The notes below the pieces were generated by a model. The model worked only from the letters and a program-made list of their open reading frames with translations, was not told the DNA's origin and ran no database searches. A program made the position numbers and the translations under genes. Below are positions 1-64,000 of a stretch of 64,000 nucleotides of DNA, in pieces; position 1 is the stretch's first letter; each line of letters starts with the position of its first letter. The DNA comes from Haliotis asinina (taxonomy: Eukaryota > Mollusca > Gastropoda > Lepetellida > Haliotidae): positions 2,551,978 through 2,615,977 of the forward strand of contig NC_090290.1 in NCBI RefSeq assembly GCF_037392515.1, read 5' to 3'.

Positions 1-984
1 ATTATGTTTCCAGCTATCGCGGTCCTCTTAGTATTTTGCCGTGGAGTTATCATAATGTTTAAAGTAGGCGACACACGAGACCTCTTTACAAAGTTGTTGG
101 TGCTGTTGTTTGCTTAGTCAGTCGTACAGACCCTGAAGTATAAACATCCAAGAAAGCCCACGCAAGTCTAGAAAATGTGGCAAGTGTAGATTTCCATAGC
201 TTCTGAAAATGAAGAAAGCCTAAAGCCTCCATTTCATTGTATTATTTTTTTCACTATGAACGTTTTTAAAGTAAATTATGTTCACTTCAGAGACTAGCTG
301 TTAGTCTACTGTTTGCGTCACACAGAGCATATGAACATGGGTTGTTTAGAATTGAGATAGTGGTCGCCAAGGCTTCCGACCTGTACAATCGTATGTAATT
401 TTTTGCTGAGGGACAATTATATCGGGATATCCCCTCGAGGTAATCCATTTCTGTAGTTTACCGTACAGAAGTAGAATCACAGCGTACACAAACACCATTG
501 ATAATGTACATCACTCGTCGCCAGTATGAATCTTATGTAAATGATGGGTTTTCCAATTTCGGCGTATATAATCTTATGCGACAGGCCGGACAACTCAATA
601 ACTTTAAATAATGTAGTGTCCATTTTGTGCCAGAACCTGGACAAAACCCACCAGAGTGTAGACCAAAATATATCAATTATCTTTCGGATGTTTTGTTATG
701 TTTTCGAGTGGTTGTACGTATACGATCCTCAACAAATGTTTCACACGGTACTCAGTTCATAAAAAGTATGAGTTAAAAGTGATTGCGTAATGTTGGTTTA
801 AGGGCATTTTTTAAACATCATACCAGTTGAACTTTGGGAGAAAGCCAGATGTTTAAAAACTATTAATAGTACTTGTGAGTTACAAGTGAATTAAATTACT
901 GATGTAACGCTATTACATATTCACTCATTTTCTTGATTGATTGGTTTAACGATGAAATTCTGATATCTGTAAGTACTCTCTTTT

Positions 985-1125
985 GGACCTGAGTGCCCCA
1001 CGACAATGGCGTGTGATACGATGACACGTGTCAACCAAATCACTGAGTGTGACAACCCAAGCCCGCTAGTCGCTTCTTGCGACTGTTTACCGAAGGCCAA
1101 ATCTAACCCGGACCATCACGGGCAT
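985..1125 (-). mobile_element. SINE family A, partial
   Basis: CGATGACACGTGTCAACCAA, CCCGCTAGTCGCTTCTTGCG and CTAACCCGGACCATCACGGG match the promoter-side half of the family. Confidence 0.55.
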
Positions 1126-3019
1126 GCACTATGTACAGAGAGGTAACCGCTCCTTCCTCGACTCTAGATGACGCGGACTGAATACGTGTTCAATTGAAAG
1201 ATCTCGTTAACGTTGCTTTATTCCGGTGTTATTTATACTCCAGGTATCAATTATACTCCAGGAATAATTAACCTGACCACTGTAAAACTTCCATAAAACA
1301 CTAATTACTTGTTGATAAAAACTACAATGACAAGGCTCAGGTAATGTAAGATCATTGATTGTTATCCACACATCCTCTTGTGACCCTTCCAAGCACAATT
1401 TGACTTAGCGGCCAGAGAGTACACCATCTCGTTACGTTGTGGAAAGCTGATATACAAAATGCTTCAGCCTCACACACGTTTGTAAAAGGTAAACATACCG
1501 TTTAATTATGTGTAAAATGCATTCAAGCACGTTCAATAAGGATGGATGCTGACACAAGACCTCTACCATGTTTGAAAAGTAAATCTGAGCCGAAAAATGC
1601 ATGTTTACTGATTCTCAAAGACACGATGTCTAAGGTGCCCATTAACAGTTCACAATTGTGCCATGCTTTCTGTATTTTCCCTCTGACGCCAAAGTAAAAC
1701 CAGGTATAAATATTTCTTGAATGCTGACAGAAGCACACCGGTTATATTTATCATTACTCAACACCGAGAATAAAAGCGTAGGTTATCTGTGAGCAAAATG
1801 TCCATTAAAGTTTATATTTTATTCATGATGTTGACTGTTTTCCGTCTGACAAGTTTCAGGAATGACAAAGTGTCTACTTTCCTCGTGTCGGAGGGGCGGA
1901 AGTCAAGGAAAGGCTGACCTTACAAAGAAAAGGAAATTACTGATAACAAAAACATGTTCCCCAAACCCGCTAATGTCTTCCAGAAAATAATAATATGCAC
2001 CAAAAATTCCCATATTTTAAATGTATAAATGGAAATAGCTCAAAAACAGACCCACTTACCTGAATTAACACCTGCCTCCCCCATATGACGGCCGAGATAA
2101 TCTTTCAGATTTACGTGGTCTCATGTAGCTCTGTCCGACACTGGAGAGAGGTCACCCAACTGTGGTAATACATGACATGAACGAGTGTGGTATTTTCCCT
2201 GCAGGAGATTAACGTCGCCCGGCGTTTGGTTCTGTTAGTGTCGACAGGAAAAACTGATCGACTTTAACTTGAGTTCCGTGCTACAGCTGGGAGTTATTGA
2301 AAAACCGGAACATTTTTAGGAACTGGTTTGATTTCGAAGTGTAGTCATTTATGTCGAAGTCATTAATTAGCGATATGAAGTAGCAAGTAAAAAGAAAATG
2401 ACCGCCTACTTGGTAAAAACAAAAACAAAAACAAAACAATAAATACATAAACAACAATAAAAAAAAATTAAAACAAACAAACAAAAACAACAGAAAACAG
2501 TCAGTCTGAATGAATACCACTGTAAACTAAATGACGTATTTATATAATAATATATAAATTCACTGATTTGGTTCATTATGAATGTACGGCATATGCTCAA
2601 ATGTGTTGTTTTTTCTCAAGTCACGGGTAGCTGTTGATGGTGACCCTTTACAGCTCAAATTTAAAAAAATAATAATAATTTGAAAGATTTGTGCCTGGTG
2701 CAATACTAGTGATCAGTGTTTCAAAGTCGACGATCTTCGAATCGGTTAGTATCCGTTTATAGTCATGTATTCTTTGTGTCCCGAGTATGGCACATGATCA
2801 TAAGGGTAAATTCGTGATTTAATTCTGGACTTATCCAATTTTAGTTTGACAAAAGGATGGATGCATTCTGCTCAGCAATCGCGACGCCATAAATTAGAAC
2901 TAAACTGCTTGGTTCACAAAAAAGAGAGAAATTCAGGCAATTGCCGAAAAAGCATTGCACAAAGAAATCGTGCGTTCAAAAGAGGTCTCTTGCTACTTGA
3001 TGTGCATGTGACTTGAACG
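1126..3019. other. No gene recognised
   Basis: AT-rich DNA with an A-rich run at 2416-2490. A strong donor-like CAG|gtaagt on the minus strand (2062/2061) follows a short Met-started frame (MGEAGVNS), which might be a first coding exon of a gene running leftward, but no second exon is visible. The 1-984 stretch holds nothing I can support either. Confidence 0.4.
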
Positions 3020-4127
3020 ATGATTTAAATTTCGAATAGACACCATGTTGCAACTATCTCAGTGACGTCAGTCTGGAGATAGAGGTCTCAGGTGGCAGCT
3101 ACCTCTGCCATCTGCTCGACGCGGCTTAACTGTTCCGATGTCGGAGGTTACGTACCGCGTTGCCATAAAATCGCGTTGGTTTTGCTTTCATCATCGACCC
3201 AGATTAGCCCAGCTGATCAACAGCGTAGACATCAAACATCTGTAATCGCTCAAGACCCGTCTTTTTATCTTTACTGCCCAATCCACGATTTTCGTTTAAA
3301 GTCTTCTTTTGTTATTTCCGTTAGAGATTTTTCATCATCGATGTTCACGAAGTTACCTACCGCCAAAAGTTCACACATGTTCTACTGTCCCTACAGTTTC
3401 ATTAAATTGTACCGTCTATTTCAAAGAACTTGATATCGAGCTGCACTTAACGATACAATATTATCGACTGCCGCCATTGTTAGTTTCAGGACGGAAACTG
3501 TCCGTGTTCAGGTATCATTACATCCGATATTGATTTAGCCTGGTCTCCGGTGATTACACTTGCTCTTTATCAAAAGCTGTGTGGGAGGTGTTACAATATA
3601 CCAGGACTGAAGAAAGATATTAACATGTTTCATGTTAGATATTTAGAGGTCTTTTTAAGATTCGAGGTATAACAAACAAAGACTTACGTTGTAATTCCAG
3701 TCTTTGGACAATGTATTCGCGAGTATTAATCGTAAATCATATTTTCAGTACTCAGTTCGGACATAAATGAATACTTGATAAGGTGGTAAGTTGTTTCGAC
3801 TTGTGTGTGCTCATGCTGTTAATCACTTATTGATATTGATGAGAAATCCAACGAGTAGTGTTCGTGGGTCATTATTAAATATTCACCTGCTGATTGAGGT
3901 GTCAGGCTTCTACCACCGGGTGTCATCATGATGTGTGTGGAAGCCTCGAAGCAATCGAGGTGTCAGGCATGATTTCAAGGCTTTGAACAAGAGAATGCCA
4001 GGTTTGTTAAAACTTCCTTAGCACAGTACACTTCCTGGTTCTAAAAGGGCCCTCGGAAAGGACGGATCATCGTAGGATCTGAACACACAGATTTACAAAG
4101 TTTGGTAATAACACAAATCCTTGATTT

Positions 4128-7100
4128 TTTTTAATTTACAATTTTTTCACTCATTTACAGGTACGGTACTTGCTGTCAAGTACATATTTTTTAATGGTTT
4201 GTTCTATAGTTTTATGGCGACATGGGCCAGTGAAAAGCTTATTTGCGCCCAGCACATTGACTTCAGTTAAACAACAACCGTATGTAACTGCATTGTAATT
4301 TCAAAGGGAATCGTTTCATTAATATAAAAGAAACGGCAACAGTATCAGTATTACTTTAGATAGTTCAGCATATCGAATAAACTCTGCTTAGTGTTACGGA
4401 TTAAAAACCTTAACAAACCACTTCCATTTGTGAAAGACGAAATACTTGTTCATTAAAAAAGCAGAAGGGTCATATGACAGAGTGTTAAAATGTTTTAAAA
4501 CCATAGATTTACATCTAGAGCCTGTCTAGATAAGATAATACTATCCAGAAGACGAGACAAAATCTAAAACTGCCCGTTGCACAGACCCATATATGATATT
4601 GGGGCCGAAAACTGTTTCTAATGAAAATGCATCATCAACCTCAAGTACAGCATTTCTGAGATTGTGTTGTATGTTATTGTGCCCTTCTGGCGTCTCCAAA
4701 TTGCAATGACCACATTTAGAAGAAACTGCCTTGTCTATAATACTCCTGCAGTCATTCAGCCCACAGTATCTAAGTCCAAGTCGTGAAAGAATAACCTCAT
4801 CACACCTTTTACGACGACGAATTTTATGACCAGCTTCAAGGATGGTCTAAGTTTGTGCATATGTCCGGTATTCCCTGTATCCCACATCAGTTGCCAGTTT
4901 ATTGTAACAGATTTCGATAACACATTTTCAAAATCTTTGGGGACTGGTTGAAATTCAGACAAATCAACTTGAGGAAAATGTAATGCAGATTTGTCTAAAT
5001 TATCTGCCATCTCATTCCCATGCATTTCCATTAGCTGGGACCCACACAATGTAGCATGCAATGTACTTCATGTTTAAAGACGTATCTAACTTTAATATCT
5101 CATGGACAATGTCACCTCTAGATCCATTTGCACCAGCTTCTATGGCTTTGATCACTGGTATGGAATCTGTAAAGATGATTGCTACATTTTATGATCATGC
5201 TCATCTACCCACCTCAATGTTTGTAAAATGTTCAGCTGCAAAAACAGAAAGATAATCAGGGAATCTGAAGACCTTACCGATCGATATATTGGGACTTCAA
5301 AAAGCCCCAGCAGTACGACCATTTGATGTCTGTTTCGATGTATCTGCGTATATGTGTGCTAAATTAAAATAATTTCAGACAGAAAGTCTTGGGTTATCAC
5401 TTTTATTATGTTTTGGTCCATTCTCTTATTCACTATTGAACTGAGTTCATAATTCAGTCCAGGTTTCAATAGAAGCCACGGTGGTGTACGGGAGGAGCAG
5501 GAGGATCAACTACGTATTTGCTTTTTCCCAGCTGTCATTCCACCAGAACTTTGGGGAGAATGCCGCTTTCTTACCAGACGATTTTCCAATGGACTCTTCT
5601 GCAATCCTGATTAATTGTTTGGTGATATTTTCATTAGACGTATTAACATCACCATTTATTAGATCGGATGTAACATGTTCAGCACACATGCTAGAAAATA
5701 CTGCCAGTGCGCAATTAGCCTTCTTGAATTTCCACCTAGGTACACTATCACAAGAATCACGCTATGGTCGGATCTGAAATTCAGTAAAAACTGGAAAATG
5801 GTAACAACCTAACTCACCATCCTGGTATACATCCCAGTTACACTAACGAGCTATTGGTGGTGATATCATTGATAGGTCTAAGGGAGAAAAGGTCCATTTG
5901 TCAAGAAACATGCAGGTCATTTTACCATCGTTTAAGAGGACAAGATCTGCCTCATCTAAAACTGTTCAACAATCTGGCCATTATAATCCGTCTTGTTGCT
6001 TTCCCAAAGCATCTTATGACTTTTTAAAGTCCGCACATATAAAATAAGGGCCTCCATTGGGATCAAGTACCTTCAGATATTCATCTACGTTTGGCTTACC
6101 TGTATTATAGATATTAACAATAGTAATAACATTGTCTTCATCATAATAAATCTTTATTGCGTTAGCCTCATAAACCGTTTCTGGTAATTTATGAACCTGT
6201 TACGACAAATCAATCTTAGCAAATATAGCACAGCCACCTCTCCGAGGATGTTTAGTATTCGGATTGCTGGTTAGTCTATTCTGATGAAGACCAAGATAGC
6301 CATTAATTCTAAAATGACTCTCTGGTCATAGGAATGCTTCCTATACACAAATAATATCAGGCAGTGGTGTCCTGTTTGATAGAAAATGTTTTAAATTATC
6401 CCTATGTACATTAAGACTTTGAGCATTCCATTGCATTATAGCAGGAAATACTAAAGCCTTATCCATCAGTCATCTCAATACGTATCGCCTTCAACAGATC
6501 ACGAGGAACATCGATGTGAAGATGTATTTTTGCCGCCGACACAAGACGACTCATCTGTTCCTCCTTGGTTGTTGCATTAAAGCATCCTGAATGCACCTCA
6601 AACAAGAAAGCTTAAAAGGTTTGAGGAGAAGTACTGGGGAATGGAATGGCTACTTGTCGACAGCTAACTTGAGCTGTATCAGTTGGATTTGATACACTCT
6701 GGCTTAAATCAGACTCACGTAACTGAGCTTTACAGTTACCGTTAGGCTTAGACCCTGATCTAACTGTAGAGGGAACAGGACAGATTTCAGCTGGTGATTC
6801 CGAGGTTTGTACTGACACAGATCGAGATTTCTGAGCGGTGGTTACAGAGACTGCAAAAGTTTGAGTTGGAGTGGACAGTATTGGACAGTTTTCTCGCTAC
6901 TCCTACCCTTTGCACAGATACAACCTCCTTGTATTTCTTACACCCATTGTAGGCAGCGCTGTGTCTACCGTTGCAACACTTGTATACATTTTCTGAACAA
7001 TATTCTACATTATGCTCACCACTGCACCTTGGCCATACAGACTTTTTACTTTTACATTGGGATGAGACATGGCCAAACTTCTGGCAGTTGTAGCATCTAT

Positions 7101-7698
7101 ACAGATGCACACGAAAGGATTGATAATACATCCTAACACGTTCAGGTAAATGTGGGGTTGCGAAGGTAGGTAGAATGGATGTAGTAAGTTCTTTTCTTTT
7201 CCTGCGCAAAGGTCTTTGGGCACATTTGACCTTTTGACTCTTCAATTGTTCAACTATCTCAGCCTCAGTTACATCTTTGTCAACATTGTAAATAACTCCC
7301 TTGGATTCACTCAGGGATTTTTGGACATAACTCTTGACACGAACACGCAGATACACGCTACATTCATTGCAAGGTTAAGTTGCTCGGCAGTCCTACAATG
7401 TATCACTAAATCTCCCTTTTCCAGTTCTTTTATGCTCCACGTCGCCAGTGTTTGTTTTTTTGTTTTTTTATTATTATCATTGTTATTATTATTTTTTATT
7501 TATTTATTTAATGAAAATCCCGAGCCAAAGCAATTAGACTCAAGTTTGTCAAACGTAATCGTGGGTTAACAGAAGTAAAAATGACAACAAATTTAATAGG
7601 TAATGACGAAGTAGCCTCTTTTACAACTTCAAATTCACTTGTAATAGTGTATCGTTTTGCTTAGATATGAACCAGGTCCCAGCAAGTAACACATCCTT
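4128..7698 (-). mobile_element. LINE (I/Jockey-like, with RNase H), internally deleted, with target-site duplication
   Basis: Minus-strand order: ORF1 part with CCHC zinc knuckles (about 7356-6790; CYNCQKFGHVSSQC and following Cys/His clusters), endonuclease start (about 6440-5800; MQWNAQSLNVHRDNLKHFL, later a VITIVNIYN-type strand), a stretch before the expected reverse transcriptase (5770-5470), then an RNase H end (about 5400-4756; GNEMADNLDKSAL). The reverse-transcriptase core is missing: endonuclease-side sequence runs almost directly into RNase H, and frames carry several stops. It is flanked by a 16-base repeat, CACAAATCCTTGATTT at 4112-4127 and CACAAATCCCTGATTT at 7699-7714 (15/16 identical), and the 3' end is A-rich (plus-strand T run 4125-4132). 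The second duplication copy has the empty site near 18337-18352. Confidence 0.8.
6787..7356 (-). CDS. LINE ORF1 fragment with zinc knuckles
   Basis: A 189-codon open frame inside the LINE encodes a nucleic-acid-binding ORF1 part: YYQSFRVHLYRCYNCQKFGH opens a CCHC knuckle, followed by further Cys/His clusters (SVWPRCSGEHNVEYC, CCNGRHSAAYNGC). This arrangement is typical of ORF1 of I/Jockey-type LINEs. The first Met is not necessarily the true start, because related sequence continues upstream in another frame to about 7450. Confidence 0.6.
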   Translation of the reverse strand: MYLRVRVKSYVQKSLSESKGVIYNVDKDVTEAEIVEQLKSQKVKCAQRPLRRKRKELTTSILPTFATPHLPERVRMYYQSFRVHLYRCYNCQKFGHVSSQCKSKKSVWPRCSGEHNVEYCSENVYKCCNGRHSAAYNGCKKYKEVVSVQRVGVARKLSNTVHSNSNFCSLCNHRSEISICVSTNLGITS

Positions 7699-8264
7699 CA
7701 CAAATCCCTGATTTGCCTGGCCAGGTCACAGTAACTTCAGTGACACAGAAGTAACATCAGTGACCGTGATGATGGACAACCAGCATAGCATACAAGAGTG
7801 TGTATCATGTGCATGAAACAAAATATCCAACCAATATTGCGTGGACTGTGAGATTCAACAACACATCTTTAAATAATCAACGCAACTGAAGCTGTAATAT
7901 TTCAACATGCAATTTTTTTCCTCGTACCAACATCATCAATTTCTGCTGAAGGTCGAATACAATTTGTTTCCAATCGATGGCAAGCTCAAGCTATGGTGCT
8001 ACTGCAGATTGCATCCTTTGAAATTCCATTTATGAATACCATTCACTGTTTGATTTTACCTTGTGATTCATTTGAAAGATGACACATACAAGACAAAGTA
8101 AGATCACGAGAGACTCATTACATTAATTCAATTCGGAAACAATTTTGAATGGAGAGAGGATGTGTCGGTTTTGTCAACGACAGTGTGTCAATACACGTTG
8201 AATAGAGAATGCGAAGACTTTGTGTCACTTTTTGACTCCATTCTTAAGTCTGTGAGATCCGTGA

Positions 8265-8840
8265 GGCAATATTGCAGCCATATCGTGACGAGAACGATTA
8301 ATTACAGAAAGACAAATGAATTAATAACACATACGTTGTAAAAACCTGTCAACGATGGACAGTAAAACTAACTAGAATATCACAGAATATAATGTAAAAC
8401 TAGTAATGAGATCTAAAACAATGTATCTATAGAGGACAGTACAATATAAAAATGGGCTATAGGTTGCCAACAACTAAAGGTAGATCACCATACTAGGGAC
8501 CATGGGGACTTACAGTACCTTTGCTTCCTGCATGGACCCTAGCTGGATTTACAACATCCCTTCAGCTGTTAGCAATTTAGAGAAATCTAGCCATACAGTT
8601 AAAAAAAACACTTATTCTACGATTAAAAAACCTGGAAAAATTAAATATACATCAAATGTTTTTGGACTTAAGTACCTTCTCAGGAGGACAATTATTTTAC
8701 GGTACTTCAACCCCCTTTGAGGGTACAGCCACTAACGATTTGAGTTACTGTTTTAATCTTCCAATCATAAAATATTTATCTATTTATAATTCATTCAACA
8801 AATCTAATTCCTTTAAAAATGCAATAATTAAACGGATCAT
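8265..8840 (-). mobile_element. LINE 3' end, 5'-truncated
   Basis: On the minus strand this matches, block by block, the last codons and 3' untranslated region of the LINE at 61.98-63.50 kb: the end of RNase H (8838), the GTCCTCCTGAGA block (about 8680), the CCCCATGGTCCCTAGTATGG block (about 8500) and the tail CACGATATGGCTGCAATATT (about 8270-8290). It is absent from the equivalent place of duplication copy 2, so it inserted after the duplication or was lost there. Confidence 0.72.
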
Positions 8841-11144
8841 GAAGTAACTGATTATACAATACCTCATGAGGTCAGATCACACACTTTGGTCTCATTTGCT
8901 ATACGATGTTTGTCCATAAGACTTACTTCCGTGTCAGAACGTCGGGGTTCTGTGCCCCAGATGCTTCTCCTTTTCATTTTCTGATAATAGTTATTAACAC
9001 GCAAAAGCGGACAACGGATTATCAAGTTTTTATAACGACATGCGTTACGAAAAACTACAAATATTACAGACTAACTGTTCCTAACTATTAACCCGTCAAA
9101 GGTCACACTGATAACAAGGATCGGACATAGTCCTGGACCAGTGCCTCAAACTCCCACATGTAACTGCACTCACGACAGTCCATCCATCCCTCGGTCCAAC
9201 GAAACGACATAATTTCAAGTTTGCAGTAACATCGTTAACATGTGTTTTATCTTAGAACGCGAATATCTGCGATAGCTATAGTAGATATTTAATACTGATG
9301 TCCTGTTAATAGAGCCACATTGTTGGTGCTTCTGATAGTTGTTCTTATGCCACACCCGTTTACGTAAGGCTTCTTCTGGCACTTGCGCTTAGGAGTTTAC
9401 CTACTGCTGTGTCATCTTAAACCCTTAGTAGTTCACAGACTACGTAACTGTAACATGACCAACGTTCACTTACCGATACCTGCATGGAGACAAGCCACCA
9501 GAGGATGGATATTATGTATGAGAGGAAACAAACACACCGAGAGGTTCACATGTAAATGTAAATCATCTATGGCCTCCAGAAGCAACCAAAACCAGACCAA
9601 ACTTACATACACTTCTGGGCTGTTCGTAGTCATTCCATTGTGTTACCATGCAATTCATTTGAAATTGACATTTAGACTTAAAGATCCATGTTTGAGTGAC
9701 GATTATGCCAGGAACGATCAATGTTCACAGTTATCCGTGGTCACGACTAATTTCAGAAACTTTTCAAATAATCACCCGTGTTTACAGTTACCGTCGAAAA
9801 GTCTAGAGACAAGGGACACGGCCGCTCCACATAAAGCAAAGCTCACGTTATGCCTCTGTAGTTCCTATTTGAAAATCAACAAACGTTACAAATTATTAAC
9901 TGACTACGAAACACATCATGACTTCAACTGTGCATGCTGTCAGTATAAATGTTCACATTTTATACCCAAGGATCAGTTTCTGTCGCTTCATATGTGTGTC
10001 GTAACAAGATAACTGTCAGGGATGCTTGAGGTATTTCTGAATTACAATGAATCCAAAGCGACATTGATATGGGTTTGTTTCTAAACAAAACACTCAATCT
10101 GTAGTGTATGGAATCGCTGTGTTATTGCAGTGTCGCTTCTTTACACATTGTACATGCAGACACATTGCAATGGGACATACAGTGAATTTGAAAACTATCG
10201 CGTTTTCCTTCTTTGTCGTCATCTAGTAGAATTAAATAATACCATGCAAAGGGCAACAATCCGACGCGTGGCCAGTATGTCATAATGTTTTGTTCTTTTG
10301 TCGTAAGCATGGCCCTTTTAGAATTCCATAGTATGGTTTGATATGCGGTGTGTTCATGCTGTAATCCCGTACCTTTGTAATTATCTAGAAATTACCTTTT
10401 CATTTGAGCCGCTTAAAATGTCAAAGGTGACAATCATGTTTACCACAATATTGAAAATGCTACAAAAATCCATAAAAAAATTGACATAAAATAAGCACGA
10501 CATTTGCACTCGACAGGCTGCATGTCCTTCGGTTACCTGATAACATAAATACATTGCTTCTGTTAGAATACGTAAGTCACTGTTACGTAACGCGGTGACA
10601 CCGACATGTGTCTTGTATATATTACATGGATGTTACATATATTACATGTCTGACCAATGCAGCTGTTAAACTGATTGAACTACAGATGAAGGGAATGAAC
10701 GATTGGCTCCTGTTCCGTGTGCCAGGTCTGTGAGGAAAGAAACGAGAGGGATGTTTGTGTATAAGGTAATATATCCCCCCTTAATTCTTCCCAATTTTGA
10801 AATAATACATAAAGAGTGTACAATTCGACTTCTAGTTCAAGGGATAGATCATCTTGAATACATTGTCTGAAAAGAAACTATAACCCAGATCACAAAAAAA
10901 GTTTACAAAAGGGTATCGGCCATGTTACACAGTTCGATGGAAAGGTAGGAAAGGAAGTATGGAGAATTTGGACCAGGATAATTTAGGCAGTGGAAAGTTA
11001 TACAGGTAGGTGGGGAGAGCATAGATCCCAGCGATGACGTAGAAGGCGAAATTCTAGGGAAGATGCAGACATCGACAGAGGAATATTGATCAAACAGGAA
11101 AGGCGAGAATGTTGAGGGTGGAGAAGAGGAGGGTTAGAGTAGAT

Positions 11145-11305
11145 TGCGTTTAATACCGCACTCAGCAATATTCCAACTATATGGAGGCTGTCTCTAAATA
11201 ATCTATATTATAGATCCACACAATTGGCATATGATAGCATGTGTCTCCTCGCACAAGAAGCTTAGGTTGCTGAAGACCAGATCTAACCCAGATCTTCATG
11301 GGTCG
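11145..11305 (-). mobile_element. SINE family A in duplication copy 1
   Basis: CGCACTCAGCAATATTCCAA, CTATATGGAGG and CCCAGATCTTCATGGG match the family. A matching, more worn copy lies at the equivalent place in copy 2 (20845-20975), so this insertion is older than the duplication. Confidence 0.6.
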
Positions 11306-14300
11306 AGGAAAATTTATACCACAAGCGCAACAGGAAGCAAGTAGTCCATAAACTGTTAGATCTAAGGAAGATACAGCCGTGGAAGATGCACAGTAGTAGT
11401 AATTAAAGAGGTTTTGAAATGTAGACCAATGAAAAGTTAAAAAGTAGAGAAGGGTCAAAGTAAAGTTTCACCAGAGGTAAGGAAGGAGTCGAGACAATTG
11501 ATTTATGGGGAAAGGTGGGGGAACGTTTTACCAAAGGAAAGCCTGGTAAGGAAAGCTGCTGTCCAATCTTGTTTCCTTCTCAGTTTGTCGGGAACGCCAT
11601 TAGCACCGGAGCCAGAATAATATAATACACGTATCACCATTTGGGGTACCGAAAAACTTGGAGTTAAAAGAAAAGGCATGAAGTTCATTTTTGCCCCACC
11701 AGTTGAGGGTGATCCGATAACCGATAGAATAAAAACTAGGATTTTAATAACATCGAAAGCATAGTGTCTCTCTATTGAAAGCATTTAAAAAGCTGTATTT
11801 GGGGGAAACATTCCCGTGAGTGAGATTTACACGTAACTTACAATGATACATGCGAATGGTGGATGGAATATATGCTTGATGTGAATGTAATTGCTTTATT
11901 CTTTGGAGCAAGAGTGTGAGTCATATACTGACATGAACATTATTCCACATATACAAAAAGAATCGAATCATATGGAATTGTACTCGATCAGTTGTGTTTA
12001 CAACAATACTCTTACACAGTTAAAAACGGTTTTTCATAAGGACATCATACATTTCATAGTCTTCGGGTATTATGTTGGATTAATGCTGTGACCTGTCGCG
12101 TGCGATGCCTATTATAGTGTTTGGAAACCAGAAGCCAGCAGTTATCTGCCGCAGATTGTTTTGTTTTTGTTCAATGATGCCATATTGATCTTTTCCCTCC
12201 CCTGACCACTTTGAAGGCTGTGCGTTTGGCCGAGGGTGACAGCAGGGAAACGGATGAAGTCTTGTGTTTTCTCTTGGGTTTATGTCAACTGGTCACTGAT
12301 GCAGCAACAACAAAGGTTACTTAGTTCCATCTGAACACATTTAAAGAGAAGAGAAAGTTCATTTAACATCACGGCGTGTTAGTCTGACAACATACTAAAG
12401 GACGATTTTATTACAATGTCAGGGGAACTCACGTATATATTTCAGGGGGAAACACCACACTATGTTTAGGTAAATACAAATGTGTTGAAGAATGTTGCTC
12501 AGGGTCATTTAACCCAAACATGGAGAGTCTTACGAAACATGCAGTGGAACGGGCACAAAAACTGACTGTGTTTTCCTTTGGTTTATCGGATGTACAACTG
12601 ACCTGCATGTGCATGTGTTTTTGGTTTCACTACTATATTATAAGGATCTATAAACACAAACACACGACTTGACGGAATCATGGCAATGTTTCTTCTTTTC
12701 GTTTTGTTTATTTAAAAGTAGTTTTGTCGTATGTCCTTCGGAACACTGCTGGCACTTTTCCAGTCTCCCTCAACTCACACGTCAAAAATAACATTGTTCC
12801 CACTTTACGACACATATTAAACACAGTATTCACTCATGTACACATATAGTTACATATATATATATGCATTCATGGGTAGATGTACATATTTTTTTGTTCA
12901 ATAAAACAGGTTTGGTTTACAAGTAGGCATTTATAATTCCTTCACTTATGCATATGACTAGTGCAGTCGTATGTGAATATACACAATTTCAGTATTAACT
13001 GCATGGTATACTTTACAGACACAACATTATAACCATAAATCCATCTTCACCCGCCCATTTGACAATCGGAGACCTTACAGATTGGCATAACCTTTGCTTG
13101 CTTGTGTAAGAGGCGTTGAAAAGATCGATGGTATCATTATTGATCACTTATTAACATTACCCTGTACCATTACATGCAAGTGGCACTGACCACGTTGCTT
13201 ACATCATGTACACCGTCGACTGTCTACTAACCTTCTTCAGTGCAATGATGCAACTTATGACATAAATCCGCATTCTGCATGTGTCGTTGTTTCGTTTGAC
13301 GTATAATGCATAAGGGTGATATGTTAGCAGCTATTTATTTTGTTCTAAGAGGTTTTGCTTTACATCCATTTTCATTTTAAGTATTTCTGTAGTATAGACG
13401 CATTAACTTTGTAAATCAAAATATCGCTGAAATAGTCGTGATGTCCTCTTATCGCACTCATGATCTCGTCTCCATCTCGTCTGAAGTCTTGTATTATAAA
13501 GGCAGTGGGACCGTGCACCCAATGTATTCGCACCAATCCCCGGTTATCTTCGGACCTTTCGTTCTAATAAACAAGGGATACACGTCACCTCTTTTTCATC
13601 CCCTAAATGATCATCTGACAATGTTTAGAGACGCTCAAATTCTACAGGACGTCCTCGTCAAGCCCTCACGAAAAGTAAGGAAGTCCACCTACCACCCTTG
13701 CCTCCTACCGCTACGGATGTTAGCATCGTCAACTCTCCGTCTTGTCATGGAGAGGAAGGGTTAAAAACCTATATGAAACAAGTAATTGTCTTCACCTGCA
13801 ATGACGTGTTTAACAGACGACTGATATCTGTAGCGGACATCAACGCCGGCTTGATTCAAATCTTTTTTTCTTGATGGAACTGACTTCATGTAGAACTGAC
13901 GGACAGAGTGGCTGTTTTTCCCGAAACAGACATTGGCATGTAGTTGGATGAAGTCAGACGTTTTGAAAGCGTGGACACAAACAAGTAGGGACGATTGGGT
14001 ATTCAGCATGCATTGTCAGTCGCTGAGATCAGGCACACAGTATATTGAAGAAGACAGTACACAATATTCCAGTTTTCTACAGCTTTATATAGAATAAATG
14101 ATCGAATTTGAGAACTGTAGTAAGCATATACGGCAGGTAACAATCGCTCTCCTGCTAAGGGCGGCGACAAACTAAATATATTCAACTTTGGTCTTCCCGG
14201 AAGCATCAAGTATTGTATTTTGCTAAATGTACAGTCTTATTTTCTTGGTAAGATGGCCAATATTTGGATATTGATTGTTATTTCTTTTTCCAGGTTGCAT

Positions 14301-14534
14301 TTTTGTCGTTTAAACCTTTATTTTACATTCGTAAGGACTATATTTAATGAAATAAATACAGAGTTTAATGTTCCATTTTCAGGATGAAAATCACTTCAAA
14401 ATTAGCAAATATCAAGGTCACGTGGTCAAATTGTGCTTGTTCATCGGTTAGTTGACAACTTAGAACACTCGAAAACTAATAACATGTCATTTTGCGTGGA
14501 GATAGAACAAAGTTTGCGTTTGAAACAAAACACT

Positions 14535-14537
<3 letters not shown>

Positions 14538-14565
<28 letters not shown>
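14538..14565. repeat. (AAAT)n microsatellite
   Basis: Seven uninterrupted AAAT units within duplication copy 1. Confidence 0.85.
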
Positions 14566-16244
14566 GATCACTGTACAAATTGCTAGAGTAATAGATTGTG
14601 CTCTAAAACCGACCCCGACCAACACTGGCAGCTTTGGCATTAACTGCTATTAAACTTGCTGAATGAATTGTGGAAGCCTTATTGCTGCTTGGAATTAAAA
14701 TATTTGATAAAGGATGACAATAGTCATAGACGATGCAACGACGACCCTTCTAAATGCCGTTTACAAAGATTTTTTACGTACAAATTGTGTACAGTTTGCT
14801 CAACACCAAACCGCAACTGTACAGAAATTCGTCAATATGGGCGACATCTTTGAATTAAAAAAAACGATGTTAAGATCTTTTCTTCAGCGAGGTTTTACTT
14901 GACTCTTTCATCTTTACCGGTCACGTCAACCGGTGTCTGGCAGGGTCGTGTACTGTCGCCGCTGTTATTCTTCATTCATACTAATAACTGTCGTAATTGT
15001 GTAAAATTGTTAGGGGGTGATATTTTTTTATGAGAAAACACGATCACTTCTGAATCTCACAAAGGACACAGACGTATCGTACAAAACATGTTATATAAAT
15101 GATTTTCAGCATGTTTAATTACCTTAAACCTGCAAGGGGGCAAGTTGATAAGAACCACCAGACAACGTCCGGTACTGTTATCTATTCTGTGCTGGTCAGC
15201 ACAATTTTCGTTAACACATTTACGAGACAAAACCCATTTACTTACTTCGGACTAAGTTTAATATCCACTCTTATCAGATCACATGGATCACGCATACAGA
15301 CGCTGATCAGCTATTTTTATTCACTTTTAACTTCGCCCATAAACACCTTTGTCACACATTAATCACAATATATTACATAATTCTGAAGAGATGTGTACAT
15401 GTCGCCATGACAACCTTGACAGCCAATGAAATATATATAGCAATATCCGAGGTAGATGAGACATGATAAAAGAACACGCAATATGTCACGAATCACTCTA
15501 TGGCTCACTAAAAGACTCATGTATTTGATCTGATAGGAAAGATTACGATCATAATTATATATACTATGATGAAAACATATCACAGAATAGTTTGTGATTG
15601 TCGCCAGTATGATAATATATCTTTTTCATTTAGTGCAGATAATCGTATTTACTGATTAAACTATATAACTCCAAACATTAGGAACAGTACATGGCCTGTA
15701 AGATGTAAAATGTGCCAGCCTTGGCCAAAAACATAACACCCCACAAAATATCGTCAGATACATGTTAATCCTACCGCCGGGCAGGTGAATTTGAGAATAT
15801 GAGTGAGTGGTGGAGTGACTGAGTGATTGAATGAGTGAGTGAGTGAATTACAATTTTTCATCGCATCGGCAGCATTACACCCACATAACGATGACCTGAC
15901 AGTCTGTGTTAAAAGAATAACCCGTCCGAGGCAGTCGGGCATGTAGGCGTATCAAATGCTGTAATAAACGTTCGATACGTTTGTTATTGTAGACATGAGA
16001 TTATGTTAGATAGTTTGCCGGGGACATAGATGATAAATATGTACTGATGACCTGTCGTCAGTGTGGCGCTACCGTACTCAAGGGATCGACCTATGAGGTC
16101 ATCTAGAGTAGAGGGAAAGAGCGCACTATTGTCAGCTCTATCGGAGCAGCTGACACAGTCTAGACTGAGTGTTTACAGTATAACAGCTCGTGTTTATGTA
16201 CTAGTCGAAATGAACAAGTCTCCAAACTATAGTACTGGTTTGAT

Positions 16245-16400
16245 GTGTTATTTAACTCCACTCCACAAAATATTCCAGCCGCATGGTGGCTGTCTGTGAA
16301 AATAACCGATAAACAGGTGATCCACAGCCTGAGCATCGTTCAATGCAACTGGGACGTGATTGGGCTCGAATACCAGTCCAAACCGTGGTCCAAACGATAA
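16245..16400 (-). mobile_element. SINE family A, degraded
   Basis: CACAAAATATTCCAGCCGCA, TGGCTGTCTGTGAAAATAA, CAGCCTGAGCATCGTTCAAT and GCAACTGGGACGTGATT are recognisable diverged blocks of the family. Confidence 0.45.
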
Positions 16401-17171
16401 GAGATCTATCACATGCGTGTCGGTAAACTAAGACCAAACCAGCATTCACAGAGCTGACATTATCTTCATTTCACCACAGCCCCGTCGATCGTCAGCAAAA
16501 TGACAAATACACATTTTTGTGGAGGCACAATCTAGACACACGTGTAATTCTACACTTAATTTCAACATACAAAATGCGATCATTACAACCATTTTTCACA
16601 TTGCATAAAAGCAATCAAGGGATATTCAATAATAGATATACCCGTCAGTTTTATGATAAGTCGATATCCAAGTGCGTCCATAGGAAAAAAATCATTGTCA
16701 GCACCATTCCAATTACCCGACAGGAGTTTGGAAATAAACGATTTTTGACTTGACAGTCCAGTGATTGATAATCTGAACTTCGATCTTCCAAAATGGGAAA
16801 TGCTAACACATATGTCAATCAACCTCCTAGACAGTCATGGTCACAACATCCCTTTGATCACCTCTTGCAACAATCATGTCAGGATGCATATGGAGTCAGA
16901 TTCTAACCCCGAACCAAGGGGATGTCTAAGGCACCATTAATCGTAAACCCATCTTTAGTGCCAGGATGGTTGGTTCCTCCAGATGATCACAACAACTGAT
17001 TCATTTCAATTAAGACGGCATGAACACATACTGCTTGGTTAAAGCAGATTTCCCTACATTCTACCTGCAATTTAACGACAGATTTGGGCTGTTATCATTT
17101 CATCCCACTTTTTAGTACTTTCAGAACATGTTTCACCTTTTAACACATTGGACGGAGGTTTTTAGCTCCTA

Positions 17172-17260
17172 CTGGGGCGGTGGGGTAGCCTAGTGAATGA
17201 CACGTTCACTCGTCACACCGGAGGCCCGAGTGCAGGTAGAATGTGGGTACAATGTGCTCA
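17172..17260 (+). mobile_element. SINE family B head, followed by a TG microsatellite
   Basis: GGTGGGGTAGCCTAGTGAAT, ACGTTCACTCGTCACACCGG and GGGTACAATGTG match the tRNA-related head of the family. It lies between the two large duplication copies. Confidence 0.55.
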
Positions 17261-17365
17261 GGAATCGCGACGTCTTAGAACTATACCCCCTGGCTCACAT
17301 AAAGGAAACAGTTCAGGTAATACCCGAATTAGTATCGTGCAGTGAATTGCAATGCTTCTTCTATA

Positions 17366-17372
<7 letters not shown>

Positions 17373-17443
<71 letters not shown>

Positions 17444-17445
17444 GT
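17373..17445. repeat. (TG)n microsatellite
   Basis: About 34 TG units, then a CG-interrupted end, next to the SINE head at 17.2 kb. Confidence 0.9.
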
Positions 17446-19449
17446 AAGAGAGAGCCACCGGAGAGAGCTCTCTGGCTACTACATCTGTACTGTGACTTGA
17501 CCGATCTTGATATATTCATGAAGAAGCGATGTAGCCACTATCTCAGTGACGTCAACTTGACGATATAGGTCTCTCTAATAGCATGTGACAATGTCTCTTT
17601 TTTCGTTCCCTCCGGCTTGTTCCGTTGTTGTAGGCTACTTTAGACCACAATGTTTCTCTGCGTACCACGTTGCCACAAAAGCGCGTTGGGTTTGCTTTCA
17701 GCATCCATGCTCATCAACGACGTAGGCATGAAACACCTGGAAGTATTCGACACCTGCCTTTGGATCTTTGCAATCTTTCCCGACCCACGATGTTCGTCCT
17801 ACGTTTCCTTTGTTATTTCAGTTAGAAATTCTACAGTGTAGATGTTCACGTATTTACCTACCGGCATGTAAGTTCACAAAGGTTGTACTGTTCCATGTGC
17901 CTAGTACATTCCCATTACATATGTACCTTCTATTTCAAAGAAAAGGAAGTCGAGCTACAGTTATCAAGGGTCTCTACTGTTGCCTCATGTTGCTAATCAC
18001 TTATTTGCACGGTGCAGACTCGATGATTTAGAGTCCATCCCAATATGGCCGGAGTGCATGATTTATATTCCTAACACATGTTAGTTCCTAGAACACTATT
18101 ACTCATTCCAGCTCCACATAAAGAAGATATGGCGTCAACAAAAAGTAGGTTTACTCTAATATAAAAGAACAGATATGCTCGAATGAGAAATGCATTCACA
18201 TTCATGCCTTCTCGGCTTAAAATCCCATTCAACAAGACAATCTAACAGTTTCAAAACAGGATATCCTTGCTCGTGCAGGTCCCCGGATAGGACGATTATC
18301 GTACGGTGTGAACAATCAGAGTTGCTCAATTTGCTCACAACATAAATCCCTGATTTACCGGGACCAGGTCACATAAACTTCGGTAATATAGAAATAATAT
18401 CTGTGAGTGTGACGTTTAACCACCATTATGGCATACACGAGCATCTACCATCTGCACGAAACACAATATCATACCAATATTTTGCAATGAATAGGAGATT
18501 CCTCAACAACTCTTCTTCACCAACACAGCTGAAGTTGTAAGATTTTAATTCTGATGTAATTGGTTGTTCCTCCTTCTAACAACAACAAGGTAGAGTCCAA
18601 TTTGTTTCCAATCGATGGTAAGCACATAACACAATACACCTTTTGATGTTATGGGGGATAAATCTGTACGCTGTTCGCATCCCTTTGAAAATCCTGTTGT
18701 GAATGTCATTCACCGTTTGGTTTTACATTGCAATTCATTTGAAATATGACACACGGAAGGCACAGTAAGATCTCAAGAGCCTCATTAAATTAATTCAGTT
18801 CGAAAACAATTTTAAGCAGCGCATGGCGTATAATGGCGAGAGGATGTGTCGGTTTTGTCAGTGTCAGCGTCAAAACACATTGAATAGAGAGGATGAAGAC
18901 TTTTTGTCAGAGCGACTCTATTTTTAAGAGATCCGCGGCATTTAATGTAACAAGTAAAGAACTTAATGTAATCGAATGTTGATGAACCAATAAACTAAGA
19001 TCGTTAAGAAATTATTAGAAGATATTAGTTATTACGCAGGTGTCCGTTCCCAGTGATGCACTTGTGGGTGTTTTTACCATGTGTTTTTATCTTACAGACT
19101 TGTACATAAAGCTTCTTCTGACAGTTCTTCTAACTCTTCCGTAAGGCAAATACAGTAAGTGAGTAGATCTAGAAGATTACCTATTCCTACTTCATCCAAA
19201 AGTCGTAGTATTTCACAGACTACGTAACTGCAACATGGCCACGTTCAATAACCGATACCTGCAGGGAGACATGCCCCCACTGGATGGATATTATGTATTT
19301 TGTATTATACAAGTGAGGAAACAAAAACATAGTTGTTGTCTGAGAGGCTCTCATGTGTCTGTAAACCAAACCTGACCATTGAAAACAACCAAAACAAAAT
19401 CAGCAAATATATGTCGGCTGTGAGTAAACATCCCATTGTTTCAAAGTCA

Positions 19450-20072
19450 TGTTATTTATAATAATAATTATAATAGGCTATTTACATAGCGCCTTTCCAC
19501 GTCACAAGGATATGCTCAAAGCGCTTCCTGAGCTCCAGTTGCAATATATACAGCTGGTAGGTACAAATGGTGATAAGGCACGTGTAACGGAGAAATAAAT
19601 GAGCCTTGAGTCGTGATTTGAATGTACCTAGAGAAGGAGATGATCTTAACTCAACTGGAAGAGAGTTCCACAGAGACGCTGCTGCATATGAAAAAGTTCT
19701 TGAGCCAAATAATTTTAGATTATAGCTTGGGACAGCAAGTAACAGTTGTTGTGATGGGCGCAGAGTTCTTTCTGGAGAGTAATGTGTCAGGAGGTCCTGA
19801 AGGTAGGAAGTCCTAAGTTATAATAAGACTAATAGGTGAGGCAGAGAATCTTGAAGTCAATCCTTTCAGGAATACGAAGCCAGTGTGCAGCGTGGACTGG
19901 TGAGAGTGATAATGTGTGCAGCTTTGTTCTGGACTTTCTGAAGACGATAGGGTTGCGACGAGAAGATGCCAAACAGTAAGCTGTTGCAGTAATCCAGGCG
20001 GGATAAAATCAATGTCCGCACTAGGGTGGCAGTGGCGTCTTTTGTCAGAACTTTGCGGATGCAAAGAACTGA
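19450..20072. repeat. Dispersed repeat inserted only in duplication copy 2
   Basis: Comparison with copy 1 near 9640 places this roughly 620-bp block as an insertion. It opens with an AT-rich run and GGCTATTTACATAGCGCCTT, and contains GCTCAAAGCGCTTCC and TTGCAGTAATCCAGGCGGGA, phrases I associate with a widespread animal interspersed repeat. No intact frame supports a protein. Confidence 0.5.
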
Positions 20073-20844
20073 GTTTTAAGACTTACAGTTCCATATTTAC
20101 TGAGGACTGACGATTATGCTAGCAACGATCAGTGTTCCCGGTTATCCCTGGTCACAGCTAATTTCAAACACTTTTCAAATAATCGTCAGTTTTTGCAGCT
20201 GCAGTCATAAAATGTAAAATTATTGAAACAAAGGGCACTTTTGGTTCTTTGTCACTCTTGACAACACAAGGACTACGTTAGGCAACTTCCCTTTGTGAAA
20301 ATCGATAAACGTAAAACATTAATAATTGACTACAAAACACATCGTGACTTGAGTTGTGGATGCTGTCAGAATAAATGACAGTTTGATCCCGAGAATCATG
20401 TGCATTTGTTCCATATGTACGTGGTAACAAAATAGCTGTTGGTGTATAGGATAATTAATCCCCGTGTAATTATATCAGGATTGAAAAATATATAAAACTT
20501 GTACAGTTCGACTGCCAATTAATGGCTCATCATCTGGATTACATTTTCTCATAGGAAGCAATAACTTAGAACACGGAAGTGTTTCCAGCAGGGCATGGAC
20601 CCTGTTAGGCAGTTCGATGGAGAGATAAGTGAAAAGAGGCTAGGAAAAGTTAAACACGTGGGTAAATAGTCAGGGGAAAATTAGACAGGGGGAAGTTTTA
20701 CAGGAGAGTGTGGAAAACGTAGATCCGAGAGAAGACACACAAAGGGAAATCAGAGGGAAGATGCAGACAAGGAAAAACAGAAGAAGAGATTGAGAAGCAG
20801 ACCATGTAAACGAAAGAATTTGACCAGACACAGTTTACTTGTTT

Positions 20845-20975
20845 GTTTGTCAACGGCTATTCGATCTGCGTAATTGGGATATGATGAGATGTGTTAACCT
20901 GTTTGTTCCCTATTACGACAAGACTGGGTTGATGAAGACCAACTCTAACCCGGATCTTTAAGTGGTCGAACACAC
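20845..20975 (-). mobile_element. SINE family A in duplication copy 2
   Basis: Worn counterpart of the copy at 11.15-11.30 kb: CGATCTGCGTAATTGGGATA, TATTACGACAAGAC and CTAACCCGGATCTTTAAGTG. Confidence 0.45.
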
Positions 20976-20999
20976 TAAAGACTGAGTTAAACAAGAGGG

Positions 21000-21125
21000 A
21001 AGGATTAGATCACAAAGGGGAGTGAACGCCAAGTAGGCTACAGAAAGTCAGGCAAGGGAAGGATTAACCCACGAGGGAGAGTGAAAGCCAAGTAGGCTAC
21101 GGAAAGTCAGGCAAGGGGAGGATTA
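21000..21125. repeat. Tandem duplication, two units of about 62 bp
   Basis: GTGAACGCCAAGTAGGCTAC and GTGAAAGCCAAGTAGGCTAC, each followed by a GAAAGTCAGGCAAGGG block, are adjacent copies within duplication copy 2 only. Confidence 0.65.
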
Positions 21126-22388
21126 TCGTCATCATCATCACCATCATCATTATCTTTGAATCATATGGAATTGTACTCGAACAGGTGTTCTTTTAACACA
21201 ATATTACTCTTACATTTTTAAGCATCGGTTTGTATGGGGGCACCAGCCATTTCATTGATGTAGGGGATTATGTTTGATTAATGCTGTGACAAGTCGCGTT
21301 TCATGCCAATTACGGTTTCTGCAAACCAGAACCCAGTAGTCATCTGTGGCAGACTCTTGTTTTTGTTCAGAGATGCCATATTGATCTTCTCTCTCCTCTG
21401 TCCAATTTGAAGGACCTGAATTTGGCCGAGGGTGACAGCAGTGGAACGGATAAAACCTTGAATATTACAGCTGATGTGTTTACACTTGGGTTTGCGTCAA
21501 CGGTTTACTGATCCCCAAAGCAACACAGGTTACTTAGTTCCATTTGTACCCAAGAGATCGCTTTAGAGAAAGCCCATTTAACATCACTGTTAGTCTGACG
21601 TGACAGCAATCGACACTAAACAACGATCTCATTATAATTTCAAGAGAGGGAATAACGATACCATAGGATGGGGGTTGGTTGATCAATATGACTGATAATG
21701 ACCATGCAAAAAAGTTATAGAATGTTGCATATGATCAGTTCAGATTATTATTAAAACAAATCACACTGTTTAGAGGAAGCTTTCAAATTTCAAATTGACG
21801 AACACATAAGGCACGCAGTTTATGCCCGACATTAGTTTGTGCCTGATTTTAATGCACACTATGATCCTGTGTTAACTTATGTTTAACCATATATACAGAT
21901 GGCTTGTCTGAGTACGTTTTTGAGACGTGAATCCTGGAATTGCAAATAGGTTCACAAACTCATGAATCTGACAGAGGCGTAGAACCGTTTCTACGTTTAA
22001 TAGATTTTTCTTTTTCTTTATTAAAAAGTATTTCTTATTTCCCTCGGAACACTGCTGGCACTTTTCCAGTCTTACTGACCACACATGCCTCAGCCAAAGT
22101 AACATTTAACGATATATCTATCTTCCCTTGACATTCGGTGACTGTACACTTTCGCACAATCTGTGCTTACATATGTAAGAGGTGTTCAAAAGATCGATCA
22201 TTTTCGATCACTTATATAACATCCTGCTGATCTACTACATGCAGCTGGCACTGTCCACGCCGCTTACATCATGTACACCGTCGACTGCATGTCTACTAAC
22301 CTTCTTCAGTGTAATGATGCAACTTCTGACGTAAGTCCGCATTCTGCATGTGTCGTTGTTGAAAATGTTGGAATGCTTATGCTAATAA

Positions 22389-22433
22389 TCTAAGATGTTT
22401 TACCATCTAAGATGTTTTACCATCTAAGATGTT
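22389..22433. repeat. Short tandem repeat, 19-bp unit
   Basis: CTAAGATGTTTTACCATCTA-type unit repeated about 2.4 times. Confidence 0.6.
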
Positions 22434-22878
22434 TCGATGGCCTTTCATCACTTGACATGTATTTTCTGTAGCATAAACATAATAACTTTGTAAATCAGAA
22501 TATCGCTGAAATAGTCGTGATGTCCTCTTATCGCACTCATGACCACTCCCTCTCGTCTAAAACCTTGTACTCTGAGGACAGTGGCAGCGTCTACGAATGG
22601 ATTTGCACTAATCCCAGGTCATCTTCGGACGTTTGGTACTAATAAACCTTGCAACGAGGGAAACATATCGCCTCTTTTCAATCCCCTAAATGATCAATTG
22701 ACAATGTTTACACACGCTCACATACTTCAGTACGTGCGGGTCAAGCTCTCATGAAAAGTAATAAACTCTAGCTAATATCCCTGTCTTTCACCACAGCGGA
22801 TGTTAGCGGCGTCAAATGCCTGTCTTCTCTTGGAGAGGAAGGGTTAAGAACCTATATGAAGCAAGTAATTGTCTTTAC

Positions 22879-23004
22879 CTGCAATTACGCGTTTAACAGG
22901 CGGCTGATATGTGTAGCGGACATCGACATCAACTTTGATGCGAGTCTTTATTGCTCGATGGAACTGACCCCATGTAGAGCTGACGGACAGAGTGGTCGTG
23001 TTTC
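22879..23004 (-). CDS. Candidate symmetric internal exon in duplication copy 2, unrecognised
   Basis: Between a good acceptor (gtctgtttcag) and donor (GCAG|gtaaag) a 126-nt segment is open in one frame, phase 1 on both sides, encoding 41 residues including TTTLSVSSTWGQFHRAIK, VDVDVRYTYQPPVKR. The corresponding region of copy 1 (about 13803-13930) is clearly homologous but does not keep this exon intact. I found no convincing partner exons and name no family. Confidence 0.3.
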
Positions 23005-24759
23005 CTGAAACAGACTTCCTGTTTGGCATTTAGTTGAAGGAGGTCGGACGTTTTAGAAGTGAGGGCACAAGCAACTAGGCGGTCCCATATTTAGCCCTCT
23101 GAAGCGAAACAATTAACTAAATTTCCACAAAATATAACCTTCTCAGACAGACACAAATAGAATCTCCCTGGTGAAATTAATAACCCCAGCAGAGCTTATG
23201 GATGTGTGTAGGAAGAATGACTTGTCAAAATAGGAAATGAGCACCTTGGCCGGCAATTTTTATGACGGTGTCTTCTTGTTGAAAATGCTTTATAATCCAT
23301 TTTAAAATTCCTATCTCTCTCCTTCCATAAGTTGTTAATATAATCACAACATAATCAGATGTCTTCTTCATTGGAACACTTCAAATGCATGGTGGAATGT
23401 GCTTCGTAACGGAATTCAATTGTTTTGAAAGAGTATCGGGACTAATTGTGAGGTGTCAATTGCTTTACAACCCATTTCACATTTGACTTTGTACGCTGAA
23501 CAGATAATCATCATGGACACAAGGTTCAGTCCCGGCATTAACAACTGTTAAAGGTTCTGAATCAAATGTGACAGACATATTTCTTCTTGGAATTAAATAC
23601 TTCATAATGGACGAGAAGAGGCGTTGACGATGCAACGACGACCCTTCTAAATACTGTTTACAAAGATTTTCATGTGGCAGAAATCGCTCCATTTTCATCC
23701 TCATCAAATCGCACCTGTTCGATAAGAAATTCATTAACACGGGCCACAACTCTGAATTAAAGAAAAATCCAAAAACGATGACTCGATCTTTCCTTCAATG
23801 GGGCTTTGGCTTGCTCTTTCATCTTTACTACACGCGTCAACTTTGATCCGCACGGCTGTGTACTACAGCCACTGTTATTCATCATTCAGACTAATTACTG
23901 TCGGCCTTAAATACACCGTGAATAATTGTTACTGAACGAATTTTTAAATGACTTAACACAATCGCTTTTGGATCCCCCAAAATGACTCAGAGATAACGCA
24001 CGGAAACGTCATTAGAGAACTTGTTTTTCAAATGTTTTTCAGAGGGACAACAGACATAATCCAGTACCACGATCATTTCCGAGGTGGTCGGAGTTCAGCT
24101 AACAGCTCTATTAAACAACACATTTATCTACCTTTAACACTCACTATTATCGGATCATATGGGTCACGTATACACACAACAGCAAAAAAGTTGAACTTAT
24201 TTATTTCATAGTGAACTTCGCCTAAAACACCCTTGTCATCAATACATTCATCTTAGTTTATTGAGAAAGATGGAGTAAGTGTGTGTACAGTTCCCTATGA
24301 CGACCTCACAACCCTATTAATCAGACATAGGAAATCCGTGAAGTAGCTGAAATTTGATTGTGTCAATAATACGTCACTGTATGTCACAAACAACTCAGCG
24401 GCTTATTAATATTCCTCGTGCATTAACGCAGGTAAGAGCATTTACAACCTTATACTAAGTACGTTATATGTGTCCTAAGGCTTTTATTTCAGTGTAATCT
24501 GTCACATCTTAAATATATGATGTTGTATATATCTTATGTTCTCTGCACTAATGCGGATAAACATTTATGGGTCTTTAAAACTGTGTTCGATGTGCTCAGG
24601 ATCACCATGTACCCTGTGAAATCTGTCATTCCGAGAAATGAACAGACATATCAGTCGTTAGCCGTTTCGCTTCATTTAGTGTTATACTTCAGTCGTTTCA
24701 TGAGATTTCATTTTGTCTGTGTGTGGTGGTCACGGGTTGGTGGGGTCTGACTGCTCTAT

Positions 24760-25265
24760 ATACGCACTGCTGTACACAGCTGAACGTCGGGTATGGCCTT
24801 CTTGAGCGTTGACAAGAGCGTTGCATCGACTTTACATGAAGTGGATGAGACGGTCGATGAAGGCCATAGGAAGTTGATACACTAGGTGATATGCATGAGA
24901 GTTTTCTTTCAGTTGTCGGCGGTGGTCGCACATCGTTGAGTCTCCTCTGATTCCTGTCCCACACGTGTTCTGCCGGATTGCAGTCTGGACTGAGGGTAGG
25001 CCATGTAAGAGTTTTCCATCTCTAGTTGCTCTGGCAGTATGGGCACGTGCATTGTCCTGCGGGAAGACGTGGTTTCCATGACGACCGAAATCTGGCACGC
25101 TTGGTCAATGTAGATGGCGGATGTTATACCATTTCCCCTATTTGGACCAATATACTAGAACACCCAAAGACCTAGTTTGTGAGTGAGAGCAATAGCACCC
25201 CAGAACATCATGCTCAGACCTCCCCACGAGTCTCTTTCCAGGACACCAATCATCAGCAATCAAAA
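24760..25265 (-). mobile_element. Tc1/mariner transposase C-terminal fragment
   Basis: Minus-strand translation in shifting frames gives MFWGAIALTHKLG, FPQDNARAHTARATRD (second catalytic Asp), LSPDCNPAEHVWDRNQRRL (third acidic residue) and RCNALVNAQEGHTRRSAV, the usual order and ending of Tc1-type transposases. Frameshifts separate the pieces and the N-terminal DNA-binding part is missing. It appears to be absent from the equivalent part of duplication copy 1. Confidence 0.72.
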
Positions 25266-28200
25266 TGTCCCCCGCGTCATCGCCACACTCTGCCATCAGC
25301 CCTCGAGACGCCATACCGGCTGCAAGGATGCACGTGTATTGTCATTTTCATGGAATACGCACAAAACCCGCATCTGTCATTACTTTATGAATGCGTGTTT
25401 TCATCGAATCTGACACCCAGTTTTTTTAAACACTGAGTACCATTTATAAATAATTAAAATTAAGATGAACCAAATATTGGGTAGAGTGACGATTCTTTTG
25501 CGGTTCCGTTCTATTTATCGAACACTCTACATCCCCAGTGCACGGGTCTAAAATATACCGGGAAACATTGTTTACATATATCCCTAATTACTTTTGTAGA
25601 GTATACTAAAGGGTCCGAAAAGGCTACGAAAAGGCATAAAAATAGCCTTTCTAAAATCCAATGATTTGTTGTCAGGTACAGAACAAGAAAGGTCATCAAG
25701 GGATTGTGGATTCACACCTGGATTTTCTGCTCGGGTTCCAACATAAATCCAGTGCTACTGATAGGTTTTGAAACATGGCGTCTTCCTTTGATTTCACTTT
25801 CATGTCTCAACCATGCTTACTTTCACCATGCTGTAAATGTCAGTTTCAGTTTTCGCTGCGAGTCACTGACACTCTGTAGACCAACAACTAACATAATGTA
25901 CATTTAGTGTCTACGCCATCACATCTCGGGTTTATGCATTGATTGAAATGAATACAGTGTACAATTCCGTTTGATCTCATTTGACACCGATGAACTGGTA
26001 GAACACGTTTTAAATTAAATAAACTAAACGGAATATAGGTTCAGCGTCCGCTGCATCACAACCTAGTTTTAAGCAAAGGGTGAATTAAGGTATTCACATT
26101 ATTAAATATCTATCCGTCATATGTGTGTATGTAAACTAAGAAGTAAATGGAAATGAAAATTTCAGGCATAGAAGCATGGAACAGGCGGAGGCTGTATGAC
26201 GCTGTAATCCAGTATGATGACCTGACAGGTTAGAATCAGGCTAATCTGACAGAGGATGTGAGAGGTCACTGAGATTTGTCGAGGACGTAGCAAAATTGAT
26301 GTCATATAAAACGATCGAGGCAATTTAATTGACAAGCGGTTCCTGACAATTTGTTTTGTTAGGGTCAAATGGCCAATGGATCAGCAAAATGTGTGATTGT
26401 TTTAGTAACTAGTGTACTGACAAAAATATTATACGTTTATACACCTCATGTTATGTAAATATACTAAAATCAAAACGAATGGGGACACCCTAAACTTTGT
26501 GTGTGTTTGACGGTCATATATAAACTTAAACACAGTGAGGTCATGTAAACCTAATGTGTGCTTAATGGATACTTTAACGACATGTTAGAACAATCAGTGA
26601 AGAAACGGATTCAATATTTGTTGTGTTTGAGTGAAGTTAAACATTGTCAAAAACAGAGAAAAACAGAAGTGCTGAAACACAGCAGCACCGTGCTTGTGGA
26701 AGACCAATTGTTTGACCTATAAACATGAACTAAAACTGGATTTATAACCTCACAACAAAGGTGGACATTCATGTCGAACTTGCAGAAGGAAACGTGGCTT
26801 CGTATCAAACATTTGTGAGCGTCGTTTTCTGCAAAGGATCGATTACGTGAAGATTAACGTCGATGTTATGAATATTTGGGGAATTAAAATTTCGTCGTTA
26901 AGATATTTGAAAGACTGATCTCTGAGTCAGTATCACGTTACGAGTCAATCGTTTATACTTAGCACCAGTTCTGAAATAAACCCTTCCTTTTAGGCACTTC
27001 CTGGTCTGTCTATTACTTTAAAACGCGATATGTTGCAAGGAAAACAAGTTATTCGGAAAACGGAAAAGAGACGTCTTAAACGAACAGGAATAGATTCCAG
27101 CTGGCTTCTGTACGACATATCATCGCAAACCTTGATTGACTGTAGCCTTTCAATACAATTTGGTGTGATCGATACATTTCTGTTCAGGGTGTCATAGTCG
27201 ACAGGTCCGAGATTGTCGTATCTTCTGTGCAGTGACCGGCATCTCAGGGACCACCAAGTTAACTTTGGTGGGGTCATCCTCAAGGGTTTCTCTCCATTGT
27301 AATCTGAGTACCACGTATACTACTTTCACTTTTCTCGAGCGTCATGCCGACTCGCCATGACACTCGTGGTATTCCTGGAGAGAATTCTGGTCTTCCGCAG
27401 GTTATCATTGTCGTAAGAAACGAAGAAATAGATTTCAGTCTTGGTTCAAACCTCCCAAGTATGTATATCACACTCGTAGGAAATTCATACCCAACGTGAG
27501 CTTGCTATGAGCATGGCCCACTTTGAAAGCGCTTGAGAGTTGTCGGCTTATTTCAATAATTTTCGCCCACATCTGCAGCACGATACCTGTCACATGATGA
27601 GACAAAGCACCATCTTGACTCCACCAGGGTTGGCTATCACTTAAGGTCCAGTCTTATCTATCAGTTTGAAGTCCATTGTGGTCAGCTATCAATCAGAAGA
27701 TCGGCATGGTCAGCTAATTAAAATAGTCAGTTGAACAACTCACGCAGGTCAAGTGGACACAATGAACTGTACCTTGATACATTAGCTATTTGTCCTCAAG
27801 GAGTATGGGAATTATCGACAATATATTATTGATCGGTGTTTCGAACTTGATTCATAGAATCAAGAGGGTCGTCCCATATGAAATAGCATTTAATCGTTTT
27901 TTCACGCGCAGTCTTATTTTGACAACGGTGTATACATGAATTGTGACTGTATGGACCGCGTTCGTGTGTATCAACTATTGTTTGTCAAGTATACGCTTAG
28001 CTTATGTATTTCTCGAGTGTGGCATTGTGTGCACAGGTCTAAGGTTCATATGTCGAGAGATTAGGTTAGTTGCAGTTTAGCCTCCCGTTCAAAATAATTT
28101 TACGTCTATAGGGCGTACGTGCGTGCACCAGTGCAAACTGGCGAACCTAATGTCACAGTTAAGCATGGCTTATTCACACATACTCACGTTATGCTTTCCA

Positions 28201-28837
28201 ACCTGACCATCTTCCATTCTTGTCCTCCGTTGCCGTTCGGACAAATACTCTTTGTCGATATTGATGTTTGTTATCACGGTGTAGGGAATCAAACCAGCAT
28301 TCTCACGGCCGTCTGTACACCGGAACAGAGTCCCGTCTACCTTTCGCGACATGACCCGTTGGCATTTTGATTGAGGCACAAATAATATTTAGACATACTC
28401 GTAACTGTGTTTCCAGTTTAGCCATTTTCTTCAATATTGCAAACAAAGCAATGTAGGGAAAGATGGTGGACATGATTTGGTCAGTATTAAAGTGTATCGT
28501 TAAAGGGGAGAACCCGTCAGCATCATACCACATGCTTGGCGGCGATCGGTAAATGATCGATTTTTGACTTGACAGTCTAACGATTGGTTTCCTGAACATC
28601 GATCTAAAAGAGTTGGAAACGTTTACACACATCAGTCAATCAAGACAAATTGTAACCCGGTACCAAGTGGGGAGGGGGTGTCCAAGTATCATTTGTCACT
28701 ACTAGATGGTTAGTGCAAGATGGCTGGGCCGTTGTTGGACCCCCTGATCATTGTTTACTTTAACGTATTTTACGTACGCTTCAATATTTAATGCATGCGC
28801 AGTGGAGATGACGCACCTGCAGGCATCCTCTACCATT

Positions 28838-28912
28838 GGTCTTGCGTGTGTGTGTGCGTGTGTGCGTGTGTGCGTGTGTGCGTGCGTCCACGCGCGTGTC
28901 TGTAGGTGTGTG
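28838..28912. repeat. Complex TG/CG microsatellite
   Basis: Repeats of TGTGTGCG and GTGCGTGCGT, degenerating into ACGCGCGTG. Confidence 0.75.
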
Positions 28913-28929
28913 TGCTCCACATGCGTGGT

Positions 28930-30600
28930 AGATGCACGCCGCTCTGTGGTACAGACTGAACATATTACACGTACATATGTTGAAAACATACTTGTTATTA
29001 ATAACGCTATGAAAAACACGATCCATTGTCTTGTCAACGTTCACGTCATTGACAAATTTGATACCTGGTTTCATATCTTAGGGGACTATATTGTAGCAAA
29101 TCATTGTCGGACATAACTGTACTTTACGTTAATGTAGACGAGGCAGCTGCGGCAAATCGAAGAGATCGCTAAATTAGAGCTTCGAAAGCCGACTGTGCGA
29201 TGTCGTTTCAAATGTCATCCAAAGATTGGTCAAACTGACCTTGTGTTGCTGGCCGGCGCCTGTCATACTGTGGGCGTCCTTCTTTATCATCCAAGACAAA
29301 ATCAGCTGGTGAGATGTGAACAAGGCATTGCGTTAATGACATGACATTGAGTTATTGATGCCTTGCCCAATGATCATAAAATCTGTCACAACGCATATAA
29401 TGCGCTGACGAAGGCTATCCAGGTGTAATATGGACTTACGACCCTGTCATAGTACAGGGGTCTTCAATGACGTGGTCCCAACAGGATGCGTCAATCAATT
29501 GGCCATTACATAATAGGTCCTGTTTGAATTGTTATGCTTTCTCGTGTTTCCATCCTACAACTAACGACTTTGAGAAGGACAAGTGTCGCTACATCCATCC
29601 GTGATCACTGCACTGTCTGCTGAATCTGGAATGTTGTCTACGTTGTATCTATTAATCAAGTAAAATCGTGTTTTAATTTTGCTTGAAACATTTCCAAACT
29701 CACGAGTTCAACTCACTTCTTACATTTCTGAGACCTGCATCAAGCAAGATCTCGTATCACATGCACTTGGTGGCACTGAAATACTGTTCAAAGTTACTTT
29801 GTACTCTGCTCAATGACTCATCTATCAGGATACCCAAAAATGTCACTAGTTACCCTTGCGTGTCGTAATAGGAGATCAAACGAACCGGGTGATTGGTAAA
29901 GATTCACCGTGTGATTATAGACGATGGTGTGAATAGCGTTCTCAGGTTGATGTTGATCACAATTAAGTAAAGTGAGTCTAAAATTCTAATTTAAGCCAAA
30001 TCATGAATCAAGGGTCATGGACTATAGTCAATAACAGCTCACTGGAAAATACATTAAACAACATACATGATGGCCATCTATTTCTATACATAATCTCTAA
30101 GGCGAATGAAGATGTATAGTCGTTATTTGTGTATGTGCGCGTGTGCGTGCGTGCGAGTGTATGTGTGAATCTAGGCATGGTGCTGACAAACCAAGAAATA
30201 CCACGACGTTCATCGAGGTTCATCGGAGTCCAGAGTGCTCACAACACCCAGCTCTCTGTAGTGAGTACCGGCACCTCAGACAACAGTGCTTCATGTGACC
30301 CCTTTCGCTATAAAGAAAGCTACAGGAAACGTTCAATACACGAATGATTTACTGATACGGAAATAGTTCTGTAATTTCGCGTTATTTCAGATTAGGATGA
30401 AATCAGCTGAAACATCGTTCTTGTTCATAAACGAAAAGTTGTCATTCGAGTTGTATGGTTCATTTGTAACTCACCAACATCCAAACATCCAAACTAAGCT
30501 TAAACTCTTAGTTCAGTTGAATTTTAACCTGCCTCGTTTTGCTGTCATCATTGGACTTGTGTTATGATTAAAAAGCAACAGACGGCATTTCTTGTTCATA
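28930..30600. other. No gene recognised
   Basis: Ordinary AT-rich sequence with short non-conserved open frames between the duplication and the MRH gene. The MRH gene's 3' UTR should begin at 30609; no AATAAA is visible just after the stop. Confidence 0.4.
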
Positions 30601-30609
30601 GTTAGCTTC

Positions 30610-33600
30610 CTATAGTTTCAGCATCAAGGCGTCATCATCATCATCGTGTATCACAAGCTGGCTGTAGGCAGGAGGAGAAATCCTGCCCTGACGTAACTTC
30701 CGGTTGATGAAAATAACAAGTCCAACCACAGCCACGACAAGAATTAGAACGGTAGCCAGCCTGCAAGGACAACAGAAAAGCAGAAACTAGAACATGGCAA
30801 GTATCACGGGTGACTGACACCGGTTTTGTAGATCATATTCTCGGTGGACTGCCTGCCGAAACAGCTGTCTGTATAAACCCGGGAGGTTCTTCGGTACACA
30901 TGCGCATGAAGGTCGGTGAGGCTTGGTCACCGAAGAAAAACAGATTATATAAATGTGAATAAATTTTCATAAATATTTAAGAGTAAATTCTGAGAAGATT
31001 AATGGTGTGACCGAACTCGTGTGACCGAAGATAATGCAGCGTTTTGAGAAGTATCTTTCACTTATTGATCCTGTCCAACGTTCACATAGAATTTTACTTA
31101 CACTTCCACTGACACCAGCAGAGTGATTGTCTGAAGATTCGATGGTTTGCTTGTCATGGTAACGACGCCTGGTGTCGGGAATGTAAAGTTTTGGACACCT
31201 GGTGTAGGCTCACTCATCAATGCGTCCTCCGGGTAAGTCGGTTTGACACACGCATGCTTGCTGAACAATGTCATGACCTGTAACAGATATCCACAGTGAA
31301 AGAGAACATATCTCCAGGGTGCAAACACTTGTCAGTAGATGGAGTCTGCTGAACAGTGATAGTTAAGAAATCCAACGCCTTATAATCACTTCACTGAAGG
31401 ACTCTGCACCAAACACACTGTAACGAAGGCATTAGATTACCTTGTGCTCACCTTTTCAACAAAACAAACTATTTCCACTATGACTATTACAGTAATTTAT
31501 GAAAGAATATTTATGAAAAAGCAGTATGATTTCGTCAATTTTCTGAAATGGCTTATGACTTAGGAACAGTGAAAATGTGGGAAAAGAGAAGGTTGTCAGC
31601 CTTTTAGCAATTAAGAGCACTCTAAGCAATATCTCAGCCATATGATGACGGCCTCTAATAATCGCATCTCGATTGGACAATGTGATGATTGACTGACCAC
31701 CGGCTAACGCAACTGGGATACAATAGCATCAAACAACGATCCTGACCTCCGATTCTGTTATTCGCCTTTGATCTGAACTATGTAATATTATGTTACAGTG
31801 TAAGGGCTTGAACGGCATATCACTCTAGGTGTGTTTGTGTTAAAGGTCAGTACAACCTGATTGCCGAATGGTGTGTCAGTACCAACCCACTGGACAAAAC
31901 GAGAACCCTTCCTACTTACATAGGGACCACTTCCGGAAACCTGCCCTGTGATCCAGAGAGCATCTGGTTTTGCTTCATGGGCACACTTCAGCTTGATCGA
32001 TACCGCTCTGTAACGAGTTACAGTCCGTTTGAGTCAGACACGGACCGATGAACAGCAATTTTATCATTGTACAAATTTGCCACATAACTATAAATAGTAA
32101 ATAGTAAATTGAATCAAGAACACAACCTCAGAGTATCAAAGTACACAGACGACTCTTACACTCTTTGGGGTATCGTTATAAGACAATTTCGGGGAATAAT
32201 AGTTCAGTACTCTGTGAACGCCGTGGTATGGTTCACTTTAGAAATAATTTATTAATGCCGAAGCGGCGAATAGTCTAACCAACCAGTTCGTGGAATAAAC
32301 TGCACATACTCCTCCTATAACCTATACGTATATGTTAGGTATAGGAACGTGATGTTGCAGTTTCATGTTTAGTTTTGTGCTGGGTATACAGCGCGGCTAT
32401 GTTGTAGCGTTAGGCACTTTACTCACTCATGAATTGCAAATTGCATCATTGTACAAAACTGCCACATAAATATTAATAGTACACATATTTTACCATTTAC
32501 TTCACCAAAAACGTTGTTTGAGAAACTATCATCACTGAATATTCGCAAGAGTTGAAAACGCAGAAACAGAACAGCCAGTATCACGTCGTGCTATGGATGC
32601 TCCTGCCTGATGAAAACGTTTGAATGCTCAAGTGACACAGTTGATGGTTAAAATGTACGGCTGTTTCCGTGCTGAATCCGAAGTGGCAAACCATTTTATG
32701 CCATTAATATATTATTTCTCATGCGAACCATATCAGGGCGTTCACAGAGTACTGAACTATTATCCCCCCAATTTGTCTTATAACGATACCCCAAAGAGTG
32801 TAAGAGTCGTCGAGGCGGCGAGTAGTATAACCAACCAGTTCGTGGATTCAACTGCACATACGAGTCGTATAACTTACTTACACTACGACACTGATGAAAG
32901 AACTCCCAGTGAAGGTGAAATATAGCAATAAAAGTTAATGTTAACACGTACTCATTTTTGTCACAATGCTTGCGCGGGTGTCAAATGAACCGTAGTTTCT
33001 ATATTAAACACATGATAATTTGTCTCGCAACGTGTTCTCTGAATTTCTTTGTTTTGACTTAAAGTAGAATCTAAGTATAGGAGTTTCGTCCTCATCATAT
33101 TACAGCAGAATATAATGTTGTGTGTCCTTCTTGTTATTCAGCGCCGTGTGGGATTTAGTTTCTGCTGTTTCGTGTTTTGCATGGTGGCACACCAGAGGTA
33201 ATACGGCACAGACATGTAGTCACGTGCTGAACCTATCGCCCGTGCACAATTATCACGTGCGTCAGCATCAACATTAGTCGTGTGGCTCGTGTGCAGTCAA
33301 CCACGTTGGCATAGTCATCAGATGGTGACGATGTTGTGGCTTCTACCGACTGCGAAGATGGCAATATGATTATGGAGATTGCACTCAAGCCCGAAACATG
33401 TCCAGCAAAATATGTGAAATATGTTGATAATAATGGACAACAATTATCCGGAACATTTATCCGTACTACAATTGGCGTAGGGACCGTTCATACATTTATG
33501 GCTAGTGGGGAGGTGGTGGGTTTTATACAGAAGCATGTACATTGTGTGAGCGACCATTATGCAGGATATCTTCAAAAGCGACGACACCACCACTATATTA

Positions 33601-35873
33601 GCGGAAGTCTTTAATCTTTAATACTTTCATGTAGAAATTTTCTGAGCCCCTAGTAACCACCACCACCACAGTAATCCCGTTATTTTAACCGTAGCGAAAA
33701 ATTCGTTCTAGTATTTTCATCAGTATTTATTGGATTTCTAACGAAAAGATACGAAATAAAGTTGAAATTAATTCTTTCAATATTTCTGCTAATATGTAGC
33801 TGATAACATACATTTTCTAACTGTATTTTCTTTCTTCTCTAGACAACGGTGTGGATGAGCAGTTGATCGCACAAAACACTGTGCACAGTTCTAAGCAATG
33901 CAATCGGGGAGTATAAAAGTGTTGACAAGCAACAGGATGAGATGGTGAGCAACATTCTGAGCAATGGAAGTAAACGGGTCATCAAGGCTGTGCGAGGGCG
34001 ATGTCCACGACGACCACATGTGACGCCGAGTCTTACGGTCAATGTCAAAGTTGCATATTTGTAATTTCCGAAATAAAGGTTAATTTGAACTTTTGCATGT
34101 CCGTGTCTCTTTAAGAAGCAGACGAACAGAAGAAAGTAATCCCCGTAGTATAACGAATATTTTGGTTGGTTATATTACACCCGAGAACAAAGCAGTCGTA
34201 GTATAAATCTGGATATCCCCAGCACTGCTAAAAGAAGCGTAAATCCACATCTCTCACACTAGTACTATTGGGTGTTAATAAAGAGATAAGCTTATACTGA
34301 GCCGTCAGTTGTTGCGGTAAGATTACATTTAGGAATTGACTTTTAGACTTTGTTTTTAACTCTATAATGCTGACCAAGATATTTTATGGATTTAACTTCT
34401 TTATTCTTTTCACAGAACGTTTCGGGATCATTACAGTTCCCTTCATCGGGTGAAGTGACGAAGTGACAGGCTGTCACGTACAGTTAGGTCACGTCACAAA
34501 TCCTAAAGATATGATGCCTCTCCATGTCTACCACAGAACATCATAAGCCGTACACACTTACACTTCTCCATGAGAGTATTCCAGGGACAACCCCTCCACG
34601 AGGTCGTGGACGAACCTGGCACTCTGCTGAGTGCCGACAACAACGCCATCCTGCTTGCCGCTGTATTTACAAATGGCCGCGTCCTTGCAGGCAGCTTGTG
34701 TGAATGGGATACACGGGTTCCAGGAGAACAGATCCTTCCCGCGGAGATCAGCAAGGTGGCTGAATCTGAAATCGAAACATGTGTGATGCATTCGTACAGC
34801 TGATAAATTCCTACGGAGTCTGAGTATTTGATACATTCCAAACTGTGATACCGCTATATATTCCCCGCCGCGATATTGATGGAATATGATAAAACAGCTA
34901 AAAGCGGCCTAAAACAAAACTCACTCACTATTACAGAATTCATGTGTCTGTCTATATGTCTGTCTTCTTTGCATTTGCCGTAAGTCCCACAAGTGTTGAA
35001 GTAAATTTAAACTTACGAGGATTCTTAGAAGTAGCATTTTTGTATTTTAAACATGGCTAACATTTCCTACAATTGACAACGGCTGAAGGAATGGAATAAA
35101 TCCAACTAGGATACATGTATGTAGCAACGCTACTGTAAGCCCCCATGGTCACTAGTCAGCTGATCTACCTTCAGTTGCTGACACTCTATAGTGTGTTTGT
35201 ATATTGTACTGTCCAAATAGCTATATTAAATTAACTTTCCGCCCCAGTTTCAAACCTATTGTGATGTTCTAGTTTGTTTGCTTTTTTTTTAACTGTCCTC
35301 CTTTTTTTTTCATAATACACAGATATTCAGTGTGAAATCTTCTCGTCACGATATGGCTGAAATATTGCCGATGTGACGATAAATATGAACTCACTCACTC
35401 ACTCTTTACATTAGTGCAGGTCTGTTCAGTGTGAGGAAAACACGGTCTGAAATGAAGCATGTATCCGATACCAGCCACTGTTGTACGCACAGGAAGATAG
35501 TACTGACAAGCGAACCGAGATTCGAAACCAAACTTGTAGGTTCCCCTCGTGTCCAAGGTATGTAAACGTGCCTAGACTATTATTGAAATTGAAGCCCAGC
35601 TGTGTCCCCACTACATTCGAACATAAAGGAAACGCAGCACTTAGCTAGCAAATAATCACCTTAAGCTTTGAACGATTATACATCAGTACAGGCTGATACT
35701 ATTTCACGTAACGGTACTCACGCAGGTGTCCCGTTATTCAACGCGAGCGGGGTCAGATCGACAACTCCTTCATCAGATTGGCAGCTACATGGTCCAGTCT
35801 GTGTCCAGTTAGATCCCTCTTGAGACTTACAGACAGCAAACACGAGCCACAACAGAACAACTACACGGCACAT
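30610..35873 (-). CDS. Type I membrane protein with MRH (mannose-6-phosphate receptor homology) domain, 5 exons, 256 aa
   Basis: Exons 35873-35722, 34765-34562, 32007-31920, 31277-31102 and 30760-30610 join in frame (771 nt) with GT-AG introns of phases 2, 2, 0 and 2. Residues 1-18 are a signal peptide; 29-158 form an MRH-type domain with Cys 29, 31, 69, 77, 83, 127 and 158 and the landmarks VDLTPLA, SWNPC, CKDAAIC, VSIKLKC and SKHAC; 159-205 is a Pro/Thr-rich stalk; 207-225 is the transmembrane segment; the tail has YSQL (239-242) and five Asp followed by ALML (246-254), resembling Tyr-type and acidic-dileucine sorting signals. This fits a receptor cycling between Golgi and endosomes. The Gln and Arg that usually bind mannose-6-phosphate seem replaced (ICK, VAVSIK), so sugar binding is doubtful. 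The 256-aa length is close to that of cation-dependent M6P receptors. Exon 2's acceptor was chosen by phase. Confidence 0.78.
32040..32880. repeat. Rearranged local repeat: inverted and direct copies interleaved
   Basis: 32147-32235 and 32725-32806 are inverted copies (shared core CTCTTTGGGGTATCGTTATA). Next to them, 32262-32322 and 32811-32872 are direct copies (ACCAACCAGTTCGTGGA). A further direct pair is 32061-32115 and 32445-32505 (TCATTGTACAAA, TGCCACATAA). All lie in the second intron of the MRH gene. Confidence 0.7.
33336..33551 (+). CDS. Candidate internal coding segment, unrecognised, same strand as the 33.9-kb exon
   Basis: A frame from ATG 33336 has protein-like composition (MIMEIALKPETCPAKYVKY, GTFIRTTIGVGTVHTFM) and reaches a donor-like TGT|gtgagc near 33546. 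Together with the open frame and AATAAA 350-530 bases downstream it suggests a small plus-strand gene or processed remnant inside the MRH-gene intron. The phases of the two pieces do not match with the obvious sites, so this is tentative. Confidence 0.25.
33889..34064 (+). CDS. Candidate terminal exon of an unrecognised gene nested in the MRH-gene intron
   Basis: After an AG at 33888 a frame runs open for 57 codons to TAA at 34064, encoding a lysine-rich stretch (LSNAIGEYKSVDKQQDEMV, SNGSKRVIKAVRGRCP, TVNVKVAYL). A canonical AATAAA follows at 34072. A stronger pyrimidine-rich acceptor lies at 33840 but its frames stop early. It lies on the strand opposite the MRH gene, inside its second intron (32008-34561). 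I do not recognise the protein and could not join it in phase to an upstream exon. Confidence 0.35.
34072..34077 (+). promoter_or_regulatory. AATAAA poly(A) signal
   Basis: A canonical AATAAA lies eight bases after the TAA of the open frame at 33889-34064, on the same strand, which raises the odds that a transcript ends here. Confidence 0.35.
34264..34338 (+). repeat. 75-bp dispersed repeat, inverted partner at 36990-37065
   Basis: GGGTGTTAATAAAGAGATAA through AGATTACATTTAGGAATTGA is about 95% identical to the inverse of 36990-37065. Similarity stops sharply on both sides. The pair brackets the first two exons of the MRH gene. Confidence 0.6.
34855..34935 (+). mobile_element. SINE family B 3' end in MRH-gene intron 1
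   Basis: CCGCCGCGATATTGATGGAA, then GCTAAAAGCGGCCTAAAAC and AAAACTCACTCACT form the family's 3' tail; the head is missing. Confidence 0.55.
35010..35403 (+). mobile_element. LINE 3' UTR fragment, 5'-truncated, in MRH-gene intron 1
   Basis: The segment parallels the 3' UTR at 63.1-63.5 kb: ACTGTAAGCCCCCATGGTCA, GATCTACCTTCAGTTGCTG, TATATTGTACTGTCCAAATAG, GTGATGTTCTAGTTTG, then the terminal CACGATATGGCTGAAATATT and (ACTC)n ending at 35403. No coding part is present. Confidence 0.72.
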
Positions 35874-36149
35874 TTTGAAGTAAACAGTGGCAAACTGGGA
35901 CAACCCGGAGAAAGAATATGATATATCTGTTATCACTGGACTGGTGAGATATCAAAGGTCGCAGGTCACGAGGCGTTGATCGGTCTTGTGATAAAGGACT
36001 GTCACTAGGACTGCTTGCTGTTATACTGTGCTAACTATACATATAATCACAAGTGTGGAGTTCGATTCCTATGAAAATCCCTGGATTGTCTGACCCAGTA
36101 CATACATCAGAACGCCTCCACACATCAGGAACTATGGTGAGAAACAACA

Positions 36150-36245
36150 AAGTATAACACGCACGCACGCACGCACGCACGCACGCTCACACTTTCAGAG
36201 ACAGAGGTGTGTGTGTATGTATGTGTGAATGAGTGTGTGTATTTG
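36150..36245. repeat. (ACGC)n followed by TG-rich microsatellite
   Basis: About eight CACG-type units (36155-36185), then TGTGTGTATG-type repeats (36206-36245). Confidence 0.75.
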
Positions 36246-36989
36246 TGTGGTTCACTTTCGCTGTTTGAAAACACTGTGCGTACTCCAAGTGCTGTTGTGT
36301 GGAAACTAAACTATCAAATCCCTATCATAGTATGTATACAGTCATTATGCACTCGTTATCCCATGATGAAACATTAAGTCTTACAGTGTCAGTGGTGACG
36401 TTTAATAGTTGCATTAGTTGATCTGAATCAACAAGAGGTATATTCCGTGCAAGAGTTGTCTCCCCTCAATATAACACGGACATTTCACAAGAACTGTAGT
36501 TCTATCCCTATCCCCCTTCCGGTTATGAATACTGTGAGTGTTGTGTCTAATTAGACAACACTATCATATACAAAGGGGTTCCTTGAGTAGCTCATCGGAT
36601 AAATTTCCTGAAACATGTCGTACCCTATGTGGCGGATTTCCTGTTCGATTTCTTGTTTGTGCTGACCTTCTCTCGTTTTATTTGTTCGATTATGCAACAA
36701 ATACAAAGACAATCACAGAAACAGATAACAAACACATCAACATATATAGCTTTATGACCGCATCGATACATCTACCTGGTGCTTGTCGCACGATGCATTC
36801 ACGTGATTCCACTCATTACTGTATTCATACCGCTAAAGGACCAACCGTTGTATATGTTCGGGTTGTGCGAAAATACACCAACATACACACAAACAGATAA
36901 AGAAATACCAATATGCATATTATTTATTTGCGTATGGTCGATACATGTACATGAAGCTTGTCTCAAAAGGTAATGACGTAATTTCAGCC

Positions 36990-37065
36990 TGAAATCAGAG
37001 TCAGTTCCTAAATGTAATCTTACCGCAACAACTAACGGCTCAGTATAAGCTGATCTCTTTATTAA
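36990..37065 (-). repeat. 75-bp dispersed repeat, inverted partner of 34264-34338
   Basis: On the minus strand it reads GGGTGTTAATAAAGAGATCA and on to GGAACTGACT, differing at about four places from its partner. Confidence 0.6.
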
Positions 37066-37824
37066 CACCCGGTGTCAACGTTATTTCGTAGTGATACGTT
37101 ACCACATGCTCCTGATTCAGCTGGAATCATCATGGGACAGTCAACTCAGTGGACATCTCGCTTCTAAAGATTGTCAATGTCCGAGAGTTAAGAGCGCTCA
37201 AAGGAGTCACAACATACATGATCTTTCTCGACAACGTCCGCCATTGACGTCCACACCATGTTGTATTATGGCATCCTTCATATGTAAATGGAATGTTTCT
37301 GAATCTTGCAGACACATCGACTCACCCTTTCTGTGAGAGTTACGTTTTGTTTGTCAGTATGATCTGATTGTAGATGGTGTATGTGTAGCCAGGGTAGCGG
37401 GACACGGGAGCTCGGCCGAATGAAATCAAACTGTGGCTTATACTACTCGACGGCTGAAACATGAGTAAGTATAGAGTTATAAAGATATACAGTAACTAGT
37501 AATCACTGTTCAAAGGATTGCTTCACATCTGTAACAGTTCGCAGAATCGAGCCGCTGGCTACAACCCAAATAACAATAAATTGGTGAGTGAGAGTGGTGG
37601 TGAGAGTTATTTCACATATCACGCTGACGAATAGTGGGGTTAGATAGTCTGTCTCACAGTCCCCGAACCATATTATTTTCGCTACAGCTAAGCCCTCCTT
37701 GCAAATTTAAAGCCCTAAACGAAACAAGACTTGACTTGTTCAGGTCCTGAATCTATGGTTCCCCCGGGACTCCTTTTCAATAGGTTTATTTGTTACAATC
37801 AAAATTGCATATATTCAGAAGAGA

Positions 37825-37965
37825 TGGTTAGTCTATGGTGTACGTGCCCATGGACTCTAGCACAGTGATCTACCTTGGTGATCTACCTTGGTGACCTACC
37901 TTGGTGATCTACCTTGGAAATCTATATAGTGGCTTTATATTGTATTGTACCAGTCTAGTATCTGT
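37825..37965 (+). mobile_element. LINE 3' UTR fragment with internal tandem expansion
   Basis: CCCATGGACTCTAGCACAGT and TGATCTACCTTGG, then TTATATTGTATTGTACCAG, match the LINE 3' UTR. The ggtgatctacctt block is repeated four times in tandem (about 37869-37918), unlike the other copies. Confidence 0.5.
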
Positions 37966-38506
37966 TCATGTTATATGCCAGCTGGTTTATATTCCATATG
38001 GAATATTCTTGCCGTTTTCTTGTCCAGCTGTTACTTAATATGAAAGTACGACTACAAGTATATTTTAAAATCAGTTTTCTATTCAAACACATGACTATTT
38101 ACATCATACTGTTACTGAGGTCACCTGAAATTATATTCTCCATTCGGTATTAGTTCGTTCGAAAGATCATTCAACTTAATGTTTAAACAACTGCATAATA
38201 AAATCATACTTTACAATATGAATCATCATTTATATTCCAAATTGTGAAATAACAAGACCCTTATTACACTCGCTGAAAATATCGCTCGTCAATGCATATT
38301 TCAGAAGCTATCGATAGTAGCTTGCATGGTGGAAAGATCAAGTTATGTCCCTCACAATGCCGTTTTCCTGTCAAGACTCCACATACTTCCGCACAAAATC
38401 AAGCTGTTTCTCCTTCAGCATGTAGACGGAATTTTAAATTTGATTTTAGGGTAAATGATATGATATGATTATGTTATTGTATGGTAGTTCCTTTCATCCC
38501 TCTCAC

Positions 38507-38625
38507 ACTGGTCGATGGGGTAGCCCATTGGTTCGCTAGTCCCCACGTGGATGCAATGTGTCTCCCGCCTTGATATTGTTGGAATTGGGTAAGTGAGGCG
38601 TGAAGCTTAAAACTCACTCACTCCG
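38507..38625 (+). mobile_element. SINE family B (tRNA-like head) abutting the C1GALT1-like 3' end
   Basis: GATGGGGTAGCCCATTGGTT and GATATTGTTGGAATTG, ending GCTTAAAACTCACTCACTC, match the family. Read on the minus strand, its (GAGT)n tail supplies the last codons and stop of the C1GALT1-like frame. Confidence 0.65.
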
Positions 38626-40297
38626 TCTTACCCTCAATGATTCTAGTTCCAGATCCTTGAACCACGGTGTTGGTGGCAGACTGTCATCCAGATAGACCCC
38701 TGGACTGTGCAAAAGGAACCTGCTCCTAGCCTCATCGTCACGTGCATCACCGAACTGTATCCCCAGGCTCGCCATACACATTGCAAACATCACACCTTCT
38801 GATGCGTTCACTCCGTTACAAAACCTGTTGTAGTCTCCCTTCGTACCGAGTCGACGCAAACCTTGTTTACTTAAGACAATCCCCGCAAACTCATCCGGGT
38901 ATATCACATCTGTCCCAAGTGCCTCCCTTTTCACTTTATGTCCCCAGTATACCGCACTTCCGTCGTCCTGATTTGACAGGAAGTGATGTAGGTTTTCCAT
39001 AATGACGTAAGGGATACCTCGTGATATGAAGAACCAATCAGCGTCTTGGAAATGACGTACGTAAATATATCTCAATGCTGTTATGAAATTTGATAGACTT
39101 ATTTTTACCCAGTAATTAGGTAGTCCGTCAAAAGACAGAGCTGGTATAGTGCCGTTATATCTGTCTATGAAGAGCAACACTGACGTGCATTTGTTTGTCC
39201 AGGATTTTCTGGCAATACGTAGATGATGAAGAATATTAACAATCCTCTTCTTGTAAAAGATGCACATCACCCTGGAGTTTTTCACTTCACGTTTATTGAT
39301 GCTACCTGTAAAATATATCGATTATTGAAGATATCATGTGATTTTGTACCTAGTGAGTCGTCTCCATTTGAGCGCAAACGTGAAAAATTAATTCGTTTAA
39401 ATGTGATATTAGGACACATAGTTACTGCAGGTTAGAAAGTGAGACATTGTAAATTATTGTGCATGTGTGAAAGTGAGATATTGTAATTTTTGCGCTGATG
39501 TGAAAGTGAGACACTGGAATTACAATGCAGGTGTGAAAGTTAGATATTGTAATTATTGTACAGGTGTAAACGCGATACATTGTCATAGTGCAGGTGTGAA
39601 AGTTAGACTTTGTCATAGTGCAGGTGTGAAAGTGAGACATTTTAATTGTAGTGCAGATGTGAAACTAAACCATTGTCATTTTAGTGCAGGTGTGAATGTG
39701 AGACACTGTCTTTCTAGTGCACGTGTGGAAGTAAAACATTTTGTAAACCAGGTATGAGTGAGTTGCTGTTTCAAATTCATGTTTGAAGCTGGGACATTGT
39801 AAATCGTAACATTTAGAACCTAACACTATTTAGAGGAGATGTGAAAATGAGACACTGGCGTGAGAGCACATGTGAAAATGAGACACTGGCGTGAGAGCAC
39901 ATGTGAAAATGAAACAATGTAAATATTGCAAATGTGAAGCTGGCACACTTCATTCCGTGCAATGATTACTTTGTCCATGTGTAACTTGCCATTACAAGAT
40001 TGAAACTAACATTTAGTTATCCATATCGGTAAATTTTCAATTCCCATAAAAAGTCTGAAAATTCATCTATCTACTTATGAAAATGTGTATCGTGTTTTTA
40101 CTCTAGACGTAAACAGTACCTGAGAGGCGCTGTCTGGTTTCCTCAGTAACATCAACCGCTATGTGCAGGGGAGGTAACTCTTGAGGGATCAGATCGTGAT
40201 GCGAAACCATCTTTGTCACAGCAATGCCAACGCCGAGCAGGAACCCAGCACAGAAATGTCTCAGCTTAACCGACGTGTATCTGGATAGTCTTCTCAT
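38614..40297 (-). CDS. C1GALT1-like (GT31) type II membrane protein lacking the DDD motif, 2 exons, 289 aa
   Basis: Exon 1 (40297-40120) encodes a short cytoplasmic part and a signal anchor (HFCAGFLLGVGIAVTKMV). Exon 2 (39305-38614) encodes a domain like core-1 beta-1,3-galactosyltransferase, the Golgi enzyme adding Gal to GalNAc-Ser/Thr: RVMCIF, ARKSWTNKC, YIYVRHFQDADWFF, YVIMENLHHFL, VYWGHK, FAGIVLSKQGLRRL, CMASLGIQFGDARD. The junction is phase 1. The metal-binding site following DADWF, normally KADDDTY, reads ISRGIPY (about residues 153-159), and the YMSGGAG and EDLALG motifs are also altered, so it is probably not a standard Mn-dependent transferase. It ends early: the family continues for about 80-100 more residues. 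The last codons and the TGA come from an adjacent SINE tail; a gtaaga donor just before it may instead lead to a missing exon. An in-frame ATG at 40339 would add 14 residues. Confidence 0.75.
39425..39930. repeat. Minisatellite (roughly 30-40 bp unit) in the C1GALT1-like intron
   Basis: At least eight diverged units of the type GTGCAGGTGTGAAAGTGAGA plus CATTGT and a variable spacer fill this part of the single intron (39306-40119), followed by two longer units with GAGACACTGGCGTGAGAGCA. Confidence 0.75.
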
Positions 40298-40425
40298 CTT
40301 GAATCTACAAGTATTTGGCATGGAGGTATAATTATTCATTTATGATACATTCTTATTACTAAGATGCACGCACAAATCACATGACGTGTATTCCAGGCTT
40401 GCCAATGAAGACATGTATAGTTTTA

Positions 40426-40674
40426 TCAGCCAAGCCGTGCTTGTGATATACTGGACAATTGCATCAAGCATTGAATGCTGTCTGTGGTGATCGGTTGGTC
40501 AGTGTCGGCGACGCTGTGTGTCAGCGAGCCGATAATGTTCATAATATCAGTCACTGGACAAATAGTCTTACAGGGCGCTGTCTTACGGATGGGATATTGA
40601 GTGGCGAACAGCGCTGAACAACTAACCAATACACAAACACACACTGGCAAGCCCGACCCTCTGAATGACGCCAT
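40426..40674 (-). CDS. Possible small secreted protein or first exon (82 aa), unrecognised
   Basis: The reading frame starts at ATG 40674 and encodes MASFRGSGLPVCVCVLVSCS, a good signal-peptide profile, followed by a short chain with Cys in APCKTICP and IQCLMQ. I recognise no family. It lies 129 bases upstream of the C1GALT1-like start, on the same strand, so it might be an independent small gene, a 5' exon, or chance. Only the signal-like N-terminus supports it. Confidence 0.28.
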   Translation of the reverse strand: MASFRGSGLPVCVCVLVSCSALFATQYPIRKTAPCKTICPVTDIMNIIGSLTHSVADTDQPITTDSIQCLMQLSSISQARLG

Positions 40675-40844
40675 TGTCAACGTCAGTATATCAAGGAGCT
40701 GAACATTGAAAGAAAAGAATAACTTACACTTTTTTCAACTAGTAAGTCACATCGGCTTTCCTAAAGCTGTATGCATGAGATCAAACCAACCATTACCGTC
40801 ATGTTACAGGCCGAGTGGCCCTCATACTAACCATGTCGTCTTCA

Positions 40845-41080
40845 AGGTGTCACTGTCGAGGAAGCTGTGTCACTGTCGTCATCGACCATGGAAACACATG
40901 TGCAGCATTCGTCGCTCCATCTTGTTGTGATTTATAATCGATCGTCCGGTGTCATTTGGGAGAATTTTCCCTCGTAAATCCCACATGTTGCCATGACTAT
41001 CCGTTTTGTCCCTGGAATCTATAGTTTTCGTACCTGTGAATTTTGTTCCCCTATAGGTGACACGTCTTGTATTGCAGCAT
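40845..41080. repeat. Dispersed repeat, copy 1 of 2
   Basis: Matches 55345-55550 in the same orientation: CATCGACCATGGAAACACAT, GTGCAG, CCGTTTTGTCCCTGG and TATAGTTTTCGTACCT. No coding frame is shared. Lies upstream of the C1GALT1-like gene. Confidence 0.55.
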
Positions 41081-41219
41081 TTCAAAGACTGGGAAGATTT
41101 GCAGGTAGGTCAAAACCTATTTATTTTCCTGTTTTGTCATCTAGTACTTACGAAAGTATAGCGTCACTTCTCTATACTGCGTGTCACGGATGATTGGTGT
41201 CCATTGTCGTCACATTCAG

Positions 41220-41274
41220 AAAAAGGAGTGGGTGAGTGACTGGGTGAGTGGGTGAGTGAGTGAGTGAGTGTATT
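41220..41274. repeat. (GAGT)n-type microsatellite
   Basis: GGGTGAGTGACTGGGTGAGT and following GAGT units, the same motif as the SINE/LINE tails, so probably grown from a lost SINE end. Confidence 0.7.
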
Positions 41275-41446
41275 TGTCCAATGTCCTCACATTCAGAGGA
41301 TGCAGCATTTCGGGGTTGGGAAAGTGGGTATATTAACAGGTGAACTTTTTAACAGATATCTTGTGATGACTTTCGTCAGTTAATTGCCATTGTTATTCAA
41401 TATGAGTGAGTGTATTTGTCCCATGTCGTCATGACAACGACAGTGG

Positions 41447-42226
41447 TACGAGGGGTGTCCCAAAAGAGGTCAGGCCTCACCTGGACAATTAACAAACAAT
41501 GCAACTGTTTTTAGTATTATTTAATCTACATATTGTCTGTCAAGCTCGAGCAAATTGTTTTGCCATGTTCCAAACTAACAATTCCCGTTTTGTTTGACTC
41601 TTCATATTGGTTCCCCCCAAAAGACAAAATCGGCAATAAATGCATCACTAACTTCATAAAACAAAATGTGCAACAACATTTTGTGTGATTCAGATAAGCA
41701 GACGTCCTCCAGAATCAGACGTAGCTATTAAAGTGCATAAAAATGCAAACTACAATCGTTTGTTAGAGTGACTCACTGACGATGCGTACTGACAGAGCAT
41801 GTTTGGGAGACACTTTCAGATGACGTAAAATAAAGGACATAATTCATGTATGATGCCAAGGGTTCAAACGAAATACTTAAAGGTCACACAATGTGTCAGC
41901 TTTCAATATACTGCAAACTTGAATGTCTGGACAAAATGTTTTTGGAAAAATAAAATGGGGGTGTGCTTTACAAACGTCTAAATATAAATCAAGCAATCCA
42001 AAACACTGAGTGGTGATTGGAGATTGTTTTTCACTTCTGCAATGTTTAAAGAAATATTACATCACAATGTATTGTGATGACAAATATCCCCTCAACCACA
42101 TTATCCATAAAAGTGAAATTCTGGATATGCCTTTGCCAATGATTCCTTCCAAATAAAATTGAAGCTTTTCTAACACTGAACATTGAGAACACAGAGAGGC
42201 CGACCACTTTGGGGACACCCCTCGTA
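41447..42226. mobile_element. Mariner-like MITE (about 0.78 kb) with TA target duplication
   Basis: Both ends read TACGAGGGGTGTCCC when taken inward, and the match continues for about 30 bases (41447-41478 against the inverse of 42195-42226). TA is duplicated at 41447-41448 and 42225-42226. This end sequence is typical of mariner/IS630-type elements. No transposase-like frame lies inside, so it is a non-autonomous element. It sits between the lectin-mannanase 3' end and the C1GALT1-like gene. Confidence 0.75.
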
Positions 42227-42289
42227 AGTTTATGTTAAAGCATAGGAGTTACCGCTGTCGTAGCGCTAAGACTGCTTTGAGGAAAGGTG

Positions 42290-42376
42290 ACCTGACCAGC
42301 CAACCAACCACCAAGCAGCCAGCAAGTCGGTGACCAAGCAGCCAGCAAGCCAGCCAACCAGCCAACCAGCCAGTCT
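42290..42376. repeat. CCAG/CCAA-rich minisatellite
   Basis: Runs of CAGCCAACCAACCA and AGCAGCCAGCAAGCCAGCC, imperfect 4-bp-based repeat downstream of the lectin-mannanase gene. Confidence 0.65.
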
Positions 42377-42452
42377 TTACCTCGTTGTAATTAGTTTTAG
42401 TATTTGAGTCTGAGTCTTATGCCCGTCACACTTTCTTCTCTAAAATCAATGA

Positions 42453-42454
<2 letters not shown>

Positions 42455-42528
<74 letters not shown>
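42455..42528. repeat. (AT)n(AG)n microsatellite
   Basis: A pure AT run passes directly into a pure AG run, about 137 bases downstream of the lectin-mannanase stop codon. Confidence 0.9.
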
Positions 42529-42531
<3 letters not shown>

Positions 42532-42612
42532 AACATTTTAACTCTGCGAATCACAATCACTCCAAAAATGCAGGTAACCCTTCCACAAAAGAATCGTGTA
42601 TATGAAAGCAAC

Positions 42613-42618
42613 TTTAAT
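42613..42618 (-). promoter_or_regulatory. Possible poly(A) signal of the lectin-mannanase gene
   Basis: The minus strand reads ATTAAA about 47 nt after the stop codon. It is the common variant of AATAAA and no canonical hexamer is nearer. Position is plausible; use is inferred. Confidence 0.35.
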
Positions 42619-42664
42619 CTCAAGCGTGATATTATACAAATGATCCTGTGTATCTGGACCTATG

Positions 42665-45600
42665 TTACGTTAAGGTGAAGGCTACCAGTCCCCCAGCCTT
42701 GTCATCCGTCTCTGACTTGATCGATTCCATTCCAAGCATCTGTGTTGCTAGGGTATCAGTTGGATAGGACTGAGCCATGGCGTACCAACTCCAGGCACCG
42801 TCGTAACCATGGAAATACGACCACTTGAACTGCTCCTGTGACGTCATTCCGGCTCCACGGACTTGGTTGAACTCGGCGATGACGAGAGGTTTGTCCAATT
42901 TATACTCGGAAGCGTTGTGCTGAAACAGTTGAACATGGACATGTGTATCATTGGCCAACTGTCAGAAGCACGGTAACATAATAGGAAATGTGAAATGGCA
43001 TATCCATTCTCTTTCCAAATCAGTACTATACGACACAGTCGTAAAAAAATCCATTTTGAACCAAAGTAGGTCAATAGTCAAACATCAATCCTGCTCCGTC
43101 TTAACATAATATGGGAAATGCATAACAACCGATACAAATCATTTGAAAACTCTGTTTTTCAACTTTACTAGCAAACATATTTGAAAGAGCGTCAATATTA
43201 TTGTATATGTACTCATGGAACAATTTAAGGGAACGCATGTTTCTTAGGGCAATTCAGAATTTCTGTTTACTACCTTCAGCGCCGTGTATTATCGTTTTCG
43301 TGATGAGCAGTTCACTCATAGTCTCAAAGTAGCAGTTCAAACTCACCATAATGCTTTCCATGTACGTGCACTACATGCTCCTAAAGTTACATGCACTTAG
43401 ATTTACACGTTACATGTGTGTGCACTGTCAAACACAACGGTTAAAAACATTGTTAACATGGCGAGACCGTACTTAACTTTGGCACAGAAATGGGAGGCAA
43501 TAGTCATGGTTAATGGTGGAAGCTCATTACGACAGGTTGCAACAACTTTTCACAAGTCTGTTAACGTGATATCCAGACTTTGGAATCTCTACAGAGCGAC
43601 TGGTGACGTCAAAATGAGGCGTGGTTGGGGACGGAAAAAGAAAACCACCCCACGGGTTGACCAGACCCTACGCCTTATTGCTCTGCGAGACGGGTTCAAA
43701 TCCTCCTCCAAAATCAATACGGAATTCAGGCGAAGAACAAACGTCAGAATTTGTTCACGTACAGTGCGTAATCGTCTTGAATCGGCTGGTCTAAAAAGCC
43801 GCCGTCCATTGGTTTGAATCAACATGACTGGGCAACACAAGCGCTTTAGACTGCAGTGGGCACGGAACCATGTAGGAAGAACCATACGTCAATGGAGAAA
43901 CACCATGTTTAGTGATGAGAGCACTTACACACTAGACCATAATGACGGTTGAAATCGAGTTTGGGGAACGTCACAGTGCCTGCACCATCAAACAGCATGA
44001 TCGTTATGGAGGGGGCTCTGTTATGGTGTGGGGCGGGTTTACCTTTAACCACAATACAGATCTTGTGAGTGTTGATGGCAGGATAGCAGGTGTACGATAT
44101 CGTGACGAGATCTGGAACACGATTGTGATCCCCTTTGCACGTACAGCAGGTCGAATGTTCGAGTTCCAGCATGACAATGCCCGCACTCACATCACTCATG
44201 TTTGGCGGGACAGACAGAGGACTGCAGGTGTCCGGGTGTTGCAATGGCCGGCTAAACGTCCTGCCCTTAACCCCATCGAACATTTTTGGGATGTTCTTGG
44301 CCGCAATGTTAGGGACAGTCCTGTTCAACCCAACAAATTGGATGAACTTTTCGTGAATGTCCAGGACTAATTCCGTAGAATTCCGATTGGTACCATCCGT
44401 ACACTCATTCGCAGCATGCCACGACGATGCCAAGCAGTTCTCCAGAGACATGAGGGACACACCCGTTATTGATTTTCATCACTTGACATAAGCCTTTTCA
44501 TTTGTATGAACATTTTTGTCTTACTGATTTAAAGATTAAAAGTCACAGCTATTTCATGCATTCCCTTACATTTTTCCTTGAGTATATTTACTAACCAGGA
44601 ATGGTGCCCAGGAGTCGAACTTTTGCTGCCAGTCATAGCTGTGGGTCGAATAAAATGTCAGATGTCCCTGCAAGCAAATACAATCCCTTAATATACCATC
44701 CAGTAGAAGGTTCCCAGTGACATGAGCTGAGAAGGACAGGAAACTGACAGCGTGGTAGGATCGTTCTTAAAGCGTTCGTCAAATGAACTGAAAGATCCGG
44801 GTTTTATTTCCGATATGGGTGCAATGTGTGAAGCCAGTTTCTGGTGTCGCCATGATATTTTTAGAATATGGCTAAAAGCTGAGTATAAATTATGTTCACT
44901 CACCGACTATGACTGGAAGTATAATTCCGAAGCTGACGTGCGTATTTCCATTGTTTGGGTGTGTGACATACCTATGTCGCTACATGCTAGATAAGGTCTT
45001 GAACGCGTCAAAATTTAATGACAATGAGTCAATGCTTCAATTACTAAACGTGCATATGCACCCAGAGATCAGATGTAGTTTTTGTATATTTTTCACAAAA
45101 AGGAAGATAACATGCGTAAATTCACCATTACGGTTCAGTTAGGCAAACTCGTGATCGGTATTACGATAAATGATCCACGCTACCCGCTAGTGACGGCATA
45201 AACCACTTCGGGCGATCCTGACAAACAAGCTACGTGTGACAAAGTAGGTGTAAACAAATATAGAGATGGTGGAGGCACATCTCATAACAGTCGACCACCT
45301 CCATGTTCTAGTGGTTCGATCCCCGGTCGCATCATGCCAACAGACGTTGGTTAAAATTGATACTTGCTGATCCCTGCCTAGTGCTTGACATTTTAATTTG
45401 TACGGCTCAGAGTCAGTATAATGTATCTGAGTTGAGTATTTATGCGTAATTTATGAGTATTTATGCGTAGTGTTTCGGCGCTAGAAAACCTGCTGAAATA
45501 AGAGCTTCGTCTTATGGGCGAAACAATCACAAGTGCAACTTTAAACACCATTTCAACTGACCGCTAATAACAGCCGACATCGTCACTTTAGGTCTGAGGA

Positions 45601-47637
45601 GACATACCTGCGGTTTTCCTCCAGCCTTCTTCATACACTCATCCTTGTAGTAGTTGAAGAAAGTAAACTGATCTGTGTTTGACCGCACGTTCCACGACCC
45701 GGCGGTTATAGGCGTGGTCGGATCTACGTTTCGGATAGCGTCGGCTTGTCGGGAAACAAACCTGGAATATGCAAGGAGAAGACTTCTTTGTTACACACCT
45801 CATACACTCATGAACGTCCTGATCCTGCTTTGCTGAAACTAAACCCAGTTTGTATTCGAGTTTCAAACACAGGCTGACAATTTGAAACAGCCGAATCATA
45901 ACTCAACTGCAGTTATATATTATTGATGACAAAGCAACTTCTTTTGGTATTCTTTTTACCAAAACATAACTGCGAGCTATGATTGAGCCAATATCGATTT
46001 CAGTTTATTTGGGGAAATGTGTTTTCTCAAACTTGGGTGAAAACGAAACTCTTAGTCAAACAAAACTCTATAGCTAAGTCAAACCCCACACTCAAGTTTA
46101 TTTCGAGAAGTCAGAGCATGATCATCATCATCATCGAGGGCGCTGTTTTAGTCACCAGAAATCGTTGCCATAGCATCTGATTCCTCGAAGCAACGCCCGG
46201 ACGGAGCTAACAGAATCCTTTCACTTGAGCTAAACATCTTAAACAGAATGTAAACACAAATTTTGATTGTGTTTGGGCACCGAACACTCACCGTCATTTG
46301 GGACAAATCGCCCGTATACAGATCCAGGAATATATCAAGATGATGGTCTTGATCTGCCATATATCGTTGTTATATGACATCAAGCAGGACATCTGACATT
46401 TTTGAGACACCTTTAATCTTGCTCGCTCCTTGTATAACTTAGGAAGTAGATTAATGAAAAGATACATGCACGGGATATTCTTAAACGCATACAGATCATT
46501 GAATATACCTTAAAAAGTCTTGCATTGAGAATGCCTTCTGAGCCCAACCAGCTCCAGAATCGTGCAGGCTGGTTGTGTCGAAGCATGGTTCCGAGTTAGT
46601 CTCATCCGGTATGACAAGACCTTCTATTTCATTGATGATGTCATATCCGCCCAAACCAGGTTCATCCTTGATAGCCTTGGCCAGTGGGATGAGTCCATTG
46701 TCGATGTAGGACTGTAAAATGGATTCATCCTTCACCAAGCTGTCCATTTTGTTGCCATGCAGAGCACCATTCCACAGAGTCAGGAAAATGACTATGTTGT
46801 ACTTGGCTGCCGTTCGAAGGTACTTCTTGATATCGCTGATGAATGTTCCTTCCTTATCGAGGCTGACCACGTGACCGGAAGAGTCAAATTCCGGAGTAGT
46901 CTGGCCACTGACGTGAATCCATGTTCCTAGGAAATAAATAACGACGGAAAACAAGATGAAATGACTATGCATTCTAGAAAGTGTTGTCACCGAAATGTCC
47001 GCTCACACAAGCTGTGTAGAAGTAACGGTTTGTGCGTTACGAAAATGTAAATAAAGTCCGCGAAAGTCCGCTACTGAGCCATGTGAAACAATAGTGTATA
47101 CACTGATGTTTGTTGTAACTGAACTCGGATTACTTGCGCTCTTTATAATAACAGAATATCTGTTGTTGATGAATAATGGCATAATACGAAAGTTGAAGTT
47201 CTTTACTGTACCATTTACACTAACAGATAACTAACATACCATTTTCTAATAGATGTCAAAGGCGTAGGTCCGTCCTGGCGAAATCAAAGAAATGAACAAA
47301 CCTCATGCCAGCATAAGTAATTGTAGGAAGTAACAATAAATATGCATTGATATTTCGGTAAAAAATAAATATATGTTTAATTGGCAATACATTTCGAAGC
47401 GTGTACAGCCCCTGTTTTCACTGAATATGAAGGTTCAAGTGGCGTCATACTCACGCATGGAGTTTCCACCAGCTTGGTGTACTTTCCTGAGGAAACATTC
47501 AAACTGTGTCTTCCTGTATTCATACTGGTTATTTCCGAAGTCGTAACCATAGGCAACCCAAGCCTGATTGGCGCCAGACAGAAACACCTTTTGGTCGTTG
47601 ATGTAGAAGTGCTTCCCTTTGATCTGAAGCTTTCGAC
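42665..47637 (-). CDS. GH5 endo-beta-1,4-mannanase catalytic domain (exons 8-12)
   Basis: Five exons (47637-47455, 46926-46509, 45761-45608, 44667-44596, 42919-42665) encode a full-length (beta/alpha)8 GH5 domain like the abalone digestive mannanase. Motifs in order: VFLSGANQAWVAYGYDFG, GGNSMRTWIHVSG (conserved Arg), GGYDIINEIEG with the acid/base Glu at residue 502, TAGSWN, the THSYDW strand (His/Tyr), VIAEFNQ with the nucleophile Glu at 633, and GAWSWY. The usual Pro after the acid/base Glu (NEP) is Ile here. Internal introns are phases 1, 2, 0 and 0, unlike the uniform phase 1 of the lectin half. The TAA stop ends at 42665. Activity is likely but unproven. Confidence 0.88.
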
Positions 47638-49372
47638 CTTTGATAGAGTTGCAGATACTATGTTATTTGTCCTATGTTAGGAGAATAAGAGGGAGAACAA
47701 TTGAGGGAGATGGATAGGGTGCTGAAAGAAAGAATGAATGAGTGTCGTTTTACGCCGCATTCAGCAATATTCCAGCTATATGGCGACGATCTGTAAAGAA
47801 CCGGGTCTGGACCAGACAATCCAGTGAACAACAGCACGAGCATCGTGCTGCGCAATTGGGAACCGATGACGTGTCAACCAAGTTAGCGACCAGACCACTC
47901 GCCTTTTGTGGCACGCATGGGTTGCTGAAAGCCTATTCTACACCGGAACTTCCCGGGTCCTGAAAGAGAGAGGCAGAGAAAGTGGCTGACAGAGAAATGA
48001 GAGAGAGAGCGTTAGAGACAAAGTGGCAGAAAGTAATTGAGAGAGAGACTGAAAGAGACATGGGGTAGACAGAGGCTGAGAAAGAGACACTGAGAGAGAC
48101 AGAATGAGAGTCTGACAGAATCATTGAGAGAGATGAGGGGATTTCAACAAATATTTACCTGAGCCAGGTTTGCTTAAATCTCCATAGTCGATAGGGTCGT
48201 TGACTCCATCCGGGCACTTTTGAGAACTCTGCGGTGCCTGAGACGGGGCGGTACCCTGGTGTCCGCCATTATTGTTATTGTTGTGTGGTGCGGCAGTGGT
48301 GGGCACGGGAGTAGTAATGACAGGGTGACTACCCACTGGAAACTTACATACGGGGAACGCGTGGTCGTAGGTGGCGTCACAATCCTGGTCACTCCACACA
48401 CCTTGAGAGAACTTGGCCATCATCTGAGCACATTTCTCAACGCCATTCCAGTTGTCAGGCTCACCTGAATGATGACGTCATTCGGGTCGTTTGGGAGTTT
48501 GGAAGGAGGAATAGTGTGAATTCGCTTTCAGAGGTATTTAATATCTATCACAATTTGATGTTGAGAAATTCCTAAAGGTATCGGGCATCCCTCCGACAAT
48601 CCCTCCGACGATCCCTCAGAAGAGGACCCATTAGCTCAGGAGGATGCAAGACTCAGTCACGCCAAACTTGATATTAAGAATCCATGACATTCAGGTTCCT
48701 CATAATCCTAAGGGAAGTAACTCTTGGAGAAAAATACTTACCGGTATGGAAGTACCAGTATTTCACGGCAGATCCGTCAGTCCAGGACCAGGACGTACTC
48801 AGAGACAGTCCAATCCAGCAGTCCCCGCCAGCTGGAAGTAGCCATAATAAGAGGACTCAAAAACTTATTATAAAATTTTACAGAATCGTGAGAATACATG
48901 TGTGAACGTTTCTCATAGTCATTTTTCCCCGTGAACAAATTCTAATTTGCAGGAAATATACATGAGTGGGTGTGTTGAAATTTAAGTTGATTTGAGCAAT
49001 ATTCAAACAATACCACGGCAGGGGACACCAGTAATGGGCTTCACATACTGAACCCATGTAGGGAATCGAACCCGGGGCTTCGACGTGACTAGGTTAACAC
49101 AATGTGCTCTTGTTCAAATGTGTTTTACGAAGTGTTGAGACATGCAGTGATGAGGAGAACGAAAGGACAGACGCCTTCTTTACACTTGAGAGTATATATT
49201 TGTTCTTGCAGACTGATTACCTTTCCGACAAAGTTCGTTTACTTGATCATTCTCTGTCTTGCTGTGAATAGAGACAAGATGGCCGCCATACCCAACACAC
49301 ACGTCCTCCGCTTGTTTGAAGGTCATTTTGACATTAACGAGTTGGATGTTAAAACCTGAAGAACAATCAGAG

Positions 49373-49428
<56 letters not shown>

Positions 49429-52400
49429 GGTAGTAGTAGTGGCAGTAGTAGTGGTGGTGGTGGTGGCTTGGAATTCTGAAAATTCAGCTGTAATATGGGG
49501 CAACACAAACATCAATGTACAGATGCCCTGTTTCCAATAGAGGCTTATGTTTTCTAACTAAGTTTAAAAATTGCAATGACATTCTTACTTTTGGATTGGA
49601 AATTAAGTATTGATAGCCGACAATGAATTTATCAACTACACACTAGCTTGGTAACTGGTAACTACTGGTAATAGATTGAAATTCACTTCTAGAGTTAATA
49701 ACACACTTTTTCTTGTGTGTGTAGGGGGGATTACAGTTAGAGCATGTATAGTAAATTACGTGTATCTCCTGTGTTGTACTCTAATGTAAGGGGTGTAATG
49801 TATCAATATATTATAAAATGTACACCAATCAGAACTGAATAATAAGATATTAAAAATATTAAATATTGAAACCTGACTCGATAAAAATTACTACCTCCGG
49901 GGTTCGTTGACCCTGTGTTGGATGTGGTAAGGTCAGGGGCGGTCAAGGTCGCATTACTGTCCTTGACCCTGCATATAGGGTATGCGTGGTCATAGTTGGC
50001 GTCACAGTCTTGATCACTCCATTCTCCCTGGCCATACTTCAACAGGAGCTGAACACACCCCTCCACGTGGTTCCAATTGTCAGGTTCACCTGCCAGCAAC
50101 AAGGCCAAGGCTACAGTAAATAAAGCACCTGTCTTTGCTCACCTATTCACTTTTTAAAATTATAAAATAATAATATTCGTAATTGATATAGCATGCATTA
50201 ATTGTTTCTGTTACACTGACATTTATGTTACAGGGAAAACTTGGACCTTGGCCTTATACAGGTAAAAACATTTGTGGCATTTGTCGCAGATGATAAATCA
50301 CATGAAGTCTTGGCGATAAAATCTTAGACTCGGTTTCACAATCTCATTTTTCCAAGTTTTGGCGTGACACGAATAGCTTATCATTTCCAGTTTACGAGAC
50401 AAAAGGTCAACGTCACATTACTGTGTGCGATGAACAGATATGCCTTAGATCTTTATGCCCGTGCGTTAATTCCCAACAACCACTGTTACCGATCTGTGAT
50501 GACGTTAGACGTCTACGTAGTGCAAAAGAAGCATTTAGAAGTTATCTGTTAGAGTGAATATTCTTTTGTATATAAGCAATACGTACTTCTTAATTTGATC
50601 TATCCAGCATGTTGTTACACAAACCAATCATGGCATTGTAAACTTATCTGTTCAACCACGTGCATTTGGTCAGCTATATGCCGGTCATCGGGTGACCAAA
50701 ATCAAGACTCGTGATCCCTATCTTATTTAGTGCACTCGCACTTTGCTTTCTGTACATTCGTTCTACTGAGTGAGCGCCGTGATTCTTGAGTATGTACTTC
50801 AGTTCAAAATACTGAGTTAAGTACTGTCAGTGGAATGGCAGCGTATCATGTACTATGAACGAGCAACGATCAGTACCTGTCTTCTTCCTTATAGACACAA
50901 TACTGTATTCAAGTCTGCTGTATTGATGCGCCAGCATTAAGCCTGACTCAGGCTAGTGGGCAAAACGGATTGTTTCATGGATATTATTATAAGCAATGAT
51001 TTAAGCACTGACAGTAAATAAACATTCTGTGGATATATGCGTTGTCTATAGTTCTGTTTTATTTTGAAATACCGAACTATGTCTCGTAGTTGTGCCTGAA
51101 CAAAGAAGTGAATAGTCTTCAGTGGGGAGACTTTTCATTTCGTTTATCAAATATTCTTGCATTAAAATTGAAAGCAGGCACTACAGAGAATATTTTATGT
51201 ATCTAATGAAATATGAATATCTGTCATTTTCAAGACGGTGAAACTTCTTCTGCCACTGACCTGAGTGGAAATTTGTGTATGACTGTTGTGACCCATCTGT
51301 CCAGGCGAACACGTTGCTGGAGGCGTCCACACGTCGGTAACCCAGCCAGCAGTCACCATGAGCTGGAAGAGGGAAATGTCGTGATTACAGAAATTCTTAG
51401 TCCAAAGGAAACGGTACGCAGAGTACCATTCTAATGTAAAGGACTGATAATTAGCGGGTACTGCTGTTGTCGTACAACGGAAAGAACAAGATCTGAAAAC
51501 GTATGTGCATGTTGATCACATATACGCCATTCATAATCCTTACAATACAGTGAACAGTTGTCACCATGTGATTGTGTCGTACAAACGTAAAAAGTAGTTC
51601 GATCTCAAAAATGCATCGAATTTCTGGTTGTGTTGATTTTAGATAAACATGTGAAGGAATTAAAGAAAGGGTAAGATGGTGATCTTCTCTCCGTGTGGGT
51701 AAATGGCAAAATGACAAAACTACTTTGGTGGAATCTTAGAACACATAAATGACTTTACAAAAACGTTGGTATGACACTCGTAACCATAAGATCGTTTGGC
51801 TACGATTCCTGAACCTACTGAGATTAACGGGACTTTGGGATTGCCAGTTACATGACCGCTTGATATGGCAGAAAATCCTGTAGTGCAGATATCATATGTT
51901 TACAAAACTGGTGAAACACATGACAACCAGGGAACTGTTACAGTCATGGAGTCGACCTTCAAACATGTTTCTTGCACGTCTACGCGTTGCGGAAAAGTGC
52001 ATCGCATCAGACTCCCTCCTGTCAACAATGGATCCCGTACTATGTTAGGCTTTGTTTGTGCATTCGACATGTTCTACAACATGGAATATGCTTTACTCGT
52101 CATTGTACACATGCATACCATTTTACAACACTGGCGTTGCACGAGGTTTCTAACCTTGTAATGCATGGACGCGTGCATGCAGCACGGCAAAAGGACACAC
52201 ATGGGTCGATTTTGAAAACTGTTTTGCTTACTCATGTCACACAGCCTGTGAGCCAGGGCATTCTCGGCATCGCTGTGTATTGACGCCAGATGGCCACCCA
52301 AAGTCTTGCACCTGTTCTCAGCGTCATCAAAGGTCGTCCTTACCCGGACGATGGTGAGATGGTCAGCTGAAACACACATGGATTTGCACGTGCCGTAGTC

Positions 52401-53180
52401 GAAATTGACATAACGTGGCTATGAACAAATGCAAGTATATAATGCAATATAATCTCGCGAAGGAAATGTTCTTATCAAATCTTGAAATGTGTAAAAGATT
52501 TACCTACAACAACCTTTAAGGTAACATGTTATTTGTCATTCTGTAGACCAGCAGATATTTCGTTCCAGTAGGTTTTGCAAACACAGAATTTGCCAATGTC
52601 GATATGCAATCAAGTGACTTTTGTTTTGCAAGTATTGGTTTTGTCGATATACCACGAATTGACCTGGAACTTGGGAGTGGCTCCTGGTATGCCTGCCTTA
52701 AAGTCACGCCGTGAGGACGTGTGTACTCAGTTGGCGATAGAACTCTTTAAGCATTAGGTTAACTACCAAGCATCAGTATTGAGGAACATGATTGCCATTA
52801 TTACCAATCCTCCACTGAAGGAACTTGTTTTGTTACCACGTGCTATCAAACCTATAAACTCTCGCCAGCTGCTCATTATATCAACTGTTTTATCTAGCCT
52901 TCAGCCGATTGTTGTTTGCCGCTGTGATACAGTCGGAATAAAGCCACAATCGACGAAACAGCATTCAGCAATTCATTGTCACAATTCAGAATGATAATGT
53001 GGGTTGAATTAAGATAAGTCAATAAGAACACATTTCAAAAGTAAGACGATACTTGTTCCATAGTGTCTCAAAAGTAATAAACTGAAAACAGAATAAATGA
53101 TGTAAGTGTATCAACGCACCTGAAATGATCCCAATCCCAGCAAGAAACCCTATGCCGAGAATGAGAAAGTCCATTTTCAT
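42665..53180 (-). CDS. Secreted fusion: signal peptide + two C-type lectin domains + GH5 beta-mannanase (12 exons, 701 aa)
   Basis: Predicted extracellular enzyme hydrolysing beta-1,4-mannan of algal food, with two lectin modules in front. Exons (minus strand): 53180-53120, 52366-52232, 51362-51261, 50089-49895, 49355-49221, 48831-48742, 48464-48159, 47637-47455, 46926-46509, 45761-45608, 44667-44596, 42919-42665; 2106 nt in total. All introns are GT-AG and every junction keeps frame. Residues 1-20 are a hydrophobic signal peptide; CTLD1 about 21-141; linker 142-164; CTLD2 165-281; Thr/Pro/Asn linker 282-342; GH5 343-701. The start ATG (53180) is followed by the signal sequence and a donor at 53119. 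From memory, abalone mannanase is about 377 aa with no lectin domain, so the architecture is the odd feature. Expression and activity are inferred. The exact acceptor of exon 8 was chosen by phase, because the next AG upstream gives the wrong frame. Confidence 0.88.
43210..44584 (+). mobile_element. Tc1-like DNA transposon with terminal inverted repeats, transposase broken
   Basis: TA target duplications (43210-43211 and 44583-44584) flank terminal inverted repeats of about 30 bp (left begins TACTCATGGAACAATTTAAG; the right end read inverted differs at four of 30). Inside is a Tc1/mariner transposase: N-terminal helix-turn-helix (43458-43817; SSLRQVATTFHKSVNVISRL), then FSDEST with the first catalytic Asp, GGGSVMVWGG, FQHDNARTHIT with the second Asp, and LNPIEHFWDVLG with the Glu. 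It is inactivated by in-frame stops after RRPLV, after NDG and after VQD, and by a deletion/frameshift near 43955. It lies in the last intron of the lectin-mannanase gene, opposite strand, with its end 11 nt from the exon 11 donor. Confidence 0.85.
44756..44905 (+). mobile_element. SINE family B in the intron between exons 10 and 11 of the lectin-mannanase gene
   Basis: AAAGATCCGGGTTTTATTTC (B-box-like), GGGTGCAATGTGTGAAGCCA, ATGATATTTTTAGAATATGG and a TTCACTCACC tail follow the family order. Confidence 0.6.
45285..45400 (+). mobile_element. tRNA-like SINE, third type, in the intron between exons 9 and 10 of the lectin-mannanase gene
   Basis: TTCTAGTGGTTCGATCCCCG carries a good B box and lies about 20 bases after GTCGACCACCTCCATG, as in tRNA-derived SINE heads. 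Only one copy is seen in the window, so its limits are guesses. Confidence 0.35.
47730..47965 (-). mobile_element. SINE family A in the intron between exons 7 and 8 of the lectin-mannanase gene
   Basis: Near-complete copy with CAGCAATATTCCAGCTATAT, GTCTGGACCAGACAATCCAG, CAATTGGGAACCGATGACGT and GCATGGGTTGCTGAAAGCC. A GA-rich tract (about 47960-48135) follows directly. Confidence 0.75.
47966..48135. repeat. GA-rich low-complexity tract
   Basis: AGAGAGAG-type purine repeats with occasional T/C, in the intron between exons 7 and 8 of the lectin-mannanase gene, ending about 24 bases before the exon 7 donor. Confidence 0.7.
48159..49355 (-). CDS. CTLD2 and Thr/Pro/Asn linker of the lectin-mannanase gene (exons 5-7)
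   Basis: Exons 49355-49221, 48831-48742 and 48464-48159 repeat the three-exon, phase-1 structure of CTLD1 and encode GGHLVSIHSKTEND, DCWIGLSL, WSWTDGS, GEPDNW (residues 240-245) and WSDQDC (263-268), ending with FPVCK near residue 280. The spacing matches CTLD1 closely, so the two domains arose by module duplication. The last exon continues into a low-complexity linker of about 60 residues (Thr/Pro, five Asn in a row, Gln/Ser) and a short cysteine-containing piece before the catalytic domain. A (TAG)n microsatellite lies just upstream of the exon 5 acceptor. Confidence 0.85.
48983..49105 (-). mobile_element. SINE family B in the intron between exons 5 and 6 of the lectin-mannanase gene
   Basis: The minus strand reads ACCTAGTCACGTCGAAGCCC, GGGTTCGATTCCCTACATGG (a tRNA B box) and GTGAAGCCCATTACTGGTGT. 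Truncated at its 3' end. Confidence 0.6.
49374..49466. repeat. (TAG)n/(TGG)n trinucleotide repeat next to a splice acceptor
   Basis: Pure TAG run followed by mixed TGG/TAG. On the gene's strand it is a CTA/CCA-rich tract ending 17 bases before the acceptor of exon 5, so it lies where the pyrimidine tract and branch point should be. The pseudogene has a trinucleotide run nearby as well (57119-57200). Confidence 0.85.
49895..52366 (-). CDS. CTLD1 of the lectin-mannanase gene (exons 2-4)
   Basis: Three exons, 52366-52232, 51362-51261 and 50089-49895, each entered and left in phase 1, encode a short-form C-type lectin domain. Recognisable landmarks are the helix-2 region GGHLASIHSDAENA, the core strand DCWLGY, FAWTDGS, the loop GEPDNW (residues 100-105), and WSDQDC (123-128) followed by YPIC ending at C139. 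The four canonical cysteines are present plus an extra Cys pair (HRLC and DCWLG). The sugar/calcium loop reads EPD where mannose-type lectins have EPN and galactose-type have QPD, so its ligand cannot be named. A 23-residue Ser/Thr-rich linker follows. Confidence 0.85.
53120..53180 (-). CDS. Exon 1 of the lectin-mannanase gene: signal peptide
   Basis: The exon encodes MKMDFLILGIGFLAGIGIIS and ends one base into the next codon (phase 1) before a gtgcgt donor. The stretch is hydrophobic with a short charged N-terminus and small residues near its end, as in a secretory signal peptide. A second in-frame Met lies two codons on and would serve equally well. Confidence 0.82.
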
Positions 53181-53311
53181 CTAATCTGCAACATTCATCG
53201 TGATGATTGCCAATTTTGTTATTTCATGATAAGAAATGAACCAATAGGATTATTACGTGGCTATATGCTTTCACAGCTTTATTAACGTTCCTATCACAAA
53301 TGACTCGTGAA

Positions 53312-53485
53312 GATCCGGGTTAGAATGTAAGAGGTATTTAGTAACCCGTGCTTGTCGTATGAGGCCTCTACTGGATATGGTGGTCAGGTTTGTGACCGTG
53401 GTTGAGACACGCCTGATTGCTCATGCTGTTGATCACAGGATTGTCTGGTAGAGACTCGATTAATTACAGACCACCGCCAAACAGT
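53312..53485 (+). mobile_element. SINE family A, partial, upstream of the lectin-mannanase start
   Basis: Blocks GAAGATCCGGGTTAGAATGT, CCGTGCTTGTCGTATGAGGC and GGATTGTCTGGTAGAGACTC match the family; the 3' tail is lost. It begins about 130 bases upstream of the start codon and so may influence the promoter. Confidence 0.55.
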
Positions 53486-53489
53486 TCGA

Positions 53490-55340
53490 ATAATGCTGAT
53501 TGCGGCGTTGAACAGCAAATGAGCAGACGAAACGATACCATCACACGGTGATCATGTGTGCGACACATGCGACATTTCGAAAGAAGTGGAGTGTATGAAT
53601 TGAACCACTGATATCCTCCTAGTATAAACGCATGTAGTTCGTAACTCACAGTTTGGTAAACTTTAAAACGTACGCGCTGTTAAGTAACTTTGGAAAACTT
53701 TAAAATGTATTATAAAGACTTAGTATATTCTCAGACAAAGACATTAGGGTTGTGCCAGTCAGGCGAAAAGGGATTCGAACCTTGCAAACTTATAAAAGTG
53801 TTTAGAATCGACAAGAGACACTGATATATCTTACCTTCCCAATACCTTTCACCAAACAGAACTATCTATGTCCGGCCATTATCTATATATAATGCATGTC
53901 TTATCTATCTGGCAGCATAAGCTGGAAATAACACCTCCTGCAACGTGCCTAAATGTCACCTGGTCTTGTTCTGGGACAAATTATTGTCTGCTATAGACTA
54001 GAAATCAACCATGAAAATAACTTCCGTTACAGGAGTGAAAACATCCAGACCAAAGCAATCTAGAATTCTGGGTTTGACCGAGGGACTAGAACAAGGGCAT
54101 AATTATTAATTATTATCTTTTATTATTGTATTTTACAAATTAAAATGAAAATGCAGCAGTGAAGGCCCTAAAGATCCTGGCACAGTCAGACTGGTAAGGC
54201 CCAGCATCACCTCAAGGTCCTTGCTCCCTCTACGCTCAGTCCAGACAGCGAATGGGACTTCTCCCAGGAAATGCTGCCTAATCGGCCCACCAAGACCTGA
54301 CCGGAGAATATGTAGGCTGCCCAACACTGCAGCCATCTGCATTACCCAGGGTATCAGAAGAGCTGTGCTCCCCGTAGAGAACCCAGGCACTCTCCTGATC
54401 TACCCCACGAGATCAGTAAGTGCCAGACCAAGAGCACTGTGAACAGTGGGGAGCCTGACGACAGTGATCTTGGGATGCAAGCAAGACATTTCAAAGGCGA
54501 GGTCCGCATACTTAATTAGCATGCTTTTCCTGAATCTTGCTGATCACGTTACTGTCAACAGACACAGAGATTTCAATGAAATCAATAAATTCAATTGCTT
54601 TAACACACAGGGCAAAATCAAAGTTGTCGGCTGGAATTGACTCCCTGGACATGTTCAGAGCCGTAACATGGATGGACGTCGGGGTCGAAGCCACAGGCAT
54701 GACGGAGACAGTATTAAAAGCTGTAAGCCATGTCACGGTATCTTTTAAGATATATTGTTTGTGCTAAGGAACGGCATCCACTGACAATGTATTTTACAGT
54801 CTCTGTAAATGCATTCCAAAATGGACATTTCACGGAAATATTTTCTTGTAGATTTATAGCGTCATGACACAACCCTGTGACAACGTTGGTATTACGTAAT
54901 TTTAGAACCTTATTTTAGAACAACGTTCCGATTCATCGTTTCTGAAACGTTCTTGCCACGTAAGCTAAATATTGTTAGCACAACGAACATTGAATTACCA
55001 ATAATTTCTGTAGATAGTATGGCCGTTGTTCAATACTGGCCGATTGTATTACATTTTGTGGTTACCATCCAATAAACATACTGAAGTCACAGTAACGTAA
55101 TTTCCATTCCTGACAACGTCAACATAACGTCACTGTGCAACGGTACATCACAACAAGCTATCAACGTTGCAACGATGCGGAAAGTTATGATTTGGGCTCA
55201 TCACAACGTTATCACAACGATAATGTTTTCTGTAAAACGTGTTACTTTGAGATTGTTTACTGTTCGTCCCGTTAAAGTGTATATCAGAACTGGCCTTCAG
55301 AAACCCATGCTTGTCATAAGAGGCGACTGACTGTGGATGA
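53490..55340. other. Upstream region of the lectin-mannanase gene; no gene recognised
   Basis: 54.12-54.45 kb is less AT-rich than its surroundings and open on both strands for 73-85 codons, without recognisable protein. 54.88-55.24 kb contains many AACGTT/CAACG words, possibly a degraded small repeat. Nothing else is seen. Confidence 0.35.
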
Positions 55341-55344
55341 GGAT

Positions 55345-55550
55345 GTGCCACTGTGGTCATCGACCATGGAAACACATGTGCAGTATCCGTCGCTGCAACC
55401 AGATGTTGCTGTTTTGAATTCGATGACAATGTGAGAGGTCATTTCGGAGTATGTTCACTCTTAAGGCAACATATGTCCAATGATTGTCTGTTTTGTCCGT
55501 GGCAATTATAGTTACCGTACCTACGTTAGTCTCGTGTCCTGTGTGTGATA
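55345..55550. repeat. Dispersed repeat, copy 2 of 2
   Basis: Partner of 40845-41080: CATCGACCATGGAAACACAT, GTGCAGTATCCGTCGCT, CTGTTTTGTCCGTGG and TATAGTTACCGTACCT. Lies about 2.2 kb upstream of the lectin-mannanase start. Confidence 0.55.
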
Positions 55551-55767
55551 TTTGTCTAATATCTTACCTCACACAAACAAAGGTTTTGAGCGTTCTTCTG
55601 TTATTATCCACAATCATGAAGAGGGATGGGAATATTGGTTTGAACACTTTCCATCCGTCCAATATGATGTAGACAAACTTACTCACAAACCACCATAGAT
55701 TGGGAAACCAAATTTGATAATGGTATTTCTTTTCAGAACATGAATGTCTGGAAGGGGAACAGAGTTC

Positions 55768-55983
55768 TCATAAGTCTTCAGCAACCCATGCTTGTCTCAA
55801 AAGGCGACTGATGGAGTTGGGTTGTTTCTGTTGCTGTCTTTGTTCACATAGCATCGTATCTCAGTTGCGTTAATTCGTGCTCATGGTCTTGAACTCTGGA
55901 TTGACTGGTCAAGGCTGGATCAGTTACACACCACCACCATATAGCTGGAATTTTGCGTGAAACTAACCTCACTCACTCATTGA
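55768..55983 (+). mobile_element. SINE family A
   Basis: Diverged copy: CAGCAACCCATGCTTGTCTC, GATTGACTGGTCAAGGCTGG, CATATAGCTGGAATTTTGCG and a CTCACTCACTC tail, directly next to the pseudogene's exon 7-like piece. Confidence 0.65.
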
Positions 55984-57118
55984 CGTAAGAGGCGAGATGA
56001 ACACAAATTTATCGGAGCCAGGTTGGTTCCATCTGGGAACATCTGAGAACTCTGCAGTGCTTTTGTTGGGTGTTCGTCATTGTGTTTCTTCTTTTGGGAG
56101 ACTCTGGTGGGTGCGGGGATGGTGATGGCAGGGTGGCTGCCCATGGGGAACTTACATACGGGGAACGCTTGGTAGTAAGTGGCGTCAGAGTCCAGATCAA
56201 ACACCTTGAGGGAACTTGGCCATCATCTTAGCACATTTCTCCACGCCACTCCAGTTGTCAGGCTCACTTGAATGAATCATATACGTGACATCATACGGAT
56301 CTAGATGTTGAGCAGGGGCGACGAGTGAAGTCGGTTGCAACTCTTTTCATTAATATCAGTGTTGTCAGTCGTTATGTTGCCGAACAGAACAGGCAGCCAT
56401 CAGGCGTCCCCACTTCCGGGCGAATTCTTGCAATTCGAATTTAAAGAACTCACGGCCTTCGAGGGAAGTAACTCTTTGTTTCTCTTACAGAAGAATACTT
56501 ACCACTATGAAAGTGCAAATACTTCACGGTAGATCCATCAGTCCAGGACCAGGAATTACCCAGAGACAGACCAATCTAGCAGGACCCACCAGCTGGTAAT
56601 AGCCATGTCGCGAATTCATCAATTTTTGAAAGTATTTTTACTGAATCTTACTGAAATGCCCTGCTGAAGCTCTCTCTCTCATGGTCATACATGTATTTCC
56701 TTTCCCTTGTAACGTAAGTTTCAGAACAATGGAAATTAAATTAATTGTCAACTGGTCACGAGACGGATGTGGGTGCATCAAACCATGGTCCCACATTAAA
56801 TATATTATTTTCGGTAAAAGTGCATACTGAAACATAAGGACGAAGTTCGTTTATAATTATTTGATCATTCACTGCCTTCCTGTAAAAACAAGATGGAAGT
56901 TTTAGCTAACACACGCGCCCTCCGTTTGTTTGAAGGTCATTTTGACATTGACGAGTTGAATGTTAAAACTTGAAACAAAGTATAAATGTGATAAGGAATA
57001 AAATCATTTATTGGAAATTGTACTGAGACTCTGTGTCATTTTATCGACATTTTACAACAGATTTCATACATCCTCTCCGAAAGTTCTGATGCTAGTAGAG
57101 ACGGGTAAAAGTATCATC

Positions 57119-57200
57119 ATCAGCCGCCGCAGCAGCAGCAACAGCAGCAGCAGTAGTAGCAGTAGTAATAGTAATAGAAATAGTAGTAGTTGTTGTTGAT
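57119..57200. repeat. CAG/TAG trinucleotide repeat in the pseudogene
   Basis: Mixed CCG, CAG and TAG triplets, then TTG triplets. Position relative to the exon 5-like remnant is similar to the (TAG)n of the intact gene. Confidence 0.7.
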
Positions 57201-57514
57201 GCTGTTGTGGTGTTGGCGTAGTTTGCAATATTTTCGCAGACATTCTTCTCATCACCAGTTTGAATGATATATAAGAATTGTAATCTGTATAGGGGCTCGT
57301 AACGAGTGATCCCTGTACAGGGGTAATATTTGTTCACACAGAATACAGACGTTTGCAATGACACTAGGCAAACTACAACGTAATGAAAACGGTTTGTATG
57401 GGAAGAGTCTCTGCAGAATCAAAACTATATTCCAACAGTAGAATGGAACTGGTCTTGTGTGCACCGTGACATCTGACGCATCGTAATCATCGTGTTGGAC
57501 TAGTGCTTCGACGA

Positions 57515-57780
57515 CCCATGAAGATCCGGGGTTGAATAAGCATTGAGTAACTCATGCTTGCCACCAAGGACGACTACGCTTGTCGTAACAGGGGACTAAC
57601 GGGATTGATGGTCAGACTTGCTGATTTGGTTGACACATGTCATCTGTTCCCCTTTGCGCAGATTGATGTTAAGCCGTTGATAACTGGATTGTCTGCTCTA
57701 GACTCGGATATTTTCAGACAGTTGCCATATAGATGGACTACAGCTGAGTGCTAAAACTAAAGTCACTCAATCACTCTTTC
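57515..57780 (+). mobile_element. SINE family A inside the pseudogene region
   Basis: Plus-orientation copy: CATGAAGATCCGGGGTTGAA, GACTTGGTTGACACATGTCA-like block, GATAACTGGATTGTCTG, ending AAGTCACTCAATCAC. It separates the exon 4-like and exon 5-like remnants. Confidence 0.65.
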
Positions 57781-59644
57781 TTCTCTAAGGGACTGCCGTA
57801 TTCTTTTGACGAGCCTGCTGATATATCAGACAACACAAACATCGAAATACAGGCGTCATGTCATGGATAGACCCTGAATTTGTGATTATTTTAATTTAGC
57901 TTCCAGGACATAAAGTAAGTGATCAAATGAATACATAATCGGACTTGATGAAAGATATTCAGTCTAGCGTTTCTTGACCCCGCATTGGATGTGATAAGGT
58001 CAAGGGCAGTCAAGGTCACTTTACTGTTCTTGACCATGCATATAGGGTAGGCGTGATCGTAGTTGGCGTCACAGTCTTGGTCACTCCATATTCGCTGGCC
58101 GAACTTCAACAGGAGCTGGACACACCCCTCCACGTGGTTCGAGAAAAAAAATTGTTTCATTTCCTGAAACGCGTACTGACGTCATCCACATACAAACACA
58201 TGTGGAAAGGGGGTCTGTTGACAATGAATAAATAATTCCCTAATGTTTTTTACGTTCATTCCTCTAACCTTGACCTTCAGTGTCGTTTACAGGAAACATA
58301 TACTTATATAGTCTAGCATTTGTCGCAGATGGTAAACTCACACGAAGACGAGGTGATAACAGTTTCAACTCGCTTTCACAATCTCACGGTTCCATGTTTC
58401 GTAATGTCAGGTATATTTTATCATTTGCATTCATTGTGAAAAAGTCATAATTTAAGGTCGTCGTTTGCAACAGGATTGCCGTCAGTGAGTTTATCCCTAT
58501 TCAGTCCAATTGAGGTACGCACTGATAATGCCCATAAGTGCCATTTTATGTACAAGTGGTTTTATGTCATTCTAGTATTAGTGCTGGTCTTATTTGAAGA
58601 ACTAATCTAAACAAGAAAGATATCAACTCTCTCGATTTTTATTTCATTTTCGAATACCGAACTATGTTTTATCTGTGTGCCGAAGAAGTATTCAATTTAC
58701 AGTTGAGAGAATTTGGATTTAATATGTTTAAAGTTACTTGAACAACACTGGAAGCACATATAATAGAATTTATATTTCATGTGACTGATGAAATATCGTT
58801 GCATCTGTCATGTCGTGACGTGAAGAAACTTTTCATGGTGTGTGAGCTTTGGCGTGCAACTGACCTGAGTTGAAATTTGTGTATGACAGCTGACGGTTCC
58901 AAAGTACCCTAATGTAATATTTGATGATATGGAGGTCCAGTATTCTGAACCATTGTTATGGAAGTATCTTCCTTCAGGAATGGGAAAATGTCATAAAAGG
59001 TTCATATATACATATACTTTCACGAATTGTTTCTTCAAAGTATCATTTTATTATATGTAACATGCTGGGAATTTAAGTCGGAAAAGAGATATACTAATTC
59101 ATAGTCCGACTGAATGTATCGATGTATTAAATCATGTTATATTAACATTCAAAGGCGGCATCACAACTACACACGTTCACTATTTCAAGGACCCCTTTGG
59201 AACTGATCTTCTGCAACCCAAGCATTGGCTCATCACGCTCATCGGTGCTCATGATGTCAGTCACTGACTTGTCTTGTGTAGACTGGATTGTATGCAGCCC
59301 GTCATCATATACATGGTGCATTGCCAAGTGCTACATTAAACAGCAAACCAAGTGAACAATTTCAGTAACCGTACGCGTATATTTGTTGCTGATTCAATGA
59401 AGCAAACGTAAAATGTACACTATACGTGTTAAAATAGACGATCGTTCTGCTATACATTTCTCTTGCATTGTTGCATGATTCCTGTTGTGTGAGAGTCCCT
59501 CAGCGCAGTTTCAATCAATAATTTTGATTTCCATTTGGCCCCAGAGCGATACGAGCCATTGTGATTTTGTTTCACGTGATTTGGTTTCAAGATTCACGAT
59601 TCGGGACACACTCAGTTAACAACCCAATATGACTTACAAAATTT

Positions 59645-59792
59645 TCATGAAAATTGCAACAACCGTTTGTACAGTATTCTCATGAAAACTGCAACAACCG
59701 TTTGTACAGTATTCTTATGATCACAACAACCGTTTGTACAGTATTCTTATGATCACAACAACCCTTTGTAGAGTATGCTCATGAAAACTGCG
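59645..59792. repeat. Tandem repeat, about four units of 37-40 bp
   Basis: Four consecutive copies of GCAACAACCGTTTGTACAGT or close variants plus ATTCTTATGATCA or CATGAAAACT. Confidence 0.75.
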
Positions 59793-59814
59793 ACATGAAT
59801 CTAGTTTAGAATTG

Positions 59815-59965
59815 ATCTCCAGCAAACGTTAGTGTTGTAATAAGTGACTAATGGTTTTGAATGGTCAGGTTCGCTGACTTGGTTGACACGTCATCGTATC
59901 TCAAAAGTGTAGATCGAGTCATGTGTTTATCCCTGTGCTGCCTGGTCCAGACTCGATTACGTGAA
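59815..59965 (+). mobile_element. SINE family A, partial
   Basis: GTCAGGTTCGCTGACTTGGT, GACACGTCATCGTATCTCA and CTGGTCCAGACTCGATTACG mark the middle of the repeat; the tail is missing. Confidence 0.5.
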
Positions 59966-61427
59966 GACCTCTGACATGTGGCAGCGTCTTGGACGTGTTG
60001 TGTTTCCACAAAATGTCTCAGTCGTCCCTTTACGTGTATATCAACGTAGAAGCAGAACCAAATTTAATCCAGTTCTTACAAATACATTCACATTATTTAT
60101 TCATGGACTGCACATTCAATCATAGGAACCAACCCTTGTAGATACTAAGATCAGCCAATCAGTACATAGTATTTTGTATGTAGGCGTGGCCTAAATGCTT
60201 CCGCCTTAGTTGCAATTGTACGTCAGAAAATTCATACTGGGAAATGAGACACACGATGACGAGTAAATACCAAAGAAATTGCGATTGGTGAACATGGCAG
60301 GTTTGCCTCAGCTCACCTGGTCTGTGTCTTCCAGGATGCTGTTCAGACAGGATATTGGATAGCAGTATGATGCAACATGTTTGGATGGCCTCATGAATGT
60401 CATCAAGGGTGATTACAAGACAAAGGTCGTTGTGTTTACTCCCGTCGCCGACAAGATACAAGCTGCACCACGGAATGCTGGTTATGCATAAGTCTGGTCC
60501 AGACGGACCAGTGATTGCAATGAGTAACACCTTCTGCCATAACGCCACGATGACTAACAACGTCATTGTTTGCCACCCAATCCACAAAATGATCAGTCGA
60601 CAATGATACCAGAAGTCTGGACTTACACGAGTACCTCTCGGTCGCATTGTACAGGAAACTGTGCAAATATTTCTTAGTCTATTGGCCAATATGTTTCATA
60701 GGCAACCGATCAAACCAACTCTAAAACAGATACACACAATGTCCAACTGTACATTCATGAAGTTATGCAGCATATTCTCCACGACCTTACTCACATTAGG
60801 TCATCATTTCTCATGTGCTCGGTGAGAAATTTAGAAGGATGGCTTGGACAATGACAAACAAAGAAAAATAAAAATGCTGCCCTTATTCAGCGAGACATTT
60901 CACGAATTGAGAGACCTGTGCATGTTGCAGACGACATTAACGCTTTCAGAGTTCTCTCCCTTACGTTGCAGTCGGCTTTGCTTGGGCAGTTTCGCATTTG
61001 GTAATGATTCTGGTGATTATCATATTTTTGCATTGGTATTGGTCAGAAGTTCCCAACTGGCCGCCAGGGAATTGTTTAAATAAATCGCTTATTTTACACA
61101 GTCAGACATGAATATCTTAACGCACAGAGAATTTGGTTGAGCATCCCCTGAAACACCTCACGATTGCATGAGCATATATTGGACATGATTGGTCGTCGTG
61201 TGCAGCGAAGTGGGGATTTCGTCTCAGCTGGAAGATGTTTTTTTACAAGGAATGGTCTAGACTGTCTCTTTAGATTATCGGGAGGCTGACATGTTGTATG
61301 AAGAGGAGAGTGTTGGCTGTCATATTGCCATGTGTAAGTTACTCTCGCTGTTGACCGTGAATCGTGTAAGACACGCAAATTGACATTTGGAATGCTCACA
61401 TAATTTCTACATTAAACATTACAGTTA

Positions 61428-61703
61428 GTGAGTGAGTGAGTTTAGTTTTACTCCGCACTCTACAATATTCCAGCTATATGGCGGCGGTCTGTAAATAATT
61501 GAGTCTGGACCAGACAATTCAGTGATCAACAACATGAGTATCGATCTGCGCAAATGAGAACCGATGACATGTGTCAACCAAGTCAGCGAGCCTGACCACT
61601 CGACCCCGTTAGTCGCCTCTTACGACAAGCATAATCACCTTTAATGGCAAGCAGGGGTTGCTGAAGGCATATTCAAACCCGGGACCTTCACGGGTCTAAA
61701 CAT
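61428..61703 (-). mobile_element. SINE family A, near full length
   Basis: Clearest copy of the roughly 250-bp repeat. Read on the plus strand it runs from (GTGA)n, GCACTCTACAATATTCCAGC, TATATGGCGGCGGTCTG, GTCTGGACCAGACAATTCAG and CGATGACATGTGTCAACCAA to a CCCGGGACCTTCACGGG end. Its true 3' tail is the (TCAC)n side, so it is on the minus strand. Other copies in this window allow its limits to be set. Confidence 0.8.
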
Positions 61704-61974
61704 TACAGGTTAATACTTGTACAGAAATATTTTGTATGAAAGTAAGTGTTTGGTTTTCTTGATCAATAATTATCAAAATCATAAAATCAACATGATGCAT
61801 TTCAATAATAACCAATCATTGCAAAAATACAGGGGTAATTAATTACGTTCTTTGTTTGTATATAATCTACTGGATCATTGATAATATTTACATTAAAAAA
61901 CCCTTCGTATTGTTCCCCCGGATCTCTGTCGCTATGTTCATATCACTATTAATTTTCCTTTAATTTGGGGACAC

Positions 61975-63497
61975 TGCTGCTGCTGGTATTGAGCTGAACA
62001 ATATAGCTCCTTTCCGTCTTCTTTCCTCTCCCCCTTGGCAGTTGGTCAGGCCACAGTTTGACCTAACATTAACGACATTTAAAAAATCAGAAACCAATGA
62101 AATACAGTATAAACAAGAATATAATCAATTGAAACATACATATAACAATTACAAATCCTTATTTACAGATGAGTCCAAGGACGGTGGTGCAGTTGCTTGT
62201 GCTACTTTCACTGGATCCAGAACAATATCTTCTAGATTACCAGATAATAGTTCTATTTTTACAGCAGAAGCTAACGCCATATTAACAGCTCTTAAATATA
62301 TTCAAAGACACCCTAAACGTAAACAGTATATAATCTATTCCGACTCTCTTTCTTGTCTTCAAGCTATTAAAAATATTTCCAGTAAACATCCACTTTTAAT
62401 AGAAATTATGGAACTGTATAATACTCTTGCTACTGGCCAATACGACATCGTCTTTTGTTGGTTACCCAGTCACGGAGGTATTTCTGGGAATGTGATGGCC
62501 GATCTTGCTGCCAAGGCAGCACTCACCAAATCTGTGACACCACTTCTTCTTCCATATTCAGATTACAAAGCTTGCATTAGAATGTATATCCGTGATCTGA
62601 TGCAGAAGAGGTGGGACACTCAAGTAGGTATCAATAAATTACATGAAATAAAACCTTATATCGGTTATACTTACTTGGGTTGTCAGTCCAGATTTGAGGA
62701 GGTCATTATGCGACGATGTCGCATTGGCCGTACGAGGTATACTCACGAGTATCTATTAAAAGGTGAAGATCCTCCGTTTTGTATCCCTTGTGATGAAAGA
62801 ATCACAGTCAAGCATGTCCTGCTTGACTGTGTTGAATATTCCATCACAAGGGATAAATATTTTAATTCACGAACTTTGAGGGATCTTTGTAATTCTGTTA
62901 GCTCTCATTTAATTATTGCATTTTAAAAAGAATTAGATTTGCTAAATGAATTGTAAATAGAAAAATATTTTATGCTTGGAAGTTTGAATTAGTAACAAAG
63001 AGTGTTAGTGGCTGTATCCTCGAGGGGGGTTAAAGCACTGTAAAGTTATTGTCCTCCTGAGAGGGTACGTAAGTCCCAAAACATTTTAAGTCAAATTTGA
63101 TCTTCCATTTTGTCTTAGCCGTAGTATTTCTGTCATTTTAATTTGTGGCTACTCTTGCATACAATCACCAGCAACTGAGGGGATGATGTAAATCAAGCTA
63201 GGGACCATGCAGATAGCAGAAGTACTGTAAGTCCCCATGGCCCCTAGTATGGTGATCTACCTTCAGTTGTTGGTGATCTATTTAGCCTGTTTTTTATATT
63301 GTATTGTCTGAATAGGAATATTAGTTTTAACTTTTCACGCTAGTTTTATTTCTTATTGTGATATTCTAGTTGTTTTACTGTCCTTCGTCGACAGGTTTTT
63401 GTCATATGCATAGATTCCTTTTTTAAGAATGCTCTTGTCACGATATGGCTGCAATAATACCGATGTGACGTTAAATGTTAACTCACTCACTCACTCC
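61975..63497 (+). mobile_element. LINE 3' portion: RNase H domain and 3' UTR
   Basis: An open frame from about 61975 to 62926 runs into a complete RNase H-like domain (SLFTDESKDGGAVACATF, FTAEANAILTALKYI, IIYSDSLSCLQAIKN, CWLPSHGGISGNVMADLAAK), then a Cys-rich C-terminal part (PPFCIPCDERITVKHVLLDC) typical of I-clade LINEs. A 570-bp 3' UTR follows, ending in (ACTC)n at 63482-63497. The 5' end is truncated: no reverse transcriptase is present and a stop lies just upstream. The RNase H frame itself is unbroken over more than 290 codons, so the insertion is fairly young. Confidence 0.85.
62042..62926 (+). CDS. LINE RNase H / C-terminal ORF2 fragment
   Basis: This frame is intact to TAA and carries the RNase H acidic residues in the expected order: Asp in FTDESKDGG, Glu in FTAEANAIL, Asp in IIYSDSLS and Asp in NVMADLAAK. 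RNase H degrades the RNA strand of RNA:DNA hybrids during retrotransposition. The frame continues upstream (APFRLLSSPPWQLVRP), so 62042 is not a true start; the protein is a fragment of ORF2 lacking endonuclease and reverse transcriptase. Confidence 0.8.
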   Translation: MVRPQFDLTLTTFKKSETNEIQYKQEYNQLKHTYNNYKSLFTDESKDGGAVACATFTGSRTISSRLPDNSSIFTAEANAILTALKYIQRHPKRKQYIIYSDSLSCLQAIKNISSKHPLLIEIMELYNTLATGQYDIVFCWLPSHGGISGNVMADLAAKAALTKSVTPLLLPYSDYKACIRMYIRDLMQKRWDTQVGINKLHEIKPYIGYTYLGCQSRFEEVIMRRCRIGRTRYTHEYLLKGEDPPFCIPCDERITVKHVLLDCVEYSITRDKYFNSRTLRDLCNSVSSHLIIAF

Positions 63498-64000
63498 TTT
63501 ACCTTTAACATCCTAACGATTTGATTGGATAACCAATAACCCCTCAATCAGGTCACGTTATGACAGAACTACTTTTTCATTTATTATACAACTTATTATA
63601 CTCGTTATGATAGTGCAGGGCAAAAGTGTTTTTAATTACAGTGTTGTTGGGGTAGAGCGAACTGTATTTCTTTTCCAAGAGGATAAAGTAGAAAAGTGAC
63701 GTGTTGGTGACCAATGTCATCAATCCTCGTTCAGCGCTAACTGACGCGCTGTTCTGTATACATTACTGTTACAGGTTTGAGCATTATACAATTATTTGAT
63801 TTTTCTCAAGCGGATTATAAAACTCTTCTACTGTATGATAATCGGCTCGCTCCAATTTTGAACGTGAACTCGTAAAGTTTAGTCGCCGCTCACTTTATGT
63901 ATGGAAGCAAATTGTTGATAACCACTCATCTATTCCTAATTTAGAAAAGACCTGACATGCGAAGTTTCATACACGGTGAAAGTGGAATGACTGGACATTA

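Follow-up and report, generated by a model that had tools for sequence, protein, structure and literature searches.

A predicted lectin-targeted mannanase gene and two related CTLD-GH5 fusions in the abalone Haliotis asinina

Molluscan GH5_10 beta-1,4-mannanases include HdMan from Haliotis as well as AkMan from Aplysia kurodai (3vup) and MeMan5A from Mytilus edulis (2c0h). The solved chains of the latter two comprise 351 and 353 residues, respectively, and thus represent approximately the GH5 domain alone. Multimodular glycoside hydrolases with carbohydrate-binding modules (CBMs) follow the plan of a binding module, a flexible linker and a catalytic domain. C-type lectin domains (CTLDs) that bind sugars in a calcium-dependent manner carry motifs of the EPN or QPD type together with WND. 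In the tandem-CTLD proteins CD205 (lymphocyte antigen 75), the PLA2 receptor and the mannose receptors, many CTLDs are found in a membrane receptor that has no hydrolase domain. A first-pass annotation had held that animal GH5 enzymes with CTLDs are unknown; nothing in the open-access literature, among the matches listed and as far as its partial coverage reaches, contradicts this, and judged by title and abstract opening none of these matches describes a CTLD-GH5 fusion.

The window analysed here is a 64,000-nt stretch of H. asinina DNA. On its minus strand lies a reading frame of 12 exons (53180-42665), referred to as W, which splices to 2238 nt and encodes 745 amino acids followed by a stop codon, without internal stops. 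All 11 introns are bounded by GT-AG, and each junction from exon 1/2 through exon 8/9 is in phase 1. The encoded protein begins with a signal peptide, continues with two CTLDs and a linker of Thr, Pro and Asn, and finishes with a complete beta-1,4-mannanase domain of GH5_10 type, so that splicing, Pfam and the matches to solved mannanases confirm the arrangement that had been proposed in the first-pass annotation. The hydrophobic peptide and phase-1 donor of exon 1 were also recovered by a scan for signal-peptide exons. W is quite likely a single gene whose product is an endo-beta-1,4-mannanase that is secreted and targeted by its lectins, belonging to a small family of fusions with two paralogues, D2 and D3. 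The plan is that of the multimodular glycoside hydrolases, except that the binding module is an animal CTLD rather than a member of a CBM family.

Table 1. Positions of the features of W, its paralogues and the neighbouring CTLD copy (window coordinates unless a contig is given)
Feature	Position	Strand or contig	Content and basis
Exon 1	53120..53180	-	signal peptide MKMDFLILGIGFLAGIGIIS; TAG in frame immediately 5' of ATG
Exon 2	52232..52366	-	first third of CTLD1; splicing and profile of family CTLDs
Exon 3	51261..51362	-	middle of CTLD1; splicing and family CTLD profile
Exon 4	49895..50089	-	end of CTLD1 with EPD...WSD motifs, start of linker; splicing and Pfam
Exon 5	49221..49487	-	poly-Thr linker and first third of CTLD2; splicing and Pfam
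Exon 6	48742..48831	-	middle of CTLD2; splicing and family CTLD profile
Exon 7	48159..48464	-	end of CTLD2 with EPD...WSD, Thr/Pro/Asn-rich linker; phase-1 donor CAG/GTAAAT (slash, exon end)
Intron 7 (fusion junction)	47638..48158	-	521 bp
Exon 8	47455..47637	-	start of GH5 domain (GRKLQIKGKHFYINDQKVFLSG...); 183 nt
Exon 9	46509..46926	-	GH5 core; presumed acid/base Glu within NEIEG
Exon 10	45608..45761	-	GH5
Exon 11	44596..44667	-	GH5 with STHSYDW
Exon 12	42665..42919	-	end of GH5; presumed nucleophile Glu in VIAEF, WSW; stop codon
Candidate poly-A signal ATTAAA	42613..42618	-	about 46 nt past the stop; string search
Broken copy of double-CTLD part	56022..58140	-	like exons 4, 5, 6 and 7
D2 lectin/enzyme junction	35704125/35703191	contig C8	gap 933 nt
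D3 lectin/enzyme junction	35715141/35715413	contig C8	gap 271 nt

The enzyme part of W matches 3vup and 2c0h with E-values of 1.8e-111 and 1.2e-110; 5y6t and 4oou match as well, all four at 1.2e-83 or better, which is well outside the range of chance similarity. The match to 3vup ends at residue 326 of 360, and the other solved mannanases are matched as far as residues 349-357. W shares 49.8% identity with AkMan over 323 aligned residues and 49.7% with MeMan5A over 340, has the same catalytic residues, and differs in carrying two CTLDs in front of the domain and in reading NEI and AEF where these enzymes read NEP and GEF. In a 12-row alignment, the Arg, His, Asn, two catalytic Glu, His, Tyr and Trp of the active-site motifs are identical in W and the 11 other rows; we take these to be the catalytic and active-site residues. 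Full-length similarity thus assigns the domain to GH5_10, with beta-1,4-mannan hydrolysis as its predicted activity. In the available text of PMC5576741, 2C0H and 4OOU serve as GH5_10 reference structures, and GH5_10 proteins with intact catalytic residues are described that were inactive on the substrates tested. Purified Aplysia mannanase begins RLHIQNGHFVLNGQRVFLSG, according to the available part of PMC4123733, and this mature start coincides with the start of exon 8. A hydrophobic stretch before exon 9 (MHSHFILFSVVIYFLG) was considered as an enzyme start and rejected, being intron read in frame that would cut the barrel. No GH5 model matched W in Pfam (E up to 5) or NCBIfam (E up to 1); since the GH5 stretches of solved 2c0h and 3vup likewise match no GH5 model in Pfam, what is lacking is a suitable model in the library, and not a part of the gene. 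A Pfam-based annotation has a blind spot here: it would see the lectin half only and show W as a plain C-type lectin.

When the 1.14-Gb genome was searched with CTLD2 and the linker of W, exons just 5' of two GH5 genes on contig C8 were matched. These genes, D2 and D3, form an inverted pair in which one is a copy of the other, each with one CTLD directly upstream of GH5. Their gene models comprise a signal peptide, CTLD exons of 135, 96 and 270 or 255 nt, the last of which includes a P/T/N linker, and, across a phase-1 junction like that of W, a 186-nt GH5 exon; the counterparts in W are exon 2 (135 nt) and exon 8 (183 nt). Altogether, eight GH5_10 genes (W, A, B, D1, D2, D3, E and F) and one fragment (C) were found in the genome, three of the eight having the CTLD-GH5 architecture. 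Near the other five, no CTLD was found in the stretches fetched; the fusion is therefore optional. Between D2 and D3, amino-acid changes are far fewer than silent ones both in the CTLD (dS 0.44, dN 0.095; Fisher p 6e-7) and in GH5 (dS 0.51, dN 0.067; Fisher p 5e-30), and both domains are under constraint. The genome thus probably holds a real small family of lectin-mannanase fusions.

In the whole W protein, Pfam Lectin_C is found with E=3.1e-29 in two stretches, the best of which is CTLD2 (model positions 2-99 of 107); CTLD1 scanned alone covers positions 3-100 of 107, and the W CTLDs score above the gathering threshold. The two domains share 52% identity (61/118). Among solved sequences, CTLD2 is best matched by the tandem-CTLD proteins CD205, PLA2 receptor and mannose receptors, which like W belong to the Lectin_C family with repeated CTLDs. 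In both W domains the calcium/sugar-site motifs take variant forms, EPD and WSD. In the most likely mode of action, these domains would tether the enzyme to a surface of glycans, either algal wall or gut mucus: the signal peptide would lead to secretion, a flexible and possibly O-glycosylated linker would connect the CTLDs to GH5_10, and the GH5 domain would cut beta-1,4-mannan while the CTLDs anchor it as a CBM would. By analogy, a role of the W lectins as carbohydrate-binding modules is plausible, and if its putative glycan binding holds, W would work like the CBM-bearing glycoside hydrolases. EPD is absent from D2 and D3, so a sugar-binding role would not be shared by the whole fusion family. 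This difference, together with the conservation of the D2/D3 CTLD despite the missing motif, would also fit CTLDs that attach the enzyme to glycoproteins of the animal itself, such as its mucus, or that have no more than a stabilising effect on it, sugar binding having been lost secondarily in D2 and D3. We consider this unlikely, if the strongest of the alternatives; it is compatible with lectin targeting rather than exclusive of it.

The least certain junction of W is that between exons 7 and 8. Its acceptor at 47637 (TCTATCAAAG) scores 2.05 bits, while across the whole window 21% of AGs do at least as well, and reads CAAAG where the counterparts in D2 and D3 read CCCAG and TTCCAG. Intron 7 contains a repeat (47732-47901; other copy at 61430-61602) as well as strong decoy acceptors, 47959 with 12.4 bits and 47721 with 10.5 bits, splicing to which would give a stop after 25 and 16 residues, respectively, and hence a lectin-only protein; read-through adds 12 residues before a stop. 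The low acceptor score beside the strong decoys, the divergence from D2/D3 and the inserted repeat are what would be expected if the fusion were ancestral and the W junction decaying or alternatively spliced, much or all of the product being a secreted double lectin without enzyme. This seems rather improbable, however, as exons 8-12 are fully open and keep the tested active-site residues, which an untranslated domain would not be expected to do for long. Moreover, the acceptor of exon 5 is weaker still (1.74 bits), and of the 24 AGs that could follow the exon 7 donor (exon start 48157-47600), only 47637 and 47616 preserve the reading frame of GH5; the latter, which scores 0.41 bits and would shorten the domain by seven codons, is a possible spare. 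Splicing at 48159/47637 is the predicted course for W. For D2 and D3 an unspliced lectin-only end is conceivable, because in both genes the junction intron has an in-frame TGA starting at its sixth base.

As to the putative substrate and tissue of W, we favour a part in digestion or in surface targeting over one in defence. The first-pass annotation had also proposed a defence protein; in this reading microbes would be bound by the lectins and their mannan trimmed by the enzyme. CTLD proteins are indeed common immune lectins in molluscs, but fungal mannan is largely alpha-linked, whereas the W enzyme belongs to the beta-1,4-mannanase type and its closest solved relatives are the Aplysia and Mytilus beta-1,4-mannanases; a defence role is accordingly the less likely one, and we think it quite improbable. 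The available part of PMC12858847 describes alpha-mannan as widespread in fungi. In favour of defence, an endo-1,4-mannanase is among the top 25 mantle transcripts of a mussel in the available part of PMC4581086, so that molluscan mannanases need not be digestive.

That a gene for a lectin with two CTLDs (exons 1-7) and an adjacent mannanase gene (exons 8-12) were wrongly joined is very unlikely: the weak exon 8 acceptor, the short read-through of intron 7 and the early TGA in D2/D3 would suit it, but both paralogues have their domains in the same order, with a corresponding arrangement of exons and the same phase at the junction, no enzyme start exon was found in the lectin-enzyme gaps of 521, 933 and 271 nt (W, D2 and D3), that of D3 being particularly short, and AATAAA/ATTAAA is absent from the gaps of W and D3, with one ATTAAA in that of D2. 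The search for a signal-peptide exon, negative in the gaps of all three genes, and for an alternative enzyme start in W intron 7 was of limited sensitivity, as the scan considers phase-1 donors only; it picked up candidate exons in W, D2, B and E but none in D3, A and F, and its result for D1 was doubtful.

Exon shuffling would be the most likely route to the CTLD-GH5 architecture, with phase 1-1 CTLD modules inserted into the phase-1 intron that separates the signal-peptide exon of a digestive mannanase gene from its first mature exon. With slightly less than even confidence, we propose that gastropods acquired CBMs of their own when CTLDs entered the signal-peptide intron of such a mannanase in a single shuffling event, with later diversification into two calcium-type CTLDs in one branch and one CTLD without EPD in the other, as an animal counterpart of microbial CBM-enzyme fusions. 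In the GH5 tree, a single clade of W, D2 and D3 was not rejected (p-AU 0.505), and one fusion origin is therefore possible. Neither was a clade of D1, D2 and D3 (AU test, p 0.345), so that both gain and loss orders of the CTLD remain compatible; grouping the five GH5 genes that lack a CTLD into one clade was rejected (AU test, p 0.0003). The models of D1, D2 and D3 have an intron in common that is absent from W, A and B and conflicts with the best tree, which places D1 outside. Fragment C (contig C8, 21.16 Mb), of which only the first GH5 exon was found, was excluded from the tree. Linker homology was dropped as a sign of one origin, the scores of W versus D2 and D3 being reached by 902 and 965 of 2000 shuffles. 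In the search with CTLD2 and linker, a CTLD exon on contig C16 (E 9.2e-6) scored slightly better than D2 and D3 (4.0e-5 and 1.4e-5), so the CTLDs of W and of the D genes are not clearly each other's nearest relatives. In support of a repeated fusion, two of the eight matches to the CTLD and linker of D2 lay outside D2/D3, the best of these being W exon 5 at a weak E of 1.1e-4.

The solved animal enzymes closest to W consist of the catalytic domain and nothing else. If true, a conserved fusion of lectin and enzyme would be a case of substrate targeting that an animal lineage evolved out of lectins it already had, and a single genome whose mannanase genes have two CTLDs, one or none offers a testable case for CTLDs as carbohydrate-binding modules.

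Upstream of W lies a broken copy of the double-CTLD part, absent from the first-pass annotation, with stops in its exon 5-like and exon 6-like parts. A GH5 part belonging to this copy was sought between it and W, and none was found at the protein level (E up to 1) or by DNA comparison. Further up, at 58887-58855, a 33-bp piece resembles the end of exon 3.

We read the region 53900-42000 on the minus strand and spliced in silico the proposed exons of the window gene (W), which encodes a signal peptide, two C-type lectin domains (CTLD1 and CTLD2), a linker and a GH5 domain. The product is a 2238-nt coding sequence for 745 residues with no internal stop, and 11 of 11 introns are GT-AG. The exon coordinates and the twelve-exon count of the first-pass annotation are correct. 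Junctions 1-8 are in phase 1 in every case. Pfam Lectin_C matched the protein twice (E 3.1e-29) and matched CTLD1, scanned by itself, with E 2.4e-15. The two CTLDs share 52% identity (61/118). The long loop of each contains EPD, with WSD further along; these are variants of the CTLD sugar-site motifs EPN/QPD and WND.

The last 360 residues of W match four solved animal mannanases: 3vup from Aplysia kurodai (E 1.8e-111, residues 4-326), 2c0h from Mytilus edulis (E 1.2e-110, residues 3-349), 5y6t (E 2.5e-93, residues 5-357) and 4oou (E 1.2e-83, residues 4-355). The Aplysia and Mytilus enzymes show 49.8% (161/323) and 49.7% (169/340) identity to W, respectively. The two glutamates that we take to be catalytic, as well as the motif residues Arg, His, Asn, His, Tyr and Trp, are identical in 12 of 12 aligned rows. 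Beside the catalytic residues W differs, with NEI in place of NEP and AEF in place of GEF; W shares the lack of this proline with its paralogues B, D1, D2 and D3, and the alanine preceding EF with B, D2 and D3. The enzyme domain matched no GH5 model in Pfam (E up to 5) or NCBIfam (E up to 1), and neither did the control stretches of Mytilus and Aplysia mannanase in Pfam, so that Pfam-based annotation would label W a C-type lectin.

The genome (G000, 1.14 Gb in 159 contigs, with the window at C11:2551978-2615977) was searched for genes of GH5 subfamily 10, modelled from spliced alignment without RNA. This yielded W, A, B, D1, D2, D3, E and F, in addition to C, probably a gene fragment (see the table). 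D2 and D3 lie in inverted orientation to each other, and each has a single CTLD, without the EPD motif; no CTLD was found at D1. The D1-D3 models have an intron in common that W, A and B lack. In spliced alignment, D2 and D3 display the order signal peptide, one CTLD, P/T/N linker, GH5. Their CTLD exons measure 135, 96 and 270 or 255 nt, followed by an intron in phase 1 (933 nt in D2, 271 nt in D3) and a 186-nt GH5 exon; the counterparts in W (exon 2, 135 nt; exon 8, 183 nt) occupy matching places and phases. Since the signal-peptide exon of D3 has ATT at the position of the D2 ATG, and ATG|GT (start codon, then donor) occurs in a stretch upstream in both, we infer that their start codon lies in that stretch.

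A genome search with CTLD2 matched the exons immediately upstream of D2 (E 4.0e-5) and D3 (E 1.4e-5); 4 of its 13 matches fell outside the window, and a CTLD exon on contig C16 (E 9.2e-6) ranked slightly above those of D2 and D3. In the reverse search with the D2 CTLD and linker, W exon 5 was the best match after D2 and D3 themselves (E 1.1e-4), with two of eight matches outside this pair. In a genome search with CTLD1, which scored the best candidates only, 10 of 15 matches lay outside the window, at 28-39% identity. A four-CTLD profile run over six regions (164 kb) around the other genes found only the CTLDs of D2 and D3, the next best match having E 3.

A scan for a hydrophobic peptide that ends in a phase-1 donor found nothing in W intron 7, the junction between lectin and enzyme parts, or in the corresponding D2 and D3 gaps. 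It supports a single gene without proving it, because elsewhere in these genes it detected a candidate for four (W, B, D2 and E), a doubtful peptide for D1 and nothing at A, D3 or F. Also in favour of one gene, AATAAA and ATTAAA are absent from W intron 7 and the D3 gap; the D2 gap holds one ATTAAA. Between D2 and D3, nonsynonymous divergence is far below synonymous divergence in the CTLD (0.095 versus 0.44, Fisher p 6e-7) and in GH5 (0.067 versus 0.51, p 5e-30): the lectin and the enzyme part alike have stayed under constraint after the gene was duplicated, a further argument for one gene. Synonymous sites are saturated between W and D2/D3 in GH5.

The exon 8 acceptor of W, TCTATCAAAG, scores 2.05 bits, against 3.2 to 14.8 for the acceptors on which the matrix was trained (33 of the family's 34, the remaining one being dropped because it has no AG). 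The D2/D3 acceptor, CCCAG or TTCCAG, lies by eye three bases further up, and that AG is missing in W. Stronger acceptors within intron 7, at 47959 (12.4 bits) and 47721 (10.5 bits), run into stops after 25 and 16 residues, respectively. Of 24 AGs (exon start 48157-47600), only 47637 and a weaker one at 47616, inside exon 8, keep the GH5 frame. Given the low score and the better decoys, W may be spliced inefficiently, or a lectin-only form may be made as well.

Purified Aplysia mannanase begins with RLHIQNGHFVLNGQRVFLSG, according to PMC4123733, and this N-terminus aligns with the start of W exon 8. B and E have a candidate signal-peptide exon upstream of the equivalent GH5 exon, the phase of which is not independent evidence because only phase-1 donors were scanned. 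The simplest account of the origin is that CTLD modules of phase 1-1 would have been inserted into the intron between the signal peptide and the mature-enzyme exon, with the CTLD of W duplicated afterwards. The GH5 tree rejects neither a W+D2+D3 clade (p-AU 0.505) nor a D1+D2+D3 clade (p-AU 0.345), and being compatible with both, it does not distinguish one gain with losses from one without.

The best reading is that W would be a lectin-targeted beta-mannanase for algal food. Next best, the CTLDs might anchor the enzyme in mucus; a role in defence is less likely. An endo-1,4-mannanase is among the top mantle transcripts of a mussel, as stated in PMC4581086. The available main text of a beetle GH5_10 study that includes mollusc sequences (PMC5576741) has no words starting with lectin or carbohydrate-binding, and the word lectin is absent from the accessible part of a scallop digestive-gland proteome (PMC5159873). 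A literature search covering a minority of subscription journals and no bioRxiv preprints listed no CTLD-GH5 fusion.

Upstream of W lies a broken tandem copy of its CTLD exons, with in-frame stops in two exons and matched pieces 74-88% alike in DNA; no GH5 remains were found with it. The Tc1-like frames match HTH_Tnp_Tc3_2 and DDE_3, both under the Pfam cut-off.

Positions of GH5_10 paralogues in the genome and of further features in the window
Feature	Position	Strand	Remark
A	C8 4.60 Mb		GH5_10 gene
B	C8 23.24 Mb		GH5_10 gene
D1, D2, D3	C8 35.69-35.72 Mb		GH5_10 genes; cluster region C8:35.684-35.724 Mb
E	C2 97.95 Mb		GH5_10 gene
F	C2 46.63 Mb		GH5_10 gene
C	C8:21164651-21164841 (21.16 Mb)		isolated first GH5 exon, near-identical to that of B
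Broken copy of CTLD exons 4-7	58140-56022	-	same strand as W, 7.6-8.1 kb from the matching W exons
Exon 3-like piece, 33 bp	58887-58855		beside the broken CTLD copy
Repeat, two copies	47732-47901 and 61430-61602		first copy in junction intron 7
Tc1-like transposase	43401-44370	+	two reading frames, inside W intron 11
Open frame, 235 aa	38617-39321	-	DDD motif changed
Retroelement piece	61964-62923	+	RNase H frame
Retroelement piece	6790-7374	-	zinc-knuckle frame

The 235-residue open frame has a single weak Pfam match, probably due to chance; by eye it resembles a core-1 galactosyltransferase.
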